Below the pieces are notes generated by a model that had not been told where the DNA came from, searched no databases, and worked only from the letters and a program-made list of their open reading frames with translations. A DNA stretch of 64,000 nucleotides, taken from Alphaproteobacteria bacterium. Its GTDB lineage: Bacteria; Pseudomonadota; Alphaproteobacteria; Sphingomonadales; Kordiimonadaceae. The stretch spans positions 62,001 through 126,000 of the forward strand of contig JAJFIS010000021.1 of assembly GCA_021774735.1 (NCBI GenBank), written 5' to 3'. Positions 1 to 64,000 of this stretch are shown here, one piece after another. The stretch's first letter is position 1, and each line of letters starts with the position of its first letter. Position numbers and translations under genes: made by a program.

Positions 1-830
1 ATGGAAACAACTTCACCGTCCCCAGGGTTAACAAAAACAAAGCGGCCTTGCGGTGTGCCCGATGAGGCCCCGTTCATAACACCTGCGATGGGATAGGCTG
101 AAATTTCACGGTCACCCGCTTCAACCGCACCTTGCTTGGTGTAGCTAACGTCAATGAAAATGCGACCCCTATCGGTGTGTGCACCCCAAGAAACGTCATA
201 TTCTTGGCTGCCGCCGTCACCTTCATCATAAACACCGTAATAAGCGCTGGCGTTAAAACCATCATAATTATCGGAGGTTTTAATATTGATAACACCGGCG
301 ATAGCGTCAGAGCCATAAATGGTCGATGCGCCGTCTTGCAGAACCTCAACCGATTTAATGGCACCAACCGGAATGGTGTTCAAATCAACGGCACCGGATA
401 CGCCCGACGCTGAAGAGCCCCGCACCCAGCGGCGACCATCCACGAGCACAAGTACGCGCTTGCTGCTTAAATAACGCAGGTCAATTTCAGAAGCGCCAGC
501 ACCAATGCCAGAACCATCTGGGGGAAAGCCGAGGTTGCCGGACGAATTATTAGTGCGGTTAATGGCGGAACCAGCAATCGGCAGTCGTTGCAAGAAGTCA
601 GCAATGGATATTTGGCCTGATTGCTCAATGTCTTCAGCACTTAATATTTGCACTGGCGATTTTGCTTCCAATGGGTTTTGCCGGATACGGGACCCGGTAA
701 CAACAACCTCTTCAACGTCATCATTGGTGTCGGTTGTTTGGGCGACGGCAATATCGGCTAAAGTTAAGCTTGCTAATGCAACGCTTGCCAGTAAATAGCC
801 ACGCCTAGTTACAAAGGATTTTCGTGTCAT
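1..830 (-). CDS. TonB-dependent outer-membrane receptor, N-terminal part (runs off the window)
   Basis: The reverse strand encodes an N-terminal signal peptide (hydrophobic run ending ADIAVAQ), then a TonB-box-like stretch ([12 protein letters not shown]) and a plug domain with [24 protein letters not shown] and [17 protein letters not shown]. These are hallmarks of TonB-dependent receptors, which import siderophores, vitamins or oligosaccharides across the outer membrane using energy from TonB-ExbBD. The start ATG at 830-828 follows a clear Shine-Dalgarno (AGGAGT). About 276 codons are present; the barrel lies to the left of the window. Substrate cannot be assigned from the plug alone. The family call is secure. 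Confidence 0.93.
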
Positions 831-1356
831 ATCTCACTCCTGATATTATTATTGATTGGGTGAGGGGTAATCATATTTGGCTTATTGCTGCCAGTTTAGC
901 TTTCACCCAATAACTTCCCAGCGGAAAGCTAATGCAAGATTAACAAGGCTTTAACTATAAAGTCGCAGTAAAATGGTTGTTATTGAAACTATAATGCGAA
1001 TAATTTTTGGAGGTGTGGCATGGATGCCGCAATCATGGGAGGAAGTACTGGGCCTTTAGAACATATTATCTAAACCTAAGGTCTATTTACCTGTTGCTGG
1101 GGGGTGGTTATGTCGGCCTGCTATGGCTGTGGTGTGCCGAGGGGGAGAATCAACAGGTTATTGATGGTAAACGTGCTGGAAAGCGGGTTAAAAGAATATA
1201 TCTATTGTTAAATTTTATTACGAATAAAAACTCATTGTAATGTTCTATACATGGTACATAATATTATAATAAATACTATACATGATACATTTATTGCTCT
1301 TTACCTCTTTACATGGTACCGTGAAGGCGGCATTAAAGTAAAATAAGAGAAGATTA
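831..1356. other. Intergenic region between the TonB receptor and hipBA
   Basis: This 526-base gap separates divergent genes. It holds the receptor leader on the minus strand and three operator-like sites before hipB (listed separately). A TATAAT at 990-995 is followed by a consensus ribosome site GGAGGT (1009-1014) and a 17-codon ORF at 1020-1073 that resembles nothing I know. No RNA gene or transposon end was recognised. Base composition becomes strongly AT-rich from about 1190, marking the left side of the toxin-antitoxin island. Confidence 0.6.
1246..1320 (+). promoter_or_regulatory. Three phased operator-like sites upstream of hipBA
   Basis: Three copies of a TACATGGTA-type sequence (arms TAC and GTA around a 3-nt centre; the middle copy is TACATGATA) begin at 1248, 1279 and 1310. 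The spacing is exactly 31 bp each time, close to three helical turns, so all would face the same side of the DNA. They end 36 bp before the hipB start. HipB-type XRE antitoxins are known to repress their own operon by binding several upstream palindromes, so these are the likely HipB operators. The function is inferred from position and symmetry. Confidence 0.65.
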
Positions 1357-1695
1357 ATGGTGAGACCTCTCAAGCGTTTCTACTCAGCCTATAGCCGTGA
1401 TGCAATGCATCTATTTGGCTCGCTCATTCAGGCCGCGCGTAAGACACAAAAAATGTCAGAGCAAGAATTGGCTGACCGTACAGGGGTGTCTAGGGGCCTA
1501 ATTCGGCGTATTGAAGAAGGCGATATGAAATGTGAAGTGGGGGCAATTTTTGAAGCCGCCCATATTGTAGGCATCCAGTTATTTGATACGGGACCAAGCA
1601 GGCTTGCAAGCCAGATAAGGCAGGTTGAAGACAAGCTAACCTTGCTGCCAAAAGCCATTCACAAAAAGCCTAAGGTGATCAATGATGACTTCTAA
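1357..1695 (+). CDS. hipB: HipB-like XRE-family antitoxin
   Basis: This 112-residue protein has a helix-turn-helix at about residues 22-75 (SEQELADRTGVSRGLIRRIEEG), typical of XRE/Cro repressors. In HipBA modules HipB binds operator DNA and the HipA kinase, neutralising the kinase and repressing the operon. The 3' end overlaps hipA by 14 nt, implying translational coupling. A purine-rich ribosome site (AGAGAAG) precedes the ATG. The C-terminal tail is Lys-rich. The three phased sites just upstream support autoregulation. The role is inferred from the fold plus the hipA partner. Confidence 0.88.
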   Translation: MVRPLKRFYSAYSRDAMHLFGSLIQAARKTQKMSEQELADRTGVSRGLIRRIEEGDMKCEVGAIFEAAHIVGIQLFDTGPSRLASQIRQVEDKLTLLPKAIHKKPKVINDDF

Positions 1696-2944
1696 AAGCG
1701 ATTATACAGAAGCTTTTGTCTGGATTTGGCTGCCCGAGGCAACGAAGCCTGTGGTGGCTGGTAAGCTGGAACAAGACGGTGAGAATTTAGTTTTCGCCTA
1801 TGGTAAAAGTTACCTTGAACGAAAAGAGGCTATTCCCATCTATGGCCCTGAACTGCCACTACATGCGGGCACCATACCCCTGTTAAATGGGTTAACGGCA
1901 CCAAGCTGTATACGCGACGGCGCACCAGATGCTTGGGGCCAGCGTGTTATCATCAACCGTATAACAGGATTGAAGGGGAAAGCTGCTGGTGAAGTGGAAT
2001 TAAGCCTGCTTACCTATTTAATGGAATCAGGTTCAGACCGCATTGGTGCGCTAGACTTTCAAGCGTCACCAACAGAATATGTGTCACGGCAATCTCAAGC
2101 CACACCAATAGAAGAGCTTATGGCCTCCGCAAATTTAGTTGAGAAAGGCGTGCCATTATCCCCTGAATTAGGCCAAGCACTGCTTCACGGCAGCGCAATT
2201 GGTGGCGCACGTCCTAAAACGCTAATTGACGATAAAGAGACTAAATATATTGCCAAATTTTCCGCGAGCAACGACGCTTATAGCGTTGTGAAAGCTGAGT
2301 ATATCGCCATGAGACTTGCCGCAATAGCAGGTTTAAATGTTGCCCTTGTTAAGTTAACCCAAGCAGCGGGCAAGGATATATTACTCATTGAGCGGTTTGA
2401 CCGGATAGATACAGCGGAAGGTTGGAAGCGCAAAGCCGTTGTTTCCGCACTGACCATCCTAGAACTTGATGAAATGATGGCAAAATATGCCAGCTATGAA
2501 GAACTTGCAGAGATAATTCGAAAGCGCTTCACTGCGCCGAAAGAAACCCTGAAAGAGCTGTTTGGCCGCATGGTGTTTAATATTCTTTGTGGTAACACCG
2601 ATGACCATGCCAGAAATCACGCGGCTTTTTGGGATGGTAGAACCCTCACCCTCACGCCGGCCTATGATATTTGCCCTCAAGGCCGCGCAGGAGGTGAAGC
2701 AACTCAGGCCATGCTGCTGGTCGGACAAAACTGTTTTAGCCAATTGCGCGTCTGCATTGAAGCTGCAAGTCATTTCCATATTTCAGAAGATGATGCGCAT
2801 GCAATCATAAAACACCAAAAGTCCATCATAGAAGATAATTGGGATGCTGTTTGTAATGAAGCTCAATTAAGTGAAGTTGACCGCGCGCTGTTTTGGCGCC
2901 GTCAGTTTTTGAACCCCTATGCCTTTGAAGGGTTAGAGCATTGA
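1682..2944 (+). CDS. hipA: HipA-family serine/threonine kinase toxin
   Basis: The protein has 420 residues, close to the usual 400-440. Visible signatures are the HipA glycine-rich segment (GSAIGGARPKT, residues 170-180), the catalytic loop CGNTDDHARNH (303-313) and the metal-binding AYDICP (327-332). These match the two HipA domains that form a eukaryotic-like kinase fold. In E. coli HipA phosphorylates GltX and triggers persistence; the target here is unknown. Ser171 is a candidate autophosphorylation site by position. All catalytic motifs are intact, so the kinase is probably active. It is coupled to hipB upstream, and a repeat element follows 48 bp after its stop. Confidence 0.93.
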   Translation: MMTSKSDYTEAFVWIWLPEATKPVVAGKLEQDGENLVFAYGKSYLERKEAIPIYGPELPLHAGTIPLLNGLTAPSCIRDGAPDAWGQRVIINRITGLKGKAAGEVELSLLTYLMESGSDRIGALDFQASPTEYVSRQSQATPIEELMASANLVEKGVPLSPELGQALLHGSAIGGARPKTLIDDKETKYIAKFSASNDAYSVVKAEYIAMRLAAIAGLNVALVKLTQAAGKDILLIERFDRIDTAEGWKRKAVVSALTILELDEMMAKYASYEELAEIIRKRFTAPKETLKELFGRMVFNILCGNTDDHARNHAAFWDGRTLTLTPAYDICPQGRAGGEATQAMLLVGQNCFSQLRVCIEAASHFHISEDDAHAIIKHQKSIIEDNWDAVCNEAQLSEVDRALFWRRQFLNPYAFEGLEH

Positions 2945-2992
2945 CACTCTACATCTTTATATCCATAGAAAATTATGATGTGATCTAATGAT

Positions 2993-3050
2993 ATGAAAAA
3001 TGGTGCCCCCGAGGGAAATACATTGAACACTTTATAGGATGAATTATCAA
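2993..3050 (+). repeat. Repeat copy 0 (degenerate) of the module-associated small-ORF element
   Basis: This segment, 48 bp after the hipA stop, aligns with the start of the element seen at 3776, 4596 and 5898. It shares ATGAAAA, GGTGC and TTGAACACT, then GATGAATTA, with equal spacing from the start codon to TTGAAC as at 5898. Its reading frame is interrupted by TAG at 3035-3037 (LNTL-stop-DELS), and similarity fades after about 3050. It is the most decayed of four copies. It also contains a 12-nt match (3000-3011) to the tRNA-Leu 3' end. Confidence 0.6.
3000..3011 (+). other. Possible attachment-site half matching the tRNA-Leu 3' end
   Basis: ATGGTGCCCCCG occurs here and at 7089-7100, where it covers the last bases of the tRNA-Leu gene plus one flanking base, in the same orientation. 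Two of the next three bases also agree. Integrating elements often leave a direct repeat of a tRNA 3' end at their far boundary. The enclosed 4.1 kb holds higBA, parDE and both fic genes. There is no integrase in the segment, and the match is short, so this is a candidate only. Confidence 0.35.
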
Positions 3051-3113
3051 TTTGTAGCGCAACAAACAACAATTTCATCGACAATCAAAAATGTTGTGAG
3101 GTAAACTACATAT

Positions 3114-3405
3114 ATGATTAAGAGCTTTGCCGACAAACGCACCGAGCAAATATATAAAGGCAACAAGATCAAGCGGCTTGATGCAACTTTGCAAAAGAAA
3201 GCTTTGCGGTGGCTACGCTATATTGATGTAGCAAATAAGCTAGATGACTTGCGTGTCCCTCCTTTCCAATAAGCTGGAAAAGAAAGAAGGTGATTTGCAA
3301 GATTTTTACGCCATTTGGGTTAATACACAATGGCGTATCATATTTCGGTGGCGTGATGGTGATGCCGATGAGGTGCTATCACTAGCAGGAGATGAAAATG
3401 CATAA
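3114..3405 (+). pseudogene. higB: HigB/RelE-family toxin broken by a one-base frameshift
   Basis: From the ATG at 3114 the frame reads a HigB-like N-terminus (MIKSFADKRTEQIYKG, then a DLRVPP motif) but stops at TAA 3270-3272. Moving one base within the TTT run at 3263-3265 restores the family sequence: NKLEKKEGDLQDFYAIWVN, then TQWRIIFRWRDGDADEV, ending at 3405. HigB toxins are ribosome-dependent mRNA interferases of about 92 residues, and the joined product would fit (about 96). The lesion is one extra T. It could be a true inactivating mutation or a sequencing error. The antitoxin downstream is intact and overlaps the 3' end. Confidence 0.85.
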
Positions 3406-3706
3406 TGATAAAATTGAGATTGAAAATATCGGCGTCATGCTGAAAGAAGACTTTCTTGATGATCTGAACATCAAGCCTGGTACTTTTGCTAAAGCCATAG
3501 GTGTTGACCGCGCGGCAATTAAAAATATCATTGACGGCAAGCGCGCTATTACGGCTGATATGTCTCTACGTTTTGGTCTGTTTTTTGGTATGAGCGCAGG
3601 GTTTTGGCTCAGCCTGCAAAAAGACTATGATTTACGGATCGCTAAACGTGAAAAGCTAGCTGAGTTCAAAAATATTATTCGCCCCTATGAAACTATTCGC
3701 GCGTAA
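3398..3706 (+). CDS. higA: HigA-like XRE-family antitoxin
   Basis: The 102-residue product has the HigA pattern: a short N-terminus, LKEDFLDDLNIKPGTFAKAI, a helix-turn-helix (GVDRAAIKNIIDGKRAITADM) and RFGLFFGMSAGFWLSLQ. HigA neutralises HigB and represses the operon. ATG 3398 is preferred because AGGAG at 3387-3391 lies 6 nt upstream; the ATG at 3392 directly abuts it. The gene overlaps the end of the broken higB. With the toxin disrupted it may persist as a stand-alone regulator or as an antidote against related toxins. Confidence 0.9.
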   Translation: MHNDKIEIENIGVMLKEDFLDDLNIKPGTFAKAIGVDRAAIKNIIDGKRAITADMSLRFGLFFGMSAGFWLSLQKDYDLRIAKREKLAEFKNIIRPYETIRA

Positions 3707-3716
3707 TCATAAAATG

Positions 3717-3883
3717 AAGCGCCTAACATTTCAAAAATAACGCACTCCTCGTAGGGGAATTAATGTCATTTTCTGATGGAAAGGGGTGCGCACAGGCGTA
3801 GAAAGTTGAACATATTGTTTGACGAATTCTCTGGCTGGGATGAGGAATTGAAAAGTACCTCGATTCATATCCCAGAACCGTAA
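3717..3883 (+). repeat. Repeat copy 1 of the module-associated small-ORF element
   Basis: It begins about 10 bp after higA. The left part carries a short C-rich/G-rich inverted segment (CTCCTCGTAGGGGAA). The right part is an uninterrupted 35-codon ORF (3776-3883) containing LNILFDEFSGWDEELKSTSI. The same protein pattern is found at 4606-4716 and 5898-6017, with many third-base differences and a stop codon at the matching place. A GTG-initiated frame aligned with the other copies would be interrupted here, so this copy may be partly decayed. Function unknown. Confidence 0.65.
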
Positions 3884-3984
3884 CAACCGAAGTTGAAAAT
3901 AATCAATTACTTAATTTTATTGGTTTGGTTACGAATATGATATATACTCATATATAGCAAATATGAATAAATGGAGTGCATATT

Positions 3985-4233
3985 ATGGCAACAACAAGTT
4001 TAAGCCTTGGTGAACATTGGGAAGTGTTTATCAAAAATGAAGTTACTAGTGGACGCTATGGAACTGCTAGCGAGGTTATTCGTGATGCCCTTCGTGATAT
4101 GGAAGAAAAAAAGAGTAAACTTGAAGCCTTACAGGCGCATCTCTCGGAAGGCGCGCGACAAGCGAGACAGGGTAAATTTGTTGAGAATTATTCAATTGAT
4201 AGCGTGATAGCAGAATTGGAAGCTACAGAGTGA
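3985..4233 (+). CDS. parD: ParD-family antitoxin
   Basis: The 82-residue protein has an N-terminal ribbon-helix-helix (TSLSLGEHWEVFIKNEV, then SGRYGTASEVIRDALRDMEE), followed by a flexible toxin-binding tail. ParD binds ParE toxin and represses its operon. ATG 3985 is chosen because TGGAG (3972-3976) is 8 nt upstream; a GTG at 3976 lies within that ribosome site. The upstream AT-rich stretch at about 3936-3960 contains ATATA-type inverted arms that could be its operator. It overlaps the parE remnant by 4 nt. Confidence 0.92.
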   Translation: MATTSLSLGEHWEVFIKNEVTSGRYGTASEVIRDALRDMEEKKSKLEALQAHLSEGARQARQGKFVENYSIDSVIAELEATE

Positions 4234-4532
4234 GCCTATAAGTTCGCATTACGCCCCGTGCCTATGAAGACCTGAAAAATATAGGCCGTTACACAATACA
4301 GGCTTGGGGAAAAGAGCAGCGGAACAAATACCTACATGCTTTAGATCAGCGTTTTAACTGGATTGCAGAAAACCCAAGAATGGGAAAACACCGTACAGAT
4401 ATTCAGGAAGGCTATTATAGCTTTCCTCACGGGTCGCATGTTATTTTCTGTCTGATCAACAATACTACTATTGATATCATTGGCATTCCACATAAGGAAA
4501 TGGATATCGTCAATTATTTTGATACTACTTAA
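4230..4532 (+). pseudogene. parE: ParE-family toxin with a stop at codon 4 or a lost start
   Basis: The frame opened by GTG 4230 (overlapping the parD stop) reads V-S-L-stop (TAA 4239-4241). It then continues without interruption as a full ParE domain: VRITPRAYEDLKNIGRYTIQ, AWGKEQRNKYLHALDQRF, IAENPRMGKHRTDIQEGYYS, HVIFCLINNTTIDIIGIPHK. Apart from codon 4 it is a normal-length ParE (about 100 residues), a gyrase-poisoning toxin family. No in-frame ATG or GTG follows the stop until inside the fold, so expression would need an ATT or other rare start. Either a point mutation killed the toxin or an unusual start is used. Confidence 0.8.
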
Positions 4533-4554
4533 AAGAATAACGTTCATTTCCAAA

Positions 4555-4716
4555 ACAAGCCGATCCCCCCGAAGGGGAACTAATATCATGTTATTATGAA
4601 AAAGGGTGCGCACAGACGTAGAAAAGTTGCATACTTTGTTTGACGAACTCTCGGGCTGGCAAGAGATATTGCAAGATACTTCTATCAACAAGATGGATTT
4701 TGACCCTAGACCATGA
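4555..4716 (+). repeat. Repeat copy 2 of the module-associated small-ORF element
   Basis: This starts about 23 bp after the parE frame. The left part carries CCCCCCGAAGGGG (4565-4577), a potential small hairpin. The right part, read from GTG 4606, encodes VRTDVEKLHTLFDELSG, then WQEILQDTSINK, ending at 4714-4716. This aligns residue for residue with the copy at 5898-6017. The upstream ATG at 4596 is one base out of frame with it. Synonymous differences between copies (for example CTC/TTA for Leu) point to past selection on the peptide. Confidence 0.65.
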
Positions 4717-4730
4717 CGATTAAATTAACT

Positions 4731-4800
4731 GGCTAATACCCGGCTAGTTTATGGCTTATGGGGGCTTGCTTCTCGGCTCATAATTGGCTAATTTATGGCT
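4731..4800 (+). repeat. Seven GGCT motifs with 11-bp periodicity upstream of fic
   Basis: GGCT begins at 4731, 4742, 4753, 4763, 4775, 4786 and 4797, giving spacings of 11, 11, 10, 12, 11 and 11 bp. The units approximate GGCTAATTTAT; units two and six are nearly identical. The array runs into the start codon of the Fic gene. Motifs repeated once per helical turn suggest cooperative binding of a protein along one DNA face, possibly the winged-helix tail of the Fic protein itself. Alternatively it is a degenerate minisatellite. Confidence 0.65.
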
Positions 4801-5844
4801 ATGACATGGCAACCACATTATACTATATCCGACAAGCTTCTCTTCACCATCCGTGAAATAGGGCAGTCGATTGGCGAGATTAAAAGCTTCTCGTTAACAG
4901 GCAAAGCGTTGGCAAAATTAGAGCTGCAAGCCAGAGAATTATCTGCCTTTGCTTCGACCAGCATTGAAGGTAACCCCTTGGCACTCACAGATGTGAAACA
5001 CCTGCTGAAAAATAAAAAAGAGCATATTCGCGACACAGAGCGTGAAGTCTTGAACTATAATAAAGCGCTGCAAAATTTACATGCGGTTATGAGCGCAGGA
5101 AAATTTAAACTTAATATTGCTACCCTAGAAAAAATCCAGAAACAGGTCGTAGCAGGACTGATGGACAGTCCAGTTGATATCGGCCATCTCCGCCAAGCAC
5201 CGGTGGTTATACGCAATCCACGCAAAGTAGATGAGTTTGTTTTTTTGCCGCCCGATGCAATCGATGTCAGGAATTTAACGCAAGCAATGTTTGATTTTAT
5301 CAATGCTTATATAGGTAAAATCGATCCGATTATCCTCGCCGGATTATTTCACCGCCAGTGCGTCATCATCCACCCCTTTATGGATGGCAATGGGCGTACC
5401 ACGCGCCTGCTGACTACCGCTATTCTTGGTCGCGGCGGCCTTGACCTGTTTGAAATTTTTAGTTTTGAGAATTATTACAATCAGAATATCAGCCGCTACT
5501 TTAAGGCTGTTGGCCTGCAGGGAGACTATTATGACTTAAAGGATGAAATTGATTTCTCTAATTGGCTCGAATATTTTGCAGATGGTATTTTGGATGAGCT
5601 TCGCCGTGTAGCCAAAGCCCTGCCCGATGCGCAAGCCCCCAAGCCGCGCCTTGAGCCTCACCATAAGAAGTTGCTAGACTATATCACCGAACAAGGCAGT
5701 ATCAGCCAACGTGAATATAGCCAAATTTCTAGCCGCAGCTTAGCATCCAGAAAACTCGACCTTGAGAAATTACTCGACCTTAAACTCATAGAGAGTGTCG
5801 GCAGCGGTCGCGGTACCTACTATATTCGCAAGCAACAATCATAG
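4795..5844 (+). CDS. Fic-family AMP-transferase, class II with N-terminal inhibitory helix and C-terminal winged helix
   Basis: The 349-residue protein carries the Fic core HPFMDGNGRTTR (residues 193-204), with catalytic His193 and the phosphate-binding loop intact. An inhibitory motif STSIEG (54-59) fits (S/T)xxxE(G/N) placed N-terminal to the core, which defines class II self-inhibited Fic proteins. The last 70 residues look like a winged helix (KKLLDYITEQGSISQREYSQ, ending GSGRGTYYIRKQ). Fic enzymes transfer AMP or similar groups to target hydroxyls; the target here is unknown. ATG 4795 and ATG 4801 are both possible starts, and neither has a strong ribosome site. Confidence 0.9.
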   Translation: MAMTWQPHYTISDKLLFTIREIGQSIGEIKSFSLTGKALAKLELQARELSAFASTSIEGNPLALTDVKHLLKNKKEHIRDTEREVLNYNKALQNLHAVMSAGKFKLNIATLEKIQKQVVAGLMDSPVDIGHLRQAPVVIRNPRKVDEFVFLPPDAIDVRNLTQAMFDFINAYIGKIDPIILAGLFHRQCVIIHPFMDGNGRTTRLLTTAILGRGGLDLFEIFSFENYYNQNISRYFKAVGLQGDYYDLKDEIDFSNWLEYFADGILDELRRVAKALPDAQAPKPRLEPHHKKLLDYITEQGSISQREYSQISSRSLASRKLDLEKLLDLKLIESVGSGRGTYYIRKQQS

Positions 5845-5849
5845 CCCCA

Positions 5850-6017
5850 AATAAAAACAGCCTAAAGCCCCTGATGGGGACGCGACCACATGTTATTATG
5901 AAAATGGTGCGCTTTGAGCGAGATAGCTTGAACACTGTATTTGATGAATTAGCAAGGTGGGAAGAGGTGTTGAAGGATACTTCTGTAAGCAAAAAAGATA
6001 ATGACCATGAGCCATGA
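5850..6017 (+). repeat. Repeat copy 3 of the module-associated small-ORF element (intact 39-codon ORF)
   Basis: It starts directly after the fic stop. The left part has GCCCCTGATGGGGAC (5867-5881), a potential hairpin like that at 4565. The ORF at 5898-6017 starts at ATG in the context TTATTATGAAAA, shared with copy 2. It reads MKMVRFERDSLNTVFDELA, then RWEEVLKDTSVSK, and ends DNDHEP-stop. This is the best-preserved copy. No known family was recognised. The reverse strand also has an open frame, but the aligned stop codons favour plus-strand coding. Confidence 0.65.
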
Positions 6018-6048
6018 TTTTTGTGCAGAACTGCTATTCTTTAATTGA

Positions 6049-6078
6049 TTTACAAAATCCTCCTACCCAATGTATAAT
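6049..6078 (+). promoter_or_regulatory. Predicted sigma-70 promoter of the antitoxin-fic pair
   Basis: TTTACA (6049-6054) and a perfect TATAAT (6073-6078) are separated by 18 bp, with TG directly before the -10. Transcription would start near 6085, upstream of ATG 6113. This supports the short form of the antitoxin over the longer open frame that begins at 6014. Confidence 0.6.
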
Positions 6079-6112
6079 GATACTATATCGTGTTAACACC
6101 TGGATTTATCAG

Positions 6113-6289
6113 ATGAGTAATCAAACCAAAAATAACAACTTTATCTACACGCAAGGTGTAGCCAACCTGGAATTGGAGGGTATGGAGTTGACCAGCGAAC
6201 AACACAACATTGCCCGTAATTATCAATCTGGTAAACTAACGCACCGTGAACTCATTGCCGAAGCGTTGAAATATGCAAGATCAGAGTAA
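6113..6289 (+). CDS. VbhA/YhfG-like antitoxin of a class I Fic toxin
   Basis: This 58-residue protein (MSNQTKNNNFIYTQGVANLE...) precedes and overlaps a class I Fic gene by 17 nt. It contains NLELEG (18-23), matching the Fic inhibitory motif (S/T)xxxE(G/N) except that Asn replaces Ser/Thr. Glu22 would be the residue that blocks productive ATP binding in the partner. The C-terminal LTHRELIAEALKYARSE resembles the tail of VbhA-type antitoxins. ATG 6113 lies downstream of the predicted promoter; no good ribosome site is seen. Assignment rests on motif, size and context. Confidence 0.78.
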   Translation: MSNQTKNNNFIYTQGVANLELEGMELTSEQHNIARNYQSGKLTHRELIAEALKYARSE

Positions 6290-6881
6290 AGACCACGACA
6301 AATATTTTAGTCCGAAACACGATACATATTTAGATCAGAAAACCAATGTTCTGAAAAACATTCCGAACCTGCAAAGCTGCATTGAACTGGAGAAATTTGA
6401 AGAAATCATTTTTCAGGCACGCTTTGCCGAGGCCACGTCTTATATTTCAAAAGCCGCGGCCATTGGCCTGAAAGAATGGCAGGAAATTCATAAAATCTGT
6501 TTTGAAGATATCTACATATGGGCCGGTAAATTACGGACGATCCGCATCGCCAAAGGAAATACTGTCTTTGCTTATCCGGAAGCAATTGAAGGCGAAGCGC
6601 AGCGCATATTTGATGAAATCAATGCCAAATCAAACAAGAAGGCCTTAACGTTTGAAGAAACAGCAAAATATTTTGCAGATATTAATGTCCTGCACCCGTT
6701 CAGAGAAGGCAATGGCCGAACACAGCGAATATTATTTAGTGAATCATTCAGCCGCATGGGTGTGACAGTGGACTATACGCTCACCTCACAAGAGGAAATG
6801 ATTGCGTCCATGGTTGAGGGCTATAAAACCAACTATGCACCCGTGATCAAGCTTTTCAGGAAAATAGCTAAAGAGAATTGA
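6273..6881 (+). CDS. Class I Fic/Doc-type toxin (VbhT-like AMP-transferase)
   Basis: The 202-residue protein is a minimal Fic domain with WAGKLRTIRIAKGNT (residues 83-97, the target-docking flap) and the active-site motif HPFREGNGRTQR (141-152), including catalytic His141. Its inhibitor is supplied in trans by the small gene it overlaps, the arrangement called class I. VbhT and relatives adenylylate GyrB and ParE topoisomerase subunits; the target here is inferred only by similarity. No C-terminal secretion or BID domain is present. All motifs are intact, in contrast to the two broken toxins upstream. Confidence 0.9.
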   Translation: MQDQSKDHDKYFSPKHDTYLDQKTNVLKNIPNLQSCIELEKFEEIIFQARFAEATSYISKAAAIGLKEWQEIHKICFEDIYIWAGKLRTIRIAKGNTVFAYPEAIEGEAQRIFDEINAKSNKKALTFEETAKYFADINVLHPFREGNGRTQRILFSESFSRMGVTVDYTLTSQEEMIASMVEGYKTNYAPVIKLFRKIAKEN

Positions 6882-7051
6882 ACTCTAAAACCGTTTAGAA
6901 TCAAATGGTTGCGAAAACTTGCCAACGAATTTCCCTTCCAAAAGAAATTACGTAAATTTTACGCAATCATATGGCCCGATTATCCGGGATAATACAAGAA
7001 ATACCTTATTTGGAAACTGGGGGAGGGGGCTGTAAGCCATAGAATTGTGCC

Positions 7052-7078
7052 ATTTTACACGATTTTACACGATTTTCC
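7052..7078. repeat. Short tandem repeat beside the tRNA-Leu 3' end
   Basis: The 10-base unit ATTTTACACG occurs at 7052-7061 and 7062-7071, followed by a partial third unit ATTTTCCG. It lies about 11 bp beyond the 3' end of tRNA-Leu, on the island side. Short direct repeats beside a tRNA attachment core can be integrase arm sites, but they may equally be fortuitous. Confidence 0.5.
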
Positions 7079-7089
7079 GAAACTAGCCA

Positions 7090-7175
7090 TGGTGCCCCCG
7101 GGGAGAATCGAACTCCCACTTCCAAAGGAAACGGGATTTTGAATCCCGCGCGTCTACCAATTCCGCCACAGGGGC
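7090..7175 (-). tRNA. tRNA-Leu (anticodon CAA)
   Basis: The reverse strand folds as a class II tRNA of 86 nt. The acceptor is GCCCCTG paired with CGGGGGC, then A and an encoded CCA. The anticodon stem CGGGA/TCCCG encloses loop TTCAAAA, giving anticodon CAA, which reads UUG leucine codons. A long variable arm (TTTCCTTTGGAAGT) and a T arm GGGAG-TTCGATT-CTCCC are present. The 3' end points toward the toxin-antitoxin island, and its last bases recur at 3000-3011. Confidence 0.97.
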
Positions 7176-7315
7176 CCGGGGCTTAGGTCGCGCCACTATA
7201 GCCATGAACACTGCTGCGTCAACTAGCAATGACAGCTTTTTTATTTTAGTCCCCTGATAGCCCGTTGCACTTGGCGTAACCAACTGATAGGCATGGACGC
7301 TTACAGGGAATTTGA

Positions 7316-7894
7316 ATGCTTAAAAAATTATACGATTGGACGCTTGAAAAAGCCGCTGATAAAAAGGGTGAGCGCTGGTTAGCGGCTATATCATTCGCTG
7401 AATCAAGTTTTTTCCCTGTGCCCATTGATCTGATGCTATTGCCGATGATGTTGGCAGACCATGGCCGAGTGTGGCGTCTAGCGTTAATCACAACGCTGTC
7501 ATCGGTGGCGGGAGCTGTGCTGGGTTATATTATTGGCGCTTTTTTGTTTGAGGCCGTGGCCCAGCCCCTGATAGCTTTTTATGGCTATGAAGATAAATTT
7601 GCAGCCTTTAAAAATTATTACATTGAGTATGGCGTGTTGATTGTTCTCGCGGGCGGTTTAACGCCAATTCCTTTTAAGGTTATCACTATTGCGTGTGGTG
7701 TTATTGGCCTTAACCCTTTGGTGTTCTTCCTCACTTGTTTTCCGGCACGAGCGCCGCGCTTTTATATCGAGGCCGCCTTGATTTGGCGATTTGGCAGACC
7801 AATTCAGGCTTTTATTGAAAAACGATTGCCGCTATTGTTTACACTAGTCATGATTGTGGGTATTGGCGGCTTTGTTGTCCTTAAGTATATTTAG
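7316..7894 (+). CDS. YqaA-family inner-membrane protein (DedA/VTT-related)
   Basis: The 192-residue protein has several hydrophobic segments and the family patterns SFAESSFFPVPIDLMLLPM near the N-terminus and GGLTPIPFKVITIACG in the middle. It belongs to the YqaA branch of the SNARE-associated/VTT membrane proteins, which are thought to act in membrane lipid homeostasis. The exact function is unknown. CAGGGAA precedes the ATG. The stop is 3 nt from dsbB, so the two are probably co-transcribed with coq7. Confidence 0.88.
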   Translation: MLKKLYDWTLEKAADKKGERWLAAISFAESSFFPVPIDLMLLPMMLADHGRVWRLALITTLSSVAGAVLGYIIGAFLFEAVAQPLIAFYGYEDKFAAFKNYYIEYGVLIVLAGGLTPIPFKVITIACGVIGLNPLVFFLTCFPARAPRFYIEAALIWRFGRPIQAFIEKRLPLLFTLVMIVGIGGFVVLKYI

Positions 7895-7897
7895 GAA

Positions 7898-8398
7898 ATG
7901 ATTGTGGTGTTTGAGTTGATATCAGATAGAAAAAAAATAGCGATATTGGCAACGCTCACGGGTGTGGGTTTGCTCGCTGGGGCTTATATATTTCAGTATG
8001 GCTTCGGCTATGCGCCTTGTGATCTTTGTTGGTATCAGCGCTATCCCTATTTTATTGTGCTTGGCGTTGGCGCTCTGGCTGTTGCGTTCCGGCTTTTTGA
8101 CCGGCTTTGGTATTTGGTTGGGGTAACGGCGCTATTGGCCGTGGACGCAGGCATTGCTGCCTACCATGCAGGGGTGGAGCAGAAATGGTGGAAAGGCCCC
8201 GAAACTTGCACCAGCCAGCTTGGCAGTGCCGGTTCAGCGGAAGATCTGCTGGCGTCCTTACAAAATACAAAATTGGTGTTATGCGATGATATCGTTTGGG
8301 ATCTTTTTGATATTACTATGGCGGGCTATAATTTTCTGATCGCTGGTGCTATGGTTCTGATATGTTTATATGCTCTTATCAAAGGGAAAAGCGCATGA
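7898..8398 (+). CDS. dsbB: Disulfide bond formation protein DsbB
   Basis: The 166-residue protein has four membrane segments. It carries the N-terminal redox pair in APCDLCWYQR and a second periplasmic Cys pair (PETCTS and VLCDD). DsbB reoxidises DsbA and passes electrons to ubiquinone. Its position before coq7, a ubiquinone biosynthesis gene, is functionally fitting. The ribosome site AGGA (7893-7896) abuts ATG 7898, so GTG 7904 or 7907 could be the true start. The stop overlaps the coq7 start by 4 nt (ATGA). Confidence 0.93.
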   Translation: MIVVFELISDRKKIAILATLTGVGLLAGAYIFQYGFGYAPCDLCWYQRYPYFIVLGVGALAVAFRLFDRLWYLVGVTALLAVDAGIAAYHAGVEQKWWKGPETCTSQLGSAGSAEDLLASLQNTKLVLCDDIVWDLFDITMAGYNFLIAGAMVLICLYALIKGKSA

Positions 8399-8964
8399 GC
8401 AAGGTCACGATGAAAGAAATTCCCGCCCGCCGACTGCCGGGGGACCGCAGTCCCGCCGCTGACTTGGACCGGATGATACGGGTTGACCATGCCGGCGAGT
8501 TTGGCGCGGTGCGTATATATGCGGGGCAGCGAGCAATATTGGGCGAAAAGCACCCGATGTCGCCGATGATCCGCCATATGGCAGAGCAAGAAGACCACCA
8601 CCTTGATGTCTTTAGTAAATTGATGACCAAGCGCGGCGTTCGGCCAACGATCCTAAGTCCCTTTTGGGATGTGGCGGGCTTTGCCCTTGGTGCTGCTACC
8701 GCTTTGATGGGCGAAAAAGCCGCCATGGCCTGCACGGCAGCGGTCGAAGAGGTCATCGAAGACCACTACCAAGAACAGCGCGATAGCTTAGCTGGCAGTG
8801 AACCGGAGCTGGAGGCTATTATTGAAGAGTTTCAAGCCGAAGAAGTTGAGCATAAGGAACTAGCCATCAAACACGGCGCGGAAGAGGCCACGGGATATCC
8901 GCTCCTCTCTGGTGCCATTAAAACGGGCTGCCGGGCCGCAATTTGGCTCGCCAAACGGGTTTAA
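8395..8964 (+). CDS. coq7: COQ7-type demethoxyubiquinone hydroxylase
   Basis: The 189-residue protein is a di-iron monooxygenase of the ferritin-like fold. Ligand motifs are visible in DHAGEFGAVRIY, EQEDHH, EEVIEDHYQEQ and EEVEHKELA. COQ7 hydroxylates the benzoquinol ring late in ubiquinone synthesis, taking the role of UbiF. It is typical of alphaproteobacteria. ATG 8395 is chosen because it forms the ATGA overlap with dsbB and begins MSKVTMKEIPARRLPGD. Confidence 0.95.
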   Translation: MSKVTMKEIPARRLPGDRSPAADLDRMIRVDHAGEFGAVRIYAGQRAILGEKHPMSPMIRHMAEQEDHHLDVFSKLMTKRGVRPTILSPFWDVAGFALGAATALMGEKAAMACTAAVEEVIEDHYQEQRDSLAGSEPELEAIIEEFQAEEVEHKELAIKHGAEEATGYPLLSGAIKTGCRAAIWLAKRV

Positions 8965-8976
8965 AGTGTTTGATAA

Positions 8977-9555
8977 CTAAGCTTCCAGTTCAGCATCCCA
9001 ATATAAATAATCGCTCCAGCTATCATGCAAATAGTTAGGCGGAAAACTTCGGCCAATCTCTTGCAATTCATAACTGCCCGGTTGGCGAGGGTGCGCGCGC
9101 AAGTGCATGCCAGACTGCTCAAGCGTTCGACCGCCTTTGCGCAGGTTACAAGGCGCGCAGGCAGTGGCGATATTTTGCCATGTTGTGCGGCCCCCAAGGC
9201 GGCGGGGCATCACATGATCATAGGTTAAATCGTCTCTATGTCCGCAATATTGGCAGGTGAAAGCATCGCGCAGAAACAGATTAAACCGCGTAAAAGCTGG
9301 CTTGGCGGGCGGTTTGATGAATTTCCTGAGCGCAATCACGCTGGGTAATTTGAGCGTTACGTTCGGGGAGTGCACTTCACGGTCATATTGGGCAATGATA
9401 TCCACCCGCTCCATGAAGGCAGCTTTAAGCGCGGATTGCCAGTGCCAGATAGACAGAGGAAAATAGCTCAAGGGGCGGTAGTCTGCATTCAGCACCAGCG
9501 CCGGGCAGGCCTCCGCGCCGGGAATTTTATTCATTGCGAAACTGTAATTACCCAC
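8977..9555 (-). CDS. HNH endonuclease family protein
   Basis: The 192-residue protein contains an HNH/zinc nuclease module: CQYCG, DHVMPRRLGG, TTWQNIATACAPCNLRKGGRT. The two CxxC pairs would bind structural zinc, and DH plus N complete the catalytic motif. Stand-alone proteins of this type are widespread in alphaproteobacteria, and their biological role is not established. GTG at 9555 is a likely start because AAGGAG lies 9 nt upstream; ATG 9534 is an alternative. It is convergent with coq7 and divergent from gluQ. Confidence 0.88.
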   Translation of the reverse strand: MGNYSFAMNKIPGAEACPALVLNADYRPLSYFPLSIWHWQSALKAAFMERVDIIAQYDREVHSPNVTLKLPSVIALRKFIKPPAKPAFTRFNLFLRDAFTCQYCGHRDDLTYDHVMPRRLGGRTTWQNIATACAPCNLRKGGRTLEQSGMHLRAHPRQPGSYELQEIGRSFPPNYLHDSWSDYLYWDAELEA

Positions 9556-9657
9556 AGCGGCTGGCTCCTTTTATCAGTATATCAGCGCACAAGCAGAAGG
9601 GTACAGCATAATGCAGGGATGGCAAAGCGTCATATAATTGTTGCAAAGCCAATTCAC

Positions 9658-10575
9658 ATGGATAGGCTCAGCACTGTGAAGAAAAAACAGACAAGCTCAA
9701 ACTTTGTAACCCGGTTCGCCCCCAGCCCCACCGGTGGGCTGCATGTGGGCCATGCTTATAGCGCCTTAACAGCATGGCGGATGTGCCAGCAGCAGGGCGG
9801 GCGATTTTTGTTGCGCATGGAAGATATTGATGTCGCGCGCTGCCGGGAAGAATATGTCGAAGATATTTACGCTGACCTTGCGTGGTTGGACATTAAGTGG
9901 GAGATGCCCGTTCGATGTCAAAGCGAGCATTTTGAAGATTATCAGCAGGCGCTGGACAGATTGAAAGCCATGGGGTTTGTTTACCCCTGTTTTTGCACGC
10001 GGGCGGAAATCAAGGCCGAAATTACCCGCAGTCCCTCGGCACCGCACGGGCCTGACGGTGCCCTATATCCCGGCACTTGTCGTCATTTGGGGGCAGATAA
10101 AGCCGCATCAAAGGCCGCTGATGGTTTTGCCCATGCATGGCGCATAAACGTGGGCGCAGCGCAGGAATATTTGCAATCAGATGGGCGTTGGCCGCTGGTT
10201 TGGCATGACGAGCTTAAGGGCGATCAAATCGCTGAACCGGCGTCATTGGGCGATGTGGTTTTGGCCCGCAAAGATACGCCGACCAGCTATCATTTGGCTG
10301 TCACGGTCGATGATAACTTGCAAGGCATAAGCCACGTCATTCGCGGCGAGGACCTGTTTCACGCCACCCATATTCACCGGCTTTTGCAGGCATTGCTTGA
10401 CCTCAGGGTGCCAAAATATCACCATCATGCTCTATTGTTAGACGAAATGGGTAAACGCTTTGCCAAGCGCGATAAGGCTTTAACTATAAAAGCTATAAGA
10501 AGTAGGGGCGGTACGGTCAGTGAGATGATCAACCAATATATGTTTTTTGGTGAGAGGGAAGCATTAAGTGAGTAA
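9658..10575 (+). CDS. gluQ: Glutamyl-Q tRNA(Asp) synthetase
   Basis: The protein has a class I aminoacyl-tRNA synthetase catalytic core (APSPTGGLHVGHAYSAL with an HVGH signature, GKRFAKRDKALT as the KMSKS equivalent). It lacks the anticodon-binding domain. It keeps the zinc-binding CFC...YPGTC pattern. GluQ attaches glutamate to queuosine in tRNA(Asp). The length (305) matches the E. coli enzyme. ATG 9658 is preferred; the frame is open further upstream to 9370 (and ATG 9619), but that stretch overlaps the divergent HNH gene and has no family resemblance. Confidence 0.92.
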   Translation: MDRLSTVKKKQTSSNFVTRFAPSPTGGLHVGHAYSALTAWRMCQQQGGRFLLRMEDIDVARCREEYVEDIYADLAWLDIKWEMPVRCQSEHFEDYQQALDRLKAMGFVYPCFCTRAEIKAEITRSPSAPHGPDGALYPGTCRHLGADKAASKAADGFAHAWRINVGAAQEYLQSDGRWPLVWHDELKGDQIAEPASLGDVVLARKDTPTSYHLAVTVDDNLQGISHVIRGEDLFHATHIHRLLQALLDLRVPKYHHHALLLDEMGKRFAKRDKALTIKAIRSRGGTVSEMINQYMFFGEREALSE

Positions 10576-12034
10576 CTTCAAGAAACTATTCCGTTCGGCG
10601 GTAAAGTTTGTCCTGATTCCCGGTGTAATTTTAATGGTCATATCACTTGTTCTTTTTGATCAATGGACGCGGGACCGCTATGGGGCCTCTCTGCATCAAT
10701 TGGCAGGGCGTTATTTACCAGCTGAAATAGCTTGGCAACGCGAGCAACGCCCAAGCTTAACGCCTATTTTGAATGTTATTGAAGCTCTAATCCCTGAAGA
10801 TAATAGATATATTTACGGAATGTTTGATGGGGCTCCTGCCCCCATTTGGGCTGATGATTGGCAAAATGAATTCATAGGTACGATGGTGAATAAGGAACTT
10901 CCGCCACCGGCTTATGACCTTATGGGGCGACCAATGCCAAGCGAGCTTAATGTTGAAAGCCCATCAACTGCTCGGCCTGAAGGAGAGAGGGTTTACGCTA
11001 GCTCAAGCAAGGAAATTGTGCGTGCAATTAGATATGCAGAACCTGGACAGATAATTACTATCACCCCCGGTACCTATAAGTTTAAGGGGCATAATATTAC
11101 AGTGAAAAATGGCGGGAACAGGCTTCATCCGATCACGATACGCGCATCTCGGCTTGGTCAAGTAAGGCTTCAATTTGATCTGCTAGAAGGCTTATATGTG
11201 GGGGCACCTTATTGGGTATTTGAAAATTTAGAAATTGAAGGTGTTTGTAAAAATGATTCTAGGTGCGAGCATGCCTTTCATATTGTCGGCGGTGGGGCAA
11301 AAACTATCATTCGCAATAATGTCATCAAAAACTTTAACGCTCACTTCAAGATAAACGGAAATTTGCGAACGCAAACCTACCCTGATGATGGTCTCGTGGA
11401 ATATAATATCATAATTGATGACCGGTTAAGGAAAAGTGGCAATCCCGCATCGCCCATTGATGTGGTGGGGGCCAGTGGTTGGATATTCAGGCGAAATTTC
11501 ATCGCTGATTTTGGCAAAGAAAATGGCTGGCCCAGCTATGCTGGCTTCTTTAAGGGCGGTGGCTCCTCAAATCTTTTTGAGCAAAATGTCATTTTATGTG
11601 AGTTTCGCCACTTTGGCGGGGTCCGAGTTGGGCTCTCCTTTGGCGATGGTGGTACAGGGGTTAATCTTGAACGGCCTGGCACACGCGGCACCGAGCAATA
11701 TAGCAGTGCCATGCGTAATAATTTGATCGCAAATTGCCCCCGAGATGTGGGTATTTATATCTCAAAGAGTAAAGATATTACTTTGTCTGGTAATATGCTG
11801 GTGAATACCGTTGGCATTGATGTTCGCTTCCCAGTCTCGAACGCGGTTCTTACCCAAAATAGCTTTGATGGGCGGGTGCTTTCTCGTGATGGTGCGGTCA
11901 TCCGAGAAGAAGATAGTCTGGGGCTAGATAGCTACAGGTTTAATGCTAAATTTGACTTCCAAAGGTCTGATATTATGGAATTGTTATCAGCTGACCTTCC
12001 CTATGCACGTCCAGATCAGGGGACTAAGAATTAG
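10568..12034 (+). CDS. Membrane-anchored right-handed beta-helix protein
   Basis: The 488-residue product starts with a short cytoplasmic tail and one membrane segment (VLIPGVILMVISLVLFD). The rest has repeating short strands (for example HNITVKNGGNRLHPITIRAS, YWVFENLEIEGVC, KTIIRNNVIKNF) typical of the parallel beta-helix fold of polysaccharide lyases and epimerases. It includes the ITPGTYKF and VFENLEI turns seen in chondroitinase-B-like or mannuronan-epimerase-like proteins. I cannot assign a substrate. It overlaps the gluQ end by 8 nt, so it is translationally coupled despite the unrelated function. Confidence 0.75.
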   Translation: MSNFKKLFRSAVKFVLIPGVILMVISLVLFDQWTRDRYGASLHQLAGRYLPAEIAWQREQRPSLTPILNVIEALIPEDNRYIYGMFDGAPAPIWADDWQNEFIGTMVNKELPPPAYDLMGRPMPSELNVESPSTARPEGERVYASSSKEIVRAIRYAEPGQIITITPGTYKFKGHNITVKNGGNRLHPITIRASRLGQVRLQFDLLEGLYVGAPYWVFENLEIEGVCKNDSRCEHAFHIVGGGAKTIIRNNVIKNFNAHFKINGNLRTQTYPDDGLVEYNIIIDDRLRKSGNPASPIDVVGASGWIFRRNFIADFGKENGWPSYAGFFKGGGSSNLFEQNVILCEFRHFGGVRVGLSFGDGGTGVNLERPGTRGTEQYSSAMRNNLIANCPRDVGIYISKSKDITLSGNMLVNTVGIDVRFPVSNAVLTQNSFDGRVLSRDGAVIREEDSLGLDSYRFNAKFDFQRSDIMELLSADLPYARPDQGTKN

Positions 12035-12119
12035 ATCAAGTCTAGCAAAGAAAATTTTCCTTCACTCAATTCAAATTCCTTATAGTACTGGCACGCAATA
12101 GGGTTTATATAATCAAACT

Positions 12120-12311
12120 ATGAGCAAAATATTTTTTATACTGGCCGTGATATGCCTGATAGCGGTTCTTGGCATTTTGTTTGCTGGAGTTAATTCAATG
12201 GGCAAGGGCGGCATTGAAGGCAGTCGCAAAAGCAATAAATATATGGTGGCCCGGGTCGTGATGCAGGGTTTGATCATCTTATTCCTGTTACTGGCTGTGG
12301 CAACATCTTAG
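12120..12311 (+). CDS. Small twin-transmembrane protein (HIG1-like)
   Basis: The 63-residue protein consists of two hydrophobic helices joined by a charged loop (GGIEGSRKSNKYMVARVVMQG). This pattern is common to the twin-transmembrane/HIG1-domain proteins found beside cobalamin adenosyltransferase in alphaproteobacteria. HIG1 proteins elsewhere associate with respiratory complexes; the role here is unproven. A TATAAT at 12108-12113 lies only 6 nt before the ATG, and no ribosome site is seen. The next gene begins 3 nt after its stop. Confidence 0.75.
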   Translation: MSKIFFILAVICLIAVLGILFAGVNSMGKGGIEGSRKSNKYMVARVVMQGLIILFLLLAVATS

Positions 12312-12314
12312 ACG

Positions 12315-12881
12315 ATGGTTAAGCTTACCAAAATATACACTCGGGGCGGCGACAGCGGTGAAACATCGCTGGCGGATGGTAAACGCTTAAAAAAACATGA
12401 TCTGCGCATTCAAGCTTACGGCGATGTTGATGAAGCAAATGCCGCTATTGGCATGGCACGTTTGCACACGGACGGCGATGTGGACGTAATGCTCGGTCGC
12501 ATCCAACAAGATATGTTTGATTTAGGCGCTGATCTAGCAACACCCGGCGATGATTATAGCCCAGACAGTGGCGCCCTTAGGGTTGTTGACGCACAAATCA
12601 TCCGCCTAGAAGCTGAAATTGACGTGATGAACCTAGAGCTTGAGGCACTGAATAGCTTTATTCTGCCGGGGGGCAGTTCTGCAGCGGCTTTCCTGCATTT
12701 GGCGCGCACCATTACCCGGCGGGCGGAGCGCACAGCGGTTGAGGCGGCTGAAACAGAAGCGATAAACCCTGCGGCCATTCGTTATCTCAACCGTTTATCG
12801 GACCATCTTTTTGTTCTTTCACGGGTAATGAATGACAATGGCACTAAGGATGTTTTGTGGGTCCCGGGTGCTAATCGTTAA
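12315..12881 (+). CDS. pduO: PduO-type ATP:cob(I)alamin adenosyltransferase
   Basis: The 188-residue protein begins with the family signature KIYTRGGDSGETSLADGKR and carries YGDVDEANAAIG, RRAERTAVEA and NRLSDHLFVLSR. PduO-type enzymes transfer the adenosyl group of ATP to cob(I)alamin, making coenzyme B12 for mutases such as methylmalonyl-CoA mutase. It sits downstream of the small HIG1-like gene and upstream of the electron-transfer flavoprotein genes. Confidence 0.94.
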   Translation: MVKLTKIYTRGGDSGETSLADGKRLKKHDLRIQAYGDVDEANAAIGMARLHTDGDVDVMLGRIQQDMFDLGADLATPGDDYSPDSGALRVVDAQIIRLEAEIDVMNLELEALNSFILPGGSSAAAFLHLARTITRRAERTAVEAAETEAINPAAIRYLNRLSDHLFVLSRVMNDNGTKDVLWVPGANR

Positions 12882-13059
12882 TTTTTCTCGCATTTTTCAT
12901 TATTGTGCAGTGCAACATGTTGACAGGTAATAAGTGATGGGTTAAGTCTCAAAATTCCTGTTTTTCAGGTAATTTTTCATGCGGCTCATTCTCATGTTCT
13001 GGGCCGATTTTCGAGGCGGCAATCATTTAGGTTCCGCACCCTTCAGGGAGGTTATTTCC

Positions 13060-13806
13060 ATGAAAATCCTCGTCCCCGTCAAACGGGTGATAGATTATAA
13101 TATCAAGGCACGGGTTAAGTCCGACGGTAGCGGTGTTGAACTGGCTAACGTTAAAATGTCGATGAACCCATTTGATGAAATTTCGGTTGAAGAAGCCTTG
13201 CGCTTGAAGGAAGCCGGCAAAGCTGAAGAGGTTATTGTTGTCTCTATAGGGCCAAAAGAAGCCTCAGAAACCCTGCGCACAGGACTGGCGATGGGTGCTG
13301 ATCGCGGTATTTTGGTTTTGCATGACGGCGAAAGTGAACCTCTCACGGTTGCTAAAATTTTAAAAGAGGTGGTTGCCGCTGAAGCGCCGGGCCTTGTGAT
13401 TTTGGGCAAACAAGCGATCGATGATGACTGTAATCAAACCGGTCAGATGCTGGCCCAGATGCTGGGATGGGGGCAGGGTACTTTTGCTTCTAAAGTTGAT
13501 CTTGGTGAGGGCTCGGTTGATGTAACCCGCGAAATTGATGGTGGTCTTGAGACCGTGAAGCTGAACATGCCCGCAGTTGTGACCGCTGACCTGCGCCTTA
13601 ATGAGCCACGCTATGCCAGTTTACCTAATATTATGAAAGCCAAGCGCAAGCCTATTGATGAGAAAACGCCTGCCGACTACGGGGTTGATACGGCGCTGCA
13701 TTTGACGACGCTGAAGGTTGAAGAGCCGCCCAAGCGGGAGGCTGGTATTATAGTTGACAGTGTTGAGGCGCTGGTTGCCGCACTTAAAGATAAGGGAGTA
13801 ATATAA
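13060..13806 (+). CDS. etfB: Electron transfer flavoprotein beta subunit
   Basis: The 248-residue protein begins [14 protein letters not shown] and has the ETF-beta signature [18 protein letters not shown], plus [19 protein letters not shown] for AMP/FAD-domain contacts. With EtfA it shuttles electrons from acyl-CoA and other dehydrogenases to ETF:ubiquinone oxidoreductase. ATG 13060 has a strong ribosome site (AGGGAGG, 13045-13051); the frame is open upstream to 12979, but that stretch is not conserved in the family. It overlaps etfA by one base (TAATG). Confidence 0.96.
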
Positions 13807-14732
13807 TGACCGCTCTTGTTTTTGCTGAACATGATAATTTAGAGCTGAAAGACGCTACTCTGGCAACCGTTACCGCCGCAGCAGCCCTTGGCGATGTGCA
13901 TATTTTGGTGGCCGGCAGTGGCTGTGCCGCTGTCGCTGACGCAGCCGCGAAAGTTATGGGTGTGAGTAAAGTGTTATTGGTTGATGACGCGGCTTATGCT
14001 CATCCGCTCGCTGAAGAACTGGCCGCTGTAACGCTGTCTGTTGCGGGGAATTATGACGCAATTTTGGTTCCGGCTACAACAACGGGCAAGAACTTCATGC
14101 CCCGGGTTGCCGCAGCACTGGACGTAATGCAAATTTCTGAAATTGTTGAAGTGGTGGACGCTAACACTTTTAAGCGCCCCATATACGCTGGCAATGCCAT
14201 CGCAACAGTTGAAAGCAGTGATGCGGTGAAAGTTATTACCGTGCGCACCACTGCCTTTGATAAGGCTGATGCAGAAGGCGGCTCGGCAACTATTGAAAAT
14301 ATGGCAGCTACGCCCCCTAGTGGCATTTCATCCTATGTGGGGTCTGAGCTGTCAAGCTCTGACCGGCCTGAACTGACCAGCGCAAAGATTATCATATCTG
14401 GTGGTCGTGGTATGGGTTCGGGTGAAAATTTTGCCATTATCGAAGCTGTGGCTGACAAACTTGGTGCTGCCGTTGGTGCGTCGCGCGCAGCGGTGGATGC
14501 TGGCTTTGTGCCTAATGACTATCAAGTGGGTCAAACCGGTAAAATTGTGGCACCTGAGCTATATATAGCCGTTGGTATATCTGGTGCTATCCAACACCTT
14601 GCGGGCATGAAAGATAGTAAGGTGATTGTGGCAATAAACAAAGATGAAGAAGCCCCTATTTTCCAAGTCGCAGACTATGGATTGGTGGCGGATTTGTTTG
14701 ATGCCATACCAGCATTGGAAAAAGCTTTATAG
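13806..14732 (+). CDS. etfA: Electron transfer flavoprotein alpha subunit
   Basis: The 308-residue protein has the N-terminal nucleotide-like domain and the C-terminal FAD domain, with [51 protein letters not shown] and [18 protein letters not shown]. It pairs with EtfB. A terminator follows (14794-14830), so etfBA is probably one transcription unit, with the hydroxyacyl-CoA dehydrogenase next in line. Confidence 0.97.
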
Positions 14733-14793
14733 GCGCGATACAGCTTTTTGGAGCCAGCACTTGAAAAAGTGCGATAAATAAAAGACACTGATA

Positions 14794-14830
14794 GGGCGTC
14801 ATGCATAAAATACTGTATGGCGCCCTTTTT
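14794..14830 (+). terminator. Rho-independent terminator after etfA
   Basis: GGGCG and CGCCC arms (extended by CAT/ATG pairing inside) enclose a short loop and are followed by TTTTT. It lies 62 bp after the etfA stop and before the next gene's ribosome site. Confidence 0.8.
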
Positions 14831-14867
14831 ACCACTTCGGTGGATGATTGCATATTAGGGGGACCAG

Positions 14868-15743
14868 ATGGTCAAGCAGGTAGGCGTTATTGGTGCAGGT
14901 CAGATGGGTGTCGGCATTTCACATGTCTGTGCACTTGGTGGCTATGAAGTGACCTTGGTTGATGTTTCCATGGAACGTGCGAACCAAGGGCTAGCGCGCA
15001 TACGTGAAAATATGGGCCGTCAGGTTGGTCGCCAAATGATCAGTGACGCTGATATGATTAAGGCTGTTGATCTACTCAGTGGTGCCGATCAATTAGAAGC
15101 GCTGGCCTCAGCGGATATTGTTATTGAAGCCGCAACCGAAGACGAGACCGTCAAGTCGCAAATATTTGAGGATATATGCCCGCTTTTGAAGCAGGAATGC
15201 TTGCTTGGCTCCAACACCTCTAGCATATCAATCACTCGGCTGGCATCACGCACTAAGCGACCAGAAAAGTTCATGGGGGTTCACTTTATGAATCCAGTGC
15301 CACTGATGAAACTCGTTGAGCTTATCCCTGGCATTGCGACATCACCGGAAACAATCGAAATATTCTCCCGTTTTGCTAAGGATTTGGGCAAAACTGTTAC
15401 TCAGTCAGAAGATTTCCCCGCCTTTATTGTAAACCGTATTTTGATGCCGATGATCAATGAGGCTATCTATGCTCTTTATGAAGGTGTGGGGACGGTGGAA
15501 GATATTGATATCGCCATGCACCTAGGGGCTAACCATCCGATGGGGCCGCTTACACTGGCTGATTTTATCGGCTTAGATACCTGTCTTTCTATTATGCAAG
15601 TGATGTATGAAGGCCTGTCGGACACCAAATATCGGCCATGTCCACTTTTGGTGAAATATGTTGAAGCTGGTTGGGTTGGCCGCAAATCAGGCCGTGGTTT
15701 TTATGACTACACCGGCGAAGGCGCCCCAAAGCCGACCCGGTAA
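14868..15743 (+). CDS. 3-hydroxybutyryl-CoA dehydrogenase family protein
   Basis: The 291-residue protein has an N-terminal NAD fold (VGVIGAGQMGVGISHVCA), the catalytic HFMNPVPLMKLVE motif and the C-terminal dimerisation domain (NHPMGPLTLADFIGLD, GRKSGRGFYDY). It oxidises (S)-3-hydroxyacyl-CoA to 3-ketoacyl-CoA in fatty-acid or butanoate metabolism. A stand-alone enzyme of this length is usually called Hbd or PaaH. It is adjacent to etfBA, which would accept electrons from acyl-CoA dehydrogenases of the same pathway. A GGGGGA ribosome site precedes the ATG. Confidence 0.94.
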   Translation: MVKQVGVIGAGQMGVGISHVCALGGYEVTLVDVSMERANQGLARIRENMGRQVGRQMISDADMIKAVDLLSGADQLEALASADIVIEAATEDETVKSQIFEDICPLLKQECLLGSNTSSISITRLASRTKRPEKFMGVHFMNPVPLMKLVELIPGIATSPETIEIFSRFAKDLGKTVTQSEDFPAFIVNRILMPMINEAIYALYEGVGTVEDIDIAMHLGANHPMGPLTLADFIGLDTCLSIMQVMYEGLSDTKYRPCPLLVKYVEAGWVGRKSGRGFYDYTGEGAPKPTR

Positions 15744-15789
15744 TGCAAAGCTGGGCTGCGCTTAAGTATAACGGCATTATGGGTAAGGT

Positions 15790-16992
15790 ATGGATGATAA
15801 GGCTTCTTTGATGACTTTTGGGCCTCAGCAACATTATGCCGCGCTGATGGATGACGGCGAACTGAGGCCTGACACAGAACAGGCAGCGGTTATTGCCCGC
15901 TTGCAACAGCTGTATAATGAGCTTGAGCATTATCCTGAGGTACGCTCAAATGCCACGTCAATTCGTTCATGGCGGTTTTCTGCCCTGTTCAATTGGAACG
16001 GGCCTGACGCCAAGCCCCCACGGGGCATTTATCTCCATGGTGGTGTTGGGCGGGGTAAATCCATGCTGATGGATCTATTTTATGAGACAGCCCCGGTGAA
16101 GAATAAACGTCGGGTGCATTTCCATGAATTTATGCAGGAAGTCCACGCCCGAATGAAAGCTTGGCGCACTATGAGCGGTAAGGAACGGGCGCAGATGGGC
16201 GGTAAAGCCAGCGATGATGACCCCATCCCGCCGGTCGCCAATCAAATAGCCACTGAGGCAACTTTGTTGTGCTTTGATGAATTTCAAGTCAGCGACATCG
16301 CTGATGCCATGGTGCTTGGCCGCTTATTCAAGGAAATTTTAGATCGCGGTGTGGTGGTGCTGGCTACTAGCAACAGAGTGCCGGATGATCTTTATAAAGA
16401 CGGATTAAATCGTCAATTGTTTTTGCCCGTGATTGAAATGCTCAAAGAAGCTTGGGATATTGTGCCTTTGGATGGCCCAACGGACTATAGGCTGGACCGA
16501 ATGCGGGGAATGCAAACCTTTTATACACCGATCAACGATAAGAGCACAGCGGCCTTGTCGGCGGCTTTCTTTCGTCTGACAGACCGTAATGTGGAAGACC
16601 GCGATAAAGTGCCCACCGATGAAATATTGGTGCAAGGGCGAACCATTTTTGTACCGAAAGCAGCGCGGGGTGTAGCGGTTTTTTCGTTTAAGCGCTTGTG
16701 CGCTAATCCCCTTGGGTCTGCGGATTATTTAGCAATAGCACGGCACTATCATACGGTCATTATGGTTGCCATCCCTAAGCTCAGCAAAGACAAGCGTAAT
16801 GAGGCCAAACGCTTTGTCACCTTCATCGATGCACTTTATGAGCAGAAAGTAAAATTTTTATGCTCGGCAGCGGTCATGCCGGAAGCTCTCTATCCCGCAG
16901 GGGATGGGTCCTTTGAATTTGAGCGTACAGTTTCACGGTTAATGGAGATGCAGTCGGAAGCGTATTTCGCTTTAGGGCACGGCGCTGATTAG
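15790..16992 (+). CDS. zapE: ZapE/AFG1-family ATPase (cell division)
   Basis: The 400-residue protein carries Walker A (GGVGRGKSMLMDLFYE), Walker B (LLCFDEFQVSD) and the sensor region LATSNRVPDDLYKDG. It belongs to the AFG1-like AAA ATPases. In E. coli ZapE associates with the Z ring under stress. In alphaproteobacteria this gene commonly lies just upstream of mdh, as here. A weak ribosome site (TAAGG) abuts the start. Confidence 0.94.
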   Translation: MDDKASLMTFGPQQHYAALMDDGELRPDTEQAAVIARLQQLYNELEHYPEVRSNATSIRSWRFSALFNWNGPDAKPPRGIYLHGGVGRGKSMLMDLFYETAPVKNKRRVHFHEFMQEVHARMKAWRTMSGKERAQMGGKASDDDPIPPVANQIATEATLLCFDEFQVSDIADAMVLGRLFKEILDRGVVVLATSNRVPDDLYKDGLNRQLFLPVIEMLKEAWDIVPLDGPTDYRLDRMRGMQTFYTPINDKSTAALSAAFFRLTDRNVEDRDKVPTDEILVQGRTIFVPKAARGVAVFSFKRLCANPLGSADYLAIARHYHTVIMVAIPKLSKDKRNEAKRFVTFIDALYEQKVKFLCSAAVMPEALYPAGDGSFEFERTVSRLMEMQSEAYFALGHGAD

Positions 16993-17077
16993 AGGCTAAA
17001 ATTATCCGTGATTTGCTAAATATAAGTCTTTTAAATGTGGTCTAAAAAGGCCACTATGCAATCAAGAATGCAGGGAG

Positions 17078-17107
17078 AAGATATGGAAAACACATCTTTT
17101 TTTTGTG
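17078..17107 (+). terminator. Possible terminator between zapE and mdh
   Basis: AAGAT and ATCTT arms surround an 11-nt loop and are followed by a run of eight or more T. The stem is short and AT-rich, so the call is weak. The remainder of the 281-bp zapE-mdh gap probably holds the promoter of the TCA operon, but I cannot place it with confidence. Confidence 0.4.
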
Positions 17108-17192
17108 GGTTAACCAGCTGGTAAGGAAATATCAACTCTTTCAGGTGAATGTGTCTATTGTATCGCTTGTTTGGTGCGATAAACCGATGTAG

Positions 17193-18236
<1,044 letters not shown>

Positions 18237-18272
18237 GGATTAACTGAACAGGCACAACCATTTGAGGGACAT

Positions 18273-19439
18273 ATGAATATACATGAATATCAGGCAAAAG
18301 GCCTTTTGAAAAAATTTGGCGCACCGGTTCTGGCTGGTGGCGTCGCTTACACCCCCCATGAAGCGGTTGATGCCGCGAAAGAACTTGGGGGTCCGGTTTG
18401 GGTCGTTAAGGCCCAAATTCATGCAGGTGGTCGCGGCAAAGCGGGCGGCGTGAAGGTGGTTAAATCCATCGCTGACGTTGAAGCTATGTCGAAAGAGATA
18501 CTTGGCAAAACACTGGTGACCCACCAAACGGGACCAGAAGGTAAAGAAGTGAAGCGCATCTATATTGAAGATGGTTGCGCTATTAAAAGCGAGTTTTACC
18601 TGTCGCTGCTTGTTGACCGCGCATCTGGCCGCATTGCCATTATGGCATCGACCGAAGGCGGCATGGACATCGAAGAGGTCGCAGCCTCAACACCTGAAAA
18701 AATTGTCACCATCACCATCGACCCGGCAACGGGCTTGCAAGCCTTTCATTGTCGCCGGGTGGCTTTTGGTCTTAATCTTTCTGGTGTTGCTGCTAAAGAA
18801 TGCCAAAAAATTGTCGCCAGTCTTTATAAAGCTTTCACCGAGCTGGATGCCAGCATGCTGGAAATTAACCCCTTGGTGCTGACCGAAGACGACCACATGG
18901 TGGTGTTGGACGCAAAAATGGCCTTTGATAGCAATGCCCTTTTCCGCCACGCGGATGTGCGGGAGCTGCGCGACGAAAGCGAAGAAGACCCTAAAGAAAT
19001 TGAGGCCAGCAAACATGACCTTAACTATATCAGTCTCGATGGCTCCATCGGCTGTATGGTCAATGGTGCCGGGCTTGCTATGTCGACCATGGATATCATC
19101 AAGCTTAAGGGCGGCGAACCCGCCAACTTCCTTGATGTGGGCGGGGGGGCTACCAAGGAACGCGTCACCGAAGCTTTCAAGATCATCCTGTCTGACAGCA
19201 ATGTTGAGGGTATTCTCGTGAATATTTTCGGCGGCATCATGCGCTGCGATGTTATAGCGGAAGGCGTTATTGCCGCCGCGAAAGAAGTGTCGCTTGCAGT
19301 GCCACTTGTGGTGCGCCTTGAGGGAACCAATGTTGAGCTCGGGAAACAGCTGATGGCAGATAGTGGCTTGCCCATTATTAGCGCTGATAATTTAAACGAT
19401 GCGGCTGAGAAGATCGTTAAAGCTGTGAAGGAGGCTTAA
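18273..19439 (+). CDS. sucC: Succinate-CoA ligase (ADP-forming) beta subunit
   Basis: The 388-residue protein begins [19 protein letters not shown]. It has the ATP-grasp fold with [21 protein letters not shown] and the C-terminal [15 protein letters not shown]. With SucD it converts succinyl-CoA to succinate with nucleotide triphosphate synthesis. It lies 36 bp after mdh and 5 bp before sucD. Confidence 0.98.
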
Positions 19440-19444
19440 GTAAT

Positions 19445-20317
19445 ATGTCTATTTTAGTAGATAAAAATACCAAAGTTATTTGTCAGGGCTTTACCGGCGC
19501 GCAAGGAACTTTTCATTCAGAGCAAGCAATTGCATATGGCACCCAGATGGTTGGCGGCGTGACCCCGGGCAAGGGCGGTAACAGCCACCTTGACCTGCCT
19601 ATTTTCAATACAGTTCATGAGGCTGTGGCGACAACAGAGGCCAATGCTTCGGTTATTTATGTGCCACCGCCCTTTGCAGCGGACGCGATTTTGGAAGCGA
19701 TTGATGCAAAGATTGAATTGGTTGTTTGCATCACTGAAGGCATTCCAGTGCTGGATATGGTGCGGGTGAAGCGGGCGCTGCGCGATAGCGCGACCCGGCT
19801 TATTGGCCCTAACTGCCCTGGTGTTATCACGCCAGAAGAATGCAAAATAGGCATTATGCCGGGCCATATTCACCGCAAAGGTAATGTGGGTATCATCTCA
19901 CGTTCTGGCACACTAACCTATGAAGCCGTGGCACAAACAACGGCGGCGGGCCTTGGCCAGACCACCTGCGTGGGCATTGGCGGTGACCCGGTTAATGGCA
20001 CCAACTTCATTGATGTGCTTGAACTATTCTTGGCCGACGAAGAGACCCAGAGCATCATTATGATTGGTGAAATTGGTGGTTCCGCTGAAGAGGAAGCCGC
20101 TGCTTTCTTAAAGTCCAGCAAGGTCAAAAAGCCTGTTGCAGGCTTTATCGCAGGGGTAACAGCCCCTCCAGGGCGGACCATGGGTCACGCTGGGGCGATT
20201 GTCTCCGGCGGGCAAGGTGGCGCAGAAGACAAAATGGAAGCGATGCGAAGTGCTGGCATTCGGGTGTCCGATAGCCCTGCTGGCTTGGGTACAACGCTAT
20301 TAGAAGCTATAGGCTAA
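19445..20317 (+). CDS. sucD: Succinate-CoA ligase (ADP-forming) alpha subunit
   Basis: The 290-residue protein has the CoA-binding Rossmann domain ([16 protein letters not shown]), [10 protein letters not shown], and [10 protein letters not shown] with the His that is transiently phosphorylated. It forms the ligase with SucC. It is followed by a GC-rich hairpin and then sucA. Confidence 0.98.
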
Positions 20318-20324
20318 ACGTAAC

Positions 20325-20350
20325 AAGGGGGGCGCGGCTTAAGCGCCGCG
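20325..20350 (+). promoter_or_regulatory. SD-like run plus hairpin in the sucD-sucA gap
   Basis: AAGGGGGG (20325-20332) is followed directly by CGCGGC-TTAAGC-GCCGCG (20333-20350). ATG 20361 comes 10 nt after the hairpin. If the stem forms, the purine run would be brought to normal ribosome-site distance from the start codon. No other ribosome site is visible for sucA. The hairpin lacks a T run, so it is not an obvious terminator. It could also set the sucCD to sucAB expression ratio. Confidence 0.45.
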
Positions 20351-20360
20351 TCATTTGCCA

Positions 20361-23276
20361 ATGGGCGCTGATTTTAACCATGCTACGACGCTAGAGGGTG
20401 TAAGCCCGGCGTTTGTTGAAACTTTGTACGGTCAATATATTGCTGACCCCACGTCGGTTGACCAAAGCTGGCAGAATTACTTTGCCGCCATAGAAGCCGG
20501 GGTTAATGACGCTGCTAAAGGCCCCAGCTGGGCCCGCAGTGATTGGCCCCTTAGGCCAGATGACGAGCTGACTACCGCCCTAGATGCCAGTGATATGGTT
20601 ATCGACAAAGCCCCGGGCAAAAAAACAGGTAGCGCCATCAGCGAAGAAGAGGTGCGCGCCGCGACACGGGATAGTATCAAAGCACTCATGCTCATCCGCA
20701 CCTACCGCGTTCGCGGGCATTTACTTGCTTCCCTTGACCCGCTTGGCTTGAATGAGGCCGAACCACACCCCGAGCTTGAACCTGCCTCCTATGGCTTTGG
20801 CCCTGAGGACATGGATCGCCCCATTTTTACTGATAATGTTTTGGGGCTGAAAGTTTCGACTGTTCGCGAAATTCTTCAAATTCTCAAGCGGACTTACTGC
20901 GGTAATTTTGCCGTAGAATTTATGCATATTAATGACGGTGAAGAAAAAGCATGGATCCAGCGCCGCATTGAAGGCCGTGATAAAGACATCCATTTTTCAG
21001 ATAAAGGTAAGCTCGCAATATTATCTAAGCTGATTGAGGCTGAGCAATTTGAGAAATTTTTGGGCCGTAAATATACCGGCACCAAGCGCTTTGGACTAGA
21101 CGGCGGTGAGGCGGCTGTGCCTGCGCTGGAAGGCATTATGAAAACAGGCGGCCAAATGGGCCTCCAAGAAATTGTTCTTGGCATGCCCCACCGTGGTCGG
21201 CTTAACGTTTTGGCGAATGTTTTGCAAAAACCATACCGCGCTATCTTTAACGAGTTCCACGGTGGCTCTGCCAAGCCCGATGATGTACAAGGCTCGGGCG
21301 ATGTTAAATATCACCTTGGCACCAGTGCAGACCGGGAATTTGACGGCAATAAAATTCACTTGTCTTTGACTGCAAATCCATCACACCTAGAAGCAGTTGA
21401 CCCTGTTGTGCTAGGTAAAGTGCGCGCCAAACAGGTGCTGCGCGGGGACGATGACCGTAAAACTGTGATGAGCTTGCTGTTGCACGGTGACGCTGCTTTT
21501 GCAGGACAAGGCATTGTGGCGGAATGTTTCGCCTTCTCGGGTGTTCACGGTTACAATAGCGGCGGTACGATCCATTTTATTGTTAATAACCAAATTGGTT
21601 TCACCACCAGCCCACAATTTTCGCGCTCGTCGCCCTACCCATCAGACGTGGCTAAAATGGTGCAAGCGCCTATTTTCCATGTTAACGGCGATGACCCTGA
21701 AGCTGTGGTCTATGCCACGAAGGTCGCCACCGAGTTCCGCCAAACCTTTGGCCGAGATGTGGTTATTGATATGATCTGCTATCGCCGCTTTGGCCATAAC
21801 GAATCTGATGAGCCAGCCTTCACGCAGCCGATTATGTATCAAGCCATTAAGCACCAGCAATCTGTTGTGAAAATTTATGCTGACCGTCTTAAAGCAGAAG
21901 GCTATTTGACTGATGAGATGTTCGCCCAGATGGAGGCGGAATTTTCCAGCATGCTGGAAGATGAGTTCATTGCGGGCAAAGAATTTAGTGTCAAAACCGC
22001 CGACTGGTTTGAGGGTAAATGGGCGGGCTTTGGCCGTCCTGCTGATGAAGTGGATGCGCGCCGTGCTAAAACAGGCGTGGCTGAAACCACCCTGCGCACT
22101 ATTGGTGAAGCCTTAACCTATACACCAGAGCATTTTAATCGTCACCGTACGCTTAATCGCATTTTAAGCGCTAAGGACATCATGTTCGAGAGCAATCAAG
22201 GCTTTGATTGGGCAACTGCAGAAGCTATGGCTTTTGGGTCCTTGATGATGGAGGAATATAATATTCGCCTATCAGGCCAAGACTGTGGCCGTGGCACCTT
22301 TAGCCAGCGCCATTCAGTTTTTGTCGACCAAAAAACAGAAGACCGTTACATTCCGCTGCAGCATTTAGGCGCTGATACCGGCACTTTTGAAGTGTTGGAT
22401 AGCCCTTTAAGTGAATACGGCGTACTGGGCTTTGACTATGGCTATTCAAGCGCGGATCCGGGCACGCTTGTGCTTTGGGAAGCACAATTTGGTGACTTTG
22501 CCAATGGCGCCCAAATAATGATCGACCAATTTATCTGTTCCGCTGAGGCCAAATGGCTGCGGGCAAGTGGTCTTGTTATGCTTCTGCCCCATGGTTACGA
22601 GGGTCAAGGGCCCGAGCATAGCTCCGCGCGGTTAGAGCGCTATTTGCAATTGAGCGCCGAAGATAACTGGCAAGTGGTGAACTGTACAACACCGGCTAAT
22701 TATTTCCATGTGTTGCGCCGCCAGATGCACCGCGATTTCCGCAAACCACTGGTTATTATGACGCCAAAATCTCTGTTGCGGCATAAGCGCTGTGTTTCAG
22801 CATTTGAAGATTTTGGCCCCGGCACCCAGTTCCACCGTACTTTGTGGGATGATGCCGACGCGAAACATCATATCGACCCTGACTTTAAACTTGGTGCTGA
22901 TAGCAGTATCAAGCGGGTGGTGATGTGTAGCGGTAAGGTTTATTTCGATCTGCTAGCGGAACGTAATGCGCGCGGGCTTAAAGACACCTATATTTTGCGG
23001 GTTGAGCAGCTTTACCCATATCCCCATGATGCGGTTAAGGGAGATTTGGAGCGCTTTAAAAACTTAGAGCGCGTTGTTTGGTGTCAAGAAGAGCCGAAAA
23101 ACATGGGATCTTGGAGCTATATTGATCCGTGGATTGAAGAAACTTTAATTGAACTTGACGGTAAGGCTTTAAGGCCACGTTATGCTGGCCGTTCAGCCAG
23201 CGCAGCCACCGCAACTGGGCTAGCTTCTAAGCATGCTATGGAGCAAGCCTCGCTTGTTGATAGTGCATTAAGCTAA
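20361..23276 (+). CDS. sucA: 2-oxoglutarate dehydrogenase E1 component
   Basis: The roughly 971-residue protein has the E1o N-terminal helix (FVETLYGQYIADPTSVDQSW). The thiamine-diphosphate core contains LGMPHRGRLNVLANV, LTANPSHLEAVDPVVLGK and HLGADTGTFEVLDSPLSE, and the C-terminal part has RVEQLYPYPHD. It decarboxylates 2-oxoglutarate and reductively succinylates the SucB lipoyl domain. ATG 20361 (MGADFNHATT) is chosen over the in-frame TTG 20355. Confidence 0.98.
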   Translation: MGADFNHATTLEGVSPAFVETLYGQYIADPTSVDQSWQNYFAAIEAGVNDAAKGPSWARSDWPLRPDDELTTALDASDMVIDKAPGKKTGSAISEEEVRAATRDSIKALMLIRTYRVRGHLLASLDPLGLNEAEPHPELEPASYGFGPEDMDRPIFTDNVLGLKVSTVREILQILKRTYCGNFAVEFMHINDGEEKAWIQRRIEGRDKDIHFSDKGKLAILSKLIEAEQFEKFLGRKYTGTKRFGLDGGEAAVPALEGIMKTGGQMGLQEIVLGMPHRGRLNVLANVLQKPYRAIFNEFHGGSAKPDDVQGSGDVKYHLGTSADREFDGNKIHLSLTANPSHLEAVDPVVLGKVRAKQVLRGDDDRKTVMSLLLHGDAAFAGQGIVAECFAFSGVHGYNSGGTIHFIVNNQIGFTTSPQFSRSSPYPSDVAKMVQAPIFHVNGDDPEAVVYATKVATEFRQTFGRDVVIDMICYRRFGHNESDEPAFTQPIMYQAIKHQQSVVKIYADRLKAEGYLTDEMFAQMEAEFSSMLEDEFIAGKEFSVKTADWFEGKWAGFGRPADEVDARRAKTGVAETTLRTIGEALTYTPEHFNRHRTLNRILSAKDIMFESNQGFDWATAEAMAFGSLMMEEYNIRLSGQDCGRGTFSQRHSVFVDQKTEDRYIPLQHLGADTGTFEVLDSPLSEYGVLGFDYGYSSADPGTLVLWEAQFGDFANGAQIMIDQFICSAEAKWLRASGLVMLLPHGYEGQGPEHSSARLERYLQLSAEDNWQVVNCTTPANYFHVLRRQMHRDFRKPLVIMTPKSLLRHKRCVSAFEDFGPGTQFHRTLWDDADAKHHIDPDFKLGADSSIKRVVMCSGKVYFDLLAERNARGLKDTYILRVEQLYPYPHDAVKGDLERFKNLERVVWCQEEPKNMGSWSYIDPWIEETLIELDGKALRPRYAGRSASAATATGLASKHAMEQASLVDSALS

Positions 23277-23335
23277 TGGCTTTGTGCAGACTTTATATTT
23301 TAACTCAGGTACCAAAAGGGTAGGAGACACCCCAC

Positions 23336-24577
23336 ATGGCAATCGAAGAAATCACCGTCCCCCAACTTGGGGAATCCATCACCGAAGCAACCATTGGCAC
23401 ATGGCTAAAGCAGGTCGGCGACGCTGTCGCGGCTGACGAGCCCATTGTCGAAGTAGAAACCGACAAAGTGGCGATGGAAATACCGTCGCCCGTCGCTGGT
23501 GTTCTTAGCGAACATACCGTGGCAGAAGGGGACAATGTTGAAATTGGCGCCTTGATTGCCAAAGTGGACACCGAAGGTAAAGCGTCAGCGAGCGTAGCTC
23601 CTGCGGCCAAAGCAGAGCCTGCACCCAAAGCGGCTGCACCAGCGGCCGCGCCAGCACCAAAGCCCGCTGTTGCTGCATCCAGCCCCCAAGCTTTAATGCC
23701 CATGTCGCCTGCCGTGCGCCGGATGATGGAAGATTATAATCTTGATCCATCCAGCATTGAAGGCACCGGCAAAGATGGCCGTTTGACCAAAGCCGACGTC
23801 ATGAAGGCGATTGATTCAGGGTCTGCGCGCACCTTTAGTGCCGGGCCTAGCGCCACAGCAGCACCAGCGGATGAAGGCCCGAGGGAAGAGCGGGTGAAGA
23901 TGACCCGCTTGCGCAAGAAAATTGCTGAGCGCCTGAAAGATGCACAAAATACTGCCGCAATGCTAACCACCTATAATGAGGTGGATATGACAGCCGTGAT
24001 GGCTGCGCGGGTGAAATACCGCGAGCTGTTTGAGAAGAAACACGGTATTCGCCTTGGTTTCATGAGCTTTTTCACCAAAGCTTGTTGCTTGGCGCTGAAA
24101 GAAATTCCAGCCGTGAATGCGATGATCGACGGCGATGAATTGGTCTACCATAATTTCTGCAACATCGGTGTGGCGGCTTCCACCCCAAACGGCCTTGTGG
24201 TACCTGTTGTGCGTGATGCACAAGATTTATCCTTTGCTGAGACCGAGAAAACTATCGCTGGCCTTGGCCGCAAAGCCCGCGACGGCAAGCTAACCCTTGA
24301 TGATATGCAGGGCGGCACCTTTACCATTTCTAACGGCGGTGTTTTTGGCTCACTGATGAGCTCGCCCATTTTAAACGCGCCGCAGTCGGGCATTTTGGGC
24401 ATGCATAAAATTCAAGAACGCGCGATGGTTGAAAACGGCCAAGTTGTTATCCGTCCCATGATGTATCTGGCCCTTAGCTATGATCACCGGGTTATTGATG
24501 GCCGCGAAGCTGTGACCTTCCTTGTGCGGGTTAAAGAAGCGATTGAAGACCCTCAGCGCCTGTTGCTGGACACATAA
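23336..24577 (+). CDS. sucB: Dihydrolipoyllysine succinyltransferase (E2 of 2-oxoglutarate dehydrogenase)
   Basis: The 413-residue protein has one N-terminal lipoyl domain ([13 protein letters not shown], with the lipoylated Lys). An Ala/Pro-rich linker (about 82-115) follows, then an E1/E3-binding domain ([20 protein letters not shown]) and the acyltransferase domain with catalytic [13 protein letters not shown]. It passes succinyl groups to CoA. A clear ribosome site (TAGGAG) precedes the ATG. Confidence 0.98.
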
Positions 24578-24624
24578 ATAATTGACGGTGATGGTAGGGT
24601 TTAAACTCGCCATAGGAGATGACG

Positions 24625-26031
24625 ATGAGTGATGAATTTGACCTTGTAGTGATTGGTGCGGGCCCTGGCGGTTATGTAGCTGCCATACGGGCTGGTCAGT
24701 TGGGACTGAAAACTGCCTGCATAGAAAAACGTGAAACTTTGGGCGGCACCTGCTTGAATGTCGGCTGTATTCCATCGAAAGCTTTGCTGCATGCTTCTGA
24801 ACTTTACGAGGAGGCAGGACATGGGTTCGAGAAATACGGCATTACAGTTAAGGGCTTAGATGTAGACCTGAAGGCTATGCTGGCCTCCAAAGACAAGGTT
24901 GTCGGCGAGCTAACTGGCGGCATTGAATATTTATTCAAGAAAAACAAAGTTGAATGGATCAAAGGTGCGGCTAAATTTGTCAGTAAAGACACCATTGAAG
25001 TTGCGCTGAATGATGGCGGCAAGCGCACCGTGAAGGCCAAAAACACCATGGTGGCGACAGGTTCTGATGTGGCGAGCTTGCCGGGTATTGAAATTGACGA
25101 GAAGAAAATTGTTTCCAGCACCGGTGCGCTTGACCTCAAGAAAGTGCCAAAGCATATGGTCGTTATTGGCGGCGGCGTTATTGGGCTGGAGCTTGGCTCG
25201 GTTTGGCGGCGCTTGGGCGCGGAGATCACCGTTGTTGAATTTATGGATCAGGTTTTGCCGGGTATGGACGGCGAGGTGCGCAAAAACTTTGGCCGGATGA
25301 TGAAAAAGCAAGGCATGACGCTGAAGCTTTCTAGCAAAGTCACTGGCGTTAAGAAGTCAAAATCTGGCATGCAAGTTAGTTACGCATCCGTAAAAACCGA
25401 CAAGAGCGATGTCATTAACTGTGATGTGGTTTTGGTGGCTGTAGGTCGTCACCCCTATACTGCCGGGCTGGGCTTAGAGACCGCAGGCGTTGAGATGGAC
25501 GACCGTGGCCGGATAAAAATTGCCCATGATTTTTCCACCAATGTGCCGGGCATTTGGGCCATTGGCGATGTAGTGGAAGGGCCGATGTTGGCGCATAAAG
25601 CCGAAGACGAAGGCATGGCCTGCGCAGAAAACATTGCGGGCCTAACGGGTTATGTAAACCATGATGTTATCCCCGGTGTTGTCTATACGGTGCCAGAAGT
25701 GGCAAGTGTTGGTAAAACGGAAGAAGAACTGAAGGAAGCGGGCGTTGCTTACACAGCAGGTAAGTTCCCTTTCACTGCCAACAGCCGCGCCAAAGCCAAT
25801 CAAAGCACCGAAGGCTTTGTGAAAATACTTGCTGATAAAGCAACCGACCGCATTTTGGGTGCCCATATCATTGGCTCTGACGCGGGTAATATGATCGCTC
25901 AACTGGTCACCGCGATGGAATTTGGTGCATCAGCTGAAGACATCGCCCTGACATGTCATGCGCACCCAACGGAAAGTGAAGCGGTGAAAGAAGCTGCGCT
26001 GTCGGTGCATAAACGGCCTATCCATATGTAG
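24625..26031 (+). CDS. lpd: Dihydrolipoyl dehydrogenase (E3)
   Basis: The protein has FAD-binding [20 protein letters not shown], the redox-active disulfide in [16 protein letters not shown]-binding [20 protein letters not shown] and the C-terminal interface [10 protein letters not shown]. It reoxidises the lipoyl group of SucB and completes the complex. ATG 24625 lies 6 nt after AGGAG (24614-24618); the ATG at 24619 abuts that site. It is the last gene of the operon. Confidence 0.97.
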
Positions 26032-26129
26032 GTAATAGTGGATCTATCTGGTTACAAGGTGACCTTAAAGTTAGCCTTGTATATAGTAACTGGGTAGCCA
26101 TATTATTTGTGTTTTCTAGTATAAGGATT

Positions 26130-28592
26130 TTATACCTTATCGAGATCACGCAAGGCTCGGTGAATATCAGCTTGCTTTCCTCTGACATAATGTACCAGTC
26201 CTTGGTCCACCTTCATAATGCGGTCAATCCACCAATCCCGCAGAAAATGGCTTAGTTTTTGGCGCGTTGCGGTATCATTGTTAATTTGCCATGCCTTGAT
26301 TAATTTATCCATTTTTGTCGTTAGCTTTTTGTTGCTTGTTCTATTGCTTTTCAGTTCAGGATAACCGCATAGCTCCATAATTATTTCGATGCGTTTAAAG
26401 TGTTTCTTGGTGTTTTTCACAATTTTTAAAAGGGTTAAGTCGATCGTTTCATCATCATGGAACCCATTAAAAATACTGTTATTAAGCAAGACCATGGCTT
26501 GGTGGTCCTTATCAATTGGTTCAATACCCACTCTAAGGCTATCATCCCAGATCAATATCCCTTTATTTGATGCGAGAGGCAACTCGATCCAAAAAGTGCT
26601 GCCCGAGCCCCGAACGCTTTCAAAACTTATCCTTCCGCCCATTTGCTGGATTAATAGCTTACATAAGGCCAAGCCAATGCCGGTTCCTTCTTGAGCAATC
26701 CCTGAATTAATCCCAAGGCGCTGAAACATATTAAAAACATTCGAATAGTCTTTTGGGTTAATGCCAATGCCCGTATCCGCCACAGAAATATGTAGGAAAC
26801 CATTGGCGGTCTTGCGGCTGTTAATGGTTATTGTTCCGCCTTCAACATTGTATTTTACAGCGTTGGATAAAAGATTGATGACAATCTGTTTGAAGCGCAT
26901 TAGATCGGTGCGGATGTGGCTCTTGGGGTCGTGCGTAATATTATTGATAATTTTAATGCTGCGCAAAGAGCAAATTGGGGCCATCTGATCAACACATTCT
27001 TTTATAACTTCTTTGGCACAGACATCATCCAGTGAGATAGCAGCTTGTTCCGCCTCGACCTGTGATAGGTCTAGTATCTCATTGATTAATTCAAGCAAGT
27101 GATTGCCGCCATTTAAGATATTGGCCACATATTCGCTTTGTTTGCTGGTTAAGGATTTGTTTTGGTTAATCTGGAGCATTTGCCCAAAGCCTAGGACGGC
27201 ATTTAAGGGGGTTCGCAATTCGTGGCTCATGCTGGCAAGAAATTCCGATTTAGCCAAACTGGCATGCTCGGCCTCTTCCTTTGCTTTTTGTAATTTTTCT
27301 TCATTATTTCGGCGATGAGTAATATCGGTGATGGACCCCGCCATGAAAGTGGGCTCACCATTGTCATCACGGCTTACGCTGCCCCTTGTTAAAATCCAAA
27401 TATAGTCGCCAGTTTTTCTACGCATGCGAACTTCAGTATTCAGAGGCGCCCCGCCATTTAAGTGAGATTGAACCTGTTCCCAAACGCGCTCTTGGTCATC
27501 AGGGTGAACAAAGTCAGTAAATGTTTGCACCACAGGTTCTAGCTCATCGAGGTCATACCCTAAAATTTCAGCCCATCGGGGTGAAAAGTAATCATATCCT
27601 GTTTTGACATTCCAATCCCAAATCCCATCATTTGTTCCAGCTATCGCGCGTTGAAACCGGTCTTCACTTTCTGATAAAGCCACCTCTTCTAAAGTCAGTT
27701 TCTTTGTCAGGGCTTCTGCTTCAAGGGCGCGAATGGTTAGGGCCCTATTGAGCCACAAAGTTATCCCGAACAAGGCTCCCATAATGGAACCAAAGATAAG
27801 AACGACCATGGATGCAATTTCAGCAGGCTGTGCAATGTCATGATTGTTAAGGTTACTGTTGCTGGTCTGTAAGGCGTTGAACAATAGAAAAACGAAAAAG
27901 AGGGTAAAAACCATCCCGGAAACAGGCCACAATGCTGATAAGTTACTGATATAAAATTCATCGGCCCAAGTAATTTTTTTAGCCAGAGCTATCATGCCAA
28001 TGCCAAGGCTAGAAAAGCCAAAGGAGGTATGCATTGCCATATTAGATAAGGCAGGCCATCCGTAGGCTGCAGGTAAATTAAAGGCGTAGCCAAAGGCGGC
28101 AACCAAACCGAGCCCTATAACGATTGAACCAAAAATTCCCAGCATCCAGCTTTGGCGTTGCGGGTCCTTGACCATGGCTGCAGCTAACATACCAATGCTT
28201 GATAGCGTAAAAGATATCGCAGTATTGGGGGCCATTCGCCCAGGGTGATATGCCTCAGTGGTTATATAATGATCCATAAATAGCTGATCTATATGGTAAT
28301 TAAGGCCAAATACATATTGTGAGCCAGTTAACGTGCCGATTAAAATGGCGAGAATACTGGCTGGAATTGTGATATTTGGTTTATTCAGATGCAATGAAAT
28401 CAGTGCCGTTCCGGCCATAATGAAGCCTAAGGCCGTATTGAATTGCATTGCGACAAATTGAGGTAAAATCTGGATCAAGAACGACTGGTGCGAAAACCAG
28501 CCAATGATAACTGTCAATCCTAGCAAGAATGATATAGCACCAGAAATTATGGGCAATATATGTATGAAGCGCTGAAATCTGCTAACTGTCAT
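26130..28592 (-). CDS. Membrane PAS sensor histidine kinase with a degenerate C-terminal hemerythrin domain
   Basis: The roughly 820-residue protein has a long N-terminal membrane region (seven or eight hydrophobic segments). A PAS domain follows (FQRAIAGTNDGIWDWNVKTG, ending in a PAC-like GSITDITHRRNNEEKL), then HisKA (SMSHELRTPLNAVLGFGQM) and HATPase with NLLSNAVKYN, ADTGIGI and GTGIGLALCK. The tail from about residue 679 matches hemerythrin in spacing (WDDSLRVGIEPIDKDH, HFKRIEIIM, DRIMKVD), but four of seven iron ligands are replaced. There is no receiver domain and no adjacent response regulator. ATG 28592 follows GAGGAT; ATG 28607 is an upstream alternative. Confidence 0.9.
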   Translation of the reverse strand: MTVSRFQRFIHILPIISGAISFLLGLTVIIGWFSHQSFLIQILPQFVAMQFNTALGFIMAGTALISLHLNKPNITIPASILAILIGTLTGSQYVFGLNYHIDQLFMDHYITTEAYHPGRMAPNTAISFTLSSIGMLAAAMVKDPQRQSWMLGIFGSIVIGLGLVAAFGYAFNLPAAYGWPALSNMAMHTSFGFSSLGIGMIALAKKITWADEFYISNLSALWPVSGMVFTLFFVFLLFNALQTSNSNLNNHDIAQPAEIASMVVLIFGSIMGALFGITLWLNRALTIRALEAEALTKKLTLEEVALSESEDRFQRAIAGTNDGIWDWNVKTGYDYFSPRWAEILGYDLDELEPVVQTFTDFVHPDDQERVWEQVQSHLNGGAPLNTEVRMRRKTGDYIWILTRGSVSRDDNGEPTFMAGSITDITHRRNNEEKLQKAKEEAEHASLAKSEFLASMSHELRTPLNAVLGFGQMLQINQNKSLTSKQSEYVANILNGGNHLLELINEILDLSQVEAEQAAISLDDVCAKEVIKECVDQMAPICSLRSIKIINNITHDPKSHIRTDLMRFKQIVINLLSNAVKYNVEGGTITINSRKTANGFLHISVADTGIGINPKDYSNVFNMFQRLGINSGIAQEGTGIGLALCKLLIQQMGGRISFESVRGSGSTFWIELPLASNKGILIWDDSLRVGIEPIDKDHQAMVLLNNSIFNGFHDDETIDLTLLKIVKNTKKHFKRIEIIMELCGYPELKSNRTSNKKLTTKMDKLIKAWQINNDTATRQKLSHFLRDWWIDRIMKVDQGLVHYVRGKQADIHRALRDLDKV

Positions 28593-28861
28593 ATGTATCC
28601 TCGACATAAAGTTTTGCTAGCATAGCTTAGGGTATGTCTATTTGACATTTGTCATAAATATTCCGGTAGCTATGGAGCAGATATTTAATTATGGACCATT
28701 CAAAGCCATATAATTTTTGTATAGTAAATCTCTTAATAATATCTTTAATATTAGACAAATGGTAGCAATAACTCAATTTGAAGGACTGGCTGGTCAGTTT
28801 GTTTCTCAATGTTATTTGGGCATTGCCTTTGCGCCGTATTAGTTATTAGTGGAAAGAAAAT

Positions 28862-29782
28862 ATGCGTATTTTATTTACATTGTTATTTTACCTGTTTGCC
28901 TCAATAGCTTCGGCAGCTGATGACAAGCCCTATCTATATATTCTCGGTGTAGCGCAGGATGCTGGTTATCCCCAAGCTGGATGCTACAAACCGCACTGTA
29001 TGCTGGGCTGGGAATATCCTAATAAGCGACGCGGCGCCACATCAATCGCCCTTGTTGACCGTGGTGCTGGTGCCAAATATCTCTTTGAGGCCACGCCCAA
29101 TTTTCCGGCGCAATTATACGCGCTTGAAACAGAAGCACCTTCTTCGACATATGCTCTAAAAGGTATTTTTCTGACCCACGCCCATATTGGTCATTATGCC
29201 GGCTTGATGCATTTGGGGCGAGAAGCAATGGATGCTTCACGCGTGCCCGTCTATGCTATGCCGCGCATGCGAAAATTTTTGACAGATAATGGACCATGGG
29301 GGCAATTGGTGGCGAACCATAATATTGCGCTTCAGGCTTTAGCAGCTGATGGGCCGGTAACGCTGAGCTCTGTTACCGTGACCCCCTTTTTGGTGCCCCA
29401 CCGCGATGAATATAGTGAAACGGTTGGCTATCACATTAAAGGGCCCAATAAAGTGGCGCTTTTCATTCCGGATATCAACAAATGGACGCTCTGGAGTCAT
29501 GATATAGCCGAGGAGATTAAGGCTGTTGATTATGCCCTCATCGATGCCACCTTTTATGATGGTAATGAGCTGCCGGGGCGGAATATGGCAGAAATACCCC
29601 ACCCCTTTGTGATTGAAAGCTTAAAGGCGCTTGAAGGTTTGTCTGCTGCGGACCGTAGTAAAGTCATGTTCATTCACTTCAACCATTCTAATCCATTGTT
29701 GGACCCCAAAAGCCCCCAAACCAAAGCGGTGTTGGCAGCAGGTTACCGCATTGCGGTTGAGGGCATGAAGTTGGGACTATAG
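28862..29782 (+). CDS. Secreted MBL-fold hydrolase, PqqB-like
   Basis: The 306-residue protein starts with a signal peptide (FYLFASIASAADD). The core has the metallo-beta-lactamase motif FLTHAHIGHYAGL, ALIDATFYDG and FIHFNHSN. PqqB proteins open GVAQDAGYPQAGC, as this one does, but no other pqq genes are nearby and a signal peptide is unusual for PqqB. A periplasmic MBL hydrolase of unknown substrate is the safer name. GGAAAG precedes the ATG. It converges on ogt with a 6-nt overlap. Confidence 0.8.
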   Translation: MRILFTLLFYLFASIASAADDKPYLYILGVAQDAGYPQAGCYKPHCMLGWEYPNKRRGATSIALVDRGAGAKYLFEATPNFPAQLYALETEAPSSTYALKGIFLTHAHIGHYAGLMHLGREAMDASRVPVYAMPRMRKFLTDNGPWGQLVANHNIALQALAADGPVTLSSVTVTPFLVPHRDEYSETVGYHIKGPNKVALFIPDINKWTLWSHDIAEEIKAVDYALIDATFYDGNELPGRNMAEIPHPFVIESLKALEGLSAADRSKVMFIHFNHSNPLLDPKSPQTKAVLAAGYRIAVEGMKLGL

Positions 29783-30265
29783 GGCGGTCTCAAGGGTGAG
29801 GAGCCATTTTTTGCGGGGCAAGCCACCGGCGTAGCCTGTTAGGCTGCCATCTTTGCCAATAACCCTGTGGCAGGGAATGATAAGCGCCACGGGGTTGCTA
29901 CCATTAGCCCCGCCAACGGCGCGTGGATGACTTCTTACTTTTTCTGCTAGCTTAGCGTAACTCCATGTTTTTCCTGCTGGAATATCACGTAAGGCCCGCC
30001 ATATGTCTTGTTGAAAAGGGGTGCCGCGCGGCGCTACTTTTAGCTTATCAAGAGCAGTAGGGTCGCCAGAAAAATACTGTTGAAATGCTTGGGAGATTGT
30101 CGGGTCAGGCTTGGCATCATTTATCATTTCACAATCGTAATGTTTTGCCAAATGTTGTTTGATGCGCTCACTCTGGTCTGCAAATTCGCAGATACAAATA
30201 TGGTCGTCCTGCATTATAATGGTCAATGCACCTACAGGGCTTGGCAGGGTAAAACGCTTTAACAT
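29777..30265 (-). CDS. ogt: Methylated-DNA-protein-cysteine methyltransferase
   Basis: The 162-residue protein has the active-site motif IIPCHRVIG with the acceptor Cys, preceded by HPRAVGGANGSNP. It removes methyl groups from O6-methylguanine in DNA by self-methylation. It overlaps the upstream Ada-type regulator by 7 nt. The pair therefore reproduces on two polypeptides what E. coli Ada has on one. Confidence 0.95.
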   Translation of the reverse strand: MLKRFTLPSPVGALTIIMQDDHICICEFADQSERIKQHLAKHYDCEMINDAKPDPTISQAFQQYFSGDPTALDKLKVAPRGTPFQQDIWRALRDIPAGKTWSYAKLAEKVRSHPRAVGGANGSNPVALIIPCHRVIGKDGSLTGYAGGLPRKKWLLTLETAL

Positions 30266-30843
30266 ATGCTTAAATCCTTGTTATGTTCATGCCGCCATGC
30301 TTTAGGGTTCATGCCTTCAGTTTCTTTAAAAACTTGGTTAAAGCGTCGCAGGCTCGTAAAGCCAGCTTGCATGGCAATATCGAGAATAGACATATTGGTG
30401 GCGGTGAGCATATTCTTGACCAATGCCATTCGGTGGCGGTTCATCGCCTCAACGGGGCTATAGCCCAAATGCTTGGCGAACAAGCGGCGTAAATGACGGT
30501 CAGTAATGCCAAGCTTATCGGCAAGGGCTTCGCTTTTCTCAGCGCTCAAATATCCATCAGCAATTAAGCGCAACGCCCGCGATACAGTTGTTTTTGTGCC
30601 TTGCCACGCTGGGCTTCCGGGTACCGTTTCGGGTCTGCAACGTTTACAGGGACGAAAGCCGGCCGCAATTGCTTCAGCAACACCTGCAAACCAAACTGTG
30701 TTTTTGCGTTTGGGTTTCGGTGCTGGGCATATCGGCCTGCAATAGATGCCAGTGGTTTTCACGCCGAGGAAAAATACCCCGTCAAAACTTTGGTCTCGCT
30801 CTAATGTGGCGCGGTAAAAAATATCTATTTGTTCGTTTGTCAT
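30259..30843 (-). CDS. adaA: Ada N-terminal domain and AraC-type transcriptional activator (AdaA-like)
   Basis: The protein joins the Ada zinc domain (GVKTTGIYCRPICPAPKPKR and GFRPCKRCRPE, four Cys with the methylphosphotriester acceptor) to an AraC-type DNA-binding domain (LADKLGITDRHLRRLF, DIAMQAGFTSLRRFNQVFK). Methylation of the Cys is known to turn such proteins into activators of their own adaptive response operon. ATG 30843 (MTNEQIDIFYRA) is preferred over the upstream frame opening at 30876, because the family starts here. It is coupled to ogt. Confidence 0.93.
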   Translation of the reverse strand: MTNEQIDIFYRATLERDQSFDGVFFLGVKTTGIYCRPICPAPKPKRKNTVWFAGVAEAIAAGFRPCKRCRPETVPGSPAWQGTKTTVSRALRLIADGYLSAEKSEALADKLGITDRHLRRLFAKHLGYSPVEAMNRHRMALVKNMLTATNMSILDIAMQAGFTSLRRFNQVFKETEGMNPKAWRHEHNKDLSIC

Positions 30844-30922
30844 GAAAAGACTATAGCGACTAAGGCGGCAAAACACTCGCTACATTCGGACCTGGCATTC
30901 TTTTTTGTTTAATATTTTACGC

Positions 30923-31216
30923 TCAGGTAAAGAGATAGCTGGCCACCAAAATGGAAAAAGCTACGGCCAAAAAGGGCAGATAGTCCAATTTAATCAGCTC
31001 ACTGTCTGTTTTAACAGCATGGGCAACCTTGCGGGATGCATGCCAACTGGAAAATGCCGACGCCCATGCCCCTAATGCCAGTAAAATGACTGCGGCATTG
31101 GAAAAATTATCATCCAGCGTTGGCCATAGAGCAAGCCCAGCATAGGCAAGCATGATGGCGGTTAGGGTGAGAGAAATATATAACCCGATGATGATATAGC
31201 CCCTAAATTTATTCAC
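30923..31216 (-). CDS. Small membrane protein of unknown function
   Basis: The 97-residue product has three hydrophobic segments (IIIGLYISLTLTAIMLAYAGL, NAAVILLALGAWASAFS and LPFLAVAFSILVASYLF). I recognise no family. It lies between adaA and xerC on the same strand, 19 bp after the xerC start side boundary. Codon use resembles its neighbours. Called coding because of the consistent membrane pattern and strand context. Confidence 0.6.
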   Translation of the reverse strand: MNKFRGYIIIGLYISLTLTAIMLAYAGLALWPTLDDNFSNAAVILLALGAWASAFSSWHASRKVAHAVKTDSELIKLDYLPFLAVAFSILVASYLFT

Positions 31217-31235
31217 TGAGATCGTCCCCTACCCA

Positions 31236-32183
31236 CTATTGTCGCCTAAAGGCTTTATCATAAACTTTCTTAAGCTGCACACTATCAACTTCTGTATATA
31301 TTTGGGTACTAGAAAGGTCAGCGTGGCCCATAAGCTCTTGAATAGTACGTAGATCACCGCCCGCAGATAACAAATGGGTGGCGAAGCTATGGCGCAGGGC
31401 ATGGGGCGTGGCACTGTCAGGCAGACCGAGTGCAATGCGTATCTTTTGCATCGAAAGCTGAATTGCGCGGGCATTTAACCTTCCACCACGTTTGCCTAGG
31501 AATAAGGCTCCATCCATGGCAATGTCATAGGGGCAAGCAGCGCGGTATAGGGCCACCGCTTCTAGTGCCACGGGCAGCAAGGGCACGATGCGTGTTTTGC
31601 CGCGTTTGCCGGTAACCCGTAAGCTGTCCCTGCGATCGATATCACCGCCATTTAAGCTTAAGGCTTCACCGATGCGCAATCCACAGCCATAAAGCAGGGT
31701 GATAACAGCTTGGTCCCGAAGCGCACACCAATCATCGCTCGCAAATTCGCCAATTATTTCAACGCTGGTGCGGGCGTCTTCCTCTGTTAGGGGCCGCGGA
31801 ATGGTGTGGCTTTTTTTTGGGCTTTGAACCGCACTGATGGCGTCATTGCTGATGGCTTCAACGCGGTCAAGATACTGGTAAAAATTGCGCAGGGCCGAAA
31901 GTTGTCGCGCAGCAGAACGGTTGCTAATACCACCAGACCGGCGACTGGCCAGAAAGGCCCGAAAATCTATCACACGGGCGGAGGCAATGGTGTTTCTGCT
32001 AACCATTTCACCGTGATGATCGGCACTAAATATCAAATATTGACCGACATCGCGGAGGTAAGCCTTAATGCTATGTTCGGATAGGCGTTTTTCACTGGTT
32101 AAATAGCGCTGCCAGCGGCTGATGAGCGCGCTAACATCATCACTTACACTAAGCCTATAATCACTTGTGGTGGGCAGCATCAT
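31236..32183 (-). CDS. xerC: Tyrosine recombinase XerC
   Basis: The 315-residue protein has an N-terminal SAM-like DNA-binding domain and a C-terminal catalytic domain. The expected residues are visible: Arg in YGCGLRIGEAL, HALRHSFATHLL, GHADLSSTQIYTEV. XerC acts with XerD at dif to resolve chromosome dimers. The gene overlaps the COQ9 gene by 4 nt, and the length is typical. It is a housekeeping recombinase, not an island integrase. Confidence 0.92.
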   Translation of the reverse strand: MMLPTTSDYRLSVSDDVSALISRWQRYLTSEKRLSEHSIKAYLRDVGQYLIFSADHHGEMVSRNTIASARVIDFRAFLASRRSGGISNRSAARQLSALRNFYQYLDRVEAISNDAISAVQSPKKSHTIPRPLTEEDARTSVEIIGEFASDDWCALRDQAVITLLYGCGLRIGEALSLNGGDIDRRDSLRVTGKRGKTRIVPLLPVALEAVALYRAACPYDIAMDGALFLGKRGGRLNARAIQLSMQKIRIALGLPDSATPHALRHSFATHLLSAGGDLRTIQELMGHADLSSTQIYTEVDSVQLKKVYDKAFRRQ

Positions 32184-32866
32184 TTTACCGGGTAACGCAG
32201 CCGGCCCAAAAAGCGACTAAGCGAGGGCATTTTTTCCTTCACCTTGCGGAATTGAAATTTCGCTTTTTCAATCTGCATGACATTTTCAATGCGACGATCC
32301 AAAAATTCCCAAGTGTCAGCGAGGTCATCAGAGCTGTCATCCAGCCATATTTGCAGCGTTGACATATAAACGGCCGCCAGCATCATGCGCTTGGTGTACC
32401 AATTATAATCGGTGGCTGTGTCACCGGCCGCCCGCCACATCTGGTCGCAGGTGCGCCACAGTGCTTTGGCACCGAGCCCCGCATGGGGCGGCAACAGCAT
32501 ATAACTCATGCCCCGGCGAACAATTTCCCGCTGGTCTTTATTTTGTTGCAGTCTAACGCGGACAGCAGTGGTTATCCGCTCGCGTATTTTCATCGAAGGC
32601 AGATCAAGCGTCGCAAGCTCTGCCATCATGACCTCATCAACCATTTGCAGGTGCAGGGCCAACATTTCTTCAGGTCCCCCCGGGAAGGCAAGCTCAGCAA
32701 AGCCGGATGACACACCGCAGTCTTCCGCTGCACGGCCCATCGTTGCTTTTGACCAGCCGTCAAAGGCAACATGCTCTAGCGCTGCTTTCATCAGGGGCAA
32801 CCGCATTTCATCTGGCGTGACATCCTGCGCTGTGTCACTGGTGTCTTTGGTCTTTGACTGGGCCAT
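32180..32866 (-). CDS. COQ9-family ubiquinone biosynthesis protein
   Basis: The roughly 228-residue protein has the COQ9 pattern: an N-terminal TetR-like helical part (LEHVAFDGWSKATMGRAAED), LAFPGGPEEMLALHL, and the C-terminal DYNWYTKRMMLAAVYMSTLQ. In mitochondria COQ9 binds lipids and presents substrate to COQ7; a COQ7 gene is present at 8395. ATG 32866 lies 6 nt after AAGGAG; ATG 32869 is also possible. The start codon region is followed by a 250-bp gap before rpsU on the other strand. Confidence 0.9.
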   Translation of the reverse strand: MAQSKTKDTSDTAQDVTPDEMRLPLMKAALEHVAFDGWSKATMGRAAEDCGVSSGFAELAFPGGPEEMLALHLQMVDEVMMAELATLDLPSMKIRERITTAVRVRLQQNKDQREIVRRGMSYMLLPPHAGLGAKALWRTCDQMWRAAGDTATDYNWYTKRMMLAAVYMSTLQIWLDDSSDDLADTWEFLDRRIENVMQIEKAKFQFRKVKEKMPSLSRFLGRLRYPVK

Positions 32867-33137
32867 CATCTGCTCCTTATGCCTCACAAAGCCATAGCAA
32901 GTTTCTTAGCGTAATGCGAGGGGCGTAATGTCGCATTTTTGCATGGAAGCCCAAATTGTGCTAGTCTTGTCTGGTGAATGTAACAGGGCTCGGCGCTGAT
33001 GACAGTGCGGGGCTTTAGTTGCGCGTATATTAAATGGCTTGAGACAGCATCATATGTCTGCTATACCGCCCTCGCTCGGCGCGGTAAAGCCACGTGATGC
33101 TTTATCTAATTTGCCTATAGAAAGGAGTGAACAACCT

Positions 33138-33353
33138 ATGCAGGTTGTTGTTCGCGAAAATAATGTTGATCAGGCCTTACGTGCTTTGAAAAAGAAGCTT
33201 CAGCGTGAGGGTGTGTACCGTGAAATGAAATTGCGGCGCTTCTACGAAAAACCTTCTGAAAAGAGGGCCCGTGATCAGGCTGCGGCTGTACGCCGCGCCC
33301 GTAAACTGGAGCGCAAGCGCATGGAACGGGACGGTATTGTTAGCAATCGCTAA
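33138..33353 (+). CDS. rpsU: Small ribosomal subunit protein S21
   Basis: The 71-residue basic protein begins [20 protein letters not shown], the standard S21 start, and ends in a Lys/Arg-rich tail. ATG 33138 is preceded by AAAGGAGTG. The reading frame remains open upstream to 33039, but that part lacks S21 similarity. A strong terminator follows. Confidence 0.96.
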
Positions 33354-33378
33354 TTGATATTTTCTTGATCTGGTTAAA

Positions 33379-33414
33379 AGAAACCCCCGGATGCGTGAGC
33401 GCCCGGGGGTTTCT
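33379..33414. terminator. Terminator after rpsU
   Basis: AGAAACCCCCGG and its complement CGGGGGTTTCT form a long GC-rich stem 25 bp after the rpsU stop, with TTTCT on the plus side and AGAAA on the other. It could also serve the convergent aldehyde dehydrogenase gene. Confidence 0.85.
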
Positions 33415-33486
33415 GCTTCTTAGCATGCTAAACCTTCAAGGGAGTTAGCAGGCAGCATGGGGGTACCGCCAATGGATGCCAGAAGC

Positions 33487-34989
33487 TTATAGGTCGAACT
33501 TTATGCCTTGGGCGAGCGGTAGCTCGCGGCTGTAGTTCACGGTGCTGGTTTGCCGGCGCATATAAACTTTCCATGCGTCAGAGCCACTTTCGCGGCCACC
33601 ACCCGTTTCTTTTTCACCGCCAAAGGCGCCGCCAATTTCTGCGCCGGATGTGCCGATATTGACGTTAGCGATACCGCAGTCACTACCCTCAGGGCTAATG
33701 AAATGCTCGGCCTCGCGGACATCGGTGGTGATAACGGCACTGGAAAGACCTTGCGGAACAGCATTATGTATATCAAGGGCATCCTGCCAGTTGCTATATT
33801 TAACAATATAGAGGATCGGCGCGAAGGTCTCTTCGCACATGCTGGGTGTTTGCGACGGCATTTCTGCAATGGCAGGCTTGGCGTAATACCCACCTTCAAC
33901 ACCGTCGGCACGGCCACCACCGGTAACCAAGCCACCTTCGGCGCGGGCTGCATCCAATGCTTTTTCCATAGCCGTAAAACTTGCTTCATCAATGAGCGGG
34001 CCAACAAGGGTGCCATCAATTAGCGGATTGCCAATGTTTAAGCCCTCGTAGGCTTTTTTCAGGCGCGGAACGAGGGCGTCATAGACACTTTCATGGACAA
34101 TAAGGCGCCTTGTGCTGGTGCAGCGCTGACCGGCGGTACCAACCGAGCCAAAGACAATGCCGGGGATCGCCATCTCGATATCTGCGCTGTCCGTTACAAT
34201 AATGGCGTTATTGCCGCCGAGCTCAAGCAGACAGCGACCAAAACGTTCCGCCACACGCGGGGCCACTTGGCGACCCATGCGGGTGGAACCTGTGGCAGAA
34301 ATAAGCGCCATGCGGCTGTCATCCACCATCGCTTCACCCACATCACGCCCGCCAATGAGTATTTGGCTTAGGTTTGCTGGGGCATCATCACCGAAATTCT
34401 CTACGGCGCGGTCAAAAATCTTTTGGCAGGCTATCGCCGTCATCGGTGTTTTCTCGCTTGGCTTCCAAATTACCGGGTCGCCGCAAACAACCGCCAAGGC
34501 CGTGTTCCATGACCAAACAGCAACGGGGAAGTTAAAGGCACTAATAACGCCGATAGGGCCAAGGGGTTGATAATATTCCCGCATATGATGCCCGGGGCGC
34601 TCTGATGCGATGGTAAGGCCGTAAAGCTGGCGCGATACACCAACCGCATAGTCGCAGATGTCGATCATCTCTTGGACTTCGCCTTTGCCTTCTTCCAGAA
34701 TTTTGCCGCATTCAGCGGTTACGAGAGCAGACAGGGCGTCTTTATTTTTGCGTAGTTCCTCGCCAAGTAAGCGGATCAGCTCTCCCCTGCGTGGGGCCGG
34801 TATCATCCGCCATCTTTTAAAGGCTTCTACTGAAGCGCCAATCTTGGCCTTAAGGTCGGGGACTGTATCTTCGCGCACACTACCCATTTTTTTGCCGTCG
34901 ATAGGGCTGAAGACATCCATATTCCCTTGGGAAAAGTCAGCTGGTTCCATATCCATAGAGCGAATGATATCAGCAATAGTTTCGGTCAT
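33487..34989 (-). CDS. amaB: Aldehyde dehydrogenase, ALDH7 type (L-piperidine-6-carboxylate / aminoadipate semialdehyde dehydrogenase)
   Basis: The 500-residue enzyme carries the ALDH motifs CLLELGGNNAI (Glu base) and GTAGQRCTSTRRL (catalytic Cys). The sequence YQPLGPIGVISAFNFPVAVWSWN resembles ALDH7/AmaB members. These oxidise alpha-aminoadipate semialdehyde in lysine degradation. The neighbouring gene is a lysine/saccharopine dehydrogenase-like enzyme that would make its substrate, which supports the assignment. ATG 34989 (MTETIADII) is preferred, with an AGGAT ribosome site; a TTG at 35007 is upstream. Confidence 0.88.
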   Translation of the reverse strand: MTETIADIIRSMDMEPADFSQGNMDVFSPIDGKKMGSVREDTVPDLKAKIGASVEAFKRWRMIPAPRRGELIRLLGEELRKNKDALSALVTAECGKILEEGKGEVQEMIDICDYAVGVSRQLYGLTIASERPGHHMREYYQPLGPIGVISAFNFPVAVWSWNTALAVVCGDPVIWKPSEKTPMTAIACQKIFDRAVENFGDDAPANLSQILIGGRDVGEAMVDDSRMALISATGSTRMGRQVAPRVAERFGRCLLELGGNNAIIVTDSADIEMAIPGIVFGSVGTAGQRCTSTRRLIVHESVYDALVPRLKKAYEGLNIGNPLIDGTLVGPLIDEASFTAMEKALDAARAEGGLVTGGGRADGVEGGYYAKPAIAEMPSQTPSMCEETFAPILYIVKYSNWQDALDIHNAVPQGLSSAVITTDVREAEHFISPEGSDCGIANVNIGTSGAEIGGAFGGEKETGGGRESGSDAWKVYMRRQTSTVNYSRELPLAQGIKFDL

Positions 34990-35028
34990 AATTTCATCCT
35001 GTCGCAATTAATTTAAGCAGTTATCCGG

Positions 35029-36141
35029 TTATTCAGCGCCAATGCCTGCGGTTTCCATCGCCGTGGATTGGTCATAGTTTGAACCAAAACGGTTTGTGAT
35101 GAAATCACTGAAATCGGTATCTTCTTGGCGAACAAAACCTTTTTGGGGTAATTTGCCTTCAGCCATCAGGTCCACCATGGCACAAATGCCAGATGCGGTA
35201 GTTATTTGAATGGCAGAATAAAGCTGGCCATCAATTTCGCGGGCATAAACCTTATGGGCATAGCTTTCTTGCATGAAGCGGCCCCCTTGATCGCCGGTCA
35301 CATTGACGAAAATCAACACGACATCTTGCATTGTAATCGGTAAGGCATGCTCAAATATTTCTTTCGCAAGGTCAGGGCGCTCCCCAAGGCGCAGGTCTTG
35401 CAGGAGCATTTTCAAAATGCTGCGGTGACCGGGGTATCGGACAGTGCGGTAGTTGAGATTCTGAACTTTGCCGTTCAAGGTCTCACACAAAGTGCCAAGG
35501 CCGCCTGAGGTGTTAAAGGCTTCATAGGTGATGCCGTCAAGAGAGATTTGCTCCAATTCTTCCAGCGGCGGCACTTCGCGCAGTTCACCGTCTACAATGG
35601 CTTCACAGGGGTTTAAATATTCATTGATTAGGCCGTCCGTGGACCATGTCAGATTATATTTCAGGGCATTGGATGGGTATTTCGGCAAAGCACCAACGCG
35701 CATATGTACATTTTGAAGTTCATCAAAATGCTTGGCAAGATCATAAGCAACGATGGAAATGAACCCGGGTGCCAGGCCACATTGCGGCACGAAGGCGCTC
35801 TGCGAATCGGCGGCTAACTCTTGCACAAGGCGGGTGGATTCTACATCTTCGGTCAGATCAAAGTAGTGAACCGCAGCTTCCTTCGCAGCTGGTGCAATGA
35901 AGCGGCCCAACGTGAAGGGAACGGCGGTTACAACGGCAAACTTACCGTCCATAGCGGCAACAAGGGCCGCGTGGTCGGTGGCATCTAATATTATGGTTGA
36001 TACTGCATCATGCTTTGGTATGCGTTTGAGTGATGCTTCGCTCATATCGGCGACCGTGACATGATAATCGCCACTAGTGGCGAGAAGTGCCGTGATCATT
36101 TCGCCGATTTTACCGGCACCGATAAGCAGAATTTTATGCAT
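35029..36141 (-). CDS. Lysine 6-dehydrogenase / saccharopine dehydrogenase-like protein
   Basis: The roughly 370-residue protein has an N-terminal Rossmann motif (ILLIGAGKIGEMITALLA) and the saccharopine dehydrogenase-like fold (GLAPGFISIVAYDLAKHF, ITTASGICAMVDLMAEG). With the downstream ALDH7 gene it would convert lysine to aminoadipate semialdehyde and then aminoadipate. The choice between lysine 6-dehydrogenase and saccharopine dehydrogenase is inferred from the two-gene context. ATG 36141 (MHKILLIGAG) is preferred over an upstream frame opening at 36192. Confidence 0.82.
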   Translation of the reverse strand: MHKILLIGAGKIGEMITALLATSGDYHVTVADMSEASLKRIPKHDAVSTIILDATDHAALVAAMDGKFAVVTAVPFTLGRFIAPAAKEAAVHYFDLTEDVESTRLVQELAADSQSAFVPQCGLAPGFISIVAYDLAKHFDELQNVHMRVGALPKYPSNALKYNLTWSTDGLINEYLNPCEAIVDGELREVPPLEELEQISLDGITYEAFNTSGGLGTLCETLNGKVQNLNYRTVRYPGHRSILKMLLQDLRLGERPDLAKEIFEHALPITMQDVVLIFVNVTGDQGGRFMQESYAHKVYAREIDGQLYSAIQITTASGICAMVDLMAEGKLPQKGFVRQEDTDFSDFITNRFGSNYDQSTAMETAGIGAE

Positions 36142-36258
36142 AGAAACTAGCCCTAAAAAAAGGCCAGGCCAGCTTCTACCGCCGTGAAGCATAAGAAGCG
36201 GGCCCAGACCAAATGAAATTACCCAATTAATCTCGACACTAGGTCAAGTTTACACCTT

Positions 36259-36328
36259 TACATCTCTGCAAAAGTGGATTGTATAGTGGCAGGTACATCT
36301 CTGCAAAAGTGGATTGTATAGTGGCAGG
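36259..36328. repeat. Perfect 35-bp tandem duplication in the lysine-gene promoter region
   Basis: Two identical 35-base units, 36259-36293 and 36294-36328, begin TACATCTCTGCAAAAG and end TATAGTGGCAGG. They lie between the divergent lysine dehydrogenase gene and the Lrp-type regulator. Each unit contains a TATAGT that could act as a -10 element. Exact identity implies a recent duplication or strong conservation, possibly doubling a regulator site or promoter. Confidence 0.9.
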
Positions 36329-36405
36329 AAAGTCCGTCAGATAAAAGGTTTTATCTTGTAGAAAAGCTGTTAAAATACCATCAAAATAACGGAGAGTTCG
36401 TCATT

Positions 36406-36843
36406 ATGTCTAGTATACTCGATAGCAGAGATCAGCGCCTTCTGGCATTACTCAGTGAAAATGCTCGGGCTTCCACGGCCGAGCTTGCACGCATATTGAA
36501 GCTTTCGCGTTCGACTGTTCAAGACCGGATTAACCGGCTTGAAAATCGCGGCGTCATTGCCGGTTATACGGTACGCTTGGACCATGGCCATGCCGTTAGG
36601 CAAGTTTGGGCGCAGGTAATGATCAAGGCAGAGCAGCGCTCGCAGGACCAAGTTATCAGCAGTATTAGAAAAATTGAAAGCGTTCGGGCCCTACATACAA
36701 CAACGGGTGAATTTGACTTGATTGCACGGGTAACAGCAGCCACTACCGAGGTGCTAGATGGCGTGCTTGACGCCATTGGTCGGCTACCGGGCATCGAGCG
36801 CACTAAAACTTCTATTTTGCTCTCAAAGAAATTCGAACGCTAA
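36406..36843 (+). CDS. Lrp/AsnC-family transcriptional regulator
   Basis: The 145-residue protein has the N-terminal helix-turn-helix (LLALLSENARASTAELARIL, SRSTVQDRINRLENRGVI) and the C-terminal ligand domain (TTTGEFDLIARVTA). It is divergent from the lysine catabolic genes and probably controls them in response to lysine or a related amino acid. GGAGAG precedes the start. The duplicated 35-bp sequence lies in its upstream region. Confidence 0.93.
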   Translation: MSSILDSRDQRLLALLSENARASTAELARILKLSRSTVQDRINRLENRGVIAGYTVRLDHGHAVRQVWAQVMIKAEQRSQDQVISSIRKIESVRALHTTTGEFDLIARVTAATTEVLDGVLDAIGRLPGIERTKTSILLSKKFER

Positions 36844-36955
36844 AACAGCCTTTAAAAATGTTGCTTGTCACTAGACCGTGATTGGTAGTGATCGTCATCT
36901 CGCATTATATCCAAGTCAAAGCGATATATGTGGCTAGAGGTATGAGGAGACTGTT

Positions 36956-37852
36956 TTGTCCGACGGTAGCTTTCCAAAAGTTAAGGAAGCAATGGAAGTA
37001 AGTCCATTGGAGGCTCAACGCTTGCGCGCTAAGGCTAGCTACGGCGCTGCGGTTGCTGTTGAAGCAAACATCATTCGGGTGTTGGCTGAAAATCCAAAGG
37101 ATTACACAGGGCCCGGCACCAATTGTTATATTGTTGGCACTGAGCGGTTGATCATCATTGATCCTGGTCCACGGGATGCAGGTCATATCGATGCCGTAAT
37201 GAAAGCGGTTGATGGTCGGCCTGTGAAAGGAATTTTTGTCACCCATAGCCACCAAGACCATAGCCCAGCGGCTGCTACACTACAGGAAAAGCTAGGGGCA
37301 ACCATTTATGGCTTTGGGGCGATCGATGAAATTGAGACTGCAGAAAGTGTTGATTGGGCTTTCAAGCCAGATATTACTTTAACGACAGGGCAAAAGATTG
37401 GAAGCGGAGATACACAAGTAGAAGCTATTCACACGCCCGGACACTTTCCCAATCATTTATGTTATGCATTACCAAATTCTGGTGTGATATTTTCCGGTGA
37501 CCACGTCATGGGTTGGTCAACAACGGCGATCGTACCGCCGCTGGGTAATCTATGTGATTATATGACCTCGCTTGATAAGCTTGAAGTAAGGCAAGCGCGC
37601 GCCTTCCTGCCCAGCCACGGCGATGTAATAGCAGACCCTAAGGAGCGCATTATTGCGATCAGAGAACATCGTTATCTAAGGTCTGAGCAGGTTCGAATTT
37701 GCCTCAATAAGGGTATGGTTTCGGCGGCAGAAATAACTGAAGCTATCTATAAAGGCTTGACCCCTCGGCTGTTTGAAGCTGCAAAGGGCTGTGTTGAGGC
37801 CCACATAGAGTTTTTAGAAAAGCTTGACGGCAATCTCTCTGCTGCTGAATAA
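36956..37852 (+). CDS. MBL-fold metallo-hydrolase (LACTB2-like)
   Basis: The 298-residue protein contains the zinc motif FVTHSHQDHSPAAATL, the TPGHFPNHLCYAL ligand His, the SGDHVMGWSTTAIVPP Asp and a C-terminal winged-helix-like part. It resembles the LACTB2/RNase-like group of metallo-beta-lactamase proteins; its substrate is not known. TTG 36956 is a plausible start because GAGGAG lies 6 nt before it; ATG 36992 is the next in-frame choice but lacks a ribosome site. Confidence 0.85.
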   Translation: MSDGSFPKVKEAMEVSPLEAQRLRAKASYGAAVAVEANIIRVLAENPKDYTGPGTNCYIVGTERLIIIDPGPRDAGHIDAVMKAVDGRPVKGIFVTHSHQDHSPAAATLQEKLGATIYGFGAIDEIETAESVDWAFKPDITLTTGQKIGSGDTQVEAIHTPGHFPNHLCYALPNSGVIFSGDHVMGWSTTAIVPPLGNLCDYMTSLDKLEVRQARAFLPSHGDVIADPKERIIAIREHRYLRSEQVRICLNKGMVSAAEITEAIYKGLTPRLFEAAKGCVEAHIEFLEKLDGNLSAAE

Positions 37853-37877
37853 TATCTTTTTTAGTGGCGGAAGGACC

Positions 37878-38969
37878 ATGATGTATATTTTCGAAACAGG
37901 CCGACAAGATTTAAAGAAGGTCAGGTTGATGGATACCGAGCTGCCCCTTTTGGCAGCAGGCCAAATCTTGTTATCCATTGAGGCTTTCGCTTTGACCGCC
38001 AATAATGTCACCTACGGCCTGACCGGTAACATGATGCAATATTGGGATTTTTTCCCGTCTAGCAACCCTAAAGAATGGGGCCGAGTGCCTGCGTGGGGCT
38101 TCGCTTGTGTGACGGAAAGTCTGCATCCTGATGTTGCGGTGGGCACCAGGGTTTATGGGTTTTTCCCCATGGCCAGCCATTTGATTATTAATCCAGTAAA
38201 AATTTCCCCAAATGGTTTCATTGATGGCGCAGCGCATCGAAGCCACTTAAATATAGTCTATAATAGCTATGTTAATGTGGCAACGGACCCACTGTATCAG
38301 CCAGATACTGAAAATATTATGATGCTGTTTAGGCCATTATTTACGACGAGTTTTTTAATCGATGATTTCTTGGGTGATAATGACTATTATGGGGCGGAGC
38401 AGATCATTCTCTCTAGTGCGTCATCAAAAACGGCAATGGGAGCAGCTTTTTTACTGCACCAGAATAAAGCGGAAAGCGGCCAGAAAATTATTGGCCTGAC
38501 CAGCTCTAGTAACATGGAGTTTGTTAGAACCCTTGGGTTTTACGATCAAGTTGTTAGCTATGATGCCATTGATAGATTGGATAACGCGGTGCCGACAGTT
38601 TATGTCGATATGGCGGGCAGCATGGAAGTGCGCAGTCGCATCCATCATCATTTCGGCGATGTCTTAAAATATAGCTGTGCGGTGGGGGCTTCCCACTGGG
38701 ATGCCTTTGGCCAGGGTGTAACACTGCCCGGCCCGGCACCGTCGCTATTTTTCGCCCCTGCTCAGGCCAATAAACGCTCTATCGATTGGGGTACAGTGGC
38801 TCTCAATCAGAAAATAGGTGCTTCATGGAATGCCTATATTGCCAGTGCAAAGAACTGGCTGAATGTAAAAAATGTCTCGGGCGGCGAAGGCCTAGAAGCT
38901 GTTTGGCAATTGATGTTAGATGGATCAGTTGACCCCAAAGATGGTTATATCATTGGTTTGAATATATGA
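37878..38969 (+). CDS. DUF2855 family protein
   Basis: The protein (about 363 residues) matches the DUF2855 family: EAFALTANNVTYGLTG, WGRVPAWGFACV, ILSSASSKTAMGAAFLLHQ. It has an MDR/quinone-reductase-like layout but lacks a clear dinucleotide glycine motif. The function is unknown; enzymatic activity on a CoA or lipid substrate is a guess. GGAAGG precedes ATG 37878; the frame is open further to 37824. It overlaps the hydrolase gene by 4 nt. Confidence 0.85.
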   Translation: MMYIFETGRQDLKKVRLMDTELPLLAAGQILLSIEAFALTANNVTYGLTGNMMQYWDFFPSSNPKEWGRVPAWGFACVTESLHPDVAVGTRVYGFFPMASHLIINPVKISPNGFIDGAAHRSHLNIVYNSYVNVATDPLYQPDTENIMMLFRPLFTTSFLIDDFLGDNDYYGAEQIILSSASSKTAMGAAFLLHQNKAESGQKIIGLTSSSNMEFVRTLGFYDQVVSYDAIDRLDNAVPTVYVDMAGSMEVRSRIHHHFGDVLKYSCAVGASHWDAFGQGVTLPGPAPSLFFAPAQANKRSIDWGTVALNQKIGASWNAYIASAKNWLNVKNVSGGEGLEAVWQLMLDGSVDPKDGYIIGLNI

Positions 38970-39970
38970 CATATATCGCAGCGGGGGTACGGCATATCAA
39001 TGGGCCGCAAGAGCCTATTGAGGCCATGAATATTGCTCCCTTTCGCTCAAAAGTCCCTTGGTTTGGCGCTGATTTGCAAACCCTGCGTAATGCATTCCGT
39101 CCTCCTGCCCCCGTTGACAAGCATTATGCAGCAGCAGCGCTCTCTGTGCCATTGGAAGACGGTAAATTTGGGGCGCTGACCATTGCGGTTGACCATCCAA
39201 AGGATGGCCCATCTGGCAAGTGTTTGGTCTTGTGTCATGGGCTTGGTGGTACATCAGATAGTAGTTATATGTGTGCCGCCGCAAGTTATTTTTTAGAGCA
39301 AGGTTATAGCGTTTACCGCATCAATATGCGGGGTTCTGGGCTGTCAAAAGAAACGGCACCTGCGCCCTATAGCGGCGGTTTAACCGCTGATTACTGTGCA
39401 GTATTAAAAGCCATAGAGCCAGCGCATTATTCGGGTGGGCTCTATCTCATGGGCTTCTCCCTCGGTGGTCAGCTGATGCTACGCACTTTAGGAGAGGGCA
39501 AGGTTGATGTTCCTGTGGCGGCGGCTTTCAGTGTTTCAGCACCACTAAATCTAGCCAGTGCATCTGACCAATTAAATTTACCGAGAAACAAATTTTATCT
39601 ACGCTATTTGGTGGAAAATATGAACCGAGACTTGGCGCATCTACTGCCTGATTTTGATGAAAAACCGCCAAAGTCTGTCATGGAATATGATGACCGTTTA
39701 ATTGCACCCTTTATGGGGTTTCGTGATGCTGCTGCTTATTATGCTGGAGCCAGCTGCATCTATAAACTAGACCAGATTACAGTGCCTTTGATGGCGTTGC
39801 ATGCGGCGGATGACCCATGGATTCCAGCGGCAGATTACCACGGGGCTTCATGGGCAGCGGGTAGCCATGTTCTGATAACCGATGGGGGTGGCCATGTGGG
39901 TTTTCATTCCCGCAGTCTCTCCTCTCCTTGGCATAATCAAATGGCGAATACTTTTTTTGCCTATATCTAA
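38966..39970 (+). CDS. Alpha/beta hydrolase, YheT family
   Basis: The 334-residue protein has the alpha/beta hydrolase signatures LVLCHGLGGTSDSSYM, the nucleophile elbow GFSLGGQLML, and acid and base in HAADDPWIPA and DGGGHVGFH. This spacing is typical of YheT-like (AB-hydrolase 4) esterases. It starts in an ATGA overlap with the DUF2855 gene, suggesting the two act together, perhaps in lipid metabolism. Confidence 0.9.
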   Translation: MTYIAAGVRHINGPQEPIEAMNIAPFRSKVPWFGADLQTLRNAFRPPAPVDKHYAAAALSVPLEDGKFGALTIAVDHPKDGPSGKCLVLCHGLGGTSDSSYMCAAASYFLEQGYSVYRINMRGSGLSKETAPAPYSGGLTADYCAVLKAIEPAHYSGGLYLMGFSLGGQLMLRTLGEGKVDVPVAAAFSVSAPLNLASASDQLNLPRNKFYLRYLVENMNRDLAHLLPDFDEKPPKSVMEYDDRLIAPFMGFRDAAAYYAGASCIYKLDQITVPLMALHAADDPWIPAADYHGASWAAGSHVLITDGGGHVGFHSRSLSSPWHNQMANTFFAYI

Positions 39971-40059
39971 ATAAATTACGGTTATTAGTCAGCTTGTTAA
40001 CTTTTAGAGTTTATTCTTAGTGCGTGGTTACTTTAAATAAACGATTACAGGCATAATTA

Positions 40060-41022
40060 ATGACATCATACTTGGGCTTAGACATATCAGAAGTGGTTGA
40101 CCAAACACGGCTTGATAAAGTGGTTTTGGCTAAAAAGGTGGGCCAGGGACTATGTCGAAAATTAGATAGAGATGACCGAAAAGCAATTGAAGACGTTGCG
40201 CGCTCTCTAGCAAGTGATATCAGCGATGAAGTGCGCAGTGTCTTGGCATTTGAGCTGCGGATTTGCCCTTCGCTTTCGGCAGATATAGCCGAAAATATTG
40301 CTCAGGATATTGATGAGATTGCCATTCCTTTTTTAGAGACAAGCTGTATTTTTTCCGATCTCGAATTGGCAGAACTAGTGCCAACTTTAAGTGAAATAAA
40401 GCGTGAAGCTATTTCTAAAAGGCCCGATATTGGGGGCCGTACAGTGGATGCGATCTTACAAGTGGGGGGTACTTCATCCGTCGAGTATATTGTTCGCAAT
40501 GACAATCTTTCTATTGGACCCAAAGGAGCCAAAGCTGCCATGGACCGCTTTGGCAGCAATATGAATATGATGGACCATTTAAGTGGCAGGACCGATTTGC
40601 CGCTATCAATTATGGATGACCTTATTGTGCGCATTTCAGATAAATGCCGGGCTGTGCTGATGCGCAATTATAATATTGAATCTACTTTGGCAACGGAGTT
40701 GGCTGATAAAAGCCGCGCCGGTGGTCTGTGGGGTCGTATTAAGGATGCAACACCGGCACAAATCCATGGTTATGTTATTGATTTAAAACAAAGCGGAAGC
40801 TTGAGCCATAAAATAATTCTCGACATTGCCGCCCGGGGCAGCATGGCATTTTTGGAGAGTGCGATAGCTTCAATGGCAGGTGTGCCACGCTCTGAGGTGA
40901 AGGTGGCATTTACACTAACGGACCCTAATACTTTTGTACGTATTTTAAAAGCGAGCAAAGTTAGCAAAAAAGAATTTGAAGCTTATTTAAGTATAGCGCG
41001 TTTGCACAGTGGCATTAAATAG
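40060..41022 (+). CDS. DUF2336 domain protein
   Basis: The 320-residue, mostly helical protein has HEAT-like repeats (VRSVLAFELRICPSLSADIA, FLETSCIFSDLELAELVP, KRPDIGGRTVDAILQVGG). This matches DUF2336, a family largely restricted to alphaproteobacteria. No catalytic residues are evident, and the role is unknown. It ends before a bidirectional terminator. The start ATG follows a 90-bp gap with no strong ribosome site. Confidence 0.85.
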   Translation: MTSYLGLDISEVVDQTRLDKVVLAKKVGQGLCRKLDRDDRKAIEDVARSLASDISDEVRSVLAFELRICPSLSADIAENIAQDIDEIAIPFLETSCIFSDLELAELVPTLSEIKREAISKRPDIGGRTVDAILQVGGTSSVEYIVRNDNLSIGPKGAKAAMDRFGSNMNMMDHLSGRTDLPLSIMDDLIVRISDKCRAVLMRNYNIESTLATELADKSRAGGLWGRIKDATPAQIHGYVIDLKQSGSLSHKIILDIAARGSMAFLESAIASMAGVPRSEVKVAFTLTDPNTFVRILKASKVSKKEFEAYLSIARLHSGIK

Positions 41023-41073
41023 ACCGTGCATTATAGATTTTATCTGACTATTTATAATTCTGACTAGTTTTAC

Positions 41074-41098
41074 GGCGGATTATGTAATGTAATCCGCC
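41074..41098. terminator. Bidirectional terminator-like hairpin
   Basis: GGCGGATTA and TAATCCGCC form a perfect 9-bp stem around a 7-nt loop, between the convergent DUF2336 and DoxX genes. T-rich flanks are short on both sides. Confidence 0.6.
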
Positions 41099-41116
41099 AT
41101 TGTCTTTGCTACAATA

Positions 41117-41575
41117 TTAGGAAGCGTCTTCTTCGCTATTGTCAGCGCCCATGCCACCAATGATCGGCAGTTTTGAACGGTGGATCCATGTTACCCATGC
41201 GGCACAGGCCCATGCAACAATAGCCATTATGAACATGTCTGCGTCTTCTTGCATAACACCGTCTTCCATCCAGCGAATAGTGGTGCCAAGGGGGCTTGCA
41301 AGGTGAAAGAATATGGCACCGCTAAGCAGGCCCGTTGCAAGAGCTGCACCAAGGTGGCGCATAGCAGGCAGTAAAATCATCACGCCGGCAATGAGCTCTA
41401 GCCCGCCGATGATATAAGCGCCATTATTGCGGAAAAAGTCGAGGCCCAGATATTGACCTACGGTATCAAAGATATGATTTGTTTCTGGTGCTCCGCCAAA
41501 TTTAAACGGTAGCGTCATGAATAATATGAAGGCAACGATAATGACCGGTAGCCATGTTTTAATTTTATCAACCAT
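41117..41575 (-). CDS. DoxX-like small membrane protein
   Basis: The 152-residue protein has four hydrophobic segments and the pattern GGLELIAGVMILLPAMRHLGAA typical of DoxX-like proteins. The family is associated with redox and envelope functions, but this member is uncharacterised. AGGAGAT precedes the ATG. The C-terminus is acidic. Confidence 0.82.
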   Translation of the reverse strand: MVDKIKTWLPVIIVAFILFMTLPFKFGGAPETNHIFDTVGQYLGLDFFRNNGAYIIGGLELIAGVMILLPAMRHLGAALATGLLSGAIFFHLASPLGTTIRWMEDGVMQEDADMFIMAIVAWACAAWVTWIHRSKLPIIGGMGADNSEEDAS

Positions 41576-41624
41576 TTTGTATCTCCTGTTTTGATCTCAT
41601 TAATTCTTTAGATAATTAGTTAGT

Positions 41625-42770
41625 TCAGTGCGTCATTGGGTAATCTTTGGTTAGGCGCTTTTCCAACCGCCACGCTTTGAAAATAGCCCAGAGTGATGGG
41701 GCTTTGTGCCCAAGCCGGCGGTTAGTTGCGCCGATTTGGTATAGATATTTGAACTGTTGGAACAGTGCCTTGTAGGCCCCGACAAGCTGGGTTCTCGAAT
41801 CCCATATATGGGTGGATTCTGCCCCAGCGCCATTAATCTCTACGATGCGGTAGCCATATCCAGCTTTCAAAGCTTCAAAATCACCGAAACGCATATCAAA
41901 GCGCCCAACATGGAAACCATCAATAGAATCAGCAATTTGGTCTAAACTAATGGTGGCCATTTCATCGATATGCTCGTTGCCATTACGGAAAATGGTGCCT
42001 AGAGAATGACTGCCGGTGAAGGCAAGGCGGATAGGTTCGCCCAGCGGGATTATGTCATCAAGTCGCGCTGTGTGACGCTCTAAGTAGATATGGCTAAGGC
42101 TTCCGGCCCGTGGGTCACTGTGAATAAGATCGCGTAATGTGCTAATGCCGTCACCCTCAACCACCGGAAAATATTTTAGCGTTACCGAGATTATTTTGCC
42201 CTGTTTCTCACCGGGTTCCCGGATATAAAATATGCCCGCCTCGCCTAGCTCATCAACCAGTTCTTGCAGCATAAAGTCAGCACCATCTGGGAAGTCCTGA
42301 ATATAGGCCTTTAATATTGCATCAGATTTAACTAGCTGAACACCAACGCCGCGCATGCCTTTGTCTGGCTTAGCAACCAGTGGATAGCTGAGGCCAGCCG
42401 CGTCCATTTGTGCTCGTGCACCCGTGAAGGTTTCCTCAACAGATGATTGTCGAATTACGCTAACATAAGGGGCTATCCACATGCGGGCATCACCCGTCAC
42501 TTGGTCCAGAACCGCTTTTTTGCTTTCGCCCACCAAGCCGGACAAGGGAAGGGCAGGGTTACAATTGGCGAGTAAAGTGGCACCAAAATAGCGCAGAGAT
42601 AACCACGCACACCAAATAGCGACAGGGGTGTAGAAAAGACTTGCCGGAGCAAATTCAAACCAGCTGGTTCTGTTGGCGCTATCATCCAAAACAGGCATGC
42701 CCGCGTGGGGAGCGCTGGTGCGGGGCATAACTGATATGTCACCGGGAATTATGGCTGAACTTTGCATCAT
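41625..42770 (-). CDS. ATP-grasp domain protein
   Basis: The 381-residue protein has ATP-grasp features: ALSYPLVAKPDKGMRGVGV-like lysine loop, DFMLQELVDELGEAGIFYIR and a C-terminal metal site in VGRFDMRFGDF and RIVEINGAGAES. It resembles D-Ala-D-Ala ligase/carboxylase-type enzymes, but no partner indicates the substrate. Its start overlaps the DedA-like gene by 4 nt, suggesting a two-gene unit. The N-terminal 60 residues include a hydrophobic stretch (FAPASLFYTPVAIWCAWLSL). Confidence 0.85.
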   Translation of the reverse strand: MMQSSAIIPGDISVMPRTSAPHAGMPVLDDSANRTSWFEFAPASLFYTPVAIWCAWLSLRYFGATLLANCNPALPLSGLVGESKKAVLDQVTGDARMWIAPYVSVIRQSSVEETFTGARAQMDAAGLSYPLVAKPDKGMRGVGVQLVKSDAILKAYIQDFPDGADFMLQELVDELGEAGIFYIREPGEKQGKIISVTLKYFPVVEGDGISTLRDLIHSDPRAGSLSHIYLERHTARLDDIIPLGEPIRLAFTGSHSLGTIFRNGNEHIDEMATISLDQIADSIDGFHVGRFDMRFGDFEALKAGYGYRIVEINGAGAESTHIWDSRTQLVGAYKALFQQFKYLYQIGATNRRLGHKAPSLWAIFKAWRLEKRLTKDYPMTH

Positions 42771-43465
42771 GGAAGTTGGTTTTCATCTATTTTATCGGCG
42801 ACAGGGGCAAGCTTCTGTGATCGGCGCAATAGGCGGGGCAGCCCAAAAATTAAAGTGACAGCAAAGGCAATGCCAAATAATGGTGCCCACGGGCCGAGCA
42901 AAGCAGTGAATATATTTTGAGCAACAGAAACCAGCAACACCATACCGCTTACCCAAAGGGCAGAAGCTAAGGCCATAATTATAGTAAAATGCAGCAGGGA
43001 TAATTTTAAATAGCCGAAAGCTAAATAAGTTGGCAGCCGGGTGCCGGGTAAAAAGCGGGAGAAAAATAACACCTTGCTTTGCCGTGGCTGCAGCCAATCA
43101 TTTAGGCGGCTTAAACGGTCAGCATTAATTTTTAGCTTCAACCAGCGCCATTTTCCTGCAAGCACCCCAACGCCGTATAGGCCAATATCGCCGAGCGTGA
43201 TGCCCAGAGCTATAGCCAGAATAATGAAGGAAGGGTCGGCATACCCACCCGATGCCAGCAAGGCTCCAGCGATAAGGGTGCCATCTTCGGTTACCAATGT
43301 AGCCAAAGCCAGCGCTAATCCCAACATTACTGGATCATGGGCCAACCCTTCTAGGCTCGCCATGAGCGATTGCGTGTCCAACCATTTGGTCCTTTGTTGG
43401 TTCTTCCCTACAAGTATCAATTTTGTTGGATACAAGCAGCTTCTGTCAATGGCAATATCGCGCAT
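42767..43465 (-). CDS. DedA-family membrane protein
   Basis: The protein has the DedA/VTT pattern LATLVTEDGTLIAGALLASGG, GDIGLYGVGVLAG, VLFFSRFLPGTRLPTYLAFGY and several membrane segments. DedA proteins act in membrane lipid and undecaprenyl-phosphate homeostasis. The start is uncertain: ATG 43465 gives a long N-terminus, while ATG 43363 (MASLEGLAHD) is closer to the usual family start. It is coupled to the ATP-grasp gene. Confidence 0.85.
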   Translation of the reverse strand: MRDIAIDRSCLYPTKLILVGKNQQRTKWLDTQSLMASLEGLAHDPVMLGLALALATLVTEDGTLIAGALLASGGYADPSFIILAIALGITLGDIGLYGVGVLAGKWRWLKLKINADRLSRLNDWLQPRQSKVLFFSRFLPGTRLPTYLAFGYLKLSLLHFTIIMALASALWVSGMVLLVSVAQNIFTALLGPWAPLFGIAFAVTLIFGLPRLLRRSQKLAPVADKIDENQLP

Positions 43466-43730
43466 GGTTAACACCAAAATTATCTAGGCATGTTTCTTCA
43501 TGCTTCAAAAGGGCTGTAAAAGCATAGGCATATTGCGATTTTTTGGAATTAAAATATACTGTAGAAATCGCACAATTGCGTGACTTAGGAGTGAGAACCC
43601 TCCAAAAAGTTAACATATGAGCTAGGGTTCAATTTAATTAGAACTAGAGTAATAGTTCACATAAAATAGTTAACGGCAATAATTCGCTTCTTGGGATTAT
43701 TATCTGGGTCACTGTATGGTCGAGTAATGG

Positions 43731-44855
43731 TTAAAGATCATCAATTATACGGGCTAGAGCATCGATGCAACTGTGGGCCAAATGCATGCAGCGTTCAGGC
43801 GCCCATCCCACATCAAGGTCGGGCAGATCATCATTATCCTTGAAAGGCATTTCAAGTGTCATAGCAAGGCAGCCAAATTTTTCCGCCATATAATTGGTGC
43901 AGATTTCAAGGTTGGCAGTGCCGGGTGCATCCACATCATAGCCATGCTTGGTTTGGAAATCGGGCGTGATAGTTTTTAACTCATTTTGATAGCGGGTTAA
44001 AAGAGCCATTTGATTGTCAGAAATGCTTGGAATGCCTTCAAAGCCAGCAATAAAATTATAGGGCAGCGCCTCGTCGCCGTGGACATCAAGGTGAAAGTCC
44101 ACCCCGGTCTCTAACATTTTTTCCCGCACTAGAAATACTTCTGGGCTAGTTTCCATCGTGGTTGACGTCCAGACCCGGTTCAAATTGACCCCCGCTGCAT
44201 TGGTGCGCAGGTGCCCGCGCCGGGACCCATCGGGGTTTATATTGGGGACAATGTAAAAATGGGCTTTATCTAGCAGCTTACGGACCACAGGGTCATCGGG
44301 ATCCAGTAGCCTAGCAACCGCCCCTTCCATCCACCATTCGGCCATGGTCTCGCCCGGATGTTGGCGCGCGGCCATCCATATTTTTTTGCGGCCTTCCGCC
44401 CCATGCCCGATCTCTAACAGGTCGATATCTTGACCGTCTAAGCTATGGCCTAAAACATGGCTGCGGGTAAGCGGACTTTGCGCAGCATCGGCGATAAGGT
44501 CCGCGTGGCGCTCCATACTATAGGGCGCGAAATAGGCAAAATAAATGCTGTCTTGGTCTAGGGTGATGTTCCAGCTGAGCGCTCCGCCACCGTAATGCGT
44601 GTCGATGCGGAACCAAGTTTCCCGGTCATAAGAGGCGCAGACCCGGTAATTCTCCCAACCTTCTGCGTAAGCGGCCTCACCCGCATTGGCGATAGTGAGA
44701 TAGCAGTTGGTGCCAGTGGTGGCGGTTAGGCGAAAGTGAAACCACTGAAAAAAATCAGACTTATTATCACGGCGGATGTTTAAACGAATATCAGCAGGGT
44801 CATCGGCGTCGATAACCTCAATATTCCCACTATCAAAATTTTGGCTGATGATCAT
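43731..44855 (-). CDS. M14-family zinc carboxypeptidase (cytosolic type)
   Basis: The protein joins an N-terminal beta-sandwich domain (about 1-125) to an M14 peptidase domain with ARQHPGETMAEWW (zinc His and Glu), FHLDVHGDE (third ligand) and the catalytic Glu in MTLEMPFKD. It resembles the CCP-like bacterial carboxypeptidases rather than secreted ones; no signal peptide is present. The natural substrate is unknown. ATG 44855 (MIISQNFDSG) has GGGAG upstream; the ATG at 44876 lacks it. Confidence 0.9.
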   Translation of the reverse strand: MIISQNFDSGNIEVIDADDPADIRLNIRRDNKSDFFQWFHFRLTATTGTNCYLTIANAGEAAYAEGWENYRVCASYDRETWFRIDTHYGGGALSWNITLDQDSIYFAYFAPYSMERHADLIADAAQSPLTRSHVLGHSLDGQDIDLLEIGHGAEGRKKIWMAARQHPGETMAEWWMEGAVARLLDPDDPVVRKLLDKAHFYIVPNINPDGSRRGHLRTNAAGVNLNRVWTSTTMETSPEVFLVREKMLETGVDFHLDVHGDEALPYNFIAGFEGIPSISDNQMALLTRYQNELKTITPDFQTKHGYDVDAPGTANLEICTNYMAEKFGCLAMTLEMPFKDNDDLPDLDVGWAPERCMHLAHSCIDALARIIDDL

Positions 44856-44963
44856 TTTTAGCTCCCGCAATTGCAAATGAAAGTCTGTTGCTACAAGAGC
44901 TAAAGGATGCCGTCAAGGGGAGTGGGTGAACTATTGCGCTATGGCGGGTTTAGCGAGAGTACA

Positions 44964-44997
44964 TAAAGAAACAGGGCCTCCGAAATGGAGACCCTGT
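44964..44997 (-). terminator. Terminator of the PEP-CTERM gene
   Basis: On the minus strand ACAGGGTCTCC and GGAGGCCCTGT pair around an ATTTC loop and are followed by TTCTTT. It lies 26 bp after the PEP-CTERM stop. Confidence 0.85.
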
Positions 44998-45023
44998 GAG
45001 TAAGGTAAAGCCTGAGGAAACCG

Positions 45024-45806
45024 TTACTTGCGGCGGCGGCGCATGGCGCCAGCACCTAGGAGACCAACACCAAGCAGAGCAAGTGTAGCTGGCTCTGGAA
45101 CCGGACGTAGGCCAGTTGAAGACGTACCTTGAAGATTGAACCCTGTACGTGGGTCAAAGGTCGTGGCGCTGAATGACTGCGAGATAAAATCAAGCCCACC
45201 AAATTTGTTGGTATCGATATTAGTTTCTGCAGTACCGCCAGTTACATCAAAGCCAGGGTTACCAAGAACACCAATTTGAGTGACATTGCCAGCAAGGTCA
45301 ACAAAAAGCTGGAGAGTTGCTGTGCCGTTAAGAGTAGCACTTAACCAGTGTGTGCCATCGGTAGCATCTGCCAGAGCTGTTGCAAGAGTAGACGTTGCAT
45401 AGTCGCCAGAATTATCAAGATAATAGTCAATAGTAGACCCAGACAGAGTAATGAATACTTGACCAAGCGCCACGAAGGTTAGGTCAGCGCTTACAAATGT
45501 ACCAGCACCCAAAACAAAGGTCAGCTCTTGTGGGCCGTCAATTGTTGTAGTTTCTAGTGATGTAGCAAATGTGTCAACCGTACCTGTGATTAGAATGCTA
45601 TCAAGATATTGCTGCCCAGTTTGGCCACCGCCAATTAAGGCTGCCAAGCTAGGAAGGTTTGCGTCAACGGTACCGCTGGCGATTGTTGATTCGCCGGGCT
45701 CAACAGGCATGGTCACACCCGCTACGTTAACGATATCGGCGTTTGCAGTGCTGCCGAAAAGGCCAGCTACGGCAAGAGCGCCTATCATAAGTGATTTTTT
45801 AAACAT
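45024..45806 (-). CDS. PEP-CTERM sorting domain protein
   Basis: The 260-residue secreted protein starts with a signal peptide (MIGALAVAGLFGSTANA). It has a Thr/Ser/Gly-rich body and ends with VPEPATLALLGVGLLGAGAM followed by a basic RRRRK tail, a canonical PEP-CTERM signal. Such signals are processed by exosortase (EpsH/XrtA), usually in strains that make exopolysaccharide. No exosortase gene lies in the window. ATG 45806 follows GAGAGGAAAA; the frame opens further at 45848. It has its own terminator. Confidence 0.93.
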   Translation of the reverse strand: MFKKSLMIGALAVAGLFGSTANADIVNVAGVTMPVEPGESTIASGTVDANLPSLAALIGGGQTGQQYLDSILITGTVDTFATSLETTTIDGPQELTFVLGAGTFVSADLTFVALGQVFITLSGSTIDYYLDNSGDYATSTLATALADATDGTHWLSATLNGTATLQLFVDLAGNVTQIGVLGNPGFDVTGGTAETNIDTNKFGGLDFISQSFSATTFDPRTGFNLQGTSSTGLRPVPEPATLALLGVGLLGAGAMRRRRK

Positions 45807-46081
45807 CGGTTTTCCTCTCAAAAATTTGGTTTCAGGCTTTAGAACCAAACTCCACCAACCCCCAATGAGTTAGTGTTCACCCCCATCTAAGCAATCACCG
45901 TGCCAACAATATAAAATAGAGTTATATCAATAAGTTACCTATGTTATTCTTGTCACTTATCGTCGATATGCTTTTTTAAAGGCTGAATCTAAGAGGATGT
46001 GTAAAATATTCTGACAAGGCTGGGGGTGCAGCCTATAGTTCTGTATATATATTTACGCATAAATATGGTTAAACGCTTATA

Positions 46082-46315
46082 TTATAGATAGTTAGGCTTT
46101 TCGTAAACATCTCCGACTCTCCTGGTAATCACTTTCACTTGCCTTAATTGCCCGTTAAAATCCGTCAAGCTCGTGGTGTCCTGCTTAGCATATAGATCCT
46201 GAACTTTTATAATCAGGGCAGAAAGCGGGTTTTCCATCGTGTTTGGGCTCACACAACAAATCAGGAATAGTCTGGCCCTGTAATATTGATGTAATAGGCC
46301 TCTAAGTTTTCCCAT
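46082..46315 (-). CDS. Possible small protein of unknown function
   Basis: The 77-codon frame starts at an ATG preceded by AAAAGGAAA at good spacing. The predicted product shows no family resemblance and no clear domain. It could be a chance frame in a long intergenic region. It is listed because of its ribosome site. Confidence 0.3.
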   Translation of the reverse strand: MGKLRGLLHQYYRARLFLICCVSPNTMENPLSALIIKVQDLYAKQDTTSLTDFNGQLRQVKVITRRVGDVYEKPNYL

Positions 46316-46372
46316 ATATATTTCCTTTTAATACCCCTATATATAGGGTGAGCGAAATGCTGCAGCTAACTA

Positions 46373-46401
46373 TTGACAGGGCATCCGTAGCCCCCTATGT
46401 T
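46373..46401 (+). promoter_or_regulatory. Predicted sigma-70 promoter of rpmJ
   Basis: A perfect TTGACA (46373-46378) is followed after 17 bp by TATGTT (46396-46401). Transcription would start near 46408, about 90 bp before the L36 start codon. It is the best-looking promoter in this part of the window. Confidence 0.65.
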
Positions 46402-46495
46402 CCGCCGCCATGGATTCGGGTTATTTTATGTACCCGCGCTGGGGTTGGTGTTTCACTAGTTACCCCTTGAAACAATATAGCTTGAGAGATGTTTG

Positions 46496-46621
46496 ATGAA
46501 GATTCGCAACAGCCTAAAGTCGCTTAAGAACCGTCACCGCGATTGCCGTGTCATTCGCCGTAAGGGTCGGACTTATGTGATCAACAAAACGCAGCGCCGT
46601 TTCAAAGCCCGCCAAGGCTAA
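46496..46621 (+). CDS. rpmJ: Large ribosomal subunit protein L36
   Basis: The 41-residue basic protein ([20 protein letters not shown]..., ending RRFKARQG) is the L36 variant lacking the full zinc-ligand set of the classical form; only one Cys is present. It matches the YkgO-like L36 common in alphaproteobacteria. GAGAG lies upstream of ATG 46496. A terminator follows. Confidence 0.95.
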
Positions 46622-46658
46622 AATCTTTTGCGGCTTTGCTGCATGAAATCATACAATT

Positions 46659-46691
46659 AAAACCGCGCCTGCATTAACGCTCGCGCGGTTT
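46659..46691 (+). terminator. Terminator after rpmJ
   Basis: AAAACCGCGC and GCGCGGTTT pair around a 12-14 nt loop 38 bp after the rpmJ stop, followed by a T-containing tail (TGTCTATTTG). Confidence 0.7.
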
Positions 46692-46711
46692 GTCTATTTG
46701 TGGGGGGAAAG

Positions 46712-47344
46712 ATGAAAAATTCTGCGATCATATTTGACATCGGTAATGTCCTTGTTGATTGGAACCCACGATATTTATTCGAAGGCTTGATTGAGGGCAG
46801 CGAAGAGCTTGAGTATTTTCTGAATGAAATTGTACCCCTGTCTTGGCATCGCAGTTTTGACTTAGGGGGGAGCATGGCAGAGGGGTGCCGCGCCCGAGCA
46901 ATCCAATTTCCTGACCATCATGATAATATTATTGCCTATGAAGCACGTTGGAGCGAAACCATCTGCGGGGAAATTGAAGGCAGTATAGCTTTACTTCAAG
47001 CTCTGTCGGCTAAGGGTTATGATATTTTTGCTTTGTCCAACTTTCCAGCGGAACAATGGCTGGCCTTTGAAAGTGACTACTGCTTTACGGACCTATTTAA
47101 AGACAAAGTTATCTCTGGCCGCGAAGGCATCGCTAAGCCAGACCCGCAAATCTTTGATCTGGCAATCAGCCGTTTTGACATTAAACCAAGCGAAACATTA
47201 TTTATCGATGACCGGGCAGATAATATTTTCGCCGCCACTGCCAAAGGCATGCAGACGCACCAATTTAGTACCCCAGAAAATTTGGCGCGGTATTTAGTTG
47301 AAAATAACTGGTTAAATGCTAGCGAAGTAAAATGCCTTAAGTAG
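46712..47344 (+). CDS. HAD-superfamily hydrolase
   Basis: The 210-residue protein has HAD motif I (IIFDIGNVLVDWNPRYLF), motif II (ALSNFP), the motif III Lys (GIAKPDPQIFDLA) and motif IV (TLFIDDRADNI). The IFDIGNVL pattern places it with YihX-like/haloacid dehalogenase-like phosphatases. The substrate is unknown. ATG 46712 follows GGGGGGAAAG. It is convergent with pyk. Confidence 0.9.
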   Translation: MKNSAIIFDIGNVLVDWNPRYLFEGLIEGSEELEYFLNEIVPLSWHRSFDLGGSMAEGCRARAIQFPDHHDNIIAYEARWSETICGEIEGSIALLQALSAKGYDIFALSNFPAEQWLAFESDYCFTDLFKDKVISGREGIAKPDPQIFDLAISRFDIKPSETLFIDDRADNIFAATAKGMQTHQFSTPENLARYLVENNWLNASEVKCLK

Positions 47345-47351
47345 GTGAAAG

Positions 47352-48791
47352 CTAGTCCATTACCTCTTGGCCGCTAATCCAGGCGATATGCAGCACATTG
47401 GTCGCGCCTGGCGTACCAAAGGGCACCCCCGCGGTTATCACGATGCGCTCGCCTGCCGAAGCAATGCCTGATCGCACAGCCATGCGCTTGGATTTGCCAA
47501 TCATCTCCTCGAAGGCTTCCACATCGCGGGTGTGAACCGTATGCAGGCCCCAAACTATGGAAAGCCTGCGGGCGACTTCCAGCTTAGGGGTCAGCACTAA
47601 TATGGGCACACTGGGGCGCTCACGGGCAGCACGAAGGGCGGTGGCCCCTGATGTGGTGAAGGTAACAATGGCTGCTGCTTTAACCGTTTTGGCGACTTGG
47701 CGCGCAGCCGCTGAAATGGCGTCTTCCGTAGTGGCGTTGGCATTCATTCGCTCTTCCATGGTGCCCGCCATATAATCAGCTTCTTGTTCAACCTTATTGG
47801 CCACCCGGTTCATGACGGATACAGATTCTTCCGGATAGTCACCAACCGCAGATTCTGCCGATAGCATAATGGCATCTGCGCCGTCGCGCACCGCTGTGGC
47901 AACATCGGACACCTCAGCGCGGGTGGGTACCGGGGCGACGATCATGCTTTCCAGCATTTGGGTGGCAACTACCACGGGTTTGCCCATGCGCCGGGCTTTG
48001 CGGATTATTTGGCGCTGAATGCCCGGAACATTTTCCGCAGGTTCTTCCACGCCCAAGTCACCTCGGGCAACCATAACACCGTCAGCGTGATCTAATATCT
48101 CACCTAGGGCATCAACGGCGGCGGGTTTTTCAATTTTTGCCATAACACTGGCCCGACCTTTTACAATCTTCTTCACTTCGGCCACATCGCTGGGGCGCTG
48201 AACGAAGCTCAGGGCAATCCAATCAACATTTTGGGAAAGGGCAAAGTCCAAATCCTTGCGATCCTTGGCGGTCAGCGCTGACATAGGCAAAACCGCATTC
48301 GGGACATTAACCCCTTTGCTGTTAGATAACAGACCCCCAACGATCACCTCGCAAATAGCCGAGCTGCTTGTATGGCTTTTTACTTGCAGGCGGAGCTTGC
48401 CATCATCAAGCAGTAAGTTAGTGCCATCATCCATGGCTTCAAAAATTTCTTTATGGGGCAACTGAACTCTAGTTTCATCACCCAGCGCTTCATTCAGATC
48501 AAAGATAAAATTTTGACCATCTTTGAGAGTGACCGAGCCATTTTTGAACGCACCAACCCGTAACTTAGGACCTTGGAGGTCCGCTAAGATAGCAATTGGG
48601 CGCTCAACCATTTCTTCAACCGCTCTGATGTTGGCGATTAAGGTGGCTTTATCCGCGTGGTTGCCGTGGCTCATGTTAACCCGGAAGATATCTGCACCCG
48701 CTTCAAAAAGAGCTTTGATCATGGCTTGGCTAGAGGTAACCGGCCCTAGGGTCGCTAGAATTCGCGTGCGGCGGTGGCGGATGATGGACAT
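47352..48791 (-). CDS. pyk: Pyruvate kinase
   Basis: The 479-residue enzyme starts RHRRTRILATLGPVTSS and carries NMSHGNHADK, the catalytic IEKPAAVDALGEILDHADG and MVARGDLGVEEP, with a C-terminal regulatory domain. It makes pyruvate and ATP from phosphoenolpyruvate. ATG 48791 is preferred over an upstream frame opening at 48845, since the conserved start is here. Confidence 0.97.
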   Translation of the reverse strand: MSIIRHRRTRILATLGPVTSSQAMIKALFEAGADIFRVNMSHGNHADKATLIANIRAVEEMVERPIAILADLQGPKLRVGAFKNGSVTLKDGQNFIFDLNEALGDETRVQLPHKEIFEAMDDGTNLLLDDGKLRLQVKSHTSSSAICEVIVGGLLSNSKGVNVPNAVLPMSALTAKDRKDLDFALSQNVDWIALSFVQRPSDVAEVKKIVKGRASVMAKIEKPAAVDALGEILDHADGVMVARGDLGVEEPAENVPGIQRQIIRKARRMGKPVVVATQMLESMIVAPVPTRAEVSDVATAVRDGADAIMLSAESAVGDYPEESVSVMNRVANKVEQEADYMAGTMEERMNANATTEDAISAAARQVAKTVKAAAIVTFTTSGATALRAARERPSVPILVLTPKLEVARRLSIVWGLHTVHTRDVEAFEEMIGKSKRMAVRSGIASAGERIVITAGVPFGTPGATNVLHIAWISGQEVMD

Positions 48792-49004
48792 AATAATTTT
48801 CCGGTTCTGTTTCTTCTTCGGGCATAGATGATGACTATGCACCAAGAAGGCTAATGCCTGTTGATCCTATCCCAGAATTTCCCGAGTTACATTTTTACTA
48901 TTGCTTAAACATGCAAAATGCTTGATCCCCATGCTGCCCCGTGTAAGACGATAGGTCCAGAAATAATATGGAATATTTTCATATTGGATGGCGGGTATGC
49001 AAGC

Positions 49005-49760
49005 ATGACAACGGAAATCATTCATCCAGAGATCATCAACCCCGGTAAAAGGCCGGGATTGATTATTCTATGCGAGCATGCATCGAACTTTATTCCGCCG
49101 GTTTATGAAGGCCTTGGTTTAAGCCGTAAGCATCTGATAGATCATATCGCATGGGATATTGGCACTGAGGCGGTTACGCGTAAAATGGCGGAAATGATGG
49201 AAGTGCCGGCGGTGCTCGCAAAGGTATCGCGTTTGGTTATCGATTGTAACCGGGAGCCGGACCGACATGGCTTGGTGCCTGAGGTCAGTGATGGTATTGA
49301 TATTCCCGGCAATAGGGGACTGGACCTTAGCGCGCGGCAGGCCAGAATTTCGGCTTATTATACCCCCTTTCACCGGGCAGCTAACACACTTGTGCAAGCG
49401 CACCTGAAGGCTGGGATTAGGCCGCTGGTTGTGGGTATGCACAGCTTTACGAGCCAGATGGATGGTATAAAGCGGCCATGGCAGGTGGGCTTTCTTTATA
49501 ATAAGGACCCACGGTTAGCCGAAGCTATGATGGGCCTAATGGAGCGTGAGACCGATTTATGCATTGGCAACAACCAGCCCTATTCTGGCAAGGACCTTTA
49601 TTACACAATGGAACGCCACGGGGCAGCCCACGGCCTAGCGCAGACGACCATGGAAGTGCGCCAAGATATGCTTAAGACCGAGGCGCAGACCACCGAATGG
49701 GCCGCATTGCTCGCAGATTGCTTAGACGAATGCATGCAGCGGTCAGACCTGCGCGGCTAA
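49005..49760 (+). CDS. N-formylglutamate amidohydrolase family protein
   Basis: The 251-residue protein has the family motifs ILCEHASNFIPP, RLVIDCNREPDR, VVGMHSFTSQMDG and TTMEVRQDML. Members hydrolyse N-formylglutamate or related amides; in alphaproteobacteria many are annotated this way without experimental proof. It is not in a histidine-degradation cluster, so the substrate is uncertain. ATG 49005 (MTTEIIHPE) is preferred over upstream in-frame starts. Confidence 0.85.
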   Translation: MTTEIIHPEIINPGKRPGLIILCEHASNFIPPVYEGLGLSRKHLIDHIAWDIGTEAVTRKMAEMMEVPAVLAKVSRLVIDCNREPDRHGLVPEVSDGIDIPGNRGLDLSARQARISAYYTPFHRAANTLVQAHLKAGIRPLVVGMHSFTSQMDGIKRPWQVGFLYNKDPRLAEAMMGLMERETDLCIGNNQPYSGKDLYYTMERHGAAHGLAQTTMEVRQDMLKTEAQTTEWAALLADCLDECMQRSDLRG

Positions 49761-49764
49761 GATA

Positions 49765-50328
49765 TTATATTTGCTTCATTGGGTCGGTGCGGTCAACAAG
49801 CGATAAAACTAACCCTGCAAGCGCAAAAGCAACGACTATATAAAGGCTTTCGCTTATCATTGCTCTAAGCGGGGTATGTAGCCAAACCACATCGCTTAGC
49901 CGCGTCGCGACCGCAACTGTTAGGCCAATTGTGGCCGAATATACCGTCGTATCGATAACGTTAATGCTGTTACCGCGCGCCCGGCCCAAAATCAACGATA
50001 GCAAAAGAGCCAAGACCACATAATGCAGATACCCATAAGCGAGCGCTGTCATATCGGCGGGGTCATAGCCTGCGGGCTCGACGGCAAGTGTGGCAACAGG
50101 ACCCTTTTTAGCTTCTGCATTATATTGCTCAGGACTGGTCAATGTTGGGTCGCGAAGGGTATAAACCCCCGCTTCTATACCACTTAGTTTCAGTGCTGTA
50201 ACAATCACTGTCTCTTGTGTGCGGGTCATGTGATCACGCGGGCTGCCCACATCTGCGGCCCAAAAAAGAAAGCCCCAAATGAACATTGCAAGTGCAGCCA
50301 GTAAAATAGCTAATAATTTTTTCCTCAT
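49765..50328 (-). CDS. Membrane protein of unknown function
   Basis: The roughly 187-residue product starts with a membrane segment (LLAILLAALAMFIWGFLFW). A periplasmic-looking part of about 85 residues follows, then three more hydrophobic segments. No family was recognised. It is convergent with the N-formylglutamate amidohydrolase gene, with 4 bp between stops. A frame extension to 50385 is possible, but ATG 50328 is followed by a typical MRKK membrane-insertion start. Confidence 0.65.
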   Translation of the reverse strand: MRKKLLAILLAALAMFIWGFLFWAADVGSPRDHMTRTQETVIVTALKLSGIEAGVYTLRDPTLTSPEQYNAEAKKGPVATLAVEPAGYDPADMTALAYGYLHYVVLALLLSLILGRARGNSINVIDTTVYSATIGLTVAVATRLSDVVWLHTPLRAMISESLYIVVAFALAGLVLSLVDRTDPMKQI

Positions 50329-50466
50329 GACCCGTTTCCTTTTCTCAATAATGATATTTTCTTGGTTAATATAAAATAGTGTCATTGATTGTGAAAGGGC
50401 TTATCGCTATGGTCCCGCTCACTGGGCTTTGATTGCCCCAAACTCATGATGGAATGGAGACTTTTT

Positions 50467-50733
50467 ATGACACAAGCAGGCGGCGTAGCAGGGGACCATC
50501 TTCGTTCTTTTATCGAGCGAATCGAACGGTTGGAAATTGAGAAAAAGGCCATTGCCGATGACATGAAGGAGGTTTACGCCGAGGCTAAATCTGTAGGTTT
50601 TGACACCAAGGTTATGCGCAAAGTTGTCGCCATCCGCAAAATGGACAGCCAAGACCGTCAAGAGCTTGAGGCGTTATTGGATGTTTATATGCATGCCATT
50701 GAAGGTGGAAGCCCGGTTAGTAGTGACGATTAA
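50467..50733 (+). CDS. gapR: GapR-family nucleoid-associated protein (DUF2312)
   Basis: The 88-residue helical protein has the GapR/DUF2312 sequence: [49 protein letters not shown]. In Caulobacter GapR binds overtwisted DNA ahead of polymerases and supports chromosome replication. The family is essentially alphaproteobacterial. ATG 50467 follows TGGAG; the frame opens at 50446. It is convergent with murI. Confidence 0.92.
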
Positions 50734-50757
50734 GACATCCATTGCAGAATGGCTTCA

Positions 50758-51579
50758 TCAAATAGATTGAAATTCACCCAAGCCTCCATGCAGTAAATGA
50801 GCACTTTCGCCGCTTGTGGTCAGCAAGGTTACAGTTCCAGTGCTCTCGCTTGTGAATTCAGGGTGATGCTTTAAATAATCATGTAATGATTCGGTAACAA
50901 TTGTGGGCTGGCTGTAAATAGGAACATTCTCGCCGAGCGCTGCCTGAAACAGCTTTTCTACCACAGGGAAATGGGTGCAGCCTAAAATGACAGCATCGGG
51001 CAGTTTTCCGTCCAATTCGGCTATAACCTCTTGGACAAATCCTTCTACCAAGCCATTTAATGGGGCATAACCGGCACCGCCCTCAATAGCATCGACAAGA
51101 CCGGGGCAGGCCTTTGCCAGCAGTTTAATGTTGGGGGACCTTTTAGCAAGTTCGTCACTATAGGCCGTGCTTTCGACCGTTTTACGCGTTGCGAACAAGG
51201 CAAGGGTGCGGGTGTCCTTGTGGCTATTGTCTGAGGGCTCATCAATATGCCACGGAACACCAGATACAGCCTCTACCATTGGCACAAGAACGCCCAGAAT
51301 ACGGTTGCCGGGGTAAGTGTTCTCCAGCCAATTTTGTTGCGCATGGCGAAGGGCTATCGCCGCCGAAGTATTACAGGCTAAAATAACAAGCTTGCATCCA
51401 TGCGCCATTAGCATGTCTATACCCTGCAGGGTTAAGCGGACAATATCCTCGTTGCTTTTGTGACCGTAAGGGGCGTTGCTGTGGTCGCCTAAATAGATGA
51501 AATCTTGTGTGGGCATGGCTTTTTTAAGGGCACAGAGAACCGTTAGGCCCCCGGAACCAGAATCAAAAATACCTATCAT
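50758..51579 (-). CDS. murI: Glutamate racemase
   Basis: The 273-residue enzyme has GIFDSGSGGLTVL at the start and both catalytic cysteines in VILACNTSAAIAL and VILGCTHFPVV. It makes D-glutamate for peptidoglycan. The stop of the upstream NtrC-type gene is only 6 bp before its start codon side, so they may be co-transcribed. Confidence 0.95.
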   Translation of the reverse strand: MIGIFDSGSGGLTVLCALKKAMPTQDFIYLGDHSNAPYGHKSNEDIVRLTLQGIDMLMAHGCKLVILACNTSAAIALRHAQQNWLENTYPGNRILGVLVPMVEAVSGVPWHIDEPSDNSHKDTRTLALFATRKTVESTAYSDELAKRSPNIKLLAKACPGLVDAIEGGAGYAPLNGLVEGFVQEVIAELDGKLPDAVILGCTHFPVVEKLFQAALGENVPIYSQPTIVTESLHDYLKHHPEFTSESTGTVTLLTTSGESAHLLHGGLGEFQSI

Positions 51580-51585
51580 TGACGC

Positions 51586-53028
51586 TTATCCCTCCAGCCC
51601 ATATTCCGCTATTTTGCGGTAGAGGGTAGAGCGGCCAATACCCAACCGCCTTGCAGCTTCGGACATGCGACCCTCCACATGTTTAAGTGCCAGTGAAATC
51701 GCCTCTTTCTCAATTTCAGCAAGTGTCCGCATCTGGCCGTCACCATCATACATATTTATCAGCCCCACACCGCTAGTATCTAGGTCGGCTTGTGCGGGAG
51801 TTTCAATTTTTTCTAAATCGGGGCTATGATGCGCAGTTATTTCAGCCCGCATACTTTCTGATAAATGTTGAAAACTCGCTGGGCCAAGTTCGTCATCATC
51901 ACTTAATATAATAGCGCGGAAAAGGGCGTTTTGTAATTGGCGGATGTTGCCCGGCCAATTATAGGCTTGCAGGAAATGCATGGCTGCTGCAGCGATGGTT
52001 TTTGGGCCTATGCCTTCCATCTTGGTTATTTTAGTAACGAAATGGTTCGCGAGCGCTGGAATGTCACTGATGCGCTCCCGCAGGGGCGGTACATAAATGG
52101 GAAATACATTCAGGCGATAATAAAGGTCCTCGCGGAAGGCCCCTTCGCTAATTTGTTCTTCCATTTTTCGGTTGGTGGCGGAAATAATGCGGATATCAAC
52201 ACTAACGGGCACTCTTGACCCGATGGGATCAATTTCCCCTTCTTGAATAGCGCGCAACAGCTTTACCTGCATATCCAGCGGTAACTCGCCAACCTCATCA
52301 AGAAACAAAGTACCGCCATTGGCTTCTTCAAATTTACCAATATGTCGATCAACCGCCCCAGTGAAAGAGCCTTTTTCATGACCAAAAAGAATACTTTCGA
52401 CCAAATTTTCTGGGATAGCACCACAGTTAACAGTAACAAGTGGCTTATCAGCACGGTCACTGGCCTGTTGAATGGCGCGGGCAAACATTTCTTTACCAAC
52501 CCCAGATTCCCCTTCAATTAATATGGGGATATTGGTGCGCGCTCCTTTGCGGGCTAGCTCCATAACAGAGACCATAGTTTCACTGGTCCCTACCAGGCCG
52601 GAAAAGCCCGTATTTTGCATTTCTGTTGAGACATGCTCAATTTCACCCACCAGTTCATCACTTTTAATGGCGGCGGTCATGGCAGAGCGAATGCGCTCGG
52701 CACTGGCGGGCTTGACCAGAAAGTCATTAGCCCCCGTGCGCATGGCTTCAACCACCGTCAAAATGGAAGATTGGCTGGTAAGTACCACGACAGGCAGTTG
52801 TGGCAATTTGGGACGCATACGACGTAATACATCCAGTCCATCTACTTCAGGCATCATGATATCAAGCAACATAACATCAATGGTGGGGGCTGCGGCATCA
52901 AACAAGCGGTCGAGCGCTTCTTGCCCGCCACTGGCGGTTTCAACCGTGAAGCCCGCCCGCGAGACAACATTTTCCAAAAGTCGCAACTGGGTGGGCTCGT
53001 CGTCAACAATCAAGGCGCGGTGCATCAC
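51586..53028 (-). CDS. Sigma-54-dependent NtrC-type response regulator
   Basis: The 480-residue protein has a receiver domain ([12 protein letters not shown], phospho-acceptor Asp in [17 protein letters not shown], Lys in [11 protein letters not shown]). The AAA+ sigma-54 activator domain carries Walker [21 protein letters not shown] loop and [14 protein letters not shown] Fis-type helix-turn-helix ([20 protein letters not shown]) ends it. The GAFTGA loop has Ser in place of the first Ala, a known variant. No cognate kinase is adjacent; the membrane kinase at 26130 is one orphan candidate. Confidence 0.93.
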
Positions 53029-53303
53029 AATCTATAATCCTTCCAGTCGCTTGGATAATCGAATTTGAACTGTATCATTATGAAACGTCCTTGCACAGTC
53101 TTTAGGTGATATTTGTGGTATAATTATATCCATAAAAAGGCATGATTGAATGTTAGTCTATGTTGTTCGCTACATCACGGCATGGTGAAGATGCATTGTC
53201 TATAGCCTACAACTACTTGACATGGGGGGATGTCTCGTCAAAGGTGCCTGTGGATTGAGATGTGGTTTATAGCGTTATTTGATATTATTGCGGGAATGGT
53301 TTT

Positions 53304-54437
53304 ATGAAAATTGCGGTTCTTAAGGAAAAACGTGACTTTGAAAGTCGCGTTGCGGCATCGCCGGAAACAGTTAAAAAGCTAACAGCCCTTGGTTTTGCGC
53401 TTGTTGTTGAAACAGGAGCAGGCGCAGGCGCTAGTATGGCTGACGCAGCTTACAGTGACGCGGGCGCCACCATCGCGTCTGATATGGCAGCCGCCATTGA
53501 CGGCGCTGATATGATTTTAACCGTACAGGGTGTTGCGGCAGATGATATTGCTAAATTGAAAGCGGGCACCATGGTGCTGGGTATTTTAAACCCCTATATG
53601 GACAAAGACCAGCTGAATGCTTTGGCCGGAGCTGGCGTAACGGCTTTTGCGATGGACCTGATGCCGCGCATTACCCGGGCGCAGAGCATGGATGTGCTTT
53701 CGTCGCAGTCGAATCTAGCGGGTTATAAATCTGTTTTGGATGCGGCCTCCCATTATGGCAGTGCCTTCCCAATGATGATGACAGCAGCGGGCACGGTGCC
53801 ACCAGCCAAAGTTATGGTAATGGGGGCAGGCGTTGCAGGCCTGCAAGCCATCGCCACCGCCAAGCGGCTGGGCGCTATAGTTAGTGCCACTGATGTGCGC
53901 CCGGTCGCCAAGGAACAAGTGGAAAGCTTAGGCGGTAAATTTGTTATGGTTGAAGACGATGAGACCGAGGCAGCTGAGACCTCAGGCGGCTATGCCCGTG
54001 AGATGTCTGACGACTATAAAGCCAAGCAGGCGACCTTAATTGCTGAGACGTTAGCGAAGCAGGATATTGCCATAACAACCGCCTTAATTCCCGGTCGCCC
54101 AGCGCCTATGCTGATCACCGAAGATATGATCAAGGCGATGAAACCGGGGTCGGTTATTGTTGATCTTGCGGTCGAAAATGGCGGCAACTGTGCACTGGCG
54201 AAAGCGGGCGAGGTGGTTGAAGCCCACGGCGTCACCATTGTTGGTTACCGGAATGTACCATCGCGCTTGGCGGCGGATGCTTCGGCGCTATACGCCAGAA
54301 ATTTACTACATTTCATTACACCGCTTGCGGCAGATGAAGGTGATGGTCTTGCCATCGATTGGGAAGACGAAATTATCACCGGAACATTGGTAACAAAAGG
54401 CGGGGCCATTGTGCATCCCGCATTAAAGGGGGCTTGA
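53304..54437 (+). CDS. pntAA: NAD(P) transhydrogenase alpha subunit, soluble part
   Basis: The 377-residue protein matches Pnt[22 protein letters not shown] at the start, then [25 protein letters not shown] for NAD binding and [14 protein letters not shown]. In split transhydrogenases the soluble NAD(H) domain is separate from the membrane helices, as here. The complex makes NADPH using the proton gradient. A 275-bp gap precedes it, with an inverted repeat GACAT-GGGGGG-ATGTC at 53219-53234. Confidence 0.96.
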
Positions 54438-54441
54438 GGAT

Positions 54442-54726
54442 ATGGTTGATCCATTCATTCAGGAATTTTCAATTTTTTTAATGGCAATTTTTGTCGGATA
54501 TTATGTGGTTTGGAGCGTAACACCCGCCCTGCATACGCCGCTGATGAGCGTGACTAACGCCATTAGCTCGGTGATTGTGGTTGGCGCACTGGTGGCGGCT
54601 GGGGCGATGGGCAATCCATTGTCGCAGGCGCTTGGCGGCATCGCAGTTGGGCTGGCGTCGGTGAATATTTTCGGGGGCTTCGCTGTGACCCAGCGCATGC
54701 TCGCCATGTATAAGAAAAAGAAATAG
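54442..54726 (+). CDS. pntAB: NAD(P) transhydrogenase alpha subunit, membrane part
   Basis: The 94-residue membrane protein has the family pattern [20 protein letters not shown] and [17 protein letters not shown], with several hydrophobic segments. It is the small membrane subunit of the split transhydrogenase. It starts 4 bp after pntAA. Confidence 0.96.
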
Positions 54727-54738
54727 GCGGGAAGAATT

Positions 54739-56163
54739 ATGATGATGGAACTTTCGGCTAATATGACGGCACTGCTTTATTTGGTAGCTGGCGTCCTTTT
54801 CATTCTGGCACTGCGCGGCCTCTCAAGCCCAGAAAGCAGTCGCCAAGGCAATGCATTTGGCATGCTGGGTATGGTGATTGCGGTGGTGACAACTGTTGCT
54901 AACCTGCAAGATGTTCAGTGGGCATGGATCGCGGGCGGCGTTATCATCGGCGGTGGCATTGGGCTGGTTATCGCTCAGCGTATTGCCATGACCGCTATGC
55001 CGCAGCTTGTGGCGGCTTTTCACTCGCTGGTTGGTCTCGCCGCCGTTTTGGTGGCGGCGTCAGCGGCGCTTAACCCTGCGGCTTTTGGTATCACCGGTGC
55101 GGATGGTGCCATTCATATGGCATCCAAAATTGAGATGAGCCTCGGTATCGCTATTGGGGCGATTACTTTCTCTGGCTCCATCATCGCCTTCTTGAAATTG
55201 CAGGGCACCATGAGTGGTTCGCCGATCATGTTACCGGGTCGGCATGTGATCAATGGCGCGCTGGCACTGGCTATTGTGGCTGGTATGGCAGCCTATGCCA
55301 TGGACCAACATATGGAGATTGCCGGCATCAATGTTTTCTGGTGGATTACCGGCATAAGCTTCTTGATCGGCTTCTTATTGATCATCCCCATCGGCGGCGC
55401 TGATATGCCGGTGGTGGTGTCAATGCTGAACAGCTACAGCGGCTGGGCAGCGGCGGGTATTGGTTTCACGCTGCATAACACGGCACTTATTATAACGGGT
55501 GCCTTAGTGGGTTCATCAGGGGCTATTCTCAGCTACATCATGTGCAAAGGCATGAACCGCAGTTTTATCTCGGTCATTCTTGGTGGCTTTGGCGGTGATG
55601 ATGCCGCAGCGGCCGCGTCAAGTGGCGCGGAAGAACGACCCGTCAAGCGGGGGTCTGCCGATGATGCCAGCTTCATCATGAAGAACGCGGGTAAGGTTAT
55701 CATTGTACCAGGTTACGGTATGGCGGTGGCACAGGCGCAGCATGCCCTGCGTGAAATGGTCGATATGCTGAAAGCCGAAGGGGTGGAGGTAGCCTATGCT
55801 ATTCACCCTGTTGCCGGGCGGATGCCGGGCCATATGAATGTGCTGCTGGCAGAGGCCAATGTGCCTTATGATGAAGTGTTCGAGCTGGAAGATATTAACA
55901 GTGAATTTGCCCAAGCTGATGTGGCCTTTGTGATTGGGGCCAATGATGTGACCAATCCAGCGGCAAAAACCGACACAACAAGTGCCATTTACGGCATGCC
56001 TATATTGGACGTGGAGAAAGCTAGAACGGTTCTGTTCCTCAAGCGCTCGCTTGGTGCAGGCTACGCAGGCGTTCAAAACGAGCTGTTCTTCCGTGATAAC
56101 ACCATGATGTTGTTTGGGGACGCTAAAAAAATGGTCGATGAGATTGTGAAATCGCTGGGGTAA
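54739..56163 (+). CDS. pntB: NAD(P) transhydrogenase beta subunit
   Basis: The 474-residue protein has an N-terminal membrane domain (about eight hydrophobic segments) and a C-terminal NADP-binding domain (KVIIVPGYGMAVAQAQHALR, VAYAIHPVAGRMPGHMNVLL, VIGANDVTNPAAKTD). It completes the proton-translocating transhydrogenase. Three ATGs occur at its start (54739, 54742, 54745); the first is used here. Confidence 0.97.
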   Translation: MMMELSANMTALLYLVAGVLFILALRGLSSPESSRQGNAFGMLGMVIAVVTTVANLQDVQWAWIAGGVIIGGGIGLVIAQRIAMTAMPQLVAAFHSLVGLAAVLVAASAALNPAAFGITGADGAIHMASKIEMSLGIAIGAITFSGSIIAFLKLQGTMSGSPIMLPGRHVINGALALAIVAGMAAYAMDQHMEIAGINVFWWITGISFLIGFLLIIPIGGADMPVVVSMLNSYSGWAAAGIGFTLHNTALIITGALVGSSGAILSYIMCKGMNRSFISVILGGFGGDDAAAAASSGAEERPVKRGSADDASFIMKNAGKVIIVPGYGMAVAQAQHALREMVDMLKAEGVEVAYAIHPVAGRMPGHMNVLLAEANVPYDEVFELEDINSEFAQADVAFVIGANDVTNPAAKTDTTSAIYGMPILDVEKARTVLFLKRSLGAGYAGVQNELFFRDNTMMLFGDAKKMVDEIVKSLG

Positions 56164-56172
56164 GTGAGACGG

Positions 56173-56188
56173 TCCTAGCCGCCTAGGA
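56173..56188 (+). promoter_or_regulatory. Short palindrome covering a ribosome site
   Basis: TCCTAG-CCGC-CTAGGA forms a 6-bp stem directly before the start codon at 56194. The only ribosome-site-like sequence (AGGA) for that gene lies in the 3' arm, so folding could hide it. The palindrome also sits 10 bp after pntB. Confidence 0.4.
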
Positions 56189-56193
56189 TTATA

Positions 56194-56664
56194 ATGGAAC
56201 CAACCGCTGACATATATGACTTTGTTAGAGAAAGTAGCGCGCGATTGAAGCTTGCTGCGCCCAATCCACTTGTACAAAGTAAATTAGATACTATTGCATC
56301 AAGTTTAGACCACCTGCTGGACCAACTGGTTGTGCGTCTCGAAGAAGTTGCCAGTTGCCAGCAGTCTAAGCAGGGACTTCTGGATGAAGATAGCCGTACA
56401 ATGGCACCTTTTTGTGCTGGTATGGAAGAAGTTGGTCGTCAGTTAATTGACCGTATTAAAGTCCAGTTTGATGCGGAAGTGGCTTCAAGTGGTTTGGAAA
56501 TAGATTTATGCAATTGGATTATTGAGACCAGACGGGATGCTTTAATTCTATATATTTTGCAACTTGCCCATGTTCACGGCCTAGCTTTTGCTGACCCTAT
56601 CGCTGAAAAAGCAGTAGAAGAAGGCCAATTGCTGCGAATATTAGAAGAGCGACTTCGGGCCTAA
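56194..56664 (+). CDS. Uncharacterised helical protein
   Basis: The 156-residue protein appears largely alpha-helical and soluble, with acidic character (LVQSKLDTIASSLDHLLDQL, RLEEVASCQQSKQG). I recognise no family. It follows pntB by 30 bp on the same strand, so it may be transcribed with it. The ribosome site is inside a small palindrome. Confidence 0.6.
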   Translation: MEPTADIYDFVRESSARLKLAAPNPLVQSKLDTIASSLDHLLDQLVVRLEEVASCQQSKQGLLDEDSRTMAPFCAGMEEVGRQLIDRIKVQFDAEVASSGLEIDLCNWIIETRRDALILYILQLAHVHGLAFADPIAEKAVEEGQLLRILEERLRA

Positions 56665-56747
56665 GGCCATAGCCCTTGCCCATTCAGGATTGGTTCATCT
56701 TAACAAGATTACAGTAAAAGCTCACTATATTAGGGAGCGCCAATATT

Positions 56748-57230
56748 ATGAAAAAGTCGATGATTTCAAAAATAACAACAGGGCTGTTGGTTGGTCTGTG
56801 TTTTTCGCTGGGCTTAGGAATGGGGTCCCTCGCTGCGGATGATGGTGATAAGAAAGTTAAACAAACACGTTCTGAAAAAGCCACGGCGCGTATTCTTGAT
56901 AAATATGGCGAGACAGGGAAAAGCAAATCTTGTCTACGGCCACATAGTATCATATCGACGACCGTGATGTCGGACACGCAAATCTTCTTTAAAATGCGCG
57001 GAAAAAAACATTATATCAGTACCCTACCGCGTAAATGCCCAGGGCTTTTCCGTGAAGATCGTTTTTCCTATAGCCTGCCAACTGCTCAGCTTTGCAGCAT
57101 TGATGTTATCACAGTGCTTGATAGCTTTGGTCGGTCATGGGCCAGTTGTGGCCTTGGCGAGTTTAAAGAGGTAACCAAAGAGGCGAAAGCAGCTCAAGTA
57201 TCGGAAGGTGCAAACCAAGGCGAAGAATAA
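56748..57230 (+). CDS. Secreted protein of unknown function
   Basis: The 160-residue protein has a signal peptide (ITTGLLVGLCFSLGLGMGSL-AAD), followed by a charged linker and a small Cys-containing region (SKSCLRPH, RKCPGLF, QLCSID, ASCGLGEF). The four Cys are consistent with two periplasmic disulfides. Similar short secreted proteins with a MRGKKHYI-like segment occur in alphaproteobacteria without known function. A ribosome site-like GGGAG is near the start. Confidence 0.6.
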   Translation: MKKSMISKITTGLLVGLCFSLGLGMGSLAADDGDKKVKQTRSEKATARILDKYGETGKSKSCLRPHSIISTTVMSDTQIFFKMRGKKHYISTLPRKCPGLFREDRFSYSLPTAQLCSIDVITVLDSFGRSWASCGLGEFKEVTKEAKAAQVSEGANQGEE

Positions 57231-57411
57231 GCCAGTTTTGGTACTTGCTCGTTGCTACTATGGTTTAGCTGATTAGGTCAATTTGTGCTTATATTGTTAT
57301 AGTATCACCGTTTATCGCAGGTCTATTGCGCTCTACCGCATTATGATTCCATTCTGCAAACTTCTGTTTCATACCCACGCTAACAATAAAAATGGCGAGG
57401 GAGTGCGACAG

Positions 57412-60400
57412 GTGTCGATAACAACAAAAAGTTTGAAAAACCCGGCAGCGGTAATGGTCGTAGCTGCAATGGTACTGGTTTTAGGTCTCGTTACACTGAC
57501 CAATTTACCTGTGCAATTATTTCCCGATATTGAGCAGCCACAACTGTCAATTCGCACTACATGGCGCGCAGCTAGCCCCACCGAGATTGAAGCAGAGATT
57601 GTAGAGCCCATTGAGGAAGTTATGCAGGGCCTTCCGGGTCTTGAGGTCATGCAAACTTGGTCGAATGCTTCCATTGGTTGGGTTAATCTGACCTTCTCGC
57701 TCGAATCTGACATGAATGAAATGATGCTGGAGGTGATCAGCCGTTTGAACCGTCTGCCACCGATGCCTGCGGATGCAGAGCGACCCCAATTATTGACCAA
57801 TGGCGGTGGCTCATCTGGTGATACGCTAATTTACCTTTTCACTCAGTTTAGTGAAAATAGTGCGCTTAGCCCAGATGAGTATTTACCCTTTATTGAAGAT
57901 AATGTCTTACCACGGCTGGAAGCTGTTGGCGGTGTAGCTAGCGTTGATTTACAGGCTGGCGCTGGATTCGCGGACCAATTATTGATTGAGTTTGACCCTA
58001 TCCGTGCTGCCCAATTGGGTATTGATCTGAGCAACATATCAAGCCAGATTGGCCGCACCACAGATTCGTCTGGTGGGTATTTGGACGTGGGTCGGCGGCG
58101 GTATTTGCTGAATGTTCAAAACCGCTATGAACCCGATGAGTTGAAAAATCTGATTTTAGACTGGCGCGATGGTCGCCCGGTAGCTTTGGGGGATATCGCT
58201 AAAATATCAGAAACTCCTGGCCCCCAAAACCAAGTGGTTTACCAAAATGGTAACCGTGCAATTGGCATGAGCGTTGGCAGGGAAAGCGGCGCTAATGTGC
58301 TAGCGACCATCAACGCTTTGACGGTAGTCATTGACGAGTTGAATGCAACGATCTTGGCACAACAGGGTCTGAGTATTCAAAAGTCCTTTGATCCATCTGT
58401 TTTCATTCTGCGGGCGATCACACTGCTAACTGGCAACCTATTTGTTGGCATCATGCTGGCAATCGGAGTGCTTTGGTGGTTCCTGCGTCAAGTGCGGGCA
58501 ACGCTGTTGATTGCCATGACAGTACCCATATGCCTTATGGCGACCCTTGTTGTGCTCGGCCTGTTTGGCCGAACAGTGAATGTTATTTCGCTGGCTGGGC
58601 TTGCCTTTGCCACCGGAATGGTAATGGATGCGGCCATTGTGGTGTTGGAAAATATTGTCAGGCTGCGGGAGCGCGGCGATGAAAGTAGCGCTGCCAGTGA
58701 AGAAGGTGCCCGCCAAGTATGGGGTGCTTTGTTGGCTTCCACGGCGACAACAGTTGCGATTTTCTTGCCCATATTGTTTTTGAAAGACGTAGAAGGCCAA
58801 TTATTTGCCGATCTCGCCTTAACTATCGCTATTGGCGTTGGTTTGTCTTTGATTGCTGCTGTAACAATTTTGCCAGTATCAGCACGTTACTGGATGAAAC
58901 ATTTACCAAAATCGGAGCGAACAGCAGCCCGCTCAGCTCGCTTAGCCGACCGATTGATGTGGCTGACAGGCACTAAAATTCGTCGGTCCCTGTGGATAGG
59001 TGGACTTATGATTGGTTCCCTTACATTAAGCTGGTTCTTGTTGCCGAATATGAATTATCTGCCACCGGTTAAACGCGACGCGGTTGATGCCTTCATGATG
59101 TTCCCATCGGGGGCAAATACAGAAACTATCGATGAAGAAGTTGCCCAAGTGGTGGTTGAGCGCCTACAGCCTTATATGGACGGCACCAAAGAGCCTGCTC
59201 TTAAGAACTATTACTTCATAACCTTTCCAAACGGGCAAGGGGGTAGCCTTGGGGTTCGTGCAAAAGACCAAAATAAAGTTGTTGAGCTAGAGAAAATTGT
59301 GAAAGAGGAAATATTGGTTGGTTTTCCTGATGTTAACGTCTTTGCCCAGCAAGGTAATTTGTTTGGTCGTTTTGGCAATAACGGCAATGTTTCGCTGCAT
59401 ATTCAGTCGAAGGATATGGAGGCTCTCCGCGAAGCTGGTTTTGCCGCGATGAACCTGATTCAGCAGGAGATTCCGGGAGCACAAGCACGGCCTAACCCAG
59501 ACCCTAATGTCTTATCACCAGAATTGACCTTCACACCAAATGATCGACGTTTAGCTGAAGTTGGCTATAGCCGGGATGATTTAGGGCGGATCATTCGCTC
59601 CATGGGTGATGGCCTGTGGCTAGGGGAACATTTTAACGGTGAAAAACGTCTTGATATCATCTTGAAGGCAACCGACTGGGCAAGCCCAGAAGCGCTCCAA
59701 AATGTACCGCTTTCAACCCCGTCTGGTGCGATTGTGCCGCTAGGGGACTTGGTGACGATTGAGCGCAGTGTTGGGCCTACCTTTGTACAACGCATTAACC
59801 GCAAACGCACTTTGACGCTTGATATTAATCAGCCTGAAGGCATGGCACTGGAAGATATGGTAACAGCATTGAAGGAGAAGGTTGAACCAGAATTACGGAA
59901 ATTATTACCGCCAGACACCACCCTTATATATGGAGGTAGCGCCAATGCACTCGACAGGGCAGTAAGCTCACTTGCGATGAATTTCATCATGGCTTTGGGT
60001 CTGCTCTTCATGATATTGGCGGCACTTTTTCGCTCGCCGAAGGATGCCGCCCTTGTGGTGGTTACTATTCCACTAGCAACTGTCGGCGGTGTACTTGCCC
60101 TTCGGTTGCTGAACCTGTTTTCCTTCGCACCGCTGGACCTGCTTACCATGATTGGTTTCATCATTTTGCTGGGCTTGGTGGTTAATAACGCCATTTTATT
60201 AGTGGCACAAACTCGGACAGGGGAAGCAGAAGGTATGAGCCGTAAAGACGCAGTGCATAGAGCGCTGGCCTTGCGTATTCGCCCAATATTCATGAGTACA
60301 TTAACTTCGATCATGGGAATGCTGCCGCTAGTAATGTTTCCGGGCGCTGGCAGTGCCATTTACCGTGGTATGGCAACGACAATTGTGGGTGGCATGGCGG

Positions 60401-60513
60401 TTTCCACTCTATTCACTCTGATATTATTGCCTGCATTATTGCGCGCCACAGATTTCAGCTTTTCTCGTATTAATAAGACCATTAGCGGACTTGGTGAGCA
60501 GCCCGCAGAATGA
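57412..60513 (+). CDS. RND-family efflux permease
   Basis: The 1033-residue protein has the RND architecture. Two large periplasmic regions alternate with 12 membrane helices, for example near VIDELNATILAQQGL, TLLIAMTVPICLMATLVVLG and FATGMVMDAAIVVLENIVR. GTG 57412 (VSITTKSLKNPAAV) is chosen because GAGGGAG lies 8 nt upstream; the frame is open to 57283 without family similarity. The gene precedes its adaptor, the reverse of the most common order. It probably works with the adaptor downstream and an outer-membrane channel elsewhere. Substrate unknown. Confidence 0.93.
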   Translation: MSITTKSLKNPAAVMVVAAMVLVLGLVTLTNLPVQLFPDIEQPQLSIRTTWRAASPTEIEAEIVEPIEEVMQGLPGLEVMQTWSNASIGWVNLTFSLESDMNEMMLEVISRLNRLPPMPADAERPQLLTNGGGSSGDTLIYLFTQFSENSALSPDEYLPFIEDNVLPRLEAVGGVASVDLQAGAGFADQLLIEFDPIRAAQLGIDLSNISSQIGRTTDSSGGYLDVGRRRYLLNVQNRYEPDELKNLILDWRDGRPVALGDIAKISETPGPQNQVVYQNGNRAIGMSVGRESGANVLATINALTVVIDELNATILAQQGLSIQKSFDPSVFILRAITLLTGNLFVGIMLAIGVLWWFLRQVRATLLIAMTVPICLMATLVVLGLFGRTVNVISLAGLAFATGMVMDAAIVVLENIVRLRERGDESSAASEEGARQVWGALLASTATTVAIFLPILFLKDVEGQLFADLALTIAIGVGLSLIAAVTILPVSARYWMKHLPKSERTAARSARLADRLMWLTGTKIRRSLWIGGLMIGSLTLSWFLLPNMNYLPPVKRDAVDAFMMFPSGANTETIDEEVAQVVVERLQPYMDGTKEPALKNYYFITFPNGQGGSLGVRAKDQNKVVELEKIVKEEILVGFPDVNVFAQQGNLFGRFGNNGNVSLHIQSKDMEALREAGFAAMNLIQQEIPGAQARPNPDPNVLSPELTFTPNDRRLAEVGYSRDDLGRIIRSMGDGLWLGEHFNGEKRLDIILKATDWASPEALQNVPLSTPSGAIVPLGDLVTIERSVGPTFVQRINRKRTLTLDINQPEGMALEDMVTALKEKVEPELRKLLPPDTTLIYGGSANALDRAVSSLAMNFIMALGLLFMILAALFRSPKDAALVVVTIPLATVGGVLALRLLNLFSFAPLDLLTMIGFIILLGLVVNNAILLVAQTRTGEAEGMSRKDAVHRALALRIRPIFMSTLTSIMGMLPLVMFPGAGSAIYRGMATTIVGGMAVSTLFTLILLPALLRATDFSFSRINKTISGLGEQPAE

Positions 60514-60566
60514 AGCTAACAAAACATAGGCACGGAAAACCGGGTCACGACAGTAAGGATAAAATT

Positions 60567-61652
60567 ATGAGCAAACTACAATCAAGCGTCAAGATACTGA
60601 TGGTTACGGCACTTGTGGCAAGCTATTCATTCACATCTCTGGCCCAAAATGCAGATGGCCCTCCACCGGCTGTGGTTGAGGTGGCGAAAGCTAGTGATGA
60701 GATGATGGCCCCGCAAGTTTTGATGCCGGGGACCGTTATTTCTAAGAATGATAGCCGCATTGCCGCTGAAATAGCGGGTAAAGTAACCTGGGTTGCGCCT
60801 GAGGGTACCCATGTGAAGATTGGCGATGCTCTTGCGCACATTGATAGCCGAGATATTGAGCTTGCTGTTGCCCGCGCCAAAAGCCAGATTACGCGCCTAA
60901 AATCCCGCGTGAAATATCTGAATACAGACCTCGTAAGGTTGAATGAATTGTCGGCTAATAATAATATTCCGCTTTCCCGGCTACAAGAAGCGCAGTCTAC
61001 ACTAGCCATGACTGCGGAAGACTTGACCCAAGCCGAATTGGCGTTGAAACAAGCTGAGATCAATTTAGACCGCACGGTGGTGAAAGCTCCTTTCCCCGGT
61101 CGGGTGGTGGCAAGGCTGGCACAGACCGGCGAATACAGTGTTCCTGGTCGGCAATTGGTGCGCTTAGTGGATACCAACCACCTAGAAATTAGCACGCAAG
61201 CCCCTGTTGGCTTGGCACAATTATTAGCGGACGGCCAACCTGTATCTTTGGTATTTGGCGGCGAGCAAATTCAAACGCCGATAAGGGCAATGATCCCCGT
61301 TGGCAACAGCTTAAGCCGGACGATGGAAATTCGTATAAAGCTTCCCTACGACCGGTCATGGGTTGTTGGAACAGCTGTTGAAATTGGTCTGCCATCAGCA
61401 GCACCAGAAAATGTGGTGGCTGTGCCGCGTGATGCTCTTGTGCTACGCAATGAGGGCACCTATGTTTTCCGCGTGAAGGATGATAATACCGCAGAGCGCT
61501 TATTGGTGCGTACAGGCATTGCAAGTGGTAGCAAGGTTGCCGTTGGCGGCGGCATCCGCAGAGGTGACATCGTTATCATTCGCGGTGGGGAACGCTTGCG
61601 TCCGGGTCAAGAGGTTCGCTTAAAGGAAAATAACGACCTAGCCAGCAGTTAA
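60567..61652 (+). CDS. RND efflux periplasmic adaptor (membrane fusion protein)
   Basis: The protein has a signal peptide (ILMVTALVASYSFTSLAQ). The adaptor layout follows: a split biotinyl-lipoyl-like domain (DSRIAAEIAGKVTWVAPEGT, VVKAPFPGRVVARLA), a coiled-coil hairpin (about 100-160) and a beta-barrel region. It links the permease to an outer-membrane channel. ATG 60567 follows AAGGAT and gives a proper signal peptide; an ATG at 60510 overlapping the permease stop would add 19 residues. Confidence 0.92.
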   Translation: MSKLQSSVKILMVTALVASYSFTSLAQNADGPPPAVVEVAKASDEMMAPQVLMPGTVISKNDSRIAAEIAGKVTWVAPEGTHVKIGDALAHIDSRDIELAVARAKSQITRLKSRVKYLNTDLVRLNELSANNNIPLSRLQEAQSTLAMTAEDLTQAELALKQAEINLDRTVVKAPFPGRVVARLAQTGEYSVPGRQLVRLVDTNHLEISTQAPVGLAQLLADGQPVSLVFGGEQIQTPIRAMIPVGNSLSRTMEIRIKLPYDRSWVVGTAVEIGLPSAAPENVVAVPRDALVLRNEGTYVFRVKDDNTAERLLVRTGIASGSKVAVGGGIRRGDIVIIRGGERLRPGQEVRLKENNDLASS

Positions 61653-61675
61653 AGGCTGAGCAATGCTAAAAAGCT

Positions 61676-62857
61676 ATGGACAATCACGACATAGAAAATA
61701 AGGGGCTTGGCGAAAAGCCAACAGCATCGCATAATGAGACAATTGAGGAAACGTCTCTGTTGATGGATGGTGAGGGCAAAAGCATGATGGACCGTCTGCT
61801 TGCTGACAAGCAAAGAACATTCTGGCTCTTTCAGGCTATGGGCTGGGGTGGCTACGCACTGTTCCGGCTCTTTACTGGTTATGCTAACGGATATTTCCTT
61901 AGTGAGTATGTGGGCATAACTATTATGATGACGTTTGTGGGCTTCCTGTCCTCACTCATGCTCAGACAGCTTTACCGCCAAACAAGAGCAATCTCATTGT
62001 TTTTATCTATTGGGGCAGCTCTTGTTGCCTCAACAGGTTTTGGTATGCTGCAGTCAGCCTTTGTTATTAAAATAGCACCTTATTTTGTCCCTGACTTTGG
62101 TGTAGCAGAAGGATTAAGCCTGCTTGGTAACCTCATGTTAGAAACTCTGACCCTGCTTGCTTGGTCGGGCCTTTATTTTGGCTATCAATTTTATGTAGAT
62201 TTGCAGCGCGCGCGTGAACGCGTGCTTAAAGCTACGGCGATGGCGCATCAGGCCCAATTGAAGATGCTGCGCTATCAACTGAACCCTCACTTTTTGTTTA
62301 ATACACTGAACGCTATATCCACTTTGGTGCTTGAGAAGGAAAGTGTAGATGCCAATAAAATGTTGACCAAACTCAGTAATTTTTTGCGCTATACGCTGGT
62401 TAATCAACCGACGCAGCGGGTATCCTTAGAGCAGGAGCTTTATGCACTGGGTCTCTATTTAGACATTGAAGAAGTTCGTTTTGAAGATCGTTTGGATGTG
62501 AGATATGAGATTGAAGATGACGCCCGCGAAGGCCTTATTCCGAGCTTAATCATGCAGCCGCTTGTGGAAAATGCGATCAAATATGCGGTGGCCCCATCGG
62601 AGACTGGCGGCATGATTAGTTTCGCTGCGGCGGTTGATCACGCGCAGGGTCAGCTAATATTGAAGCTTAGTGATAATGGCCCGGGGATTGATGATATTGA
62701 TAACCCTGTAGGGGCCAGTGTTTCAAGCGGGGTCGGTATTGCGAACACTCGGGACCGTCTCCAGCAAATATACGGCGATGATCATTCGATGGAGTTGAAG
62801 AATACAGACCCGAAAGGGCTGGCTATTACGATTAAAATACCGTTTGAAAAAACGTAA
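61676..62857 (+). CDS. LytS-type sensor histidine kinase
   Basis: The 393-residue protein has four or more membrane segments and a His_kinase/HATPase module (LKMLRYQLNPHFLFNTLNAI with the phospho-acceptor His, then LIMQPLVENAIKYAV and SSGVGIANTRDRL). This is the LytS/YehU type of kinase, which pairs with LytTR response regulators. It is between the RND genes and its LytTR partner, all on the same strand, so it may control or sense conditions relevant to the pump. Confidence 0.92.
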   Translation: MDNHDIENKGLGEKPTASHNETIEETSLLMDGEGKSMMDRLLADKQRTFWLFQAMGWGGYALFRLFTGYANGYFLSEYVGITIMMTFVGFLSSLMLRQLYRQTRAISLFLSIGAALVASTGFGMLQSAFVIKIAPYFVPDFGVAEGLSLLGNLMLETLTLLAWSGLYFGYQFYVDLQRARERVLKATAMAHQAQLKMLRYQLNPHFLFNTLNAISTLVLEKESVDANKMLTKLSNFLRYTLVNQPTQRVSLEQELYALGLYLDIEEVRFEDRLDVRYEIEDDAREGLIPSLIMQPLVENAIKYAVAPSETGGMISFAAAVDHAQGQLILKLSDNGPGIDDIDNPVGASVSSGVGIANTRDRLQQIYGDDHSMELKNTDPKGLAITIKIPFEKT

Positions 62858-62891
62858 CCTACAAGTAACCCTTAAAATTGACGGGCAGACC

Positions 62892-63707
62892 ATGCAGAAA
62901 ATTAGAACCTTAATCGTTGATGATGAACCCCTAGCTGTTCGCGGCATGAAGCTGCGTCTTGCGGCATTTACTGATGTTGAAATTATTGGCACCTGTTCCA
63001 ATGGCCGCGAAGCTGTGAAGGTTATCAAGGAAAATAAACCCGACTTGGTGTTTCTTGACATTCAAATGCCAGGCTTTGATGGCTTTACGGTTATCCGCAG
63101 CTTGGTCGGCGAAGATGTGATGCCGCTGGTGGTTTTTGTGACTGCCTTTGACCAATATGCCTTAGATGCCTTTAATGCCCATGCGCTGGATTATTTATTG
63201 AAGCCGGTTGAGGATGACCGCTTGTTAGAAGCTATTATGCGGGTGCGTGATCATATTGCGCAATGTACGGCGGTTGATCAGACAGCGCAGATTGTTACGC
63301 TACTTGAGCAGCAGGCGGATGCGCCGGGGGAACTGATATCGGCGATTTTAGAAGAGAGTAAAAGCCCAGTTGAAGCCCATAGGTTTGACGCGCAACTTCG
63401 GATAAAAGACCGTGGGCATATCACCATTGTTGATATAAATAAAGTTAGTTATATTGATGCGGCGGGAGATTATATGTGCATCCACACGGCTGAAAAGACC
63501 CACATTCTGCGCGAAACGATGAAAACCATGATCCGACGCTTAAACCCTAAAATTTTCCAGCGGGTTCACCGCTCAACGATTGTCAATTTAGATATGGTGC
63601 AAGAGGTAAAGCCCCATTCAAACGGCGAATGTTTCCTTAAACTTGCCTGCGGCGCGGAGCTGAAGGTCAGCCGGTCTTATAAAGAGGTCGTTGGCCGCTT
63701 TATGTAA
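62892..63707 (+). CDS. LytTR-family response regulator
   Basis: The protein has an N-terminal receiver (TLIVDDEPLAVRGMKLRL, phospho-acceptor Asp in LVFLDIQMPGFDG, FVTAFDQYALDAF, YLLKPVEDDRL) and a C-terminal LytTR DNA-binding domain (NKVSYIDAAGDYMCIHT, FQRVHRSTIVNLDMVQE). It is the partner of the LytS-type kinase 34 bp upstream. ATG 62892 (MQKIRTLIVDDE) is preferred over a TTG-started frame at 62844 inside the kinase gene. Confidence 0.93.
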   Translation: MQKIRTLIVDDEPLAVRGMKLRLAAFTDVEIIGTCSNGREAVKVIKENKPDLVFLDIQMPGFDGFTVIRSLVGEDVMPLVVFVTAFDQYALDAFNAHALDYLLKPVEDDRLLEAIMRVRDHIAQCTAVDQTAQIVTLLEQQADAPGELISAILEESKSPVEAHRFDAQLRIKDRGHITIVDINKVSYIDAAGDYMCIHTAEKTHILRETMKTMIRRLNPKIFQRVHRSTIVNLDMVQEVKPHSNGECFLKLACGAELKVSRSYKEVVGRFM

Positions 63708-63825
63708 TGGCTAAAAAAATATAGATTTCAAAATAGTTTACTGCTTGCAGTCTCAGTAGACATCAGTCTTAACTTTAGTATAACTATTATGCTAGTAGAT
63801 AGATTGAATCTTAACAGGAAAATAT

Positions 63826-64000
63826 GTGTTAAATTATAGCGATATCCATATTCAGCAAATACCTGATGGCTTTCAGCCTACCATGGTGATTATCGTTGAT
63901 ACGGAAGAAGAGTATGATTGGTTTGCAGATTTTTCGCGTGACTTTACATCAACAGATTCCATAGATGAGCAGTGGCGGGCACAAGATATCTTCAACCAAT
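63826..64000 (+). CDS. Polysaccharide deacetylase family protein, N-terminal part (runs off the window)
   Basis: GTG 63826 follows AGGAAAATAT and opens a frame with MVIIVDTEEEYDWFADFSRD, which fits the start of polysaccharide deacetylases of the WalW type found in exosortase-linked exopolysaccharide loci. About 58 codons are visible; the catalytic region is outside. The PEP-CTERM protein at 45024 fits with an exosortase locus continuing to the right. Confidence 0.75.
   Translation, partial: MLNYSDIHIQQIPDGFQPTMVIIVDTEEEYDWFADFSRDFTSTDSIDEQWRAQDIFNQ

What the first reader, a model, noticed from the sequence alone, without database searches (positions are those of the whole stretch)
4731..4800. 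Seven GGCT motifs at 10-12 bp spacing run into the start codon of the class II fic gene
Seen in sequence: GGCT at 4731, 4742, 4753, 4763, 4775, 4786 and 4797, spacing 11, 11, 10, 12, 11, 11. The unit approximates GGCTAATTTAT. One motif per helical turn over about 70 bp suggests cooperative binding on one DNA face. The Fic protein has a C-terminal winged-helix domain, so autoregulation is possible. Such an operator array for a Fic gene is not one I know.
Basis: partly seen in the sequence, partly recalled or inferred. Interest (0 to 1): 0.6.

Follow-up and report, generated by a model that had tools for sequence, protein, structure and literature searches.

The report
Self-repression operator of a Fic toxin
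A row of 11-base repeats packed into the promoter of a Fic-type AMPylating enzyme gene is found at the same gene in many bacterial phyla, and its sequence changes in step with one amino acid of the enzyme's own DNA-binding domain, so the enzyme very probably shuts off its own gene by lining up on these repeats.

Summary
The GGCT array is real and not chance, but it is better read as two triplets with an exact 11-bp step (4731/4742/4753 and 4775/4786/4797), 22 bp apart. The GGCT at 4763 is off phase and not conserved. The conserved start codon is 4801, so the whole array lies upstream. It encloses a sigma-70-like promoter (TTGCTT-17-TAATTT) ending 6 nt before the ATG, so the mRNA is probably leaderless. 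Homologous fic genes in Proteobacteria, Patescibacteria, Chloroflexi, Oligoflexia and Elusimicrobiota carry about three 11-bp direct repeats at the same place, with clade-specific units. Period 11 stands out at z = 12 to 27; at score 0.7 or more, 69% of family promoters qualify and none of 208 neighbouring genes. Of all variable protein columns, residue 318, in the predicted recognition helix of the C-terminal winged helix, best predicts the variable base of the core CGxCTA: A/S/N/Y/H with T, T/I/V/R with A (or C/G), K with G. For T against not-T there are no exceptions in 104 loci; 8 of 8 independent pairs on well-supported branches agree. Best explanation: head-to-tail autorepression by Fic. 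Fic autorepression is known (CccR, inverted repeats); the tandem architecture and residue-to-base link appear new. No binding was measured.

The parts
4731..4756 (+). distal operator triplet GGCTAATACCC-GGCTAGTTTAT-GGCT, exact 11-bp step, upstream of the -35
   Evidence: same triplet at -70/-59/-48 in L085 and L009, and 1 bp shifted in L006
4763..4766 (+). seventh GGCT of the finding; off phase, not conserved, probably chance in a G run
   Evidence: -38 position only in L001 (the window)
4766..4771 (+). -35-like hexamer TTGCTT
   Evidence: TTGnnn at the same offset in close homologues
4775..4800 (+). proximal operator triplet GGCTCATAATT-GGCTAATTTAT-GGCT, overlapping spacer, -10 and start region
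   Evidence: -26/-15/-4 in nearly all close homologues
4789..4794 (+). -10-like hexamer TAATTT, 17 bp after the -35, 6 nt before the ATG (leaderless transcript predicted)
4801..5844 (+). fic gene, 347 aa, class II Fic protein with C-terminal winged helix; start corrected from 4795 to 4801
4954..4971 (+). class II inhibitory helix motif STSIEG (residues 52-57)
   Evidence: T53, E56, G57 invariant in 51 homologues
5371..5397 (+). Fic active-site motif HPFMDGNGR (residues 191-199)
   Evidence: invariant columns; Pfam PF02661
5656..5829 (+). C-terminal winged helix-turn-helix domain (residues 286-343)
   Evidence: AlphaFold2 model, mean pLDDT 91
5740..5778 (+). predicted recognition helix (residues 314-326, LASRKLDLEKLLD)
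5752..5754 (+). codon of K318, the residue that co-varies with the variable base of the operator core CGxCTA

Best explanation
The array is the operator of the fic gene and is read by the Fic protein itself. Each 11-bp unit (core CGGCTA here) binds one C-terminal winged helix; the helix at residues 314-326 enters the major groove and residue 318 reads the third base of the core. Because units repeat every 11 bp in one direction, protomers line up head to tail on one face of the DNA. The proximal triplet covers the spacer, the -10 and the start region, and the distal triplet lies just upstream of the -35, so occupancy excludes RNA polymerase and keeps a potentially toxic enzyme low by negative feedback. 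Shown by computation: the array, its conservation, its overlap with a promoter-like sequence, and the residue-base covariation. Inferred: binding, cooperativity, repression. More speculative: binding on the array also shifts the AMPylase/deAMPylase balance, as DNA does for CbFic2.
For: Array far above chance. Period 11 with harmonics at 22 and 33 in homologue promoters: z 15.4, 26.7 and 12.4 in three identity tiers; 11 is the best single period in 64 of 77 loci. Three-copy score >=0.7 in 69% of 163 family promoters (87% of the 106 closest) against 0 of 208 neighbouring genes in the same loci. Exact 3x CGTCTA arrays in 373 genomes of one class: 11 hits, 10 directly upstream of this fic, 0 in the reversed-pattern control. 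In the own genome the exact GGCT triple occurs only at fic, plus one match elsewhere. TTG..-17-TATAAT embedded: 90 of 106 promoters against about 11 in shuffles; the -10 sits at one fixed offset from core 2 in 86. Residue 318 is the top column of the protein for predicting the variable base, MI 1.36 against 0.81 for the next, and lies in the AF2 recognition helix. 104 of 104 loci are consistent; 8 of 8 independent pairs on starred branches, p = 0.0078, and 14 on all branches of the best tree. Precedent: CccR, a class II Fic with C-terminal HTH, represses its own promoter (PMC9755527).
Against: No binding or expression data. The residue classes were defined after seeing the table; the column ranking was not. 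Only 8 switches lie on well-supported branches. Far members (score 190-300) show the array at this threshold in only 16%, partly because they use 10- or 12-bp steps. Some Chloroflexi third copies are inverted, so strict head-to-tail order is not universal. In some Patescibacteria the array is displaced upstream. CccR and CbFic2 are reported as dimers, and CccR uses inverted repeats.
Confidence: 0.82

Rival explanations
1. Another regulator, encoded elsewhere, binds the repeats; Fic is only the regulated gene.
For: An orphan CGTCTA array lies upstream of a different gene in G724, and an orphan GGCT triple lies upstream of a different fic in G012.
Against: The repeat base tracks one residue of Fic itself better than any other column. 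The family sits in unrelated genomes of many phyla. 10 of 11 arrays in one class are at fic.
Confidence: 0.08
2. Fic binds as symmetric dimers that each use two of the units, as CccR does with its inverted repeats, and the 11-bp direct spacing only reflects shared promoter spacing.
For: CccR binds an inverted repeat with 26-bp spacer as a dimer (PMC9755527); CbFic2 dimerises (PMC10628234); some Chloroflexi arrays have an inverted third copy.
Against: In most loci all three units point the same way and keep exactly 11 bp, including units outside the promoter hexamers.
Confidence: 0.12
3. The repeats are a DNA or RNA element without a protein reader (iteron, recombination site, leader RNA structure).
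For: Direct repeats of about one helical turn also occur as iterons; the gene sits in a patchwork of toxin-antitoxin genes with repeats next to a tRNA-Leu.
Against: The array encloses the promoter and ends at the start codon, so little or no leader RNA exists; covariation with the recognition helix.
Confidence: 0.02
4. The periodicity is chance in an AT-rich promoter.
For: None found.
Confidence: 0.01

Closest known systems
CccR of Yersinia pseudotuberculosis (class II Fic with C-terminal HTH; PMC9755527)
   Same: Class II Fic enzyme with C-terminal DNA-binding domain that represses its own promoter by binding near the -35 and -10 boxes; EMSA, footprint and lacZ shown there.
   Different: Its operator is an inverted repeat AGATAATCAT-N26-ATGATAATCT bound by a dimer; here direct repeats with 11-bp step (two triplets in the window), a probably leaderless promoter and a residue-base link across phyla.
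SoFic (Shewanella; stand-alone anti-phage Fic, PADLOC SoFic)
   Same: Class II Fic with C-terminal winged helix; the window protein matches the PADLOC SoFic model over residues 11-344, E 1.1e-39.
   Different: Well below the NCBIfam SoFic equivalog cut-off (54 against 550 bits); DNA binding by SoFic is stated as not demonstrated in PMC10628234.
CbFic2 of Coxiella burnetii (PMC10628234)
   Same: Class II Fic with DeoR-type wHTH that binds DNA and whose AMPylation and deAMPylation respond to DNA; structural match 8cil.
   Different: DUF4172 N-terminus; tested with random DNA only; no operator found in that paper by the terms searched.
BldC of Streptomyces (PMC5859096) and, from memory, lambda Xis
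   Same: Winged helices that assemble head to tail on direct repeats about one helical turn apart.
   Different: Small MerR-like proteins without an enzyme domain; BldC repeat is 9 bp.

Membership tests
Class II Fic proteins | Fic active-site motif HPFx(D/E)GN(G/K)R | tested here: met
   HPFMDGNGR at residues 191-199, invariant; PF02661 E 1.9e-14
Class II Fic proteins | N-terminal inhibitory helix (S/T)xxxE(G/N) | tested here: met
   STSIEG at residues 52-57; T53, E56, G57 invariant
SoFic defence system (PADLOC) | full-length match to the SoFic model | tested here: met
   E 1.1e-39 over residues 11-344
SoFic equivalog (NCBIfam NF046030) | score above curated cut-off 550 bits | tested here: not met
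   53.9 bits; a relative, not SoFic itself
SoFic defence system (PADLOC) | protection against phage | not testable with these tools
   needs plaque assays
CccR-type autorepressed Fic | C-terminal HTH domain | tested here: met
   winged helix at residues 286-343
CccR-type autorepressed Fic | widely spaced inverted-repeat operator | tested here: not met
   direct 11-bp repeats instead
CccR-type autorepressed Fic | repression of own promoter by the protein | not testable with these tools
   inferred from covariation only
Head-to-tail winged-helix binders (BldC/Xis-like mode) | direct repeats about one helical turn apart in the target | tested here: met
   exact 11 bp
Head-to-tail winged-helix binders (BldC/Xis-like mode) | cooperative head-to-tail assembly on DNA | not testable with these tools
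   needs structure or footprint

The most novel reading that the evidence does not exclude
The tandem operator is also an allosteric platform. Loading several Fic protomers in line on the promoter sets their AMPylase/deAMPylase state, so expression control and enzyme control are one switch; when Fic leaves the array (for example through DNA changes during phage attack) the gene is derepressed and the freed enzyme becomes toxic. Orphan arrays at other genes would then be trans targets of the same switch.
Probability: 0.2. Interest if true: 0.85.

Novelty: new variant of a known kind. Interest (0 to 1): 0.68.

Why it matters
Many bacterial Fic proteins end in a winged helix whose role is mostly unknown; for SoFic DNA binding had not been shown (PMC10628234). 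This work names a target (its own promoter), its exact sites, and a residue that appears to set the base read, in a family that spans many phyla. It makes the question directly testable with one gel shift and one residue swap, and provides a natural series of matched protein-operator pairs.

Tried and rejected
Tandem Repeats Finder did not list the array: only about 4-6 bases of each unit are shared. A regulon in trans was sought with the GGCT pattern: no convincing further site in the own genome. Viral contigs and phage records gave only distant, partial relatives. Alphaproteobacteria-level sampling rarely finds this subfamily (1 of 385 genomes of the window's class at E 1e-40), so the sampling was moved to Patescibacteria, Chloroflexi, Oligoflexia and Elusimicrobiota. 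The quick tree left only 2 supported independent pairs; the careful tree gave 8. The reading of 4763 as a true unit and of 4795 as start codon was rejected. Literature searches found no description of this array; only open-licence PMC papers were searched.

Full report
OBSERVATION. No other tetranucleotide forms a chain longer than four at any period from 8 to 15 in the window, and simulated sequences never come near seven. The array is therefore real. Comparison with homologues refines it. At the closest relatives (L085 81%, L009 67%) GGCT lies at -70/-59/-48 and -26/-15/-4 from the ATG, exactly as in the window; in L006 the distal triplet is 1 bp further upstream, and L005 and L008 lack one distal unit. 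The window's extra GGCT at -38 (4763) has no counterpart. The true layout is two triplets of exact 11-bp step, separated by 22 bp (two turns). The conserved start codon is 4801; the ATG at 4795 is not shared.

PROMOTER. TTGCTT (4766-4771), 17 bp, TAATTT (4789-4794), then 6 nt to the ATG. In the 106 closest family members, 90 have such a promoter against about 11 in shuffles, 81 of them with a 17-bp spacer; the -10 hexamer has one fixed offset from the second core in 86, and 66 have 6-10 nt between -10 and ATG. The consensus outside the GGCT clade reads TTGacAaTCGtCTAatAaTCGtCTAtaATtcGnCTAta-ATG: promoter, operator and start codon within about 45 bp. The transcript is predicted to be leaderless (inference; no transcript data).

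CONSERVATION. Upstream regions of homologues from a genome scan show period 11 with harmonics at 22 and 33: z 15.4 (57% identity or more), 26.7 (44-51%), 12.4 (31% or less). The unit differs by clade: GGCTAATTTAT in Proteobacteria, CGTCTATAATT or CGACTATAATT in Patescibacteria and Chloroflexi, GTGAAAGAATA in Oligoflexia, TTGACAATTAG or ACTTTATGTAA in Elusimicrobiota, AACGGCATAAT in L203. All copies of a promoter change together, which is what a shared reader enforces. At the same threshold no neighbouring gene (0 of 208) has such an array, against 69% of family promoters. In 373 genomes of one Patescibacteria class, the exact triple CGTCTA occurs 11 times, 10 of them next to this fic, and never in the reversed control. 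Distant plasmid-borne Fic-wHTH genes (25-28% identity) show related arrays with a 10-bp step (z 9.9 at period 10; TCGGGTATAA x3 in L297, GGCTA-type repeats in L290), so one repeat per helical turn may be a wider habit of Fic proteins with this domain. The class of the window itself seldom has this gene.

READER. The protein is a class II Fic enzyme: invariant HPFMDGNGR and inhibitory STSIEG. The AlphaFold2 model (mean pLDDT 91) ends in a winged helix: helices 286-298, 303-309, 314-326 and two wing strands. Its best structural relatives are 4rgl, CbFic2 and SoFic. Within the promoters that have the core CGxCTA, the base x follows residue 318: A/S/N/Y/H with T, T/I/V/R with A (sometimes C or G), K with G. 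For T against not-T the table is 56 to 48 without exception (one further locus had three different bases and was left out). Among all variable columns residue 318 has the highest mutual information with the base, 1.36 bits against 0.81 for the next, and still leads when the K clade is left out. On a tree of the Fic domain alone (residues 1-272) the two traits each change 14 times; 8 independent pairs lie on well-supported branches and all 8 agree (sign test p 0.0078). The grouping of residues was made after seeing the data; the ranking of columns was not.

MECHANISM. The simplest account is negative autoregulation: Fic protomers line up on the array, one per 11 bp, and block RNA polymerase. 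CccR gives experimental precedent for a class II Fic repressing its own promoter through a C-terminal HTH, with a different, inverted operator (PMC9755527). BldC gives precedent for head-to-tail assembly of winged helices on direct repeats (PMC5859096). CbFic2 gives precedent for DNA changing the AMPylase/deAMPylase balance (PMC10628234). Binding, cooperativity, repression and any enzymatic effect remain to be measured.

LIMITS. Far members often lack a clean 11-bp array. Some Chloroflexi have an inverted third copy. A few Patescibacteria have the array displaced by an insertion. One array stands before an unrelated gene (L289) and one GGCT triple before a different fic (L108); these may be relics or trans targets. 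The literature search covers only open-licence PMC papers.

Noticed in passing
window 1357-6881: Run of toxin-antitoxin genes on one strand: HTH antitoxin and hipA, a higA-like antitoxin without a listed toxin, parD with a parE-like frame, this fic, and a second fic of VbhT/Fic type (PADLOC PDC-S04), ending near a tRNA-Leu at 7090-7175.
   Followed up: partly
window 3732-3890, 4552-4715, 5854-6018 (weaker at 3000-3050): A ~150-bp element recurs after successive toxin-antitoxin modules; two copies keep an open ~36-aa peptide (VR..L.T.FDEL..W.E.L.DTS) that is also found just upstream of the homologous fic in G077 (L275). Possible cassette or insertion relic.
   Followed up: partly
window 4229-4532: The parE-like frame has a stop (TAA) a few codons after the expected GTG start that overlaps the parD stop, so the toxin gene may be inactive or start downstream.
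   Followed up: no
L289 1501-1540 and 1535-2422: A perfect three-unit CGTCTA promoter array stands before an unrelated 295-aa gene, next to HepT/MntA-like genes, in a genome without this fic at E 1e-50.
   Followed up: partly
L108 792-820: GGCT triple (11-bp step) without a matching fic, upstream of a different, DUF4172-like fic gene.
   Followed up: partly
L297, L290, L298, L292, L299: Distant plasmid-borne Fic-wHTH genes carry direct repeats with a 10-bp step instead of 11 upstream of the start codon.
   Followed up: partly
L187-L194: In Chloroflexi homologues the third operator unit is often inverted, giving a mixed direct/inverted array.
   Followed up: no
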